A stretch of 64,000 bases of DNA. It comes from Apostichopus japonicus. Lineage: Eukaryota; Echinodermata; Holothuroidea; Aspidochirotida; Stichopodidae. The stretch covers positions 10,884,803 to 10,948,802 of the forward strand of contig NC_092581.1 of NCBI RefSeq assembly GCF_037975245.1, given 5' to 3'. The position numbers and the translations under genes are program-made. Every line of letters begins with the position of its first letter. Within the stretch, counting starts at the first letter, position 1. This document shows positions 1 to 64,000 of this stretch, one piece after another. The notes beneath the pieces are model-generated. The model was given only the letters and a program-made list of their open reading frames with translations, was not told the origin of the DNA and did not search any database.

Positions 1-137
1 GGGGGGGGGCATTCGGCCACTCCCTACCTCCACGATACGTAGTGCAGTTTTAAGTCTTAATGATACCATACTGTGAGGTCTGATAAATCAACAGTTAATT
101 GGTAGACTCTTGTACAGACAGACAAGCACATACACAC

Positions 138-182
<45 letters not shown>

Positions 183-904
183 GTTGCATTGGTTTCGTTA
201 TCAATTTTAATTCATATTTCATAATTAGAGAGAGAACTGGTAAAAAAATGTCATTTGTCGTTATCACTGTAGTATAAAGGACCAAAGTGAAATATTTTAG
301 AATGTATATAGACATTATATTAACTTTACTTTCTAAACGTAAATTGGGTATTTCACCATAAGAGTATACCTTTAAATTGTAAAGATTAATTGCTCAGTTT
401 ATATTAATTAAGATGAAACTGTTCTACTGAAACACCTGCATACTAGGAAATTAATCTTGTTTCAGAATATTTCAGAAAAAAATTGATACATATGGTGGGA
501 TTATCACGTTCGTAAAGCAAATATATTTAAAAAAAAGAAGAAATATTCAAAATCGTAATTCCAGGGGAAGCAAGAGAAAATGTCACATATGATATCAACT
601 TTATAGCAAATATTTATTAAACAATTCAACATCAAACTGACATTTTCACATTGGGCAATCTTTCTTTAAAACAATTATTAGCATCTGCTTCCAAAATGTT
701 GGGGCTAAAACTTGCAATACGATGATTTGACCGTGCAGTTTATTGAAAAGGGCTAAAGTGGGCAAATATTTTAATTGGTGAGGAGATGGGTGAGGCGGAC
801 GGGTAAGGGGACGGGTGCCGAATTATTCATATCATTACAATTTAGCTGTAACTCTAAGTTTGTTCCGTAACTTCCGTTGATGATGTACTAAACATCACTT
901 TATT
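1..904. other. Intergenic, nothing recognised
   Basis: AT-rich with one microsatellite. The window opens on a nine-base G run. No conserved peptide in any frame. Confidence 0.7.
142..181. repeat. (AT)n microsatellite
   Basis: Nearly pure AT dinucleotides following a short (CA)n run. Confidence 0.95.
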
Positions 905-1770
905 CAGTGAGCACAAGTTGCATGTCATTATTGCAATTCTAAAATGCAGAGAAAAGGTTGCCATCTTAACCAAACACTCCAACATGTATCATATTTCAAT
1001 GGGGGAGGGTTAGTGGGACGGGTGAGGGGGGGGGGATTGTCGAGTTAGTCATGGCATCATTGTAATTCTAAAATGCAGAGACTAACTTGACTTCTAACCA
1101 TCCAACATGTATCATATTTCAATGGGGGAGGGGGTGGGTGAGGGGAACGGATGAGGGGTGCCAAGTTAGTCATGTCATTATTGCAATTCTAAAATGCAGA
1201 GAAAAATTTGACATCTCACCAAACACTCCAACATGAATCAAATTTCAATGGGAGAGGGTTAGTGGGACGGGTGAGGGGGGGGGGGGGGGATTGTCGAGTT
1301 AGTCATGGCATCATTGTAATTCTAAAATGCAGAGACTAACTTGACTTCTAACCATCCAACATGTATCATATTTCAATGGGGGAGGGGGTGGGTGAGGGGA
1401 ACGGATGAGGGGTGCCAAGTTAGTCATGTCATTATTGCAATTCTAAAATGCAGAGAATAAATGGACATCTTAACCAAACACTCCAACATGTATCATATGT
1501 CAATGGGTAGGGTTAGTGGGACGGGTGAGAGGGGGGGGGGGTGTCGAGTTAGTCATGGCATCATTGTCATTCTAAAATGCAGAGAAAACTTGACATCTCA
1601 CCAAACAATCCAACATGTATCATATTTCAATGGGGGAGTGGAAGGGGTCAATGGTAGAATGGAAGGGGTGAGTGGTGCAGGTAAGAGTGGGGGGCAATTT
1701 AGTCATTTCAAATGCAGAGAAAAACTTGACATCTAAACAACCACTCTAACATGTATCATATGTCAATGAA
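905..1770. repeat. G-rich minisatellite, ~125-bp units with alternating subtypes
   Basis: Units begin around GCAATTCTAAAATGCAGAG, continue through CCAACATGTATCATATTTCA and end in long G-rich tracts. About seven copies. Adjacent units alternate (one with GGGACGGGTGAGGGGG, one with GGGGAACGGATGAGGGG), giving a ~250-bp higher-order repeat. The G runs could form quadruplexes. Confidence 0.85.
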
Positions 1771-2544
1771 AAACAACAACAATAATAGGAATTTGAATCC
1801 TATTGAAGATCATTTGCCTTGATGACATCACAGAAAACCTACTAAGATCCACTTTGAAAAGTTTGAAATGGTTTATGGAATAAGAATAGTTGACATGCGA
1901 ACGACAATATATAAAGACTGAGAAACAACTTGAAGATAATGTGATGGGGTTTCAATTAACAGACTACTATGGAATAGTTGTTTTCTCTTCCAAATAAGTG
2001 TCATTATCAATTATCTGTTTTATTAGTTATTCATTTATCTGTTTTAGCAATTATCAATTATCTGTCTACAAGAATATCCCTCTGAATATAAGTTTACGTT
2101 GAAGTCAAAAGAGAAAGAGTTCAAACAATATGGTAAGCTTGATTATCAAATATTAATTCAATAAAAGTGACAATTTCAAGTCTGCATACTTTCATCAAAA
2201 CAGATCATTGCCCCCGCCTGCACCCCCAAGGATTATCTGCCAAACCTTCCAGGCAAAAAGAGTATTAAGCACATTGTTCATCATAAAAAAACAAATCTTC
2301 GAAATTTTAAGTGATCATAATCTGAAGTTAATGAATATAGTTTTATGTTCTTAAGAATTATACTCTAGTATTATTTTTTATCTTCATTTGTGTCAACCTT
2401 AATTCCTTAATGACCTTGTTTCCAATAGTCTGGAAGACCAATGACCTGACAACTGACTCTCCCCCCGCCCCCACCCTCCCCCCTCCCCCCTCCACACACA
2501 AATACACACACTGTTCCCTCTAACGCCCCTATACAACTAACGGT
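1771..2544. other. Intergenic spacer between two minisatellites
   Basis: No gene recognised. It contains a C-rich tract at about 2461-2495. Confidence 0.7.
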
Positions 2545-3215
2545 ACTGACTATCTCACATCCTAGCGGTGACCAATATAGTGTTCCTCTAACAATCCTTC
2601 CACAATCTTCTCTATAGAGATGTTACATTCCGACCGCAGCCTGTACAGAGCCTCAACTGACATTCCCTGTACAACTTCCCACATTTTAAATCCCACATCC
2701 TAGCAGTAGCAAGAATAGGGCTCCCTCTAAAACACTTTGTACTATCTTTCCCATTACAATCTCATACCAGTGCAGCAGCCAGTGTTTAGAGCTACATTTA
2801 CCATTCTTTACACAGACACCTGCACCCAGATCTCACATCCTAGCAGTAACCAGTATAGGGCTCCCTCTAAAAATCCTTTCCTTATCTTTCCCATAACAAT
2901 CTCACTCAAGTGAAGCAGCCAGTGTTTAGAGCTCCATTTCCCATTCATTACACAAACACCTGCATTCAGATCTCACATCCTAGCAATAGCCAATATAGGG
3001 CTCCCTCTAAAAATCCTTTCCTTATCTTTCCCATAACAATCTCACTCAAGTGCAGCAGCCAGTGTTTAGAGCTCCATTTACCATTCTAAACACAGACACC
3101 CTCATCCAGATCTCACAGTAGCCAGTATAGGGTTCCCTCCTATTACACTCCTTTCCTTATCTTTCCTATAACAATCTTACTCAGGTGAAGTAGCCAGTAA
3201 ACACCTCTACCTCTT
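2545..3215. repeat. ~140-bp minisatellite just 3' of WDR3
   Basis: About five units spaced ~140 bp, each with CTCACATCCTAGCAGTAGCC, CTCCCTCTAAAAATCC and GCAGCCAGTGTTTAGAGCT. It lies immediately downstream of the WDR3 stop codon, probably in or beside its 3' UTR. Confidence 0.85.
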
Positions 3216-3253
3216 CACACCTGCATTCCGTTCAACACCCCTTCACTAGGATT

Positions 3254-3424
3254 TTACAATCCTGCAGCAGCCATCGCCAAGATAACTTTATTTTCTGCCT
3301 TCTTCTTCTTCTTCCTCTTCTCCTTCAGTTGCCCTGTAGCATCAGCAAAGAACTGGACATCCTCTCTGCTTTCTATTTCCTGTTGCATGTACTTCAGACC
3401 GGCGAGATTGAAACCAATCACATC
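3254..3424 (-). CDS. WDR3: WDR3 exon 24, last coding exon (residues 898-953 and stop)
   Basis: Encodes [20 protein letters not shown] and QFFADAT, then a basic KEKRKKKKK tail, ending at TAA (3256-3254). Acceptor CCAG. A ~140-bp minisatellite begins within 40 nt downstream of the stop, so it is probably transcribed in the 3' UTR. Confidence 0.96.
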   Translation of the reverse strand, partial: DVIGFNLAGLKYMQQEIESREDVQFFADATGQLKEKRKKKKKAENKVILAMAAAGL

Positions 3425-6400
3425 CTGGAATAACATAAATACAGATTAAAAAACATTACTGTTATCAACCTATTGAATAATCGATACAAATTTCATGTTG
3501 GCTGTATATGATGTAAGACTGTGCACTCAATGGAGTGAGCCAAAAATATTGGAAGCAGCTCATTTTCATGAAATTTTCTGCCGTTTATGAGCGATCTATG
3601 ATGATATGAAAGAAGGAACGTCTGTCTTTCAGTTTTCAATTATTAATCACTAAGCTTGACCAGAAATCTAATCAAGCTCTCTTAAGATAGTGTATAAATT
3701 TTAGTACACTTCAAAAGCAATACAGGGTAAAACGGGTTTGCAGACATAATTCATCCATAATCAAAACAGATATTCGAGATAAATGACATCATGCAAATTT
3801 GTTTTCTTGCTATATTTAATACATCCTTTCGTAAATGCCTAACTTGCTCGACTGTTTGTACTAAAATTTGAGAAATTAGAAACTTTTAGTTGGAAACTGA
3901 AATTAAAGACTCAGTGATGGAATCCATGGGAAATTATGGGTGTATTTAGTTTTTCAAGGAAAATCAAAGTGCAGAATGAAGTATTTGTTGTGACAGTAAA
4001 ATTTAAGAATAGTGATTCTTTGCAAGCTCAAAATTTCAGTTTCACACAGGTATTTAAATCGATTTCGATTGGCAACCAAATTCAACAATCATCCCAATCT
4101 CTTTTGGACTGCAACAAAAACAAGAAATAACCAGTTATTTTAAAAGTGCATTTTAAATAATATGAACCACAAATTTCCCTATTTCCCTATATCTAGACTA
4201 TTCTCCATTTGAAGATCGTGTCGCAGATTTGTTCAGTATTAAAGAAACCTTGAAATAATAATTCAGAAAATCTTGAGAAAATCTTAAGTTCTACTTAAAT
4301 TTATTTCTACAGAGAATAACCACCAACCAATGAAACAATGTCTCCTTTCTATGGAATTAAAACACTAAAGTTATGTTTCCCTTAAAATTTCATCTTTCTT
4401 CATAATGACAGATATGTAACAAACCTTCAGCTTGGTCACTTGGTTGAGTGTGGTCGTCCTGAGTCTGTCGATAATTGGTAGAAGCGTCTTACTGGATGTG
4501 ATTTGACCGTGATTTACCCTGGAATTATGATGGGAAAAAAACAAACTTACTTTCAATAACATCTCTTGAGCTAAAATAGATACAAAACCTTTTCTACTTC
4601 AAAATAACAACCCATTTCAATATACCAATACAATCAAAGCATCTTGCCCATTAGCATCATACCAAAATTTAACCTTATAAATTTATATCCACCGGAAAAG
4701 TCAACCTTCTGGAAACATCTCTACAGATCAACTGAAGTGACTTATGCTGCATGGTCATAGTTATCATGATAACCCTTTGATACTTGAATTCTAAAGGGGA
4801 ATGACAAAAACTAACAATGGTGTAACAATCGTAAGGAACGGAATTGATTTAAGACTTATTAGATATTTGTTGGTAAGATAGGAAGATTTTCAAAACTAAA
4901 TTCATCTCTTCTGGCTCCAAATCTAACACTGGCTATGAGTGGATACATTTAAATATACCATTATTGTCAGCAATTGTGATCAGCTATCATATATGTTGGG
5001 TAGGACATTGATACGTTGATAAGTTTTATCTATGCTCTAGCGACCTGAGAAGTGACAAATTTACTTTGTAAGTCAATGCAGCGATTATGGTACTGGACAT
5101 GACAGTTAACCCAACACACAAATCAAAAGTAAACTTAGAAAGGCTTGGTTGGAATTTTTTTAATTTAGGTATTAGTACACATAGAGACATAGACCTGTGG
5201 CAAAACCTGGCGACCGTTACAGCGACTTCCAATCTTTATAATCCTATGATATAAGTGGGAGACAAGAAAAAGTCCACACTTCACTACTGGAAAGCTTTCA
5301 CTAAGACTGAGATAAAAACAAATAAATAAATAAATAATTACCTCAATAAAAAGAAGAGGCAGCGACATGTAAATTCCAGTTCCCATCCTCTGTTGATAAA
5401 TATCTCCAGGAGAGGAAACAAGTCCAGCACGTAGCTGAAGGGAAGGACTAAAAGAGACTCCTCGAGTTCACTGAGAAGAAGAGAATAGCCAGATAATATC
5501 AGTTAATAGAAGAGAGGTGAAGTAATATCGCCCATGAGGGCAGGGAAGAATGTGTATGAGGGGAAGGGGAGGGTGGAGGGGATGGGGAATTCAATACATA
5601 GAGCGACAAGTATTTCTGTCTTACTTCTTCTTTGCAAGATGCAGTAAGTTAAAGATGCAATAAGTTCAATGCTTAGAAAGTAGAAGGTAAGCAAAATAAC
5701 ACTGGAGGAAAGGTCGGGTGAATAGAATGCACAATTGGAAACTGCATGTCTAGAAGTTTAGTGGAAATGACCAGTCTGGCAAAATACACTTTATTTCCCC
5801 CCACCCCCCTCTCCCCCATTCAAGGTTGAACTCTTTCACAATTAGTGGGCACACAGGTGTCTAACGCTTCAGTACAAGTATGTATCATTAAAGTTAAAGG
5901 TCATAGGTCAAAGCATAAGGAATCTGGAGTGGCAGAATCCAGACCAACTAAAAGCTAGAACACGTCTCCGTGGGCATAATGGTAAAAGACAATTCAACGA
6001 CCATTTATTTAAATGTCCTAGAACACGTACAGTCTACGTATATTCCGGTATACAGACAAGTGAGGTAATATACACTCACAATTCAGTAGAATCAATCTTC
6101 AACTTTCACTATTAAACTAGTATCATACAACACTTGGATGCCTAAAAGAGTATTTGTCAAGGATCTTATATGAATACTTTCATTTTGAATACAGTACAAC
6201 CACATGTCTTCAGCACTGTTTGACAGTGAATGTATATGATTCCCTACCTGCTCTTGACCTTCCTTAGCACATTACAAACGTATTTTGCCGGCTGGAAAGA
6301 GAAGGAGAGATTTGTTGTAAATTGAGATGATGGATGAAGTCCAAGAAAAGTTTGTGCAGATTTCAGAAGGAAATACTAATGAGTTGTTGCCAATCAGTGA

Positions 6401-9400
6401 CAGCGATTTGTGTTCATTAATGCTAACAATTTATTTGATGATTGCATTAACGAGACATACACTATAGGGGAAACGGACAGGGCAAACGGACAGGGTGAAG
6501 GGGACAGAGGGAAGGGGACAGAGAGAAGGGGACAGAGGGAAGGGGACAGAGGGAAGGGGAGAGAGGGAAGGGGACAGGGGCAAGGGGACAGAGGGAAGGG
6601 GACAGGAGGAAGGGGACAGAGGGAAGGGGACAGGGCTGGACAAGGGCATTGGTTGGATGTAAGGATGGGATTGCTATATTACAATCTGTTACAGTACGGT
6701 TGATGATATCAATAATGACACAATTTAGGTGATACAATTTTTACAAAAACAATCATCAGATTTTGTTTCTATCCATGTCAAACTGGTAGAGGAAGTTATG
6801 ATCATTGATACTCACTGTGATGTCTCCATATGCCTGCAGGAGAGGGTGTGGCTGAGGAAGAGGAAGCTGGTGGAGGACGATAAAAGAAATCATTTTTGAT
6901 AGAAAACAATTCAACTCAGCAGGTTGTGTATCATTCTTTACCTTGGCACACTTATCACCATCTTTTCTCTTTTGGTTTCTTCTTTCGTTCTCTTCATATA
7001 CATGAAAACATTGTGAGTTCAGTTGACAAGCAACAAAAAAAAATTCTTCACGCCCAAACTGTTGCAAATCATTTGATGATAAATCTGATCACTTGATGAC
7101 TATTATAGAAACAGTTCTACATGAAATCAAGTCCTTGTTACACCATGTCGTTCACATGTTTGACAACTTTCTTATAAAATTGATTACAAATGTTATAATC
7201 GACACTTTTAAACACAGAAGTTGCTCTTGGTGAAATTTATGAAGTAATTGCCCTTATAGGGAGGAGTCACAGGCTGCTCAGCTGAAGAAAACTGACCAGG
7301 ACACAACTCAATTCAACTGACGGGACCTAGTGTTCAATAATTGTCAATACCAGTAGTATTACAACTGACTGACTAAAGAGCACACATACAACCACTGCTT
7401 TCTACTTATGACCAGTGCTCAGTTAGGTCAATTGCAAGATTATTGAATTGAATTGAATTTGAATTTATTGTCCACAATCGGAAATTTTCGGCTTACACAG
7501 GTCGTAAACGAAAAAAGAAAAAAGAAAAGAAAAAGAAAAGCAATAGTATAAGTATCAATAGACTGCGATACACATACAGTAATACAAACATACATACAGC
7601 AAGTCCTACAAATAAGAAACTTATCTTCTCACTTGTGAATTAAATATATGGATAGAGTTAGGCACAAGTATATGCCTACGATTGGTTACATAGATCGCTT
7701 GAAGCTGGGCAAAATCTTGATTATTAGTTGTAGTCATGAAGCACACATCCACTAATAAATATCGACTAGTTTCCTTGTTATTTCCTTATTATGAACTTGA
7801 GTTGGGTCGCGGTCAGTCAGGCCATGGGCAGCTGGCATAACAAAATCATTCCTCGATTTTAGTCAAAACAGTCATGTGTCTAACCTAAATAATGACTACT
7901 TCAAACCATTCCTAACTGTCTTTTTCTTGTGGTAATTACCTTTTTCTTTTGAGCTTTGCAGTTTTCCTGGTAAGCAATTAATTTTTCTGTCTCCTCTTTG
8001 TACAGTTCGATGGCCTCCATTATCCTCTCTGCTCCTTTTACTGACTCCAACGTCCGAGTTCCTGCAAGAGTCACCTCCTTCGATGTCTCACCTGGAATCT
8101 ATCGGATAGAATATTGCAGCCAACTCAGACCAGCTCAGACCAACTCTGACCAACTTTGACCAACTCTGACCAACTATCATCAACTAGGGGTTGGTTTCCA
8201 TTATAATAATGCAGACCAACTATCATCAACTAGGCATTGGTTTCCATTCTAATATTGCAGACCAACTATCATCAACTAGGGTTTGGTTTCCATTATAATA
8301 ATGCAGACCAACTATCATCAACTAGGGTTTGGTTTCCATTATAATAATGCAGACCAACTATCATCAACTAGGGGTTGGTTTCCATTACATAAATCCAGGT
8401 TCAAGTTTAGATTGAACAAATTTTCACTCAATGTCCTAACTGTTTCTATTTTTCTGAAATATTCTAAATAATATCTGAAATATTTCCTAGACCAAACTTG
8501 ACTCAAAATGAGAGGGCTTCAGAAGGACTTCAAATTTCTTGGTACATTACAGAGAACAATATGTAACATTGCTGTTCGGGTGTTGTTAGTGCTGTTAGTG
8601 TTGATCAACGCAATTCAAATTAATTTTTCATATGCTTTACAGGAATACATGACAAAATGATAAGAAACTGGAAAAAAAACAAGAATGTTTGTCAAAGCTA
8701 GTGACCTAAAGAAAAGGAGATATGCTTAACAGATCAAAAAAGAACATAAAAATATACAACCAGAACAAGGAGAAATACATGGAAGTCACAGAAAGGGAAA
8801 CCTAGCTAGAAAACATTACAGGGTAATACTGTTTACTTTAAGTTTCATTTAAGTCTTTGATGAAAAATAAACACTGTAACTAGTTTATAATGTGCTATAT
8901 CACACCTTGAAAGATAAGGTGGTAAATTTAGGTAGACTAACTACACCCAAATCAATGCTATATAAGAGACTATTTTTTACAACAGTTAGCTTGAAAACCT
9001 TTGTCAAGTTCATTCCAATTCCTCCAAAGTAGCAAAGTTTTGTTCATATTTTTTGGTTTCTTGTCCAAAGAAACAGAACATTTGATTTAGTTTATTTTGT
9101 TTATTTTATTTGTTTTTCACAACATATATACAACAAACGTAGCGAATACAGAGAGTTATGGAATGTGAAAGGAAGTGTATCAAGCAAACCTTGTGGGCTT
9201 ATCTAGTCATACACTCCCTGTACACAGAGTACACAAATAATTGATTACTTTGGCTTTGAACTTACGACGGTCGGATCTGCCTGGTTTAAACTTTCTTCGT
9301 ACTCTTGCTCTCTATCCATCTCTCTCTCTTCACTCAACACCAGAGGCTCCTCAGTTCTCTCCCATAGCCTCAGAGACTTGTCATGTGATGAGGAGGCCTG

Positions 9401-12400
9401 TTGAATATTCATGATATTGACGAATAGATTACTAGCAGCTATTGGTGTAGATCAAGGTCAATGTGTTCAATACCATGCGATACCAAAATGTCATAACAAC
9501 GCAGGTTCACATTAGGTCAGTCATTAGCTTGACTAGTTATGATTCATTTTCTGACAGAGAAGAAACTATCAGGAAACTTTGAAAATTTTACTTTTTACAT
9601 GTGATTAATAATTAATGTTCATTATCCCTAAGTCAATTGAGTGTTAGCTCAGTGGTTAACGCCAGTGCCTTTCAATCATAAGGTCCCGAGTTTGAGTCAC
9701 TCCAAGATTAATGTATGTCGTCCAGTTACAGAGGTTGTTGACAATTCATAAATCATGGACGTTAAAATATAAATCTAAGAGACTGACTTCGGTCAGCTTG
9801 CGACTTGGATAAGCTAATGATGGCTTCTTCACAAGTTCCTGCTTGTAGGAGGATCTAAAATACATACATGTACATACATACATACAATTTCTACTTGTCC
9901 CTACTAATGCTCTTTCAAATGTAACTTGATAGATTGACTTACCAAAAAGTCTCCACTAGGACTGATTGCTAAGCTCCAAATTTCTGCCTGGTGACCCTGT
10001 TGAGAGCAAAGAAAAAAAAGGAATGTTTTTTCTTTCCTTTAGCTACCTTAGCTACTAATATGATTCATCAGTTGATTTTCTGTGTGCTCACTGAAAGGAC
10101 GAGTAACAGAACATGCTCAGTAAGCAAAATCTACCACTATACAGTACCAACCAGCTACTGGAACTGTTTCAATGTTCAAGGGTTAAAAGATTAGTAATTT
10201 AAAGGTCTTGTAGTTCCACTTCTTAATTCAAGTATAAATATGAACCCATCCCCAACTAACCCCACCACCCCCCACCCCAACCAAATAGTGCTAAGAGAGT
10301 GATTGTACAAGGCTCGGGAGCAATGTTTCACCATCATGAATTGGATATAAAAACACAGCTGCTAAAAGTTATATAAACTGGCATTTAAACACAGTTGATA
10401 ACAATATTATTTTTAATTGGGTAGGGAGTGCCCTATTAACTCACACAAGCTGGACAGTGATGGGCACAGGATTTCCAAAGTGGGGAGAGGGAAATTCAAG
10501 TTTCCAACAACTAATTTTAGTAGGGTTACAAACCTTTGTGGACAGGCTTTAGTTGGATAAAAGATTTTACAAAAGAGGGGTGTGGCTTTTCTGTTGTTGC
10601 ATGTGACTCCTGTGTAAGGGGTTGTGGAGCTACTGCCCTACCCCCCTCCCCCTTTCAAAATACAAAAACATATAGTGCATTCTGAGGCACATTTAGGGTA
10701 TAAATTAGTACTAAATGATGGTATGTGCCAATAAATACTTTTGGGTTTTGAAAAAATCCAACCTCTGAACAGTTTTCCCTGACAGATGGTGGAGGGGGCC
10801 ACCCCCTCCTCTGCATGCCCATGCTACTAATGCTAGATAATCAGAGATTGGTCAACATGAGGGGGATGGGGGTGGGGTGTGCTTCTCCTTTAATGTCCTA
10901 AACAACCAATAAACACTTGCTTAATTGGACAATACCCATCATAAAAGTATAAATAATTGCAGAAGTGTAAATTTCTTGATCTCTCACTAGAGTAACAAAC
11001 ATACCTGCAAGGTAACAATGTGCTCAAAGTTGTCCGCGTCCCACTGCTTGATTTTGCCATCTTTTCCGCAAGAGAAGAAGAGGTGGGTCTTGGGTACAAA
11101 CTGGACACACATCACACTGTCGTCGTGGGCGAACATGGACTTGTGACAATCCCCGAAAGACATTCCCCAGATTTTTACGTTACGATCCGCAGATCCCGAG
11201 ACCAGCAAGGAACAGTCCTTTCGGAAGGAGAAAAGGTAGGATGTCACTTAAACGTCACAAGTGTCTTGCCAGCAAATTTTAGTACGGTCACAAATTGCTA
11301 CGAGTAACCAAATCTATTTTTTTCTCGGAGGTTATACTGGTTCAAATTATTCTCAGTCGAATACAGACCTAGCAGGGTGCTCTGTTCAAGCATACAACAT
11401 ATGCTATCTGTTCCTACTGTTCGCACTTCCACCTATGGGGAACATTGTTTTGCTAGATGAGCTCCACAGCTCTGGAACAGTCTCCCCTTACATCTGAAAA
11501 CAATCCAGCATGTGTCAACTTTCCAGAAAGAACTCAAGGCGTTCTTATTCATAAATGTGTATCCATTTGTTTAATAGCTGTTGTGTCCATTTTGGGTACT
11601 TTGCTCCTGCAGCGCTTCTGAGCGTTTTTTTTTTCAACTGGATAAAAGCACTTTACAAACTCTTATATTATTATTATTATTATTATTATAATTAAAGGAC
11701 ATCTACCATGATGACCTCACAGACCACCCACTGTGTTACACTTACTGGAGTAAGTAAGAGCTTATCTGATAAAACATACCATAGATTCCAACTGTGATAT
11801 CTCAAGGCAGGAACAAGATCTTGAGATCACAGGGTTTCAACTAACAGATCAGATCTGGGTTTTTTCTTCTCTCTTTCAGGTTGCTATGCCAACAGATCAT
11901 CCACTTAAATGTGTTATCATTCAAAACTATAAGGTCAATACTGACAGTCTAGAGGGTAGCAATAAGGATTAAATCTTCACGACTGTCTGCAATGGTACTT
12001 ACTGTAGATATATCCATCGAAAGGACTGGTAACTTGTGACCGTACAATGACAAGAAGAACTAACCCAAGGAAATGAAAGAAAAGTAAACAATGTTATTTA
12101 ATTCATCATAAGTATTTCACAAAATTTGTATTACATCGTTAGACATGAAAATGAATATTCTTGTAGGTCATCAGTCAAACTAGAGAAATATTGTTTCCTA
12201 TCTTCTTTTGCAATTTAGTTTCAGTATAGTTTCCTGTTAATAAGAATCAATTCCAGGAGGGAATATAGAGAGAAAAGAGATACTGATCTACCAGAATTTA
12301 CTACCTGGCAACAATAAACCTGAAGTAATTAAAATCATAACTGTCCTTGCATTGTATACCTATCATCAGTGTCACAAACTGTAACAGAACTCATGTACCA

Positions 12401-15400
12401 TATACTACTATGTATAATTTAAAGGGGGGAAAAAAATATATTTCAAAGTTCATTTGGATGATGTCAGACACAGTACTTGGGAGCCAATCAAGCAGATTCT
12501 GTCTTCATGCAGTTGTAACACAGATTTAAAGAAGCAATGGGTGATATTTTACACAAATAGATACATATAGCCAAAATGAGATATTTATTTATCTCGGATG
12601 GATATTCACTGCACGGGTGATAATTTATCCAGTACTGCATCCCAGAATGCAATGCAATGTGGTCCAACTGCCAGCCACACAAGTCCAATGATATGTAGCA
12701 GTGTTTAACACAGAAACCAGAAAATTCTAAATGAGAAAAAATTCAGAGCCAATAAAACGGGCACGCACAATTTTGAACGTTTAATTATTTCCTGCTTCGT
12801 AATGTAGCTGCCAAAACTGAAATAAGACTGACCTTCAAGGTATCCGCAAAGAACACTTTGACCGTGCTGTCCAGGAGCGACGCAGCCACAAAATTCTGAT
12901 CGGGAGAATATTTAGCGCAGAGGATGTCGTCCGCCATCTTTAGAGTCCGCACATGTCGGAATGTTAGTCTCTTCCTGTATCAGAGGAAGACGTAAGGGAG
13001 TGATGGAGGAGAGGTATTATTATCCTTGACCATCGGGGGTCTTAGGGGTGAAAGGCACTACGACTGGACAAGAGTGTGACAGACAATACTGTCACGTTTG
13101 GCTGTCACAGATTCAAGGAATTGGTACCCGAAAGTGATGGGAGAAACGGTTCTGTAAGTACCAACATTGTACACAGTGGTATGACAGATGAAATAAATTT
13201 TACCACAAATAAACAAGCAAGGTTAGTATCATGCTAACCTATACCCAAGGCTCTCACAGGAGATGGGTAGTACTTTAAATACTAACACCATGCCGGTGTT
13301 ATAGTACTAGCACCATACATAAATTTTAAGGTTTAACTTAAAATTTAACCATGTTTCTTTGGTTGAAAAGTGAAACCCTGCATCCCTCCCTCCTTCATCT
13401 TTTGCAGAAAATTTCTGATTTATGATAAGGCAACACAGACTTTTCCTGACAAGCTTGTGAGGGCTCAATATGCAGCCATCAATCATATTTGGGTATTCAA
13501 AATGATGATATTATCAAGCTTCCATAATGGTCATGTATAATTTCTGCATACAACAAGTGAACTTTGTTTAGTTCGGGTATCAAAAAAAAGTGACATATTT
13601 AAATGTTACAAAGTACTTTAGAAAATTGGTAAACTTTAGTTTGCTGCGGGACAATATATTTTCGTTGCAAAAAAGTGACAATTGTGATTATTCTGGCCGT
13701 ATGGTCACCCTAACAGTTAAGGTTGTCTCAGGTGACAAGTGCTAGCATCATACAGATGTTACAGAATAAATGCTAGCAACACACCGGCATTAAATACCAC
13801 TAGAGTAGTACTGGAACCACAAGAGACCTGATCAGACAACAAAGTATCGGTGTTGTGTAGTTTAGGCTGACATGATGGACATGGAAGGGACAAATATTAC
13901 ACAATGCAGCACTACACACTAGCAGCACACAGGCATTAAATATGAAGAGAGTAGTACTGGAGCCACAAGAGATGTGATCAGATAACAAAGTACCGGTGTT
14001 GTGTAGTCTAGGCTGACATGAAAGACATCGAAGGGACAAATATTACACAATGCAGTACTACACACTAGCAGCACACAGGCATTAAATATGAAGAGAGTAG
14101 TACTGGAGCCACAAGAGATGTGATCAGACAACAAAGTACGGTGTTGCGTAGTCTAGACTGATATGAAGGATGTCGAAGGGACAAATATTACACAATGCAG
14201 CACTACACACTAGCAGCACACAGGCATTAAATATGAAGAGAGTAGTACTGGAGCCACAAGAGATGTGATCAGACAACAAAGTACAGTGTTGCGTAGTCTA
14301 GACTGACATGAAGGGCATCGAAGGGACAAATCTAACACATTGATATGTTTCCAAAGAAACAAAGGTATAACTGTTTTATTATAGTTCCACCAGTTTCCAT
14401 GGTGATGCCTTCTGTAATTTGGGTCTTTCAGCTTGCTGTTTAATTCAAAGTTATTGTTCTTTTGTATCATACTGCAGATAGGCAAAACTTTTGTATTCTT
14501 ACTCTCAATGAACAGAAACCGCTGGAGTGAAGCCTGTAGCTTTAGCAAACAATTCTTAGCATTCAGTTTTACCACAATATGACAGAAAACAGAGTGTTTC
14601 GACCACCCTTAGCGACGGATAGACACAATGATTTGTCTATGTACATATCACCTAGCTGTATTTGTATTGTCAATAACTAACACACGCAACTGGCATGCAA
14701 TGATGGATACGATAGGCCACAGTGAGTTAACAACTCTCATACAATAACAGGCTATTGATTGTTCATTTAGCTATTACTGTTAATACATATCTTACTATCT
14801 TAGATGTAAAACTATATACTAGAGGTGGTAACCTGTCTTGGCACCTGCTTTGATATGAAGTGCAGTCAGTGGGCAACCATTTGTCAGGCAACCAAAAAGT
14901 AGACGCCAGTTATGGTAGCATTTACAGACACAAAACTCTATTATATCAGTCTGCTAGATAAACCAATTATCACCTATGCTTCCTTATTATATATGTACAT
15001 ATTATAAAGTAACTGGTAATAGTTCATTAATAACACTATCCATCCCCAGTAAACTTCAGTTTGTTTTTGTTTATATTATTTATCATACTTATATTTGAAG
15101 AAAAAAAAGGACATTTAAATTAAGAGAAACTAAGATAGTAAAGTATAACTTTAGTAAGAAAGGAGAAGTACAAAGATCCATAGAGGTTGCAGTACAGTAC
15201 TCCAATACCTGTAAGCTTACAGAAACAGGAGTATTAAAATAAACTAAATATACACAAAAATTCAGTCCTATGTCTCATAGTAGTACCTACCCTTTACAAT
15301 TACAACCCCTCCCCTGCCCTACCCAGCTATGCCAGCCATGTAGTTCATTTTACAATTAAGGAACACAATACCTGAAATAAATAGTAATAATGTGCTATCA

Positions 15401-18400
15401 AATAAAATATAAAATAGTATAGATCATAGATTCCATTTTATGTAACTTCCAGTAAGATTAACTTGATTTTAAAAGTTAGAACTGTTTTTCATGCAAGGAG
15501 CACTAATCTATGATACATTTTTCTACAATTTAGTATTTCTAATCTCAAAACTTTAACAATGATCTTCTGGCAAGGAGAATATTCAATAAGGTCAACTTCT
15601 ATAGCCTAGTATATGTAAATTAGGCTAGGCTTAGAAATATCTGTTAAGAAAGTGTTGTTAGGCTTTGAATTAATTGTTAAAAACATTTGTTTTGGAGAAG
15701 GAAGATATCTGCAAGCATACCTGGATGTGGAATCTTCAGTTTCATCCACAAATTCAAAATCCCAGAATTTGATATCTTTATCAGCACTACCAGTTATGAA
15801 GCCTCTCTGATGATAAGAAAAACAGTTAAAAAAAAAAACATATTAATACTCTTTGAAATGTTTTTCACAAATTCTTAGTCTTTCTTCACACTCGTCCAGA
15901 GTTAAATGTAGTGTGATTAAGTAACAATAGCAACTTGGAATATAAACCTGACATCTATTTTTACATGAGGTAATGGCTGATAGGTCAGAACACAACCTAT
16001 TGGACAAGATTTAACACAGAGGTGTTTGGAATGCAAGCCTCTCTATTCCCTGGTAGTATGATAACATAAACATGACATAAAAACTAAACATATTATCTAA
16101 AGTTGTCTTAGAAATAGGTTCGACATTAAAATAAAGCCTTTAAATATTATCAGATTTTTGTAGGCTAAGGGAGGGGCATGGGGTGGAATTTAAGGCACTC
16201 ATGAAACCCCCATCACATGCGACACTGGTGGTCTTCCAATAGTGGCCCCTTGATAACTCGGTTGATCAACAAGAGTAGTAAGGCACCAACTCTTTGTCTT
16301 TCTTTATGTACCGACATCACATTTTCAACTCATCAATGTCATTACCAGTGTTCAAAGTCACACATATGTCTGCCTATACCTGTATACTCTATTTCACAGC
16401 GTGTAAAAGATCCTACATATGGTGTGACAGATATACAGTCCACAGATGTAGTCCTACAAAGTAGGAAGAATATTCCGCATAACTTTTTTGCTAATAGGGT
16501 TGTGAATGAGTGGAACAGTTTGCCTGAGAAAGTTGTACTTGCAAGTAGTGTGAATGGGTTTAAGAATGCCTTCGACAAGCACTTTAAGCATTGTAATCTG
16601 GTCTGAGTGTTTGTGTCTTCAGTTTGTTTTTCTCTCCTATAGGGTCCTTGATTGGGACTTGAGTGTCCCTCCTGATCCTTTTTTTCTACTAAACTAAACT
16701 AAACTAAAAAACATCACGACAATAAAACTATAACAACCATCAAACTTTAACTCCAAAGTCAGCATGTTGCTTCAAGGTTATTGCAATTTACCAGCAAGTG
16801 CTGACATTGCCTGCTCACATACTGTTCACTCCACAATACACAGTAACCAGCATATATTTGTCAAAGACAGTAGGCTTCATTGACATTCTTTCACCCTCAC
16901 AGGGGAGCTGGGTAAAACTGTCTTTTACAAACATATCTAAACATGAAAATAGCTCGTTAGAGCTACACGCTTCACTCCAGGAGTTTCTGTTCATTGAACC
17001 ACCTAAGGAGAGGTTGCATTACAAATGCTTTGAACAACCATCACTATGCTACTTGGCATCAATTAATTTAAATTATTCAGGACGGTTGATAGACCGAATT
17101 AAAGTATAAAACTGACCTTATCAGGAGACAGAGATATGGACCAGAGTGCACCTGTGTGGGCCTCGACATCATCTAACAGCTTCCCCCCTGCTATGTCAAA
17201 TAGTTGAAGATGGCCTTCCTGTTCAGAGATCAAAACATACATGGTTTTTAATTTCGTTTCTCTATATGACTTACTTTACAGAGGGAAATTGTGAAATATA
17301 GGGTATAGAGCAGGGTTTCCCTAACTTTATCCCCCCACGAACCCCCTATGGATGTCAGAGTTGTCCACAAACCTCCAACATTTCGAGACATGATCTGAGT
17401 CATTATTATTATACTATAATACACATAACAGTGCTTTGTAAAAGATGAAGTTCATAGTGTAATAATGAACTGAAAAATGCACGGTACGGTACTACTATGG
17501 CAACATATGCGTATGAAACGCGAAAAGAGTTTGTCGATAGGTACGACTTTTGTACATTACTAAATTATATGATAAATCAGATTTTAGTTCAACAAAAAGT
17601 ACTCTAGTATTGACTTTCAGAAACGTCTCACGAACCCCCTGGGATGGACTCACGCACCCCCTGGGGGTTCATGCACCCCAGTTAGGTTACCCCTGGTATA
17701 GAGGAACCTAGGGAGGAAGCTGAGGAGAGCGGAAGTGAGGTTAGAAGAGAATGTGACCCCTCCCAAAAAAAAAAATATGACAACAAAGATATTTGATCTG
17801 AGGTTTATCAAAATTTTTTAAAAATGTTATAGAGCCTAACGTTTCAATCATATCAGGATCTTTCAGAAAGGCAACACAGAGATCCAGATACAGAACCTAT
17901 AACTTGATTATTTCACCTCCACAGACTTATTGCACTAGGTATTTAGCAGTCTGGTCACGGTTAAGTCCCCCTTTGTTTATCAAAATTAACAAACAAGCCA
18001 AGCTAACCAGGAAAGGTGCTGACTAATTTCCCAAATTGATTGTGAGAAGCATTTAATGTTAGCTTTCAATATAATCAGCCAGACATGGTGGTTGATTTGG
18101 AGATGAAAACCTTATAGCTAACTAATTCTTGGTCGAATTTGCCCCAATCTGGTGGTGCTAATATATGGGACCATCAAAGGACAGATAAGGTACTTGGGGA
18201 CAAAATGTGTTTCTTTTATCCATCAAAGTTGCTCCAGAAATGATGAATTATTTAGAAATAATTTTTTTTACATAAAAACAAGAACATATTGCATTAAACT
18301 TGGACACTCAATTTCCATACCATCAATGAGTTTCCCACACCCACTCCTCCCCACCCTCCCAAAAAAAACAAATTACTGCTTCATTCAACACTCTGTAATA

Positions 18401-21400
18401 TAATAAGCCATACAGTAGTACTACAAAAGTTGTATTAATTGTTTGATGTCAAAAAAAAGGCTTTTCATAGGTTTTCAAGGCTTCAGCATATAGCAAATGT
18501 ACCTTGGTTCCTGCAATGCAATGCCTCTCTCCTGGAACGAAAGCTAGACTGAGAATGTATTCAGAGGCCATGGTGCGGACACACTGTTGACTTCCCCTGC
18601 AAGATTGAAATTAAGCAAGAGAAAGTTTAGTAGCAAATGTGCGATTCAACCTTTGGAAAATTAAGAAAAAAATTATGGGGGAAACAAACATATTAAACAC
18701 AGACAGAATTGCTCTCAATCCACTGAGCATACTGAATATTGAAATGAAATATACATATAAATAGAGAGAAAGTAGTCTGATGGTTGACTGCCCTGATAAT
18801 GTTATATATAACATAAAAATATTAAAATAAAGCAGATTTCACTGATATATGTTACGACTGGTACACTACCAGCAAACTGTATGAAATATATACATAGAGA
18901 GAATATAGTCTGAAGGTTGACTGCCCTGATAATGTTATATATAACATAAAAATATTAAAATAAAGCAGATTTCACTGATATATGTTACGACTGGTACACT
19001 ACCAGCAAACTGTATGAAATATATACATAGAGAGAACATAGTCTGAAGGTTGACGACCCTAATTCTGTAATACATAACATAAAAATATTAAAATAAAGCA
19101 GCTTGGCTGATATATTTTAGGACTGGTACACTACCAGCACACTGTATGAAGTATATACATAGAGAGAACATAGTCTGAAGGTTGACTGCCCTAATACTGT
19201 AATACATAACATAAATATATTAAAATAAAGCAGCTTGGCTGATATATTTTAGGACTGGTACACTACCAGCACACTGTATGAAGTATATACATAGAGAGAA
19301 CATAGTCTGAAGGTTGACTGCCCTAATACTGTAATACATAACATAAATATATTAAAATAAAGCAGCTTGGCTGATATATTTTATGACTGGTAGATTACAG
19401 GCACACTGTATTATGCAGTTCACACTGTATGATGTACATATATAGAACATGTAGTACACAGGTAATGTGAAGAACCTAATAAACTCTTAGTTTCAACATG
19501 TTAAACATTAAATTTCTCATATTTTTCAACATATGCATAATATATACTGCATATATGCATAAAATATACTGCAAATATAGATATGCATATATATATATGC
19601 ATATATATACTGCAAATATACTACATGTGGGCTGCATATGCATAGTGCATATATGCATAATATATACTTACTCATGTTTTTCAACATATGCATAATCAAC
19701 ATATCTTGTTTCTCATGGAATGATCAGAGAGCTCCAAATTGCCAATTTCTAAACTGCAAATGTTTGTGTTTTCACGATGGGGAATAAAAAGTTATTTTAC
19801 TCGATTCTGACTGGTCTGTGCTCAGAAGTAGGTGCACATTTAAAACATTACAACAACGAATGGTGGTATATAATTTAGTCTTCAATTAGCTGTTTTACAT
19901 TTATTGAAAGACAGTTTTGTGTTAAGATTACAGTTACCTAAACTGTACCTTACTACACAACAACAACATTTTAAACCTTATACTATATTTGTATTTCTCC
20001 AGTTACTGTTATTTTGGTATTTTGTAAATACAGGAATCGTACAATTTGGCAGCTGTGTCATCAGGATAGTGAGCCACAGTATTTTTCTACTTATAGACCA
20101 TCTAATACATCTAGACAAAGTGCCTTTTTTTATCCAATTTTTGGGCTAAATTACGTGTCTAAAGTCCTGCATCTCGAGGTCTGCATCGAGATACTCAACC
20201 ACTGACTGAAGTTATCAAGAGAACAAGCCACCACCTCTACCTTGATGTGAAAATTACTTCCATCCACAACTTTGGCCCAAAAATTATTTCAATAAGAAGC
20301 ATATTCCATTAGCGAAGCGTACTACAGCATCAGGGATATTAAAAGTGGCTTGCCCTGTTGTTAATACACAATGGTCTGTTTTATTTATGTGTACGGCAGA
20401 TGTTTCTTACAAAATTGACATGATTAACGAGTCTGTTATTACCAGCAGCTCTGTCAATAGTCTATAGAATTTGAAATTGGATGCATACAGGAGTCAATAA
20501 TGCTTTCTTCTCTGCAGAATTGCACACTATTATTTGATGGAGCTCAACGACGATGTTCATGACTTTTTACCATTGTTGTAACGAGCCTTGATTAAAACCA
20601 TCATTTCATCAAATGAAAGATCAATAGAGCTTTATGTACATTACATTTATATGCTGACTTACATTAAGATAGTACTGTGACCCAAGTCATTTACCTCAAT
20701 TCAAGTTTGGAAAAATTCTTCGTTTTTTTATGATTATTATTATTGTTATTATGACAAAAAATGTTTCAAGGGGGTTAAAAGACTGTAATTTTAGAAAAGT
20801 GTTAATCTCCCCACTGAAGCCCTCTACAGAAAATTACTAAACAGTTGTAAAGACTAAAGAGTGGTAGAGACTAAACTTGACATTAAAATATAGTAAACTT
20901 GTAATATAAACCCTGCTGATAGGTTTGATGGTTGCATGGATAGGAACTGGGGGAAGGCAATGGGAGGGAGTGTGGGGGTGGGGGAGAGGTGTCGAAAGGG
21001 AGAGTAATAATAAACTTTAAGATAAGACTTGATGGTTGCATGGAAAGGAACTGGGGGGAAGGGGAGGGCAGGGGAGTGGGGAGGGGGAGAGAGGGAAAGT
21101 AGATAATAAACTAACCTATTCCACATTTTCACTGATTCTGCTGAGCCTGATAGTATTGCTGTGTTATCAGCATTGAAGCAAATTGCTCTCACATCACTAC
21201 GATGTGCTGGTATTGAAAGCTGGCTGCCTGTCGTCACGGTAACATCATTGCCAGCCCATTGATGTATTTCTACTTTGTTGTTGTGCAGCAGTATCACCAA
21301 CGTCCTGTTTCCACCGGCGTCAGAAATGAGATCGAACGATCTGCAGAGAGAGAAAGAACAATGAGTTAACAATTGCATTGTTCTAATGGAAGCAGTAACA

Positions 21401-24400
21401 ATAGCAAAGTTAATTGGGGATGGTGGAGGAAGGGGTGTGGTGAATGGGAGGGGGAGGGCGAGGGAAAGGGAGGGGTGGGGGATGGGGAGTGGGAGGGGAA
21501 AGTTGAACAAAATATTCCTTTGTATTAGAAAATACTCTCCATTCCCAAGTTTGTGGCTGCATTGCTCTTCAAGGTTTTTCTTTGCATACATTTTTGTGTT
21601 GGTTGATGTTGTGTTTTACAGTGCTGTTTTTCATTACATTCTGAGGTGGAGGTTTATTGGGTGGGTGTGAGGGTGTGTGAGGGTGTGTGAGTGGGTGTGA
21701 GGGTGCTGTTAGTAAGGGATGATGGTGTGGAGAGGTAATTGAAATATCACAGAATACAGACCCACCTGATTTTGCCACCAGCTTTGATTGTTCCAAGGTT
21801 TCTAATTTCTTCCTGAACATCCAACTCCACAGACTCGTCAGTTTCACCAGCTTTGCCTTGAGTCTCCGTTTCCTTACTGTAGAAGAGTTAATAAAACAAT
21901 AGAGTGTTTTGCAGTACACTATCTTCCTAGATACAGAGGTAATATTTTAACGATGTCCACATTAAAATCATAGGCATTTTCATCTCTGACATGTTTTTTT
22001 TTTTAATATGTTTATTTCATCTACTGTTTTCCACCCACCTACCATTCCCACATGACCTGCTCATTTCAGTAAGTTGTTCAACAGGACTTCTAGAAAAACC
22101 TGTCTTTTGTTTGTTGTCTTTTTTTTTTTTCGTTACTTCAAATCATGCAAATAGTTGAGAATCATGATACCTTAACAGTTAATGACAACAAGCTACCCAA
22201 CATAACTTTTACCCATATGCCATTTTATCAGAAGCACTAGTACGAATGTGACACTGTATATCTGTTCAAAGGGACATTCTATAGAATACAGACAGTGTAT
22301 CACAATACAACTCCAACAGAAGCTGAAACTACCAGTTTAAAATATTAAAGTGAACTGGTCTCCAATGGTCAATGGGTGACACTCCTTTTTTGTCGTGAGT
22401 CACAGATATTGGTTTATTTCTTGAAGTGAAATATTCACTAGTACCTAAATCTCACTTCAAATCAAATCTATCTGTGCAATGGTGTCCTTAAACAACACTA
22501 ACAGATGTCAGACGGACACATTCCTCGTTATCTTACCTCATTCGTTTCCTGGCACGTTTTCTTTTCTTCTGTAAAAACTTCTTTTTCTCTTCGTCGGAGC
22601 AGACCAAAAAGATCTCCACAAAATTGTCTTTGCCCTGCAGGAAGATATAACACATGTCCACAAATTAGTTAATCATATAAAAGCATAGCAGTTATTAAAA
22701 TTATTAGCGAAGCACTATCTATAGTGCAAAGATGACTACTTACAGGTATCAGAGGCAGATCCAGTTAGGAGGAACAGGACCCATCTTTTCACCCTTCTGT
22801 TTTTGGGGGAGGGGGCACAAAAGGTTTTACTAAGTGCACTCAAAATTAGCTGCAAGCTTAACTTTTGCTCAAACAAAGGTCACATTGGATAACAAAAACT
22901 TGGCGTGATCATTGCAGGGGCCATCCTTAGTTTTATCAATGGGTCTTGTGCAGATATATCATGATAGTAATTTTGTTATCTTCCGACATTTGTCTTTCGA
23001 GAAACTCTCTTCCAAGAGTCTTCAGAATCCGCTTTCTGGGCATCACAACATTTCCATAGCTGATGTATTACATTTGCTATGGACTGCCAATTAAAATGAT
23101 CAGGGGTCAATTACTGGGCCCAGGGGTGAAAAAAGAACAGGCCCAGGAAAATATGGGATAAAGAATAGTGTGTTTGCATTTTCATAATATCTTTTGAAAT
23201 AGAGGAGTGTTAAAATGGAGTCCCAGTGACACACAGTAATCGGCCATGAGTCTAACCATAGCTCTCAACTCCCCTGTGAATGTCAGTGAGAGTGTTACAC
23301 CAGTAGTTGCTGGATCAAGCAATTCACCAGAGGATATTACTTACATGGACTCCAAGTAAGCTCCTTCTTTCATCAGTTTTGAGGGTTAAAACCCTGTCCT
23401 TTCCTGATCTCCTCAGAACACCAACCTTAGTGCAAGACAAAATAGCCTGAAAATATACAAAACAAAAGAGCAAAACTTTGTCAAAAGGTGTAGAATCCAA
23501 AAAGTGAAAAGCAGTGACATTAATATCATATATATTTCTTGCACTTTTGGGTCTCAGTGCATTTTGTTTATAGCTTAATACCTTAATAGGACAACCATGC
23601 CCGGTACAATGCTAGTGCAGTGTGCTCTATATATTTCAAAATTCCACAGGTTTCACCCTGAATTAATCAATGTAACTGATTTATTGTTAGTGGTTACCTT
23701 ATATTGACCCTGCCCTATGAAGCTAGTCCAGTAGCCAAGAATTTGTTCTGCTCTTCAATAGGTTTTCATCAAGCGCATTGGACTTAACAAAGGTAGCTGG
23801 TATGACCTTACCTTATGTTCACCCTGCCTGACACTAAAGCTAGTCCATTAGCCAGCATATTTCCCCATTCCCCAAGTTTCATAAAGCCACCTGGAATAAT
23901 GTTGGCAACTGATGCCCACCTCATATTAAATCATTTGCCTAAATCTCAAATATCTTGGTTCACTGGAATTTAATTTTTAACAATATACCTAAACTTAGAA
24001 ATGCTGATCCAAGCTTTGATCAAAAGCAAAATGAAAAATTCAGTACAGATTCTGAGAAGAAGAAATATATTAAACATCTTCCAGTGAAGTTTTATATTCC
24101 AATCTTGTACACAGTTTCCACTCTACTAATAATGTGCGGGTTTAATTCGAAGAACTAGACTCCAAATCATGAGTCAACAAGGACCACCCTCTATGACTAC
24201 GTACCAATACAATAAAGCATTTCTGGCATGGGCACTTTCTAAAACTTTTATTTTAAAATATAAAATTTCTTTGGGGTTTTATATGAATGGAGGCAGTCAT
24301 TTAAGTCTCCCAAGTTTGTGTAGCAGTAACTGTTATAAATGGCTCTGGATTTTGTCTGTTATAGCACACTATGGTACTTCCCAGTGTATAAAAACTGACA

Positions 24401-27400
24401 TACAACTTTGCACCACTTGCCTAGCAGTTAAGACATTTTGAATAGCCTTTAACTGTGCTAGACTGAATAAATTTTCCCTGCAATGTGGTTAAATGGTAGT
24501 AAGCCACCAAAATGTTCACTTGACTTTCACATTACCAAGGAAACATATTCAGCGGTCATACTCACCGTTCCACCCTCATCCTCTCCCTCCTCATCAAACT
24601 CCTCTTGGTTATCATCTTCATCCTCATCAAATGCTAAGAATGTCTTCTTTGCTTTCTTCTGAGGAGGTTCCTTATCATCTCCTGTTTCCTAAAAATCAAA
24701 GGAAAGAATCAACTTTAATCTTAAATAAAATAAATAAATTAAATAAGACTTGAACTACTGTAAAAAGGCAAACACAGCTTCTAAGAATCATAAATTCTGG
24801 CCATCTCTGGAGCAATTTCAAACTGATGCATTTTACAAGTTTTTTTAATATATATTTAGGGAGGTGAAGAACACCAATACAACAAACCAAGTTTTTCTTT
24901 TTAAAACCAATGAAGAATTAACTGGAACAAACTCCATTTCCAGGTGATCAACAGAAAATTTTGTACATGCCAAAATAGTGGCTCTTGTAAGGGTTTTGAA
25001 ATGGAAGGTTAACGCAGGGAGGCATTCTAAACTATCATGCCTTAAAGAGTAGCATTGTTTAACCAGTATTCAATAAACAGTTTAAAAGTACAGCCTGTCA
25101 TCAATTTGTGGAGTGTTATCTCAGTGGTTAACGCCGGTGTCTTCCAATCATAAGGTCCCCGGTTCGAGACACTCCAAGATTAATGTATGTTGTCCAGTTA
25201 CAGAGTTGTTGACAATTAACAATTTGTAATCATGGACATTAAATCTGAATGTAAGAGATTGACTTCGGTCAGCTTGTGGCTTTGATAAGCCAATGAGGCT
25301 TCTTCGCGAGTTCCTGCTAGCAGGAGGATCTAAAATGCATACATACATACTTACATCGATATTTTGTGAGCAGTTATTCAGGTGAAATCTTAAAAGTATT
25401 TTCTATTGTTATTTGGAATAACTACAACCAAATTTTTCCCTCATACCTTTAGTTTTACATAACTTTTCCAGAGAAGCCTCATTGTTTGGAGCAATGCCTT
25501 CCTTTTTTACTTTCTATCGTAAAAGATTGGTTATTTTACTCACCTCTGAGTTAAATGTGATATCCCATACACTTAATTCACTCTCCACTGCACCCGTGAT
25601 TAATCTCTGATCACTGACCAAGGATAGTCCCCAAACCTGCAAAAAAATGATAGCAAAAAAATATAAACTCAGTCTTCAAATAATTTCAAAATAAAAATAA
25701 TGTAAGACTACAATGAAACATACATATACACACCTAATTTTAATATTGAAACATCTTCAGAACAAACCTAACTTAAAACCATCTGTTTAAAAATAAATTT
25801 ATAAAAAACACCTTACCTAGCTTTCACAACAGATCAATTAATATGCAAAGCAATGATGTCTCTTTTGTTGGTTTGCTTTCCGACAAAATACAGATAGGAT
25901 GTGTTTTGAAAGAATTTTCAAACTTATACGTTGAAAGCAAGTGACACTTCTCTGTCTCATGGAAATAGCACATAATGTTATGAACAGGTACTCCAAAAGT
26001 TAGGAAATTACCCAATGATGTTACCAGATCAGTAAAATCACCATAGAGTGACAGTTAGTATATAATTCAATGAATATCAATAAATTCAAATATGTTACGT
26101 TGTATACGAAACACTCTTAAAGCATTCCTTTATGTTCATCAGATTTATTGTGATTCTCATCAAACAAACCTCTGTTCTGTGTCCAATGAGGGTCTTAAAG
26201 CAGTGTTGTGTGTCCAAGTCCCAAAACTTCACAAATGTGTCTTTTGAACTAAAGGGAAAAACATAATAAAACATAATTTACAATCATTTTTATATTGTAA
26301 AGGAGATTCATAAAGTTATCATGTAATCATATTTATGATTACCATTTGGAAAGAGCAAAGAATGAGGTTAACATGGAATGTTGCAATATTTTGGCAACAA
26401 CATACATGTGCAAAATCTATCTCTATCAAAATAATAACAACAGCAAAAAACACATTGATACCAAATTTCTAATACATTCTGTCTGTTATATTAAGTTACA
26501 TCAAACCTTGATACCTTCATGGGAGCTACTGTAAATAACAGTTTACTTTCTCTCTTTTTTAATTGATTTTTAGGATGGGAGATGGGTGGGAGGGGGATGC
26601 CAAGGGATACTCCTGATGATTCTACTTGTTTCCCCTACATAACTGAATGTTATTGATCACATACCTCAAGTGGCTATTTTAGCGTGCCAACGGTGACAAA
26701 ATGGTCACAGGTAATTCATTTACTTACCAGAGAAAGCTTTTTATTCTGCCAGACCTACAAATCTAGAAATCAGTCTTCAAATGTATTTCTTTGCTTTAGA
26801 CTACAAAACTTAGCTGCGCATTAAGTTCAACAGTACAACAACAAGACGTACCTTGTGATAAGAATGTTATGTTCCTTCATGAAGGTTATATCTGTTATCA
26901 TCCCTTTGTGGCCCTTCAGTCTGTACAGTCCACATTCACTGACCACATCCCAGACAATCACATCAGTATCCTACGTAAAAAAAACAGATTTCCGGAAAGG
27001 TCAAATAAAAAATATAAACGACTCTTCTCAATACATTACAAAATTATTGCAAAGTAATTCAATTGATTATAATGATAACAATCATTCCAATGCATTTGAC
27101 TACACCTGTGTAAAATAACACTAACCTGCTGCTGAAGTAATAGGAATAAACTTTATAAAGTAAGTTGTGAATTCTCTGGAAGTCTCAGGAACTCACCTTA
27201 GCACCAGAAACTAGCCGCATACCACTAGGATCAAACTTCAAGGCTGTGACTGCTGACTTATGACCCTTAAAGGTCACCGCAGCTTCACCGTCAGCAGAGA
27301 GGTCATATACTTTGACCGATCCGTCCATGTAACCGACGGCCAATTGAGATTTGTTACGTCCGACAGCCAGGATGGATGCCTCGTACTTTTCTCCTTTCAA

Positions 27401-29055
27401 AGTGAGCACCTATGGTAAAACATAGCTCTAGTATTATTCCAGATTAGTTTCTTGTATTTTCTCATGAAAAAGTCATCATGTCAACCCTTTAAACTGATTT
27501 TTGCATTCACTTAACAGAATCCAACTATTACATCCTTCTGTGTAAAGTAAAGTATTCTGTTTAAATGATTAACTTTTAAAAGACACTTCCATAACAAAAA
27601 TTAATATCTGTAGTCCAGGCTTGGGGCGATTACATCTGAATGTAATCGATTACGATTACTTGAGAATGTATGATTACGATTACGATTATGATTACAGCCT
27701 AAAGTTGAAGTAATCGATTACGATTACATTGTAATCACAATTACATTGTGGTTACTTGCACAATCCTCTGCATATCTGTTTAATATAACTCTCTGCCGGG
27801 AAATAGGGCAATGAAATAGGGCAAAGGAAGGGCATTTACAGTATATACGGACAAAATTGTGGAAGTATATCTACAATTCCTACCAGGCATTACACATTTA
27901 TGCCTTAACACGTTTAAGATGTGTAACCCATAAGTCCAGTAAAAAATACAATTTAAACAGACAAAGAGTAAACAGACAAATACTAAAGCAAAACAAATGA
28001 AGATTTTCATGCAACACTATATTTTGTAAACTAATAATTTCTGCATAGCAGCAAAACTAAAAACTCTTTTACAGTACATTATAACACCAAAATAAAACTA
28101 AACAGCTTTGAAATGGGGCATTCCACAGTACATGGGACATGGAAGGCCAAAGTAAAAGTAAATTATTTTCATCAAAAAGTGGTCAACTCTGGTAAAGCAA
28201 ATTCTGATCCACCAAAATACTTAATTTGCTGTGATTTTTTTTTAACAGAATAATTCAGGTGTTAAAAAATCCTTGAATATGGCGATCAAATCCCCAGTAA
28301 TTTATGTTTATTGTGCTAGAGAATTCTAGAAGCAGGAACACTTCTTTGGTCACATTAAAAGCCAATATTAAGAATTAGTTTTAATCATTTCTACTAATTT
28401 TGCCCTTCTCATTCAAATTTCACTGTAATCATAAATGTAATACGATTACGATTACTTTGCCCTTGTAATCGATTACGATTACTTTGTAATTTTCACAAAA
28501 GTAATCGATTACGATTACGATTACTTCAAAAAATGTAATCGATTGTAATCGATTACGATTACTGATTACGATTACCCCAAGCCTGATCTGTACAGAAGGT
28601 TTGATCAAATGCCAGCAAACATATCACAAAAGATAAAAATCTGATGATTGAATGCACAAGCACTCTCTCAGCTTAAGTTATGCTCAGTATGAGGTACATG
28701 GACGGTTCATATCCAGTATGCACACAGTACAGAAACTGACACAGAAACAGAAATCTTGAAGTCAATTGAACCATTTATCAGTAAATTTAGTTTCTCTGTG
28801 TGCTGTTGTATGAATAGGACTTGAGGTATCAAAAAAATATTTAAATAATGATAAAATGTGAAAAGAAAGATAAATTTTTCTTACTATTTCTCCTTTTTTC
28901 AGATCCCATATCAAGACATCTTCCACTGCTGTTACTGCCACAAGATTACTCTGAATATCGTCAATCTCCACAGTGACTATATTGGCCTTGCTTGTGCCAA
29001 CGACTCCAAACAGAGCACTTGGTGCATACCGCAGGTACTGCTTAGTCAGTCCCAT
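3254..29055 (-). CDS. WDR3: WDR3 orthologue, WD-repeat ribosome-biogenesis protein (UTP12/DIP2 family), 24 coding exons, complete
   Basis: The joined exons give 953 residues (human WDR3 is 943) with similarity from the first residues ([20 protein letters not shown]) to the Lys-rich tail. Known family role: a component of the small-subunit processome (UTP-B module) in the nucleolus, needed for 18S rRNA maturation. Seen here: an N-terminal WD propeller (about 1-230), an acidic/basic linker (about 226-350), a second propeller (about 350-730), an Utp12-type helical domain (about 790-897) and a basic tail near 931-942. All 23 introns have GT-AG ends and phase is kept throughout. The start codon at 29055 is the family start. 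A pyrimidine tract ending in AG lies just upstream of it, so a non-coding 5' exon is likely. No frameshift or premature stop was found. The gene lies head to head with AFG1L. Exons are listed separately. Confidence 0.96.
4425..4518 (-). CDS. WDR3: WDR3 exon 23 (residues 866-897)
   Basis: Encodes [20 protein letters not shown] and [10 protein letters not shown], the end of the Utp12 domain. Acceptor CCAG, donor GTTTGT. Confidence 0.94.
5342..5470 (-). CDS. WDR3: WDR3 exon 22 (residues 823-866, split codons), Utp12 domain
   Basis: Encodes [20 protein letters not shown] and [10 protein letters not shown], the core of the Utp12 domain. Acceptor TCAG, donor GTAATT. Confidence 0.95.
6248..6291 (-). 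CDS. WDR3: WDR3 exon 21 (residues 809-823, split codon)
   Basis: A 44-nt exon encoding [14 protein letters not shown], matching human PSAYVLEIFKGIKS. Acceptor CCAG, donor GTAGGG. Too short for ORF-based detection; found by homology and phase. Confidence 0.9.
6470..6640. repeat. Short-period G-rich minisatellite in WDR3 intron 20
   Basis: About a dozen tandem copies of a 12-14-bp unit close to GGGGACAGAGGGAA. Open reading frames in all phases here come from the repeat itself. Confidence 0.9.
6816..6866 (-). CDS. WDR3: WDR3 exon 20 (residues 792-808)
   Basis: A 51-nt exon encoding [17 protein letters not shown], matching the human VPLPSNPILMAYGSIS segment. Acceptor CCAG, donor GTGAGT. Confidence 0.9.
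7438..7640 (-). mobile_element. Probable non-LTR retrotransposon 3' end
   Basis: On the minus strand a segment ends in ACAATAAATTCAAATTCAA followed by ATTCA repeats, the style of CR1/L2-like 3' tails. No reverse-transcriptase peptide was seen, so the assignment rests on the tail alone. Confidence 0.35.
7940..8098 (-). CDS. WDR3: WDR3 exon 19 (residues 739-791)
   Basis: Encodes [20 protein letters not shown], aligned with human [20 protein letters not shown]. Acceptor ATAG, donor GTAATT. A minisatellite starts within about 30 nt of the acceptor, in the branch-point region. Confidence 0.95.
8125..8392. repeat. ~47-bp minisatellite in WDR3 intron 18
   Basis: Five copies of CAACTATCATCAACTAGGG followed by TTGGTTTCCATTATAATAAT, preceded by degenerate CTGACCAACT repeats that reach almost to the exon 19 acceptor. 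Confidence 0.9.
9266..9397 (-). CDS. WDR3: WDR3 exon 18 (residues 695-738)
   Basis: Encodes [20 protein letters not shown] followed by the EERE-rich helix after the last WD blade. Acceptor ACAG, donor GTAAGT. Confidence 0.94.
9639..9886 (+). mobile_element. tRNA-derived SINE, copy 1
   Basis: A tRNA-like head with A box TTAGCTCAGTGGTTAACG near 9643 and B box region GTTTGAGTCAC near 9690, a body containing ACTTCGGTCAGCTTG, and an ACATACATAC-type tail. It aligns along its length to the copy at 25111. It lies in WDR3 intron 17, antisense to the gene. Confidence 0.8.
9943..9996 (-). CDS. WDR3: WDR3 exon 17 (residues 677-694)
   Basis: A 54-nt exon encoding [18 protein letters not shown], aligned with human GHHQEIWCLAVSPSGDYV. 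Acceptor ACAG, donor GTAAGT. Confidence 0.93.
10000..11000 (-). other. WDR3 intron 16
   Basis: C-rich patches (about 10240-10280, 10635-10655) and GGGGG words near 10860. Possible decayed transposon ends (ATGGGCA-type words near 10450 and 10815), but no clear inverted repeat or target duplication. Confidence 0.5.
11005..11217 (-). CDS. WDR3: WDR3 exon 16 (residues 606-676)
   Basis: Encodes [40 protein letters not shown] and [17 protein letters not shown], the best conserved part of the protein. Acceptor AAAG, donor GTATGT. Confidence 0.97.
11395..11695 (+). mobile_element. Dead non-LTR retrotransposon 3' end (reverse-transcriptase C-terminus)
   Basis: One frame reads [18 protein letters not shown], a stop, then [20 protein letters not shown] and [17 protein letters not shown], ending in TAA at 11572-11574. 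APxLWNSLP near the end is typical of LINE ORF2 C-termini. The 3' end has AAAGCACTTTACAAACTC followed by (ATT)n. Antisense within WDR3 intron 15. Confidence 0.75.
12003..12059 (-). CDS. WDR3: WDR3 exon 15 (residues 587-605)
   Basis: A 57-nt exon encoding [19 protein letters not shown]. The first 12 residues are identical to human WDR3. Acceptor TTAG, donor GTAAGT. Confidence 0.95.
12833..12974 (-). CDS. WDR3: WDR3 exon 14 (residues 539-586)
   Basis: Encodes [20 protein letters not shown] and [20 protein letters not shown]. Acceptor ACAG, donor GTCAGT. It follows the gene's longest intron (2.7 kb). Confidence 0.95.
13795..14340. repeat. ~146-bp minisatellite in WDR3 intron 13
   Basis: Four units spaced 145-146 bp, each with AGTAGTACTGGAGCCACAAG, ACAACAAAGTAC and GGGACAAATATTACACAAT. 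Related fragments extend upstream to about 13740. Confidence 0.88.
14480..14565 (-). repeat. Dispersed repeat fragment shared with 16905-17030
   Basis: On the minus strand it contains GGCTTCACTCCAG and GTTTCTGTTCATTGA, which recur on the plus strand near 16970-16995. In translation the two copies read [12 protein letters not shown] and [12 protein letters not shown], suggesting a decayed coding element. Family not recognised. Confidence 0.4.
14581..15720 (-). other. WDR3 intron 13, distal part
   Basis: AT-rich, nothing recognised. Confidence 0.6.
15721..15806 (-). CDS. WDR3: WDR3 exon 13 (residues 511-539, split codon)
   Basis: Encodes [20 protein letters not shown], nearly identical to human RGFVTGGADKSVKFWDFELV. 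Acceptor TCAG, donor GTATGC. Confidence 0.95.
16217..16712 (+). mobile_element. Non-LTR retrotransposon 3' fragment
   Basis: A 129-codon open frame ends with [20 protein letters not shown] and [11 protein letters not shown], the C-terminal pattern of LINE reverse transcriptases, followed by a ~100-bp 3' UTR and an ACTAAACTAAACTAAA tail. The 5' part is missing. Antisense within WDR3 intron 12. A different family from the fragment at 11395. Confidence 0.75.
16905..17030 (+). repeat. Dispersed repeat fragment, inverted partner of 14480-14565
   Basis: Carries GCTTCACTCCAGGAGTTTCT and TTCATTGA, matching the inverted copy in the neighbouring intron. Its peptide reads [14 protein letters not shown]. 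Identity unknown. Confidence 0.4.
17117..17218 (-). CDS. WDR3: WDR3 exon 12 (residues 477-510)
   Basis: Encodes [20 protein letters not shown] and [23 protein letters not shown] is a hallmark of the family. Acceptor ACAG, donor GTCAGT. Confidence 0.95.
17311..17695. mobile_element. hAT-type non-autonomous DNA transposon (MITE), 385 bp
   Basis: Ends in imperfect inverted repeats (CAGGGTTTCCCTAACTT and, on the other strand, CAGGGGTAACCTAACTG) and is flanked by perfect 8-bp direct repeats GTATAGAG (17303-17310 and 17696-17703). CAGGG ends and an 8-bp target duplication are hAT hallmarks. No transposase. In WDR3 intron 11. Confidence 0.85.
18503..18596 (-). CDS. WDR3: WDR3 exon 11 (residues 445-476)
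   Basis: Encodes [20 protein letters not shown] and IAGTK, aligned with human RTMTCEYALCSFFVPGDRQV. Acceptor GCAG, donor GTACAT. It is separated from exon 10 by the gene's second-longest intron (2.5 kb). Confidence 0.94.
18745..19410. repeat. ~131-136-bp minisatellite in WDR3 intron 10
   Basis: About five units with ACATAGAGAGAACATAGTC, GAAGGTTGACTGCCCT, AAATATTAAAATAAAGCAG and GGTACACTACCAGC. The two distal units are nearly identical to each other, as are two proximal ones, indicating successive block duplications. Confidence 0.9.
19515..19695. repeat. AT-rich TATGCAT palindrome cluster
   Basis: Repeated ATATGCATAATATATACT and ATATGCATATATATATGC elements, an irregular short-period array. 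It has many ATGCAT/ATGCATAA words resembling POU sites, but base composition alone could produce them. Confidence 0.6.
19696..21115 (-). other. WDR3 intron 10, remainder
   Basis: No gene recognised. Near 20920-21110 a ~100-bp segment with TTGATGGTTGCATGGA and GGAACTGGGGGAAGG is tandemly duplicated next to the exon 10 donor. Confidence 0.55.
21116..21340 (-). CDS. WDR3: WDR3 exon 10 (residues 370-445, split codons)
   Basis: Encodes [20 protein letters not shown], then [20 protein letters not shown] and [10 protein letters not shown], the start of the second propeller. Acceptor GCAG, donor GTTAGT. Confidence 0.95.
21766..21876 (-). CDS. WDR3: WDR3 exon 9 (residues 333-370, split codons)
   Basis: Encodes a variable acidic stretch and then [17 protein letters not shown], aligned with human LQDEIQRVTNIKTSAKI. 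Acceptor ACAG, donor GTGGGT. Both junctions split codons in phases matching exons 8 and 10. Confidence 0.9.
21877..23344 (-). other. WDR3 introns 7 and 8
   Basis: Apart from exon 8, nothing recognised. A T-rich run lies near 22120, and a GCAGATCCAG-type word near 22750 resembles the repeat word at 44669. Confidence 0.55.
22537..22634 (-). CDS. WDR3: WDR3 exon 8 (residues 301-333, split codon), basic segment
   Basis: Encodes [20 protein letters not shown] and then a [11 protein letters not shown] run, matching the lysine-rich insertion of the family between the propellers and a possible nuclear/nucleolar signal. Acceptor GCAG, donor GTAAGA. Confidence 0.92.
23345..23446 (-). CDS. WDR3: WDR3 exon 7 (residues 267-300)
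   Basis: Encodes [20 protein letters not shown], corresponding to human RILSCRKAGSIMREGRDRVV. Acceptor TCAG, donor GTAAGT, phase 0 at both ends. Confidence 0.9.
23690..23935. repeat. Diverged ~125-bp tandem duplication in WDR3 intron 6
   Basis: Two copies share TACCTTAT-TT-ACCCTGCC, AAGCTAGTCCA-TAGCCA and an ending with CAT-AAG-C-GGA. Clearly related but diverged. Confidence 0.55.
24566..24688 (-). CDS. WDR3: WDR3 exon 6 (residues 226-266), acidic linker
   Basis: Low-complexity linker with a KKAKK basic cluster followed by many Asp and Glu residues. The orthologues have a charged linker at the same place. Acceptor TTAG, donor GTGAGT, and the phase fits both neighbours, which is the main evidence since the sequence is poorly conserved. 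Confidence 0.85.
25111..25355 (+). mobile_element. tRNA-derived SINE, copy 2
   Basis: Same family as the copy at 9639, with a better B box (GGTTCGAGAC at 25161-25170), the same body motif ACTTCGGTCAGCTTG and a CATACATAC tail. In WDR3 intron 5, same orientation as copy 1. Confidence 0.8.
25544..25636 (-). CDS. WDR3: WDR3 exon 5 (residues 195-225)
   Basis: Encodes [20 protein letters not shown] and LSVWDIT. Acceptor GCAG, donor GTGAGT, phase 0 at both ends. The usual GASDSEL motif reads GAVESEL. Confidence 0.93.
25637..26851 (-). other. WDR3 introns 3 and 4
   Basis: Apart from exon 4, AT-rich sequence with nothing recognised. Confidence 0.6.
26170..26248 (-). CDS. WDR3: WDR3 exon 4 (residues 168-194)
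   Basis: Encodes [20 protein letters not shown] followed by LIGHRTE. Blade residues DTQHCFKT are identical to vertebrate WDR3. Acceptor TTAG, donor GTTTGT. Confidence 0.93.
26852..26970 (-). CDS. WDR3: WDR3 exon 3 (residues 129-168, split codon)
   Basis: Encodes [20 protein letters not shown], aligned to the human DTDIIVWDVINESGLYRLKG region. Acceptor GTAG, donor GTACGT. It ends two bases into a Ser codon. Confidence 0.93.
27197..27409 (-). CDS. WDR3: WDR3 exon 2 (residues 58-128)
   Basis: Encodes the [17 protein letters not shown] and [14 protein letters not shown] segments, typical WD blades of the first propeller. The acceptor is ATAG and the donor GTGAGT. Phase 0 at both ends. Confidence 0.95.
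27616..28585. mobile_element. hAT-like element with TAATCGATTACGATTAC subterminal arrays, ~970 bp
   Basis: Inverted ends CAGGCTTGGGG (27616) and CCCCAAGCCTG (28585). Inside both ends are dense repeats of TAATCGATTACGATTACTT, about 140 bp on each side. ATCTGTAG lies two bases outside the left end and ATCTGTAC directly outside the right end, an imperfect 8-bp target duplication. The interior has no coding capacity. In WDR3 intron 1. Confidence 0.75.
28885..29055 (-). CDS. WDR3: WDR3 exon 1 (residues 1-57)
   Basis: Encodes the invariant family N-terminus and the first WD blade, ending at WDLKKGEI. The donor is GTAAGA at 28884 and the exon ends in phase 0. Upstream, on the minus strand, CTTCCTTATAG precedes the ATG by about 10 nt and looks like an acceptor for a 5' UTR intron. 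Confidence 0.95.
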
Positions 29056-30806
29056 ATTAATACAATTCTATAAGGAAGGGGAAAAAAGGAAAGAAAATGG
29101 CTGTGGTTCAGTTCCAATGGATGATGTTGAAAACTATTTATGTTGCTAAGTCATTGCAATGATTATAAAGTGTATGAAAATATTGCAAAGTGAAATACAT
29201 GGCATGATGATACTACTAAACTATCTTTCAGCAAATGCACAAATCAATATTTCAATGAAAATATGTGCAAATTGTTCATACTGTAGGTCTAGGCTTGGGT
29301 AAAATTCAGTTGGTAATGGTCACCAAATTGACTAGACATAAGAATAGATAAATTGGCATACCTCTTAACAATTAATGGTAAGTTATAATACAATATATGC
29401 ACAAGGCATGCAGGTGCGAACAAGTCATCGCTAATCTGGTACACGAGATACAAGCCTACACCTCAGGCCAGCTGAGATCATAAAGTGTCTAAATTGAAGA
29501 GTGGCATCTTTATGCTGATGTCAAGATTTCACTAAAGAATTTAAATACAGTGTGGATAACGCAAGTGATCTCATGTAATACAGATAAAGGTTTAATTATT
29601 GCATTTACCAGTTACAATGATATCCACCTTCACAAACGTGTGCATGTGTACGCTGCACATTCGTCGCTGTATAAATACTGAGTTTCTTGTTCACTCACTA
29701 AGCCCCGCCTATTATGAATTTATAAGTTAACCTCGCCCACTGCATAACGCCGGATTGATAAATACAGTCTAATGCTCAAAATGTGGTCCTCAAAGTTTTC
29801 AAATCCAATGAGACGTAATTGTAATATCAATTATATGTTTTTATCCAACAATATATATAAACTATGGAATTTCACTGAGTGATCGAAAGAACAATGCATG
29901 GCATGTATACACTTTGAGGGACTTTGTATAAGGTCTGCTTGTGATCGGATATTTCAAGCTAAAAGATGGCCGCAAACGGCGGAGAGCATAGTAGAGTTGT
30001 GCTAGGGGAAGGAGAGGGGTACAGAGGATAAGAAGGGAGAGTTGGAGATAAATAAGAGAGAGATGGAAGAAAGGGTTAGGGTACCCTATATTGACTTTAA
30101 ATATGTGGGAATTTTTTTTTTAGGATATTTGATACGTTTTAAGAAAAGTAACCAAAGATAGAGTATGCATGGACACATAAAACCAAACAGCTTGATCCAT
30201 TCTCCACCCGATCCCATTACATCGAGACTTTTACCAAGTGGAGCTATCACGGGTCCTTTAAAGGACTCCTTGAAAAAGGAGCTTCATTCATATGATGATC
30301 TTGGTGAAAGGTCGCTGATCGACTTGTTGTATTTTGTGTACAACACCACCATGATTTTCGCCAAATGGCCGACGAGTGACTAATGTGAACATTCTGGATC
30401 TGGTTCTGGATAACATATCGGTATCGTGTTCTCCCTTCTGTCATTGGCACTTTGATGTGTACTACGTTAGGTTGGATATAATAAATTTAATGAAAAAGAT
30501 ACTCATTGACGTATTCAAACTTATTCGAGACAAAGGAAGAAATAAAACGCGTTTTATTTTTAGGCTAAGCTTCGAATTAGTAGAAGTAGGCGCTAGTTAA
30601 CGATGTAGTTATTAATTGAGCGATGTCATTGGTTAACTATAGTTGGTAGGCGCGGTCCACGAATGTGTCACTCTGGATTGAAAAACTTGAGTTTTAAGTA
30701 CAGCACTTGGAACGGGTGACCATGTCTCCAGTCAATATATAAGCTATGCTTTTCCACAGAGGTGCAATTATACTAAACATTCGTCTATAACATCAATGGC
30801 TAACAA
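29056..30806. promoter_or_regulatory. Divergent WDR3/AFG1L upstream region
   Basis: About 1.75 kb separates the two start codons. It holds a GC box (GGGGC/GCCCC near 29701-29709), a possible minus-strand donor CTTA/GTGAGT near 29693 that could end a WDR3 5' exon, a YY1-like AAGATGGCCGC at 29964-29974 and the TATA-like box near 30736. Two short plus-strand ORFs at 30165-30600 match nothing I recognise. Confidence 0.45.
30736..30743 (+). promoter_or_regulatory. TATA-like box upstream of AFG1L
   Basis: TATATAAG lies 64 nt upstream of the inferred AFG1L ATG. If used, transcription would start near 30766 and give a leader of about 40 nt. Confidence 0.4.
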
Positions 30807-30816
30807 ATGGCTCTAG
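30796..30816 (+). promoter_or_regulatory. Six-codon upstream ORF overlapping the AFG1L start
   Basis: ATG at 30796 opens a six-codon reading frame ending in TAG at 30814-30816. It overlaps the AFG1L ATG (30807) in another frame, so initiation there would lower AFG1L translation. Confidence 0.4.
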
Positions 30817-30921
30817 AGCTTAGGCTCAAAGCCCTCCTACGTTTTCATTGTCATCTGTCATTGAGAAGACGGGCTCGAAAACATGACCAAGTCACTACAA
30901 CGGGTGCAGCCTATTTTCTTG
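30807..30921 (+). CDS. AFG1L: AFG1L exon 1 (residues 1-38 plus one base), presequence
   Basis: Encodes [20 protein letters not shown] and RRARKHDQ, rich in Leu, Arg and His with one acidic residue in the first 25, as expected for a mitochondrial import signal. The donor is G/GTAAAG at 30922. The one leftover base pairs with CG of exon 2 to make Ala. A TATA-like box lies about 65 nt upstream. This is the least certain AFG1L exon. Confidence 0.75.
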
Positions 30922-33900
30922 GTAAAGAAGGTTGACTAGCTAATTTAACGTTTGTTACAGTAACGGAGTAGACTTAGGCCTAGCCTAGGCCTAGCCATTG
31001 TAAGTTATACCTCAGTAACAATAGCGCTACGGAACCATCAGTATAGGCTTAGGCCTAGTTATACTGTACATAGGCTGTACATTGTAATACTAGTTCTGTC
31101 TGTGGGTCCTCCCAATGTCTGAATAAATCGTATGACTAAGCCTAATCTAGCCCTAGCCTATTTTAATAAACAGTAATGGGTACAATTATAGAATACAGGG
31201 CCATTCATTAACTCTTCCCAGCATCCGGATGCGCGGATGCGCGGTGTGTCTGTACATGTCCGTACGTGTACGTATGACGCCCTCTAAAATTCCATCACGT
31301 ATTTCATTTTGACTCCGCATCCGCACATCCACCACGGGAGTACTAGGAAAGGACTTAGATAATTTTCGAAAAGTTTCAACATATACCATCACATATTTCA
31401 TTTTGACTCCGCATCCGTGATCCACCCCGGGAGTACTAGGAATGGAATTAAATAATTTTCGAAAAGTTTCAACATATACCATCACGTATTTCCAATACTG
31501 AAAGTCCCGTATGTACGAAGATATTCCACATCAATAGTGTGTCGTTCTTAAAAGGCATCCGTACATGTGCGACGCCCTTTAAAATTCCACCACAGAAGTA
31601 CTAGGAAAACTGAGCATCCGCGCATCCGGATGCTCAGATAGTATCATCGAGTGGCCCTGTATTCTATAATTACTCCCAGTAATGTAATGGAGTACCATAA
31701 TGCTGAGTTTGGAGTCGCTGCCCCATTGAGCTTCTTTCTTGTTGCATTCCCAATCTCTATTTTATCATACGCAACAAAAACACTGTAAATTAATATAGAA
31801 AGAGACTGAAATAAGTTTGTTGAATTGAATTACTTAGCTTGAGTTCAGTCAGACTCAGAGTACTAAGAATCTACCATAGATACTCAGTGTGACTGAGTCC
31901 AAGCCACATTGAGTCCCTTATTCTGCAGGTCTTGCCCTGAGTCCCGGATTATCTAACTTCTGTCACTTCAAGTCCCTAACTACAGTAGGCCTATGTATGT
32001 CAACTGTCAAGTCATCCTGAGTCTCTCAAATGCAAATTCTAATTGTGAATCCACTTCCTCTTTCTTTCCAGTAACAGTAATTACAGGATGTATTCACAAA
32101 CGCAACCATCAGTTACGATCTTTGTGATGGAGATTTCTGTCATGAACAATTTCTCAAAACAGCGATCAGTTGTAACAGCGCTAGCTCCATCCTCATGCAG
32201 CACGCTTAATATTCATATATCATAGGGGATTAACACTGATGTATTTCTGTTTTCAGCTCCATCCTGAATGCACATTAAAGCTCACCCACATTGTTTTAAC
32301 CATGCCTATATCTCCAGTCTCAGCACACTCACTATGTCACTCAAAGGTTTCCCCCACATCTTTATGTAAACTTCACCTCAACTGTTCAACGCACAACCAG
32401 TTAACCAATGGCACACAGCTTTGGTCGCTGCTGTACAAACCATGCCTGGTTTATTATACAAGTTAAATGTTCATAATCTAGACATTTAAGTTAGTAACTA
32501 CAGTAGTACAATTTCCAAACGGTTTTTATCTCTACAGCGAGGAGCATTTCAAGCCTCTCTGATGCCTATGCATCCACTATAATCGAAAAAGGTCTAAGGA
32601 GTGATCCTCACCAAAAGGATGTCGTAGCAAAACTTGAACACTTTCATGATCGTCTGCAAGGATACCAACCAAGAGAACCGAGCATCCTCGATAAGGTATA
32701 TAATTCATAAGAGAATACAGTAGAAAAAGAAACCTGTACCAGCCATATTATGTAATGCATGCTTGCTGGGAGCATAGGGTAATGGAGTTCCAACAAATTC
32801 CTGTATTGTTTTGTGGCATTGTCTCATATATTTGTTGTTTTTAGTTTACTTGTTATTTTTGTTTCATTTATATATTGTTTTTGTAGGTTTTTGGTGGAAC
32901 GAAACGGAAAGGTGGACCGAAAGGGGTTTATCTTTACGGCGCTGTCGGGACTGGGAAGACAATGCTAATGGACATGTTTTATCAAAATGCAGATGGAGAT
33001 AAGAAACTAAGAACTCACTTCAACTCATTCATGCTGGATGTTCACGCAAGTAAGTTTCTAACATGTGAATCAACTTGACAATTCATACAGTTTGAAATTT
33101 CATTCAGCATAATATTAAAGTGTATCAAGTAATGAGTTGAATGATGTATGGTTTTCATAGTCTCAGGGGCATTTTGATTCAACAAATGTTTAAAGGGGAC
33201 ACAAACCCAATCCTCGTCTTTAGCTTATATAACAAAGATCTATCGGAAGATCTACTCCCCCAAACAGTTAAGAAGATTCCTTACCCTGTTTGAGAAATAT
33301 CCTAGTTTAAAAGTCACATCTGAGAGCTGTCCTCTTGTCAGTCTGTGATGTCTTAGTAACACTAGGATACGAAACCCTTTAACATAATCTCTTTGTAATT
33401 TTCTTTTCACATTTTCACGGTGGAATATTAAAATAGATTGACACTGAAACCAATTCTATCATTAGGTCTTTAAGAGCTTCAGTGTTTAAGAGTCAGCATT
33501 CGCAAAGTCCATCTCCATTACAGAAACAAATAGATTTAATAAATAAAGAAAGAGATAAATGAATGGAAGCCCATGTGGCTCGATGATGTCACATTTAGAC
33601 TTGCTCAAGTCTTCATCCTTATGTGCGAAAGAATTAAATCTGTGATATCTACCAAATAGAATATCTTTATCACTAAAAGGTTCAGTTTGTGCTTTCTTTA
33701 TTTTTTAGGTCTTTCAATAGTAATTTTGAGATATGAGAGTTTTTATTTCTTCTTGAAATTAGTCAAATTTATACTACTAAACGTTCAGTTATTTTTTTTT
33801 TTTTTTTGATACACATGATCATTGATTACAAATTGTTATAACATGGAATAAGAAATACCCATTCTTATTTGATTTTATGGATGTTTTTGCTTCTTTTTCA

Positions 33901-36900
33901 TAACAGGAATCCATGAGGTGAAGAAAACTGTTCCAAAGCACCAAAGACACAACAAATCCAATCCATTTGATCCCATTGCTCCTGTGGCCCAGAAAATCAG
34001 CCAGGACACGTGGTTCTTATGCTTTGATGAATTTCAGGTTTGTGTGAATGGATTTTATCCACTAAAAGAGATTGTATACAAGTTAGATTGTTGCTGAAAG
34101 CCTTACAATAATGAGATGAATGTCAAGGGCTTCAATATGTTAGATTCAGCATTTACAAAACCAATCTCCATGAAGAAAATAAACATTGTAATAAATAGAA
34201 TAAAACATAACACAGTTGAAGAATATGTGGCTCAATGATGTCATATATCTAGACTTGATTAAGTCTTCAGCTTTGTGCGTGAAGGAACAATGAACTTGCG
34301 ATATCTCCCGAATGGAATAAGATTTTACTTAGCTGTTGTTGGAAGTAGTTAATGACAGTTATAAGCTGAGGCTAACATGGGAAAAGCTTGTCTTTGGTTT
34401 TAGTATTGTAAAAAACTGGTTTGGAATTGGAGGTGTCAACTTGTGGTTGATAAGAGAATTATTTGATGAAAAGGAGGCGATGAAATTGATTCAAAGAGAT
34501 ATGCAAGAGGGCATTGAATTTGATTTTAGTAGATGGTTATAGAAGTCATATTTATGAAAACTTGGACTCATGGTTCGTCGTTGTGTGAAATGGTAGACGG
34601 GGAAGTGCAAATTAATTTACCATTTTGTTAGAGTACAGATCAACTTATGATTGTAGTTTTAGCTTGTAAATAAAAGTAATTTATTCTTTCTCTTTTGTAT
34701 AATCCTTCAATTATTGATTTCTGGTAGTTTTGTAAAGAAATTAATAAAAGTTATCTCAATCACATAGACCAACAGTGATAGTTGAGTTTGAGTCTCTTTC
34801 AAGTCATTTCAATTTTCATTTCTGATCTTGTTTCATTTGCGTTTTCTGTTTTTTCAGGTGACAGATATCGCAGACGCCATGATCCTGAAAAGGTTATTCA
34901 CGGAACTGTTTCAGCGAGGGGTGGTCGTGTTTGCAACTTCAAATAGACCTCCAGATGATCTCTACAAAAATGGGCTACAAAGAAGTAACTTCCTGCCCTT
35001 CATACAAGTATTGAAGGTTTGATCTCAGAAATTATCCATCTCAGTTAACAGTTTGAATTTTCAGTTTTTAATCTTAAAGGGACTCAATAGTGAAGCCAAA
35101 AGTAACATCGCTAGATGCTTACAAAATTATGTGAAGAAAGCATGGTTCACATCATGTTACCGTGAAAACTTGTGAATACAGAGAATGTCATCAAATTAAT
35201 GATGAAAATTATACAAAAATTATTATTTCAATACTGTCACATAAATGCTAAAAGAGGTGACTGTTGAAATCGTTTCAAAACTTGGCGGCCATTTTTTTGT
35301 GTCACTGTAATTGCTGTAAGTAACATTTTTATTTTGTTTTTTATTTTGTAATGATTGATATTATTTTTCACTTTTCTTTGATCATAGGATCATTGTGAAG
35401 TCATTCAGTTGGACTCTGGAATAGACTACAGGACAGGTAAGCTATGGTCACATCCTGGACTGATGAAGGGGGTGGCAGGAGGGTTCAGAAGGGTACTGTC
35501 TCAGCGACCTGGGTGAATGAGGAGGCATGGGTAACGTTGGATTGAAGAACAATTTATTCTCATTTAAGCATAGGACAGGAAAAATGAGGATTTCAATTTA
35601 GCCTGGTGACACAAATTTCCCCATGACCAACCAGTTTCTTAGTGTCCATGATGGTATCATTAAACATTGAGAAAATTTGTAACTGCAGGCTGTCTTGCTG
35701 CCCACAATTAGTCAAATCAATTTCTATTCCGGACTTACAATAATTTGTTACTTTGGTTTATAATATCTACAATATCTACAGATCATTTACTGCTTGTTAC
35801 TTCATTAAAGCAAATGAAATGTGATATTTGAAGTGAATGGTCTCCTGTAAAAGCAATCAAATTACATTCCTTTTAATTATGATCACTTCTTTAAAGAAGG
35901 AAACAAGTTAATGAAGTCTAGTAATCTTATAGATCTCTCGTACAAACTACAGCAGTGGTATGTACAAGATGTCAAAGGTGGGATTGCCAAGTTTCTAAAC
36001 TTTCCCGACTGATTTAGGCAAGGGCTGACAGAACCTGTATGGAAGCGCTAGGGGCCAATTATTCTCTACTAGTGTAATTGGCAGTAATGTTGATGCATTT
36101 ACTTATTGTTATCTGTCATATACAGGTTACTGTGAAATGTGTTATTGAATTCTTATTTATTAGTATTATTATTATTATTATTATCATTATTATTATTATT
36201 ATTGTATCTTTTTGATTCATTGAAAGCTTTACCAAAGGGAGGAAAGACCTTTTTTGTGAAGTCTGAAGATTCCCAAGCAGAGTATGAAAAGGTCTACAAT
36301 AAGATGATCCATATGGAAGGAAAAGGTAAAGTATATTCTACAAATATTCATTAAGTGTACAATGTTATGATTGATAAAAAGAAGAAGTCATTATCAATAA
36401 TAATTTATTTCGGGCATATGACAAGGGTCCTGTTAGGTAATTGTGTTCATTCATGATTGTAACTGCTCCTGTGGTTGGATGTAGGGAGGGAGTTTTTTCT
36501 TCTTCTTATTTGTTAGCTACAAGGTTTAACACAATTTTTCTAAGATCAAAGTGCTAAGTAGTTTAATTTTAATGTGTAAAAGTAGGTTGGCCTGACGTTC
36601 GATCCTAGCAGGATCTTCTTCAAAGGCTGAATGACAAGTAACAGTAACAGAAGGGACAAAAACAGGCACAGAATACAGACAGGTTAATGAGCATGGTGAA
36701 CACAAAAAGATAGATGTAAGGGGATTAGTAGACAAGGGATGGAGAGAAGAAACAAAGAAAGAAACCATCAGGGGAAGAGGAGAGGTAGGAGATAAACAGT
36801 GTAGGGACAAAGAGAGGATTAAGGGAAGGGGTAGGGAATAAACTGGAGAAGGACAAAGACAGAAAGGTGTGGAGAGAAAAGGGTGGAAGATAGCTTTGAG

Positions 36901-39900
36901 AAGACGAGTTTAATTTTAGCATGTGTAGTATACATACATACCTAAGTTTCTACCAAAGTTTTCATGTATGCACCGCTACATCAGTATTAACTCTTGGTAT
37001 GTAAACATTACTTCATGCGCCTCATCTGAAATTTCAATGGATGTCAAACTGGTAGTTGCATGTCAGGTGATTGGCTACATACAAATGCATCTTCTTATTA
37101 CCATTTATGAATACAGGAGATTGCTTGCTCCAGAATTCTAAATTTTGAGAATAATTATCTTGTCTTCAGTATCAGCATCACGTTATCAAAGCTTAATAAG
37201 GGACCTTCGTATCATCTCCTCTTTGGAGAGATTTAGTTAACCAATTGCGATGCTGAAGATTTAGCCATGTTTCTTTCTGGTCTCAACTATGTTCTCTAGC
37301 TCTTCTGGTAAATTTTTGGTTGAAGCATGAAACACTCTTCTTCTCATTTTCTCTTTTATACCGGATGTTCTTTGCTTTAAAGAAGAATCCAAGAATTATA
37401 ATAAATAGGCAGACTCTGAAGTTCTTTCTGTTAATTTTTGCCCAAAGTTTTTTATCTGATTTGTTACTAAAATTCTGTAGCAATGCATTTCATTAGGACC
37501 TGAGGCAAGTGTCATTAATTTCAAAAAAACGAAGACAATATTTGAAAAATAGTTACTTTTGCTATGCAAGGATTAATACTTGTAAAGAAGTTTGATGACA
37601 ACTGAATTTTCAAAATTCAAACAGAAACATTCATTACTAACTCACTGAGTAATGTTTATCTGATAAAGACAAACGGGAGGGTCCCTATGTTGTCATTTGA
37701 TGCATTGCAATGATTTGTCAGGGAAATACTCTGCAGGTTTCATAAACTTGCTGACTGGGTGAGGATGTAAAGTATGATCACATCACTAACATTTTTGGAG
37801 CATCTGTCCCTACGGAAGTCTCAAAACAAACTTTCTTATGTTTGCAAGGTTCTGTCCATGGGGCCATGTAAAAGTTGCGTTAAGGGTGGCTTGTCAAAAG
37901 TTGTGTGAAGGGGCTGCCATTCCATTCAGTGGGGCTTAAAGGAGGTGAAAATTATTCAATTCCCTGTCATTTTACTTTGTGGTATTGAGAAACAGTGTTG
38001 TGGTCCACTGTCATTGTAAACATTAATTTGGTATTGAGAACAGCATTTCACAAATGCCAAGTTCTCTATCTTTTTAATATAAATCAAATAATGTATAAAG
38101 ATACTAGACGTTAGTAGTAGTCTAATGTCATTTAATAACTTGGTCAACTCTGCAGCTTCTTCATAATGATGATAAAAACAGTAAAATCTCTTTTATATCT
38201 TTGTTGAAAAGGCTTGCTGTTTTATCAGACGTATTATAATGATGAATCAATTTATATAAAGGTTGCTGTTTTATCAGACATATCACTACTGATGATGGTT
38301 CGGTTTATAATAATCCTTCAAGGAACTCTTTATATTTCAGAAAATGACAAGAGGGTGCTAAATCATCTCGGGAGAAATCTCACAGTTCCAAAGGCTTGCG
38401 GCCAAATTGCAAGGTTTTCGTTTTCTGATCTATGTGAACAGGTGGGATTACTTTGTTTTAAAATCTTATGAAATTATATTGCATCAGCAGTTTTCAGATT
38501 TTTATTTGTCATGAAAGAAATCTTATGGTAAACTTGATTGAGTGGGAGATAATGTAGATTTCAATAGTGTGTGCAAATGGGGGGGGGGGTATCCTTTACC
38601 TGAATTTTGACTAATTAAGTAGGAACATATTCTCATCATCCTTGGTGACATTTGCCATCGATTCTTACAAAGTATTTTTGAGATATCACTAGTTGAAGTT
38701 GTCACAGTGTGTACCATTTGAGTAAACTAGTGTGATGTGGTAGTTGTACTCAGATAGGGTAATGTTCTGTTCGGCAATATTTATCTTTTCCTAAGAGCAT
38801 CCAAACATTATAGCAATAAATGCAATGCTTATAGTGTATTATATTGATATATGCACTCCAATATTGAAGTAAAAAAGTTGGATGTGAAGTTATGAAGAAA
38901 ACCGTGAAACAAATTCATCAGTGTGATTCTTTGTGATATACACCTGTTTGCTTCAAGTTTAATTTTGGTGCAAAACATATCAACTTCAAATCTTGTGAGG
39001 TCTAAAGAATTCAAAGCAAATTTCATCAAGATGCTTTGCATATGCCAGTGAAATTCATCACGGCTTCATATCAGAGAATGTTAGCACTCTTGATGTATTA
39101 TTATCATTGTTATTTATTTTTGTGTGTCTATCTTAGGCTTTAGGAGCAGTGGATTATCTTGCCATAAGCCGTGAGTTTGACATTGTTTTCATCGACCAAG
39201 TTCCTCAGATGTCACTCAGCATGAAAACAGCTGCCAGGAGATTCATCACAATGATAGATACATTCTACGATCGAAAGGTCAGTGAAATCATATTGTCTTC
39301 TCTAACCATCATAGAAAGCTACATGATATGACAGAGCCATTGGTCGGTGTGATTCTGATTGGACCAGAGCCTCTGCAGACTTTCGTTGTCAAGGAAACGT
39401 TTTTTTTTCCTTCTGAAGTCTAGGCAGCTGTGTGTTGCCATAAAAGAGTAGTTCAGTGGTTTACCATTATTAATGAGAGATAAAGTGCAAAATACAAACA
39501 ACTTTTCACCAAAGCATAGAAATATCTGATTTACAGGTTTAGAGAAAATGACATTCGTAACTCTTTTGGAGTTATTGGCAATGAATATGAAAAAATTCTT
39601 GATCATATTCTTTGCAAATGAAGATGACCTGACTCATCTCAGTACATTTCTGCAAGGGTCAGAGAAAAGACAGTTGCTGAAGCAGATAGGCCAGACAGAA
39701 TCAAAATATGCAGGTTAGGCTGGGAATTGTGCTCAAGCCTAAGGCCTTAAGGGTCTGTCTGTCCGATAAATTGCAAGATCTTGAGTGGAATGAGCTATAT
39801 ATTGCTGTGTGAATTTGGCCCATAGGCTACCTATTGAGAAGTTCTGCACTAGACTGCTATGTTTGACAATATGATTAGTTGTATCAGTTTCAGTCAACTT

Positions 39901-41656
39901 GATCCAAGATTTTACATGGTGTGTAGGAATCTGTTGTGCTCACTTGAAGGAAACTATTAAGAGCTTTGTTTTAACAGTTTTTGTTGTTTCATTGAGATCT
40001 CTGCAGAAGTGCTGTGTGCAAGCTTGGGAAAGCAATTTGAACATTTTAAATAGGTTTTGCATATTGTGCATGTATGTGTGTGACAGATACAGTAAGTGGT
40101 ATTTTGGGGGAAACATTTTTTTTGGTATTTTTTGGGAGAGAAGAGGAAAACTATTTGCTGGATCTTTTTCTTTGTACCTTCCAGCCTTGATTTGTGAAGA
40201 TGAACAAATCATAGAATTAAAACCAAAAATGAAACTGTTAGAGAGTATCAATTTGAAAAAGAGCATGACATTAATTTGCATTGTTTGTTGTTATTGTTGT
40301 TTTGTAGGTGAAGTTAGTATTACAAGCTGCAGTTCAAATGGAGGAAGTGTTCATCTCAGGTGACTTGACACAGCAAGATGTGGATGACAACATGGTGTTA
40401 CTGGATGATCTAGGTATACAGCAGGTATGAACAGCTTAGGACAAACATTATTACATTATGGACTGTAGGAATACAGCAGGAATGAACAGCTTAGGATAAA
40501 CATTACATTATATACTGTAGGTATACAGCAGGTATAAACAGCATAGGATAAACATTACATTATGTACTGTAGGTACACAACAGGTATGAACAGCTTAGGA
40601 TAAACATTACATTATGTATTGTAGGTACACAACAGGTATGAACAGCTTAGGATAAACATTACATTATGTACTGTAGGTATACAACAGGTATGGACAGCTT
40701 AGGATAAACATTACATTATGTACTGTAGGTTTAGTATACAGCAGGTATGAACAGCTTAGGATAAACATTACATTATATACGGTAGGTATACAGCAGGTAT
40801 AAACAGCATAGGATAAACATTAAATTATGTACTGTAGGTATACAATAGGTATGGACAGCTTAGGATAAACAATACATTATGTACTGTGTGTATAGTATAC
40901 AGCAGGTATGAACAGCTTAGGATAAACATTATTACATTATGTACTGTAGGTATACAACAGGTATGAACAGCTTAGTATATACATTACATTATGTACTTGT
41001 AGGTATACAACAGGTATGGACAGCTTAGGATAAACAATACATTATGTACTGTGTGTATAGTATACAGCAGGTATGAACAGCTTAGGATAAACATTATTAC
41101 ATTATGTACTGTAGGTATACAACAGGTATGAACAGCTTAGTATATACATTACATTATGTACTTGTAGGTATACAGCAGGTATGAACAGCTTAGGACAAAC
41201 AATACATTATGTACTGCAGGTATACAACAGGTATCAACAGCCTACATTACGTTATGGACTGTAGGTATACAGCAGGTATCAACAGCTTAGTCTTCATCAC
41301 TGATTATTGCACACTGGGTAACATCTTGGATGTAAAATTATACATTCTAGCTATAAATCAGTTCTATATTCACATTCACTTACAAGGTTCTGCTAAATAA
41401 CTACTTTTATTTTTTTTTTGGGGGGGGGGCGGTTGAAGGAGGATGTAAACCCCAAGCCAGCTCCTTCCCCACCCCCGTATTCAGGCCTGGCTGCATTTCT
41501 GTCCATTGATATTAATTCAATCTTCCTCACCTGCAGGGTCCTCAAGTCAGCCTCTTCACCGGTGAAGAAGAAATTTTTGCATTCAAAAGAACTTTGTCAA
41601 GACTGAATGAAATGCAGACCAAGGAATACTGGAAAGAGTCAAAGCGAGCTCTCTGA
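30807..41656 (+). CDS. AFG1L: AFG1L (LACE1) orthologue, mitochondrial AFG1-type ATPase, 11 coding exons, complete
   Basis: Joined exons give 450 residues (human 481). Known family role: an AAA-type ATPase of mitochondria, linked to turnover of nuclear-encoded respiratory-complex subunits. Seen here: an Arg/Leu-rich N-terminus that looks like a mitochondrial presequence (residues 1-30), Walker A GAVGTGKT at 109-116, Walker B FLCFDEF at 182-188, a sensor-1 segment ATSNRPP at 215-221 and the family motif DLYKNGLQR at 223-231 that supplies the arginine finger. The C-terminal motif [10 protein letters not shown] is also present. All ten introns are GT-AG and phases close. The start is inferred: exon 1 has no sequence homology, but it ends in phase 1 exactly as exon 2 requires. 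The gene lies head to head with WDR3 and tail to tail with NR2E1. Confidence 0.95.
30960..31070. repeat. GGCCTAGCCTA simple repeats
   Basis: Several TAGGCCTAGCCTAGGCCTAG-type palindromic words cluster in the 5' part of AFG1L intron 1. Low-complexity; no function suggested. Confidence 0.6.
31179..31676. mobile_element. MITE with 8-bp target duplication CAGTAATG, 498 bp
   Basis: Flanked by perfect CAGTAATG copies (31171-31178 and 31677-31684). Ends are inverted repeats sharing AATTATAGAATACAGGGCCA, with GCATCCGGATGCGCGG further in. The interior holds a ~117-bp tandem duplication (CATTTTGACTCCGCATCCG, CGAAAAGTTTCAACATATAC). GG-type ends and an 8-bp duplication suggest Merlin or hAT; the family is open. 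In AFG1L intron 1. Confidence 0.8.
32538..32695 (+). CDS. AFG1L: AFG1L exon 2 (residues 39-91)
   Basis: Encodes [20 protein letters not shown] and [12 protein letters not shown], matching the family segment before the ATPase domain (the DPHQ motif is typical of AFG1 proteins). Acceptor ACAG, donor GTATAT. Confidence 0.92.
32887..33049 (+). CDS. AFG1L: AFG1L exon 3 (residues 92-145), Walker A
   Basis: Encodes [20 protein letters not shown], the P-loop, and [10 protein letters not shown]. Acceptor GTAG, donor GTAAGT. It ends one base into an Arg codon. Confidence 0.96.
33480..33690. repeat. Dispersed repeat, copy 1, flanking AFG1L exon 4
   Basis: Shares with 34140-34335 the words TCAGCATT, CCAATCTCCAT/CCATCTCCAT, ATGTGGCTC-ATGATGTCA, AGACTTG-T-AAGTCTTCA and TGATATCT/CGATATCT. 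Same orientation as the second copy. Confidence 0.6.
33907..34037 (+). CDS. AFG1L: AFG1L exon 4 (residues 146-189), Walker B
   Basis: Encodes [20 protein letters not shown] and CFDEFQ. Acceptor ACAG, donor GTTTGT. This exon is flanked by two direct copies of a dispersed repeat (about 33480-33690 and 34140-34335). Confidence 0.95.
34140..34335. repeat. Dispersed repeat, copy 2, flanking AFG1L exon 4
   Basis: Direct partner of 33480-33690, about 650 bp away, on the other side of exon 4. Its family is not recognised. Confidence 0.6.
34858..35016 (+). CDS. AFG1L: AFG1L exon 5 (residues 190-242)
   Basis: Encodes [20 protein letters not shown] and [17 protein letters not shown], the sensor and arginine-finger region. 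Acceptor TCAG, donor GTTTGA. Confidence 0.97.
35388..35436 (+). CDS. AFG1L: AFG1L exon 6 (residues 243-258 plus one base)
   Basis: A 49-nt exon encoding [16 protein letters not shown], matching human [16 protein letters not shown]. Acceptor ATAG, donor GTAAGC. Confidence 0.95.
36227..36325 (+). CDS. AFG1L: AFG1L exon 7 (residues 259-291)
   Basis: Encodes [20 protein letters not shown] and EKVYNKMI, aligned with human ELPAAGKLYYLTSEADVEAV. The acceptor AAAG follows a (TTA)n tract. Donor GTAAAG. Confidence 0.92.
36326..38340 (+). other. AFG1L intron 7
   Basis: The longest AFG1L intron. Besides the stem-loop repeat at 36588 and a GA-rich stretch (36700-36890), nothing recognised. Confidence 0.6.
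36588..36636 (-). repeat. Hammerhead-like stem-loop repeat, copy A (AFG1L intron 7)
   Basis: On the minus strand: TTTGAAGAAGATCCTGCTAG continuing GATCGAACGTCAGGCC. The GATCCT/AGGATC stem with a GCT loop is intact. The CUGAAGA box reads TTGAAGA and the GAAA box has lost one A. Inverted relative to copy B. Confidence 0.5.
38341..38441 (+). CDS. AFG1L: AFG1L exon 8 (residues 292-325)
   Basis: Encodes [20 protein letters not shown] and DLCEQ, aligned with human QGRELRLNKACGTVADCTFE. Acceptor TCAG, donor GTGGGA. Confidence 0.94.
39137..39277 (+). CDS. AFG1L: AFG1L exon 9 (residues 326-372)
   Basis: Encodes [20 protein letters not shown] and [14 protein letters not shown]. Acceptor TTAG, donor GTCAGT. 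Confidence 0.95.
40308..40424 (+). CDS. AFG1L: AFG1L exon 10 (residues 373-411)
   Basis: Encodes [20 protein letters not shown] and LLDDLGIQQ. Acceptor GTAG, donor CAG/GTATGA. The last 14 exon bases plus this donor form the first unit of the minisatellite that fills most of the next intron. Reading through the donor gives Val and then a stop. Confidence 0.94.
40411..41300 (+). repeat. ~52-60-bp minisatellite repeating the AFG1L exon 10 donor site
   Basis: About 17 units of TAGGTATACAGCAGGTATGA followed by ACAGCTTAGGATAAACATT and ACATTATGTACTG. The first unit straddles the exon 10/intron 10 border: its first 14 bases are coding. Eight later units contain CAGGTATGA exactly like the true donor. 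A three-unit block near 40880-41035 is duplicated at about 41045-41160, so the array also has higher-order repeats. Confidence 0.93.
41537..41656 (+). CDS. AFG1L: AFG1L exon 11, last coding exon (residues 412-450 and stop)
   Basis: Encodes [20 protein letters not shown] and [12 protein letters not shown], matching human [27 protein letters not shown]. Acceptor GCAG; TGA at 41654-41656. Confidence 0.97.
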   Translation, partial: GPQVSLFTGEEEIFAFKRTLSRLNEMQTKEYWKESKRAL

Positions 41657-42614
41657 TGATTAGCTTTGATGCTTAGCTTTGATCTTTATTGAAGTCTTGT
41701 GTGCTATGAATGCTGGGATTGCTCAATGTCACGTAGCATTGCTCAAGATCCTGTAGACGATGAGGGCCAAGAAGAGATCTGTGAGCAATTGCTGGCTGGT
41801 TCTTCATAACGGCTCACTTATCTATGCCATTATCCCTTTGTGGACCTTGTGAACCATTTTGCATGAGTATTGTCTCTCAGCCAAATGTGGCAGCTACATT
41901 GGAAGGTGTAGTGGTGATATATGTTACTTGGGATGTGACACTAAAGTTATATTTATTGCTCTTTATGCTGCCTGTGGGAAAATATAATTAGAGTTGCATA
42001 GTGTGAACAACAGTTACCACTTTTGGGCTAGCGATTGTTTTAGCATTGATTTTGTAACTCATACCGGCTTTTATTCTGTATATCAGAGAAAATATATATA
42101 TGATATACTTCATGTGAAAAGTTATTACAAGAAACTTCCAAACAAAATATACCTTGTCTTTACCTATTTTTTTCCTTGGGAGGAGGGGGAAGGGGGGACT
42201 GTTGCAAAATGACAACATTCTTGATATTGGATATGCCCTTATAGGAAAAGTAAAACCAGGTGCTGGAGCTGAAGGGTACAAGAGGCATGAATCCTCCCCC
42301 TCCCCCACACCTCCCCACCTCAGGTTTTGAGAATACACATAAAATTGCCCCTTTTGGTAACATAGAAGTGACTCTCTTTCTATTTGGTTATCAGCAGACT
42401 TTTCTTAGGATGTTGGACTGAAATATTCCATGGTTTGGTGTGGAAAGTGTAAAGAACAATGGTTTCGGGACAATGTGCCAGTGATGTGTGCACTTTAGCT
42501 CTGATTGCCATATTCCCCATTCCCCATTGTACTACAGATGTCCATACTTAAATACATAAGTCACAGTCCTCCCCCTACATCCCCTCTCCCCTACCTCCCC
42601 AACACAGCATAACC

Positions 42615-42620
42615 AATAAA
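42615..42620 (+). terminator. Candidate polyadenylation signal of AFG1L
   Basis: AATAAA on the plus strand about 960 nt downstream of the AFG1L stop. The long spacing makes it tentative; an AAATAAAC lies further on, near 42954. Confidence 0.3.
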
Positions 42621-43714
42621 TAGGTTGGTCCAGTGACCCCTGTATTAGAACGAATACAACTGGAAAAAGGGTGTTACTACCTTCCCCACACAGGCTGAAA
42701 GCAAGATCGTCTTCATCTTGCCCATGGGCTACTCACGCCCCCCCCCCTCCCCCTCCACCATCCATCGTTGAACCTTAAGCAGTATAAACCTTGGTCGGAT
42801 GATACCAGTACTCAAATAACTCACAACTTGTAACAGCTGTTCCTTCCTATCCCAAAGCTCAAAGCAAGAACTTCTAATTTCCTGTCTGTAGGCTGGACAC
42901 ACACAAAAAAGGCCTCATCAATTACAGAAGCTCATAAAATAAAAAGGGAGAAATAAACAACAACAACAGAATGAAAGAAATTCAAGTTTGTATATAGTTC
43001 TATTCTGTTTATTGACAATTTCAGTCTTTATTCTACATATATTGTGTGAAATAATTTATTTACATTAAGGTGCAATGAGATCCGAGTACATTTCATTTGC
43101 CTTCTATCCGTCTTTTTCTTGCTTATTTTTAATTCTATAAAAGGCTCAAACTCGTGAGATAAGAGATAATAATCAAGCAAGTGCTATTTAATTCCGTGTG
43201 ATAATTTTGTGATAAAATGTTGACATAATATACAGCCGGTAGGTGCACACACACACAGAACAATCAAGAGTTATAGGTCACCAAACTCAATTCACCTCGA
43301 TTTCTTTTTTTCTTTTTTTTTTTGGGCTGAATTATCATTAATCCAATTCTTTTGTGATTCGTTTAGTGGCAAACATGAATATTCATTATTTTTGAATGTC
43401 AGTCAGCCAATTAGAAACTATCCATATGAAATATATGATATATCCGAAAGGAGTGTCTTCTAATAGATATATCCGCTCAATGCAGCCTAAACTGTGATAA
43501 TAGTTTCTCAGTTCACACCCTTAGTCATATATCTTCTTGTAATTAAACAGTATTGACTTCTCTCTGTGACGCTTGTCAGTTCGACTAGCTGTTCATTTGA
43601 TTGGCTGTTAGTAAGTGGCACGTTGGTGCTATAGGCTACATGCGGCTGCAATATTAGCGTCAAGAATTTATTGAGCTAGCAGAGTTTATCACTTTTTACA
43701 AAAGCCGGAAGAAT

Positions 43715-43743
43715 GTATATATATATATCTATATATATATATA

Positions 43744-43810
<67 letters not shown>
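43715..43810. repeat. (AT)n microsatellite
   Basis: About 95 bp of AT dinucleotides with a few CTAT interruptions at the 5' side. Confidence 0.95.
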
Positions 43811-43812
<2 letters not shown>

Positions 43813-43899
43813 GAGTGATGTAGATAAATATATATATATAGGAGTGGAATGTTTCCGACATTAAATGCCATTATTCAGTACAACAAAATATACAAATTC

Positions 43900-44070
43900 T
43901 GAAGATGACACGTATTTTATAAATGAGCTTAGGTCTTATAGTAACACTAATATTTAATATGAGCTTAGGTCTTATTGTAACACGTATATTATATATGAGC
44001 TTAGGTCTTATAGTAACACGTATATTATATTTTATATGAGCTTAGGTCTTATAGTAACACTTATATGACC
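43900..44070. repeat. ~40-bp tandem repeat
   Basis: Four copies of ATGAGCTTAGGTCTTATAGT followed by AACACGTATATTATAT, between the AFG1L and NR2E1 3' ends. Confidence 0.88.
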
Positions 44071-45061
44071 TAGTAATTTATGGGACGGTCAACAAAGGAA
44101 AGACCCGCTTCATAAGGCACAAAGTGGCTGTGTTAACTCTTTGGAAGACTGTTCGGATTCATGATAAAAAAAGATCATGTCTTTGGAATCGATAGCTGGT
44201 TATTATAACATGCAACGCATGCGCAAACCAACGTCGTTGAACATTTTTAATGTGGAATAGTGTGTTACATATATATTTACATGAAAGAAGATACAATAAT
44301 TTTAATCTTTGGCAAAATCAGCATCCGTCTGAGTTGTCTTTTCGATAAATTAGCAAATTTCTCTGTTGCTGATCAATGCTTAATACCCCAACCACCCCCC
44401 GCTCCCCCATAGTTGGATCTCCACGGTTGCAGATCGGATAGTGTGCCAACCCCTGAGCCCCAGTTTTGAGTCGATTAAAAACGTTATCAAAAGATTAGAA
44501 CTCAAATATTGGCCGGCCCTGTTTAGGTCCATAACGACGATCGTTTAACCAAAGTCAATTCGGTGGAAATGAAGATACAAATACGGTGCTATCGCAATAT
44601 ACAGAAAAACCGGAAATGATCACGGTTAACGTGCTGCTCTGATGTTTTAGTAGGCCTATGTAACAGGGACGGATCCAGAAAAGGAGCCGGGTCCGCCCTG
44701 ATGCAATATTCTGGAACTAAATATATGCAGCAGTAATCATAATTTTGCTAAAACCAGCATACATGGAAATATATTTAATTACAGAACGTTTCGCATTCGT
44801 TCCTGCTTTACCGATGTTTTCTAGTATCGAGTTTCGATATTAATTTCGGTGTCTATCAATTCTTCTCTCCCACACTCCCCCCCCCCCCTACCCGTCGCCA
44901 TCTTGCGAGAAAATTCGGGATCAGCAGCCGTACATATAAAACACTAATCTCTTTCGTAAATTACCCCACCACACCCAACCCCACTTCACCCCACCCCCCT
45001 GCGAACAAAAAAACATACGAGTCTGTAGCCTGCAAACTGTATGAAATTTTCGAGATTTAAA

Positions 45062-45067
45062 TTTATT
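45062..45067 (-). terminator. Candidate polyadenylation signal of NR2E1
   Basis: AATAAA on the minus strand about 260 nt downstream of the NR2E1 stop, the first such hexamer after the stop. No cDNA evidence is available. Confidence 0.4.
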
Positions 45068-45329
45068 GACTACCTATTTTGTGTGATTGTTTTTTCTTTG
45101 GGGGGGGGGGGGTTCGTCGCCATTATTGTCCTCTATTTAATCTTTGGCACTGTTATCTGGAACTACGTAGATGACTTTTCCTTTCTTCCTCCGCCTCCTG
45201 CTCATCCTCTTTCTCCCCCTCCTCCTCCTCCTCCTTCTGCTCATACTGCCGGTTGCCTTCTCCTCTTTCTCCTATTTCAGTCAGGTGCTAATTGTCCACC
45301 ATTTTGGATACTGAGTTGTAAGTGATATT

Positions 45330-45592
45330 CTAAGGTAATAATACGGAATATTGATCTGATTTATATAAATCTGTGAGAACTGACGTAATCGGCATCGTCC
45401 CCAGGGTACTCCTGAAGAAGACCTGCTCTATCGAAGAGGCCCGGATAGCTTTCAAACTCGGCAGTAACAGCAGGAGCTTTCCGAACCGGAAAGGCTGAGC
45501 AGGGTGTCTAAGGGTAATGTATTTACCCAAAGTTAGCTGTGATTGCTCGTGTAAGGTTGCTACTGATGCAGCTTCATGTAACCCGGATAGAT
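45330..45592 (-). CDS. NR2E1: NR2E1 exon 7, last coding exon (residues 307-393 and stop)
   Basis: Encodes [40 protein letters not shown] and [15 protein letters not shown]. The C-terminus reads [11 protein letters not shown], longer than the human YKSSDI end. Acceptor TCAG, stop TAG. Confidence 0.96.
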
Positions 45593-48018
45593 CTGAACAA
45601 GAAGAAAGGTAAAAGATTGGAATAGAATCATTGGTGAAATTTTGGGAATTTTCCAAAACATATGATACACATTTTCATAGCTTTAGTTACATAGGTTACA
45701 TTGTGTATTACTTTCTTCAATCGCAATAGGAAGTCTCCTTCCTCGCTCAAAATGGTGCGTTCCCGATGTAATTAGCTTAATTTGACAACAAGAAAAAACA
45801 ACGTTTGAATAGACTTTGCATGTAAATCAGGCTAACTTGATCGACGTATATGATAGAATAAAAAATTATATTATATTCTTGTATTTAAGAGGACCAGATG
45901 CTTAGCTAATGGCAACCAAACTGGTATTTGGACAACTAAACTGGTATTTGGATATAATTTTAGCTTCACGGTTCGTCTATATGAAGTTTGTTAAAAATCA
46001 AATTCCACTCTTCATCCCGTAAATGCAACAAAAAAATGTCTGCGATCCTAACACTGACGATTTTCATTGTTGTAATTTCTAGACAGAAATAAAAATAATT
46101 AAACAATATATGTGTGTCTTACCATTCTTAAATATGACGATTCCTTTAAGGCAAGCATATTCTGTTGCATCAACACCAAGTTGCCTCATTTTGCAGATTA
46201 ATTCTTGGAGCACCTTAAGTTCACTTGCTATAGCCGCCAGTTTCTCCGCTGGTGTGACCCCTTGTCGTAAACCTAGATGAAGTGAAAAGAGAGAAAGAAA
46301 TAAAATTACAAAAATCATGCAACCGGCTTCTTGGATTTTGTCCGTAATAGCTCCATACTCTGAATAAAGATACCTGGACACTCATTATATATCAAAAGAG
46401 AACATAATATGGTTCAGCTTCTGAAGCGACTATCGTATACCTATGACTTATTTGCATAATTATGAATTAAAATATATGCTAGGATTCAAATATAATAAGC
46501 AATTAGATATTTTGGACAACATATTGACAAAAATGGTTGCATGTATGAAAAGTATTTCTAGTTGTATATTTGTAAGGATTGTAACTTTATTGAAATAGTG
46601 TGTGTGTATTTAATGGTTAGGCTACAGCCTAAACAAGCAATTCTGTCAAAAACCGGTAGCGTACATTATTTTAGTACGGAAGCCCATTAGCGCATGAAAT
46701 TGTTGAAAAGGTATATTTTAATTTTTCCCCTTTCAAAACTGTATTCGTTTGAACGAATTATCATCGAAAACACTCATTCGTTTTCATGAATAATCGATTT
46801 GTAAATCGGAACGAATTGAAATATCTTTCCGAATGACACTAATGGGCTTTCGTAGTTTAGAGTTACCTTGGTGAAGGCACAAGTTATGGTCATTCATGGA
46901 GATATGGAGTATTCACATCCCACCATGTTGAGATGGGGGTGATGTAGCAAGGTTTCAATAGCAAGTGTCATAGCGTTTAGATAGCAATTTTATTATTCAA
47001 TGAGAAACTATGTATTTATCATTGAGTTATGACGTCATATAAGCCAAGAAAGTATATAACTTACCAGCAGATTCCATTAGAGCTTGTACGTCGATCTTTA
47101 ACTGCCATTGAGCAGCTCCAAGAATGAACAGCTCCCTCCAACCATCCTCCAAGAGCTTCATCTAGAGAGAGAGGGGGGGGGGATAAGAAGTTAAAACATT
47201 TCTGTTGTTTTCACGATCTCTAACTCGGTATGATAGAACTTCAGTGTCATAAAAATAAATTTCAGTAAGTTTCTCTTTCACAAATAAAACAAAGCAGTTT
47301 TGGACATCGAAGTAAACTTTCCAGTCCAATCCGCATGAACGAAAATAATAAATCACGTGGTTACATGTAATGTGTTGTCTGGTTTTACGTGCTTTACAAA
47401 AAAGGGTGCAGTCATATATACTTTACGAGCTAAGACAAAGAGATTGCTGTAAAGAGATTCATGAGTTGACGAGCACACACTCAGAGTCAAATTATTGAGC
47501 AAAATTAGTAAGAAATTCGAATCAGCAATTTTTGTTTTTTACGTCATGAATAAGAAAGAAATTAGAAGTCACCCAAGTATCTCCTCGCAATTTAAGAATG
47601 TTTATATATCCTGTTTGATCCCTAGCAGGGATCCTTCAGGCGATATTCGGTCAACAAAATAAAAGGGTTGGATGATCTGTTATATATTTGATGCGATGAT
47701 TTCTTTCCGTCGCGGGGAAGAGATATTCAAAGTGCTGGCTTTCTTATCTTCATTAATTTCACATTTTTTTCATTTTTTTTTCACATTGTTTCAAACTAAA
47801 TTGAAATTTGGCTGTTGTTATGTGGTTCTTACCTGGTCTGAATGTGGTAGTGACAGAAAGGCCGGGACATTCTTTGACCATTTCACACTCATGAAAAGTA
47901 ATCTAGCAGCTACTTCTCTCATCGATTCTACAGAGAGGACCTCGTTTACATACTGAAAAAAGAAAGAAAAATTAAATGTCAAATATCGTTAACTATATAT
48001 TGTTTACATGCTCTATAG

Positions 48019-48098
<80 letters not shown>

Positions 48099-50646
48099 GG
48101 ATATCATAGAGACAGTCATAGTTCTGAAATTCATAGGGTCATTTTTATACCATTGTGTTATTGAATTTCTATGACCCTTTTTGTGTGTGCACATATAGAA
48201 TGAAGGAGGTATGACCCTTTGGTTATCGGCCTACTTTTGAAAACAGACGAAAAGTGCGCTAGAATGGCAACGCCAAGCCATGTACCTTTCCACGTTAATC
48301 TATATATGCAAGTGTCTTTTTGACGTGTGAATTAGCAGTACGCAGCGTTTTCTCTTGTTGAGATTGAGGTTTTGCAATTTATTTTTCAGTGAATGTGGGA
48401 GGGGGGGGGGGTAGGTGACGGGTTACAACAAGAGGGAAACTCGGACAATTATGTCTATTTTTGAGGATGATATTTTTTTTGGCATTGTCGCCTACCCTAC
48501 CCTAAAGTACGTATATGAAAACAAAATTAATTAAACTTGGCATTCAAGATTGATGACTCATTTTTTTATTTACCTTTGGGGTTGTTATACATGGCATTGA
48601 AGTCGTGGATGGCAGCTGTAATAGAGGATACCCGCTGTTAACTTCTGGGTTTACAACCATGTGTGAGTAACACTCCGTTGTTGTGACAAGTGGGTGATAA
48701 AGAGCTCCCTGAGATGAGAAGACACCACCAAAGTTACCAGCGAATTCACCGTTGGCAACAGCGACTGCAGCCGCCGCAGCCGCCGCAGCCGCCGACTCCT
48801 TCAGGTACATTGCCATTTGTTTCTTGATCGTGGAATTCCGTGGCCCTCTTTCGTGTTGAACGGCTGAATATTACAGAGAAGAAAGAAAGATTGAAAAACT
48901 AGTTTCATGCGATTAGTACACTGCGTTAGAAGTAGAACTAGTTGACTTGAGTAAGTCTAAGAGTGACGTCACAAATCCGTCAGTGATTGTATTAATTTTG
49001 TTTCTGTGTTTATTGTATTTCTGTTTCTCGTTATATGTTACTTAGTTCGTTTGTCAGAGTGGTGGAATAGACATTGGCGCTACTGAAGTAGTTTATGTTT
49101 GTCTGTAACAGGGGGTGTGACGGTGGGGGGTGGGGGAGGAAGGGAGAGGAGCCTGATCAATCAGCTCCTGCAGGATAGTGGATATAAAAAGCAGAATAAT
49201 AGGTTGGGGGACTGTAAAAGGTGCAATGTAGACAAGCAAATTATTCAGAATGGAAGCATAAAAAATAAACAACAACCATCCCCCCCCCCTTCCCCCAAAC
49301 TGCCTTATAGAGTGTGGTAAGCAGAATTTACACTATTTACTTGTTATAAAAATATTATACGAAAAAAAATGTTAGCAAACTGCTTATCCACTAAAAAGCC
49401 TGTGTAAGAGAATGTATAAAGTTGTCACTTGTCATTCAGCCTCTTAAGAAGATCCTGCTAGGATCGAAACGTCAGGCCCACTTACGAAAAATAACAAAAT
49501 CAAGGAACTAAAAGAGTTAAACCCCTGATGTATATGTCATTATAAGTGGGAGGGAGGGGTGCAATTAGCATGGCTCACTGAGATGGCAGTGCATGTTATA
49601 TAATTGCCAAAGTGAAATATATTTTATTCTGAGGTTTCGAAGTGATTTGTTCACCATCTCATATTGTCAACAAACGTACAAGATGGCGATTGTATTCGCA
49701 ACTCCGTTAACTAAAAAAGTTGTGTCTATAAAAGTGAGCATCTCGCTGTAACTGACAAGAAGAATCAATGAAAACTCATCACTTCTATTGATCGTTCAAT
49801 AACGGAAGTAGAAACGTGTGTTGCCTGTATAAAGCTACCTTTTTCATCAGGTTAGAGAATTAAAAGAGAGAAAAAAAGAATGAAAGAAAGAGACTATAAA
49901 ACCCTAGCAGGATTTCAATCCTGAAAGGTGTTTTAATCCTCCCACTGTATTTACAGGGCACCTAACACCCATGTCTCCAGGTTGTGCGTTAAAAGTAAAC
50001 AAGGGATACAAAACCGTCCATTAGAAAGATATGATGAGCGTTTGGATTAGGAGAAAGGGGGCCTTCAGAAGAGTTTGAGAGTTTGATAGAAGAAAGATAA
50101 GGAGTTTGTAAAAGAGTTGACGAATAGGAAACCTTTGTATCTATTAACTTCCAAGGTTTTTTCGGTGCCTTTTGATTCGCTTTTGACAAGTTGTCAAGAG
50201 CTGTGGTATAGAATGAATAATAGGGGAAAGGAAGAGGGAGAGAGTGGAGTAGCATGTCTTGTTATAAATCTGACTGATTAAAACTGTTACCATCTACCCA
50301 GGTGTTCAGTGCCTCGAGCTTAGGCCGCTTGTATATATATAGGAGTAGTGTAATTCAATGTACTTGAAATGTAATAATCTTAAAATTCTAATGGATTGAA
50401 GATTTCTAGCTTCTTACCACAAAAAGCTGCAGTTCTGATAATACAAATTACAATGTTCTATCGTTGAATGTACAATAAAATACGCGAGAAAATAAAAGCT
50501 TTTACTTTAAGTTCACCAAAATGCCAAATGGAATGATGAAATTATGAAGACCAAAAAAAATGCTGCTCAGGTTTCCAAAAGAAGTATTTACTGTAGCATC
50601 ACAATGGTGAATTATACATATTTTATTTTGGTGGACTTAAATATTA

Positions 50647-50686
<40 letters not shown>

Positions 50687-53600
50687 AACACACGAATTAC
50701 TTTTCACAACTAATAGATTAATTACTATTTATCCAATACCATTAACTCAAATGAATGCAATGTGAAATGGGATCTTTGTTTGAGGGAACGGAAACAGCTT
50801 TCGTGATTCCTCAAAGAAAACACACACACATACATCAATACGAAATATTGTTTTTTTGCGATGTCTGAGTGAATGTTCAACGTGATGAAAACAATTTAGC
50901 GAGCCTAAGCTATTCTTTGCATATGAAGACCTACTTATATCAGCTGGTTCTGTTTGCAATATATGTTCCACTTCACAAACACATGTGGACAAACCAAAAT
51001 AAGTTGTCGTTGCCATAGTTACATAGAAACAGAAATTTGATACGGTGTATTTCAATAAAACATTTTAAAGTACTTTCACTTCCACCGAATTAGACTAATC
51101 ATATATAACACAAGATGTATGGCAGATGTATATCCCTGTGTATATTGTTTATTTTGCATAGAAAAATCGGGGAGGGATTTCAGGCGCGTATCCAGGATTT
51201 TCTAACCCGGGGGGCGCGAATTACTATCTAAGCGGAGCGCCACCATCGGTTGGCGCGCAGCGTACAAGAAAATTTCTGGTTTTGATACCCCCAGATCACC
51301 GGAAATAGCACTTCTCGGGCTTGAAAATGAGCAACCAGATGAACACTTTTGCCTGAGAACCAAGTATTTCCCAAAAGTTTTTTCCATCCATAACCTTTTT
51401 GAAGATTGTCACACATCATGTTCGACCTCATTGCATGTCCTATGGATCATTGCTTTTGTAGGTGATTCTACGTCACGGCCCACAATATCCGAAAGCCCCA
51501 CTTTTGAAGGTTTAAAGCCCATTATTTGTTGAGAATTTGAAAATTCCTATTTCTCGTGAATAAAATCACTTCAAAACATACCCATAATGTTGCAGAAAAT
51601 TCAGTCTATGGACAAGCAATATAGAAAAACCTCCTTGAACCCCTAACAGACAGGTCAAAGTTGCACGAGTAGAGGAAAGTATGATGAAGAATGTTGGTGA
51701 GGAAATTGTCGAAAATTCAGACACAGTTAATTTATTGGTGTAGAAATATTGCAACCTCTTATAATGGCTATTATAAAACTTGGTTGAAGGAAATGAAAAA
51801 TAGCAGATATTTCCGATATCAGGTATATCGAAACCGAACACTACACACATAGGCGTAGGTCCCGTAGGAGGCGGTGGCTGCAGCCCCCCTCCCCCCCCCC
51901 CGCAACCAAATTTTTCCCCATCTTTTTCGGGCACCTACTGAAAGAAAAATAAATAGCAATGAATAGCTTAAAAATGATCTCCTTGGTAATTAAAATAAAG
52001 TTCTAAGCTTGGCCGACATTACTACTGAATCTGTATGATTTTTCTCCATCTACATAAGACATTTGGTTGTTTACATAGCATCCGACGGTATACTGTGCAA
52101 CTTTCACGGACCGTGCGGTACACGATGCCATGCACTGTAATGACCGATGCTTGCTTATATGATATTGGCATTGATATGTTGAACGCGCGCTTGGCGCGCG
52201 AAAAATTTTGGCTTTTTTTCGGGCAAGTCATTACAGCCCCCAAATCCAATTGGGCTCCTACGCCTTTTACTACACACATAGACAGTTTTTGAGGCTGTTC
52301 ATCGTGGAACATGCATTTCAATGCTCACTGATATGATGTTATATCTGCTCTTTGCTTTACAAATTCGAACAGGCGTGTAGCGAGTAATTGTCAAGGGAGG
52401 GGCGAAGCCTGTAGGCAAACTATCTAAGCGAAGCGCCACCATGAGTTGGCGTGAAGCGTACAAGAAAAATTTTGGCCGAAAATGCCTCCCAGATCGCTGG
52501 AAATGACACTTCCCAGGCCTTGTAAGTTGCATCTAAGCATTGTCTATTTTGAAATTACTAGCGATGTCATAAAGAAAATTTGCTCGGGGGGGGGCGGTCG
52601 CCCCCTTCCCGAAATGCGTCATGTACCCCGACGACTCGGTCGAGTTCAAGACCAGCCACAGTTGGTTCCATATAGCACAATTGTACAATTGTTTAAGGCG
52701 TCCATACACACACACGCGTTATGATAGACCATATATAGTATTTATATAGATACATTAGTGAGAGAGGAAAAATGGAAACGTCAAAAATGGAGTTGTCGGT
52801 GTAAGGGGTAGGGTGAGGCGCACACCCCCTCCGTAATCCTTGATCTGTCACTGGCTACCCTGTGTATGTTATAGGGATCAGCGCTTTAACTATGGCTGTT
52901 CCTCTTTATCTTCCCGAGGTCTTGGCTATCTTCTACTCAATCCTTTTTTCCTTTTTCTCTCTTTTTTCTTTTTCTTTTCCCTTCCTTCCTCTCCTCCTTT
53001 TCTTTTTTCCCCCTCCTTTTCCCTTTTTTCTTCTCTTTTTTTTCTCTCCTCTTTTCCTTACCCGGGGGGCGCGCGCCCCCAACGCCCCCCCCCTGGATAC
53101 GCACCTGGATTTGTTATTGCCCTTTAGTTTATGAAGCTAGTTATAACTTTCATGATTATGTTTCACTTCTAACCAGATTTACTCTTCTTCGACAATCTTC
53201 GACATTAAGAATGGAAAAGTCGTTTTTTCTGTCCAAATAAGCAATTATCCCAATGTATAACATTGGCAATTAGTCAAGGCAGGAAAGAATCAAGCCCGGC
53301 TGGAAGTAGGCTAGGCTTAGTATCTCTGTATAGGAAAGTGTGGTAGGATTAAGTCTTGTTTTGATAGTCAACACATACATTTTGATACGAACTACATATC
53401 TGCTGGCGTATTCGCGATATCCAAGCGTACTTTTGAAATTACGTTACTTTATATTTGAGGGAGAATAAGAAGTTTTCAAATACATTGGCCAACTAAGTCT
53501 ACATTTTTGCAAAGAGTAATTTCGAAATGAGTTGTTAGACAAGATGACGATATGGTGTAGTGATATTACTTTGCTATACTTACATCAGTATTTGGACCAG

Positions 53601-56168
53601 GAGGAATCGAGTTCAAACATGTTGTATTTATGTTCAAACATTGCATTTGATAAAATATAGAATCTTTGTTATGATATGTTACCTGTTAGGTGATTTTGTT
53701 ATTTAAATCATTTTCCTATATCCGAAATAAATTTCATCGATACTTTTTATACGTTTGAAAAATTTCTCGTTACAATAAACATAATATATCTGAATATGAA
53801 TATTCAATAACTTACCATCTTTATTCATATCTGCCTGGACACATTTCTTTAGCCTGCAAGCTCTGCATTGGTTACGGTGTGTCTTATCGATGGGACAGTT
53901 TCCACCGCTTCGATTCTTGCAGATGTAAGTTCGGTTCCGCCTAATACTTCTCTTGAAAAACCCGCTGCAACCGTCACATGCATAAACGCCATAATGTTTA
54001 CCAGAACTTCTGTCTCCACAAACTTTGCATGGAATATCAAGAATGCGACCTGTAATTAAATTTATAAAAAAAAAAGGGAACGGAGACCATTAATACCGAT
54101 TTTATAGTCTTGAAGAATGACTTAAAGGAATGCTCTTTTAACGTTAAAATTGATGTATAGCACCCTCATGCCTGAACATTAATGTTTTATTAATTGTAAT
54201 GCACTGTAAACAAGTCAGTAGATGCCATAAAAATGTTATGTTTGGCTGGTGAGTTTTGTATATTGCATCTGCTTGAGGAAATGACATAACGTGTGTAAGA
54301 TTAAGTAGTCCAACCACGGGTCAATTTCTCAAAAAAAATTATCGAAAATGAAATACAACCAGGACTAAAAGCAATGTGTTTCTAACGGTCGCCAAACGTA
54401 TCAGAATTAATTTGGTGCCTGAAGTCAGTTTTATAAGAGACTGTTGAAATCACTCCTTTTAATATCTGAGGCTCATCAATTAAAGTGACTGGACTACTTA
54501 TTCTAACTCACACACCATTATATGGCACTTTCCGAGGTGCAACAAGAAAATCAATATATTATAAATTTAGCAAGGAAAATAGTTTTGAATGTCATATCAA
54601 GGGTACTTTATTGTTAATATGAATTTGACAGAACATAATTTTATATTGAGATTACAAGTTAAACATTTACTGCATGCAGTAAATCCGTTCTTTTCTGTGG
54701 ATATATATGCATCACAGATATACGCATGATGCCGGTACTGTATATAAATGTTTTGTAGATAGATGTATGGTAGTGTTTCGATTTATTGAACCGACAGAAT
54801 CACGACCCTCCTCTCCATTACTGACAAGAACCAGCTTCCCCTCCTTTGCCCAACCCCAACCCAACCCCCATGGCCGTCAGAGTATCGAAACGTACAACAA
54901 TTAACCGCCAATGGGGTGGCACAGAGTTGATACGCTTCGGGGTGTCCTCATGAGTCAGGACGGGGGGAGGCGAAGCGTCATCCGATGTTACCGTATACTA
55001 CAAACTGTATAGAGTGTGGTTTATTAGATCTTCATCATTTCAGATTGCTGGACGACCTTATGGTTACAAAGAAACTCGGGCGACACCCGTGTCTTTGTAC
55101 TTGACTAATGAACTTGAAGTACGGCAAATCCCGCAATATCCATAGAGTATTGTTACAATTGAACAATATACAAACACAACATCAATCAGGTATTGACTTC
55201 TTTTCATCACGGATTCATCCCCGGTGTGAAGTTTTAACGGAATTGTTCTATTTTCAAACAAAACCCTCAGCGTTCGTTCCCCCCGCAGAGTTATAGTTAA
55301 GCATCTTGCTTATAAAATAACAAAAGTCACTTTTTGGCTATTCAATTTGTAACGAATCATTGTTATTTCGACCTCGGTTACAAAGTGCATTATATCACAT
55401 AAACATAGGGAGGAGGCGAAGACTCTTGTTTGATCCCCTGGCATCATCGTGTTTCGATTCTCAGTTTTAGGTGTAAACTAGGCGTCACTTGTAGTAAGAA
55501 TTATAGACCAAAGACCGAAATAGGATGCCTCTTAGCATGCATGTGTGTGCGGGGTTTTTATGCTTTAGTGAAAATAGGCATTGACTTCAGTTTATGAATA
55601 ATAAGTTCAAGGCTAAAAAAAAAATTAACTGACATGGTCTCTTAATAGTTGGTTATTGGGATACATAAAGAACATGAAAATGATATTGTAGCACACAGTT
55701 GCCTACAATACAAAATATGTAACAAAAGAAACCAAAGCAGTATAATTCAAGTAATGTGTGATTTTCTCGATTTGTCCGTTAGATACATGAATTCGTTCAA
55801 TCTACATTTAGATTGAAAGTTTCTGTGTACATCATGCCGGATAGCGAATTACACTAGCGCTAATGTGCTCTGACGTCATTTCCAATAAATGTCGTTCAAG
55901 TCGTGAACTTACATCAAACGAATGGGTCGTATATGCAATAACTGAAAATGATTGACTGATTATTAAGGTCTAACAAAAGTATGAATTTTAACAAAGATAT
56001 GCCCCGGTAAAAATGAGATTTGGATATCCAACCTAAAGTCAGATTGGCTACTAATTCCAAAGTGTGTGACAGTAAGCTATTTTTTTTAGTGAGAATATTC
56101 TCAATTTATAGCTAATGAATTTATCTTGCATTATGATATTTTTTGTCATTTGGTGTCCAAAGTTTATG

Positions 56169-56233
<65 letters not shown>

Positions 56234-58776
56234 CTGTCAACGATAATAGTATATAGTTGTCAGCGAAGAGTGTCGTAAAGATAAACAAACGTTTTTCTTT
56301 GCAAAACATTTTCTCGATATTTTTTTTTTATATTACCTAACTCTTTCCGGGTGAGATCTGCGAATTCTTATACACGTTCACTATTTTCCAAGCGCCGCTC
56401 AGTGTAAGCTTGTCGCTGTTCTGCGCGGTATCGCTCCCACCCATTGTAAATACCCCACGGTGGTATAGAAGTGTATGAATGGCCAGTGGTGGTGGGGGTG
56501 AAGCACGAGGCTGGGGTTATTAGTATCATCGGGGTAAGGCTGTTCAGCCACGAACAAAATTCAACAGGAAAGACTTTTCAAGGTCTTTTAAGGCCATCGT
56601 CATACATGGACCCAAATCTTAGCAGGTTAAAAAGTTGCTACAATGTTTCTAAAGTATTGTTTGAAAAGTTCTGCGCTCTCCCTCCTCCCCTCCCTCACCT
56701 CCTTTTAATTATTCACAGTCATTAGTGGTGTTCAATTCGAGGATAAAATGTCTCAGTCTGGGATATGCTTCGAGGTCCATCGTTGCAGCATATGACAGTA
56801 TTGGTCAATTTTATTGAGGAGGTACATGGGAAGAGAGACTATTGTAACAAACGAAACTAATCATATTTGATGTTTGGTATATCCCGTCTCCCCCTTGTCC
56901 CATCTCAAACGCTTGTATTCTACGAACAGTAATTGACATAGATCTTTCAATAATAGCAGAAATACGTTTATATCTAGGTCTTAATTTAAGGACACTATCA
57001 CCCCTTGTATAGGTAATACCGGTTGTTGCCCACCAACGGGTGGTATGTAGGCTAATATAACGTAATAATCCGTGGACTAGTTTAAAAGCGTTAGTGCAGG
57101 ATCATGCAATGAGTGAACAAGACCCGTTTTTTTTTTGTTGGGAACAAGAAGAATCGATCTTTGGTCAGAAGTCAATCAACCAGTTCCTTTTTCCTAGCTT
57201 ACTTGTTATCGTTCTTTGATGAGTTAAAAAGTCGAGTTACAGATCAATCGCGTCAATCAAACGCGTTTGTTTGATGTGTGATAATCGATTGGACAATAGG
57301 GCTTGTCGTTAATACAATAGCTATAGATGCAGACGCAATAACAGAATATCATGACGTTTAGTTCACATCTTTGCTGTCTTTATTTGGGGGGGGGGGGATG
57401 AGCGGACAAATTATTTTTGAGGTTAACCTAACTCAATATTATTTGCGACCACATATTTGATATTATATATAGGCTATCTCAACAAAGTTAGTATATAATC
57501 CTTCACGGAGTCCTTCGATGAAACGGCTCAATTTTAGCGTAGAATTTTCATTATGATGTATAGCTGTACTTCTTCGGGTTTACTGAAAACATTATCAGTT
57601 GAATTTTGGAAAACAAAAGCGTACGAAAGAAATGATTTGAGATTTTAAGCTTTTTATCAATATTGTTCTCACTAGGATATCTGTCAGAAGTTCAAATAAA
57701 AGTCCCTCCTGCTCTTACCTCACCTAACATTGCAAACCACTCAATTAATTTTATAACCCCCCCCCCTCCCCATCCACAAGTTGGGAACATTTGTTGTATA
57801 TATACTGCACTATTATGATCCGTTACAATATGACAGTATGGGCAGAATAAATATCATGTTACTATCAGATGAAGGATAGGAACTGTTCATACTGTCAGTA
57901 CAAGTGCTTTAAAGCATGATAAGACAGGGTAGAATAGAGTGGTATTAGCATTAGAATCAGATAAAGGTAAGGAACTGTTCATACTGTCAGTACAAGTGCT
58001 TTAGAGCATGATTTAGAAGGACAGTATAGAGCGGTATTGCGGAGGCATTAGATAATTGTCCCAAGTAGCAGGACATTAAATTGTGCGAATGAATATTCAT
58101 CAGCATCTGCTAATAATTAATGTGTCTTAGAAATCCTGGATTCGCCATAGTTTAGAATTTTATCTGTTTTCTTGTCAGCCAACAAGTTAATAATATTCTA
58201 AAATTTAAAATCTTCCTCATGTAGTTTCTTAAAGAAAGAAAATAATACGAGAAAAGGAGGCTCGCGGTCTTAATTCGAGTTTGAAACAATTTTAAGTCCA
58301 TACTTTGATTATATACTTATACAGTTAACAATATATATTGCTACACAAATGGATTCATCTTTCTACGTCGTTTGAACTTTTCATTTAACGTAACTAATGC
58401 CATTTCGTATCATAAAGTTCTAATTGAGTTATAATGAATGTACCTGGTATAATTCCTATTAATGTCATTTAGTTATAACGGAAAAATCGTATTTACATAT
58501 CATATATTTATGGTTAACCAAAGTGGTGTGATCTGTAGTATTGTCCCACGCATGCACGTGCAACTAAACGTCTCTTCATTGTTAAATATATAGGTTCATG
58601 TTCCTTTATTGTCTGTATGTGCAATGTATATAGGCATGTGGTTTCCTTAATATTTGTTCTTTTAGAAACAGCTTTAGATTATATTTAATATATTTTTTAC
58701 TTTTGGCAATTGATCTCGAAACTAATACCTGCATTACTGACATTAGTTTACTTCCTAGAAAATTGTTTTATCATTG

Positions 58777-58829
<53 letters not shown>

Positions 58830-59888
58830 GTATAGTAACATATGCATATTACTCATTAGATGTGACTTTGAATTTACATAACTACAATACTAAAAATGCG
58901 TAAAAAATCATAAGAAAATATAACAAATCGCCGAAGAAGCGCCTGAAGTGAGGCGAACTTATAACGAAACCATTTGAATTATTAACTGTGATGTTAAAAT
59001 CTGAATATTCAAACTGCAATAAACAATATATCAAACCTGGTGTTATGTATAATTCTTTTGTTTTTGGCGGTCTATGCATAACTCTTGCATTTATCCGTTT
59101 CCATATGGAAGACTTTAGACGACATGATTAAAAATTCAGCAAAAGGTAAAACATGAGATATTTTCCAGCTTATATCTAGTAGTCGAATAGGCCTAGGGAA
59201 GACTTGTTTTAGTGTCACGACAGACTATGGTTTCATATCTGACGACGCAACTGAATTGTCTTTTAGATAACCTGAGAATTTGAGGTACATATAATTATAT
59301 CCTGAGTCTATGTCTCGGTTTTTTTTTTTTTGCACGAAAGTATTGTAAACATCCTCATTATGGGAATCAATTACCCAATAACTGCTATATTTTGTTTAAA
59401 ATAGCAACCCACCCCCCCCCCCACACACACACATCCCCGTCCCACCCAGCAGATCGTAGAAGTCATACCGTACAAATCACAATATTGATTTAAGAAAAAT
59501 ATGAAATATAGAGTGTAGCAATTTTGTCATTTAATCATCAATTGAAAGTTGGGGACTTTATGCTACATTGGGAATAATCGAGAAATCCATTTCTGATACA
59601 TAATTCCATATCACATATAATATAATTTTATAAATAATTATAATAGAAATTTGAAAACTTTACTTTTTGGTTAGCAATCAAAAGATGAAGAGAACTTAAG
59701 AGTCAATATTTGAATGAATATAACATTGTCGTTTGTCATTTTGTTAACCCACCGTCTATTCAGATGCCTATGTCTAATTCTCATTATCACAATTACGAGA
59801 TACACCTATCCCCCCCCCCTACCCGTCCCACTTAAAAAAAAAAAATAACAATTAACTCACTAGACGTCGACACCGTTTTGGTATTCAT
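45330..59888 (-). CDS. NR2E1: NR2E1 (Tailless/TLX) orphan nuclear receptor, 7 coding exons, complete
   Basis: Joined exons give 393 residues (human TLX 385). Known family role: a nuclear transcriptional repressor of neural and eye progenitors that binds AAGTCA-type half sites. Seen here: two zinc fingers (Cys 17, 20, 34, 37 and 53, 61, 71, 74), P-box CDGCSG at 34-39 as in TLX, and seven residues between the fifth and sixth Cys, as in TLX. A hinge with nine consecutive Ala (112-120) follows. The ligand-binding domain starts at about 185 with LLFMSVKW and [12 protein letters not shown] and ends with [12 protein letters not shown] and YKSD. All six introns are GT-AG and phases close. A second in-frame ATG lies at 59915, preceded by an in-frame stop; 59888 was chosen because it gives the family's usual spacing to [10 protein letters not shown]2E3 is the next-best candidate, but the P-box and N-terminus fit NR2E1. 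Confidence 0.96.
46123..46272 (-). CDS. NR2E1: NR2E1 exon 6 (residues 257-306 plus one base)
   Basis: Encodes [20 protein letters not shown] and [15 protein letters not shown], matching human ISEIQALQEVVARFRQLRLD. Acceptor CTAG, donor GTAAGA. Confidence 0.95.
47065..47161 (-). CDS. NR2E1: NR2E1 exon 5 (residues 225-256 plus one base)
   Basis: Encodes [20 protein letters not shown], the nuclear-receptor signature helices (human LMLLEDAWRELFVLGIAQWA). Acceptor CTAG, donor GTAAGT. Confidence 0.96.
47610..47655 (-). repeat. Related stem-loop repeat, copy C
   Basis: Minus strand CGCCTGAAGGATCCCTGCTA continuing GGGATCAAACAGG: the same GATCCCTGCTAGGGATC hairpin design as copies A and B but without the GAAA box. 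In NR2E1 intron 4. Confidence 0.4.
47833..47952 (-). CDS. NR2E1: NR2E1 exon 4 (residues 185-224)
   Basis: Encodes [20 protein letters not shown] and [20 protein letters not shown], ligand-binding-domain helices 1-3. Acceptor TCAG, donor GTAAGA. Confidence 0.95.
48021..48098. repeat. (AT)n microsatellite
   Basis: AT dinucleotides ending in ATACATATACATAT, just upstream of NR2E1 exon 4 on the plus map, within intron 3. Confidence 0.95.
48574..48863 (-). CDS. NR2E1: NR2E1 exon 3 (residues 88-184), hinge with poly-Ala
   Basis: Starts with [20 protein letters not shown], the conserved C-terminal extension of the DNA-binding domain (human [20 protein letters not shown]), followed by nine Ala and a poorly conserved hinge. 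Acceptor TCAG, donor GTAAAT. Confidence 0.95.
49426..49478 (+). repeat. Hammerhead-like stem-loop repeat, copy B (NR2E1 intron 2)
   Basis: Reads CTTAAGAAGATCCTGCTAGG continuing ATCGAAACGTCAGGCC. The CUGAAGA box reads CTTAAGA, while the stem II hairpin and CGAAAC-GTC are intact. With copy A the consensus restores CTGAAGA...GAAA, the hammerhead core. Confidence 0.5.
49893..49932 (-). repeat. Related stem-loop repeat, copy D
   Basis: Minus strand CAGGATTGAAATCCTGCTAG continuing GGTTTTATAG. Shares ATCCTGCTAGG with copies A-C but lacks the hammerhead boxes. NR2E1 intron 2. Confidence 0.35.
50644..50686. repeat. (AT)n microsatellite
   Basis: Short AT run with TGTATA interruptions in NR2E1 intron 2. 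Confidence 0.9.
51181..51345. repeat. Dispersed repeat with AAGCGGAGCGCCACCAT motif, copy 1
   Basis: Shares CTATCTAAGCG, AGCGCCACCAT, GTTGGCG and AGCGTACAAGAAAA with 52373-52520, plus a CCCAGATC-C-GGAAAT motif 3'. Also has CAGGCGCGTATCCAGG, found inverted near 53090-53107. In NR2E1 intron 2. Confidence 0.7.
51854..52268. mobile_element. Inserted element with inverted GGCGTAGG ends and 13-bp target duplication
   Basis: ACTACACACATAG occurs at about 51840-51852 and again at about 52269-52281. Between them the left end starts GCGTAGGTCCCGTAGGAGG and the right end is CTCCTACGCCTTTT, giving inverted ends. Duplications this long are more usual for retroposons than for DNA transposons, so it may be a SINE-like or fold-back element. 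No open frame of note. Confidence 0.5.
52373..52520. repeat. Dispersed repeat with AAGCGAAGCGCCACCAT motif, copy 2
   Basis: Direct partner of 51181-51345 with the same motif order. The two copies enclose the insertion at 51854-52268. Family unknown. Confidence 0.7.
52920..53110. repeat. Pyrimidine-rich tract and inverted GC-rich repeat end
   Basis: About 130 bp of almost pure C/T is followed by GGGGGGCGCGCGCCCCC and CTGGATACGCACCTGG, the inverse of the start of the 51181 repeat. Probably a third, inverted copy. Confidence 0.5.
53816..54049 (-). CDS. NR2E1: NR2E1 exon 2 (residues 10-88), DNA-binding domain
   Basis: Encodes the whole C4 zinc-finger domain, including [38 protein letters not shown] and [14 protein letters not shown]. 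Acceptor ACAG, donor GTAAGT. The frame gives 77 uninterrupted codons. Confidence 0.98.
56168..56231. repeat. (AC)n-(AT)n compound microsatellite
   Basis: About 12 AC dinucleotides run directly into about 19 AT dinucleotides in NR2E1 intron 1. Confidence 0.95.
57850..58060. repeat. ~110-bp tandem duplication in NR2E1 intron 1
   Basis: Two copies of GGAACTGTTCATACTGTCAG continuing TACAAGTGCTTTA-AGCATGAT, about 105-115 bp apart, with 5' flanks ATCAGAT-AAGG also shared. Confidence 0.8.
58780..58823. repeat. (AT)n microsatellite
   Basis: About 22 AT dinucleotides in NR2E1 intron 1. Confidence 0.95.
59861..59888 (-). CDS. NR2E1: NR2E1 exon 1 (residues 1-9 plus one base)
   Basis: A 28-nt coding part reading MNTKTVSTS with donor GTGAGT at 59860. 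One leftover A joins GT of exon 2 to make the Ser before RILDIPCK, mirroring human [17 protein letters not shown]. The splice phase, the length and the final Ser-Thr-Ser pattern all fit. Found by homology; 5.8 kb from exon 2. Confidence 0.85.
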
Positions 59889-60913
59889 CTTCTCAGTTAT
59901 AGAAATATGTTTCATGTCCGTAGCAATTTAATCCACAAAGGCAGTAAGCTGAAACTCCAGATAACTTTTAACAATATAGCAACACGATACAACAGAAAAC
60001 CTTCCTGTCCGTTCACTCGATAAATAAACTTAGACCTAAAGCAGACGTTTTGCTTCAACTTTTACCGGACTGCCGTCGCCTTATACCGACAGGTAAACGA
60101 TCCTTGAGTGGAACTTTAGCAGACGTATAATAAACTATTCTATACAAGAAAGAAAAGACTTTCCATATCAGACAACTCAGCCACATTGACTTTGCGTCCG
60201 CCCCTTATTAACATAACAAAGAAATCAATTTGCCAATCAAGGTCTCTTTTGTATGGCTAGACCCCCGTTATTCAGCTTGGGAGTCGAGAGTATGTATAGT
60301 CAAAAGTGAATGGCCAAACCTCTTCTTTTCACCACAGTGGTTTGAAAAAAGAAGAAAAAAACCCTCTTTTAATCTTACAAATTGAGGATATGTAACGGTG
60401 TCGTAAATCGTTACTATGTGTAATTATTCCGTAGTAAAGTGTCATTATTAATTATTAATATTATTATTATTATTGTCGTTTATTTACGTTATTTACCCTA
60501 AAGGCTTTTTGGTTTTAAATTAGTTTTAAATATCTGCTCAATGCATTCACACCGACAAAAAGGTGATTTAGATCGGTAAGTAATAAATATAGGGATAAAA
60601 TGAGAAAGCAATATACTGGTGACCGTTGAGTGATTCGCCGGGTTTATTCGGAAGGGGGGGGGGGTGAGGGTGGGGTGGGATGGGATGCCAGTTAAGTCTC
60701 TCCTGAAAAATTGGTTTGCACTAGGCGTTAGATGCAAACATATTTAGTTTCGTTCAAAACAAATTTTACAATGGAAAAATTTAACACGTTACTTCTTTGC
60801 GTTTTTTTTAGGATGGTGGGGTGGAGAGGGGCGGTAGAAGGGGGGATGCGTTATGCGAAGAAGACATACACAATGACATATATAGAACTCATTTCAAAAC
60901 CCCTTAAAGTACC

Positions 60914-61029
<116 letters not shown>

Positions 61030-61596
61030 GGAGTAAACCAAAATCATGATCTTCACAGTGTAAGATAGAGAGAGGTTTGTAATAATTTTTTAATATCATA
61101 AAATCTCCATGGTAACATTGATTAATAGTAATGGTCAGAAGTTCTCCTCCTTTAACGTAAACTTTATATAGAAGATACAATGTTAGCAATTTGATGACGT
61201 TGTTCTACGTCATATTTACGTAAGCCGAAGGTGTTGTATATACTATAAAACGTTTCGGTCACGTTATGCCACCTGGATTTAAAAAAGTTTGACCTAACTT
61301 CAACTAAAACGATTTTTTCTTGTTCAACTATATAGTTGTGTACATCATAACCAGAAGTGTTTACCTAGCAATTTAAGAAGAATATACTAAATTTGGGGCC
61401 TCTTTTTTTATCCAGCTGTATTTAAAGTGTACAAGTAGAGTCAAAAGAAAATTGATAAAAAAATCGAGCCTTTCAGGTTTTGAAAATCATTCCAAGATTT
61501 TTCTGCCATTTGTTTGAAGTGACACTTAGTGAGGAGTTTTTTTTACAGATATATTGTACAACGAAAAAATAGTGTAGAGCGGAAGAAACAAGTAAA

Positions 61597-61607
61597 TTAT
61601 ATATATA

Positions 61608-61693
<86 letters not shown>
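61597..61693. repeat. (AT)n-(CTAT)n-(AT)n compound microsatellite
   Basis: About ten CTAT units sandwiched between AT runs, upstream of NR2E1. Confidence 0.96.
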
Positions 61694-61697
<4 letters not shown>

Positions 61698-63550
61698 TAA
61701 ATAATTTTTTCAAAATTAACGCCCTTTAGAAATCTAATTTCAAATTCTTTCCAAATGGAGTAAAAGAGATGTTTTGATATATCTGCAAGTTATACTCAGC
61801 CTTGGCTTCTGGCTGGCGCTCACAGCAAAGCAATGGGCTAAATGACAGTGTTATAATAACACACTTGGAAGTGGAGCACATTGCTTCTGTTCCTGATATC
61901 GCTGGTTCAAATTATCCCATTTTTTTCTAGACAAAATTGATTTCATCTTTTCAAATTTAACTTACAAATATTTTGTAAATGTTAGATAGGTCTTTGATTA
62001 GGTTTGCAATGTTATTGCCAAATCACATTGCAGGCCTATATAAGTCTATGATACACAGCGAATCATTATGCACTGATGTCGGTATAGACCATATCATGTG
62101 CTAGAGTAACCTATTATAACCATCTCTCTTAAATCGAATAAAAGCTTCAAACTTTTAAAGAAAAAATGTAAAATTTAATACATCTGTCAGTCAGTTGACA
62201 TTAAATTGACCGGTTATATAAAAGAGATATCTTTTAGCTTAAAGTATGTAAAAATTCGAAGAGCCAGGGGAATTGTTATATAAAAGTTGTAAAGAAATTA
62301 TACCCCAGGGCTATCACTAAGTGACGGGATAGGCTTTGCTGGGAGGGGGATTTATATACGTTAGTGTCAAAAGGGTTATGTCAACATATCTTTTTTTTTT
62401 ACGCTTAGATTACTCTTTGATACAATCACTAAAGAAAATATGTTGAATAAGAGAATCTTTTTCATGCAACAGTTTCTCAAGAATTTTGAGGGTGTGATTT
62501 TGATATTTATTATTAAAAAAATAATAATGGTCATGCGTATATTTATCTACACACACCATCAATGGTTCACGTATTTCGAATATTTAATTGCATAAATAAC
62601 ATAATGGTGACGCATCTGTTAGTTTGCATGGTCTATTTATAATTGGAACATATATAAACAAAGAATTTTGACTGGCCATGGCAATTTGCACAAACGTATA
62701 TTCATTTATATAACAATATCACCTAACTAAAATGTCAAATATGCTATTTCATCACTACAACTATTTCTAAAACTAAACTATAGCCTAAAATGAAATATTT
62801 TCTCTTTCACAGGTAGAATACAGTTAGTAACAAATTGCTGTAAAGTAGGCTCGATTACCATTTACGGTAGATGAAAACATTTCGGGACAAACCATATTGA
62901 CAGTAATAAAGTGGAATTTAATAATAAGTAATGAGCTTGCTTGTCATTTTTTGTTACTGCATGATATTTATGATAGTTTATTATTGCATTATAGGGGCAT
63001 ATAGTATATAGTGTACAGTATATAATATGAGCATATATGTAGGCCAGTACCGTTTATCGTGTCTGTTCTTCCTTTTGCTCAATGATACTTTGCGAGTTTC
63101 CTTTTAAAGAAGTCAGAATCCAAGAAAGAAAAAAAAGAAAAAAAGAGAAAAAAGGGCTTCGGGTATGGACAAGGCCTAATCGAAAGTTAATCTATGACTC
63201 CTTAACACGGTTTTATCTCGATAAAAGGAAGCACCGATACACCGTTAAAGGTTTTCTTTTCAATCTACAAAGAAAATGAAGTTTTCCGTTAACTGTATTA
63301 TATGCTTATCTCCTTTTTATCTTTTTTTCTCTATAGGGGTAGACAAACACCGCAGTGTGAAAAATCAAGATTTCGGAACCACAAAATCCCAGCATTTACT
63401 TTTTTCCTTCTTTTTTTAAACTTTCTCTCCTGGTTTTTTTTCCTTCTTCTTGCTTTTGTATTCAAGGAGGGAACGAAATCTCTGACGATTCAAGAAGTCT
63501 TTCAAACCTACCTACCAAAGAAACTAGTGTGAAGCTTATTTCCTATGTCA

Positions 63551-63585
63551 CTATATATATATATACATATACATACATACATACA

Positions 63586-63616
<31 letters not shown>
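63551..63616. repeat. (AT)n-(CATA)n microsatellite
   Basis: A short AT run followed by about 12 ACAT/CATA units. The same tetranucleotide forms the tail of the SINE family at 9639 and 25111, but no SINE body is visible here. Confidence 0.95.
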
Positions 63617-64000
63617 GAGGCTTGATACCCGAGGGAGGCTTAACTCAATGCATTATAGGACTCACACCGTCCCAAAAGAGACCAGCACAAAGCCGCCTAT
63701 ACCTATTAGAAGTCGACAATTGAATCAAATCTTACATGTAATTGAGGTTTTGTCCGCGGTCACAATACACTAAGTACTCTACCCACGGACCTTCCTTGTT
63801 AATGCAGCCCATCGCACGTTCGGCGAGCCCTTATATAGAAAAACAAATCGAACTATAAAGTGGCGTGTTAAGCTTAGATAATTATTCCTATTCTAATAAG
63901 GGACCCGTGATACCTCACTTGCAGTAACATCGTCTTGATCATACGGTATACAGTCTCCATGTAAGGGGGACTGGGGAGAAATGTGGTGCGGGGGGGGGGG

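Follow-up and report, generated by a model that had tools for sequence, protein, structure and literature searches.

A minisatellite spanning the 5' splice junction of AFG1L exon 10 in the sea cucumber Apostichopus japonicus, and the apparent frequency of similar border duplications in its genome

The window analysed here, a 64-kb stretch of the A. japonicus genome, carries on its forward strand AFG1L, the gene of a mitochondrial ATPase. A genome search with the Pfam AFG1_ATPase profile gave three exon matches, all within this one gene. We set its exon borders from reading frame and splice consensus; exons 2-11 join in an open frame, with the exon-8 acceptor placed by eye at about 38341, and the name exon 10 presumes one further 5' exon upstream of 32538. 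The 3' end of the gene is occupied as follows.

40308..40424, + strand: AFG1L exon 10, 117 bp (39 codons, phase 0-0), an open frame with acceptor TTGTTTTGTAG and donor CAG/GTATGA
40411..41290, + strand: minisatellite of 17 units of about 52 bp, its first 14 bp exonic (TRF and unit alignment)
40425..41536, + strand: intron 10, 1112 bp
40847..41174, + strand: block duplication within the array, 40847-41009 recurring as 41012-41174 (163 identical bp at a shift of 165)
41537..41656, + strand: AFG1L exon 11, 39 residues and a stop (at 41656)

The repeat unit spans the inferred exon-intron boundary. TRF start and reading frame agree that the array begins inside exon 10 and that the unit contains the last 14 coding bases, as an earlier note on this DNA had proposed; it fills intron 10 except for the last 246 bp and ends by TRF at 41290, not at 41300 as that note had it. 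TRF describes a period of 52 with 16.6 copies (score 1176) and an additional higher period of 165 bp. Cut at the donor, the array resolves into 17 units that are on average 89% identical in pairwise comparison, and its start and end share a core of about 29 bp. Unit 1 holds the true donor, so that the figure of about 17 units given earlier is right for the total, while 16 follow the true donor. The 163 bp that are identical at the 165-bp shift show a recent duplication of a block of roughly three units; in the one haplotype available, this points indirectly to changes in array length. Elsewhere in the window no exon was recognised by eye at eight other long arrays, and the same holds for the two long clean minisatellites at 13773-14339 (146 bp x3.9) and 18755-19411 (132 bp x5).

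Copies of the donor are found throughout the array.

40422..40430, + strand: inferred authentic donor CAG/GTATGA, junction 40424/40425
40480..40485, + strand: dead donor of unit 2, CAG/GAATGA, its GT lost (unit alignment)
40529..41281, + strand: seven variant decoys, with GTATAA at 40532 and 40797, GTATGG at 40688 and 41014, TAG/GTATGG at 40849, and GTATCA at 41231 and 41276
40581..41184, + strand: eight exact decoys CAG/GTATGA, their GT at 40584, 40636, 40745, 40906, 40961, 41071, 41126 and 41179
41165..41201, + strand: segment of unit 15 that matches the true junction without a difference for 14 exonic and 23 intronic bases

The + strand of the 64-kb window contains the word CAGGTATGA nine times, always inside the array (the true site and eight copies), and the reverse complement of this word is absent from the window. 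Eight of the 16 later units keep the exact donor 9-mer, six keep CAG/GTAT with an altered end (CAG/GTATGG, CAG/GTATAA and CAG/GTATCA, two each), one reads TAG/GTATGG and one is without GT; AG/GT is thus kept in 15 of 16 copies, in many but not all. These counts bear out the earlier description of eight exact repeats, of CAG/GTAT in most of the others (6 of the remaining 8) and of a second donor-like word, TGTAG/GTATAC, in many units (8 occurrences).

We found little that would single out the true site locally. Unit 15 equals the true junction across 37 bases, so no cue inside that span marks the correct donor. Donor strength was considered as the selector and rejected: by a human-type matrix, the true site scores 4.20, is equalled by eight copies and is exceeded by two CAG/GTATGG copies (4.52) and by an exonic CAG/GTGACT (4.23). 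This exonic word, at window position 40360 inside exon 10, is by the same matrix an upstream competitor of the true donor, and since it is as strong as the true site, a plain rule by which the first donor wins does not suffice. Local RNA structure hiding the decoys was likewise rejected; the predicted probability that the donor 9-mer is unpaired is 0.030 at the true site and 0.004-0.060 at the 15 decoys, low everywhere and without distinction of the true site.

The exon end from which the units are built appears to be old. In 11 of the 12 bacterial AFG1/ZapE relatives fetched, the first half of exon 10 and the exon 11 motif FxRTxSRLxEMQ align, and the stretch between them, which includes DDLGIQQ, is absent from the bacterial relatives compared; the twelfth relative, L027, was misframed in translation. 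The human protein presumably reads DDLGLSQ where the sea cucumber protein has DDLGIQQ, which suggests that the end of AFG1L exon 10 is ancestral. The Pfam AFG1 model ends upstream of the exon 10/11 junction, and a PDB search with exons 9-11 as the query gave no match. A mitochondrial genome is also represented, as contig C35 (16,099 bp), with frames that are open under the echinoderm and invertebrate codes alike and a gene order, named by eye, of COX1, ND4L, COX2, ATP6, COX3, ND3, ND4, ND5, ND6 (reverse), CYTB, then ND1 and ND2. This order is one of echinoderms, and translation with the echinoderm code yields asparagines where they are expected, as in GGFGNWL of COX1.

GTA-TGA adjoins the true donor, and read-through gives valine followed by a stop, as had been claimed. 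For the 15 decoys that keep GT, this stop would sit 101-845 nt upstream of the new junction. A stop well upstream of a junction commits an mRNA to decay, and on the assumption that this rule is valid in echinoderms, decay is the expected outcome for any decoy. The earlier note had left open truncation of the last 39 residues or decay; exon 11 does encode 39 residues, and by the rule just given decay is to be expected. From the reading of these junctions, a surviving protein, if there were any, would be identical whichever decoy was used, and the expected decoy product would be an mRNA subject to decay rather than an array of distinct proteins.

Arrays of this kind have a published name. In lancelets, minisatellites across exon-intron borders have been called mirages and are reported with normal splicing (PMC3087553, PMC3902484), in Adh3 and the globins BflGb6 and BflGb9 (PMC3087553) and in TnC and PGBD5 (PMC3902484). 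They match the AFG1L array in anatomy: tandem duplications spanning borders, many copies with AG/GT, units of 10-160 bp, 5' and 3' borders, and several genes per genome, as also found here. The AFG1L array differs in its echinoderm host and in its 17 units, compared with 3 and 6 for BflGb6, and whereas somatic instability (Adh3) and RT-PCR are described for the lancelet cases, it is known from genomic sequence. We therefore regard it as a good, large instance of an already published class. Minisatellites on exon-intron borders are also described in human segmentally duplicated genes, where the report counts 27 intron modifications by tandem repeats, with alternative transcripts in 66%, and states that repeats at such boundaries can create new introns (PMC2812944). 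Those cases belong to young primate gene families whose transcripts show altered splicing and new introns, whereas AFG1L is one gene, read in DNA; the 66% mean that neutrality is not safe to assume everywhere. Tandem duplication of AG/GT proto-splice sites has been proposed as a route to new introns (PMC2891723, PMC4974935; discussed in PMC3087553), and as outlined there, duplicated border segments supply splice sites as they do here, although the AFG1L array lies in an existing intron and shows no new one. Among titles and abstract openings in the open literature searched, we found exon-border minisatellites reported in lancelets and human duplicated genes, and no report from echinoderms; a search for papers on competing donors gave none, possibly owing to its phrasing.

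To judge how frequent such structures are in A. japonicus, we drew on three Pfam families, whose 140 hits merge to 132 distinct exons, not all vetted as exons of working genes. The sample covers 57 of the 100 Mito_carr places listed (30 cut automatically, 27 fetched), 64 of 79 Helicase_C and all 19 AAA places, every Helicase_C and AAA locus having flanks of 370-400 bp and a subset of 23 exons having flanks of 1.5 kb. Borders were again taken from frame and consensus, and reading by eye covered the loci flagged by TRF or self-comparison, including part of the weak self-matches (25-33 bits). Ten of the 132 exons (7.6%, CI 3.7-13.5%) carry border duplications, eight at 5' and two at 3' splice sites, so that several unrelated genes of this genome show the structure; the proteins named are those we take the family sequences to represent.

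L048, 5' site, SLC25A1-like: 186 bp x3, about 113 exonic bp
L058, 5' site, SLC25A24-like: 110 bp, about 50 exonic bp, 3 copies
L092, 5' site, DEAD-box: 160 bp x2
L097, 5' site, SNF2: CAG/GTGTGT repeated 4 times, and a GTGTAA variant
L104, 5' site, SNF2-type: 156 bp, 2 copies beyond the true end
L108, 5' site, SNF2 (C19:5596208-5597094): two diverged, decayed copies in the intron, without an intact donor
L119, 5' site, DEAD-box, 510-711 (C3:16557791-16557992): 108 bp, one further copy, 100% identical
L151, 5' site, DEAD-box: 64 bp, at least 6 copies
L064, 3' site, UCP-like (C1:4286277-4286946, minus-strand gene): 134 bp x5
L127, 3' site, AAA, 1-450 (C9:31551152 onwards): unit of about 235 bp with a nested 18-bp array

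Flanks of other loci served as the control. When coding pieces were compared with masked flanks at 33 bits, 9 of 132 exons matched their own flanks (L048, L059, L119, L092, L058, L127, L064, L151 and L108) as against 5 of 16757 pairs with other loci; at 25 bits the figures were 15 of 132 and 107 of 16757. L059 was rejected as a border case because its duplication contains no splice junction: in its reverse complement, at 2133-2286 (C9:13578923-13579076), a mitochondrial carrier gene without introns has the 3' end of its frame, some 150 coding bases, duplicated at 83% together with some following sequence just after the stop. Two counted cases were found by TRF, L097, whose own-flank score of 28.3 lies under 33 bits, and L104, whose copied part is outside the Pfam match. 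L108 was not reported by TRF, and TRF counts are therefore lower bounds. Three further candidates were left uncounted, namely L083, a 175-bp array stopping just short of the acceptor, L120, a 19-bp repeat whose copies are without the donor, and L157, a match of about 65% that is possibly a decayed copy.

In AFG1L, and likewise in 7 of the 8 new 5' cases, the 9-nt donor of the inferred true site recurs unchanged in a decoy further downstream. The identity of the two L119 copies indicates a very young duplication. Each 134-bp unit of L064 combines an acceptor-like site with about 80 bp of UCP-like exon whose frame is largely kept. Of the five units, the last alone can be the real exon start, and a 3' array of this kind would be expected to be more difficult to ignore than one at a 5' site. 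At L127, an upstream copy includes the exon start together with its acceptor and tract, and an 18-bp minisatellite flanks this copy, an array nested in a mirage. The split of 8 to 2 between 5' and 3' sites is not significant (p 0.11); the 5' excess (8 of 10) fits the persistence of copies that fall into the intron. The surveyed 182 kb contain 51 arrays of period 20 or more, and a model of random starts predicts 3.1-4.0 border arrays where TRF detected 8 (p 0.013-0.051, depending on the period cut-off); among the 23 exons flanked by 1.5 kb, 3 were found and 0.51 expected (p 0.015). This hints that arrays may favour junctions over random placement, but the short Helicase_C and AAA flanks bias the estimate, which we take as suggestive.

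The explanation that we consider highly probable is that the AFG1L array is a mirage, built by repeated tandem duplication across the 5' splice junction, whose copies are ignored and which is essentially neutral. A real splice junction with its exonic bases has been copied, apparently locally, into an array of potential decoy donors. Arrays would arise at many places in a minisatellite-rich genome, and those that cross an exon end would do little harm and persist, since the original exon is left intact and further copies land in the intron. The spliceosome would take the exon-defined donor adjoining the exon and ignore the others, and array length would shift by unequal exchange or slippage. 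We infer correct AFG1L splicing by analogy with the lancelet reports. As the decoys share the donor 9-mer with the inferred true site, normal splicing would mean that position, not donor sequence, selects, and choice of the true AFG1L donor by exon-definition context, which the earlier note had offered as its alternative, is our preferred reading.

The main idea of that note, that donor copy number sets the loss of the true donor to AFG1L mRNA decay and that array length thereby tunes the dose of a mitochondrial ATPase, appears unlikely to us. Eight exact and seven near-exact decoys with GT in 15 of 16 copies are what it would need, but recent duplication also predicts GT retention. With any of the 15 decoys the stop would precede the junction by no less than 101 nt, and precedents exist in the human boundary repeats that affect splicing (PMC2812944) and in a C. 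elegans minisatellite described as over-represented near multiple splicing decisions (PMC4039745), yet the lancelet mirages are reported to leave splicing undisturbed (PMC3087553, PMC3902484), and the presence of the same structure in unrelated genes is more in keeping with a mutational process than with a switch specific to one gene.

That a mobile or pre-existing repeat was inserted and the exon end recruited from it is, in our view, very improbable. The shared core of about 29 bp at the first and last units would suit such an insertion, but two whole-genome DNA searches with the array, which skip simple repeats and very common words, found no copy elsewhere: all 16 reported matches lie at the AFG1L locus, and the single other place found, on C6, is an unrelated 14-bp low-complexity repeat at 65% identity. 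The dispersed, near-identical copies that would mark an introner or mobile element were not found, and the local origin claimed earlier holds in these searches. Moreover, the exon end looks ancestral, given the human DDLGLSQ that we take to correspond to DDLGIQQ, and the exon pieces copied in the ten other cases, about 20 to 113 bp long, come from different genes.

Hardly any weight attaches to the idea that every unit acts as a recursive (ratchet) splice site, in which TAG/GTATAC and CAG/GTATGA would serve as acceptor-donor words for stepwise removal of the intron; two AG/GT words do lie 11 bp apart in most units, but pyrimidines make up 45-60% of the 20 nt preceding the TAG at 11 unit sites, as against 70-80% at five real AFG1L acceptors, and at these 11 sites no pyrimidine-rich acceptor directly precedes a donor. 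Misassembly of tandem arrays does occur, but an assembly artefact is extremely improbable here, given units that differ by about 11% on average and HiFi reads that, in the apparent source assembly, average 14.7 kb, far above 880 bp (PMC10344927).

Finally, the apparent frequency of border duplications in an echinoderm is a more interesting result than the AFG1L locus itself. The earlier note knew of few arrays seeded across an exon-intron border, a view that gives way before the lancelet mirages and the 10 of 132 exons sampled here. It is conceivable, though we put it forward tentatively and think it rather doubtful as a whole, that several percent of coding exons carry junction copies, that thousands of genes have exact donor look-alikes told apart by position only, and that such arrays, AFG1L included, favour borders, vary between individuals and form a standing source of introns and splicing variation. 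The very young 108-bp duplication of L119 would lend itself well to a search for presence/absence polymorphism. If the rate held genome-wide, comparison of related holothurians would show whether border arrays become new introns, and one RNA-seq set would allow thousands of loci to be tested for how a splice site is chosen among identical ones. Where the authentic donor and its decoys share their local sequence, only position, through exon definition, acceptor distance or the order of transcription, can explain which one is used, and border arrays are thus a natural test of how cells choose their splice sites.
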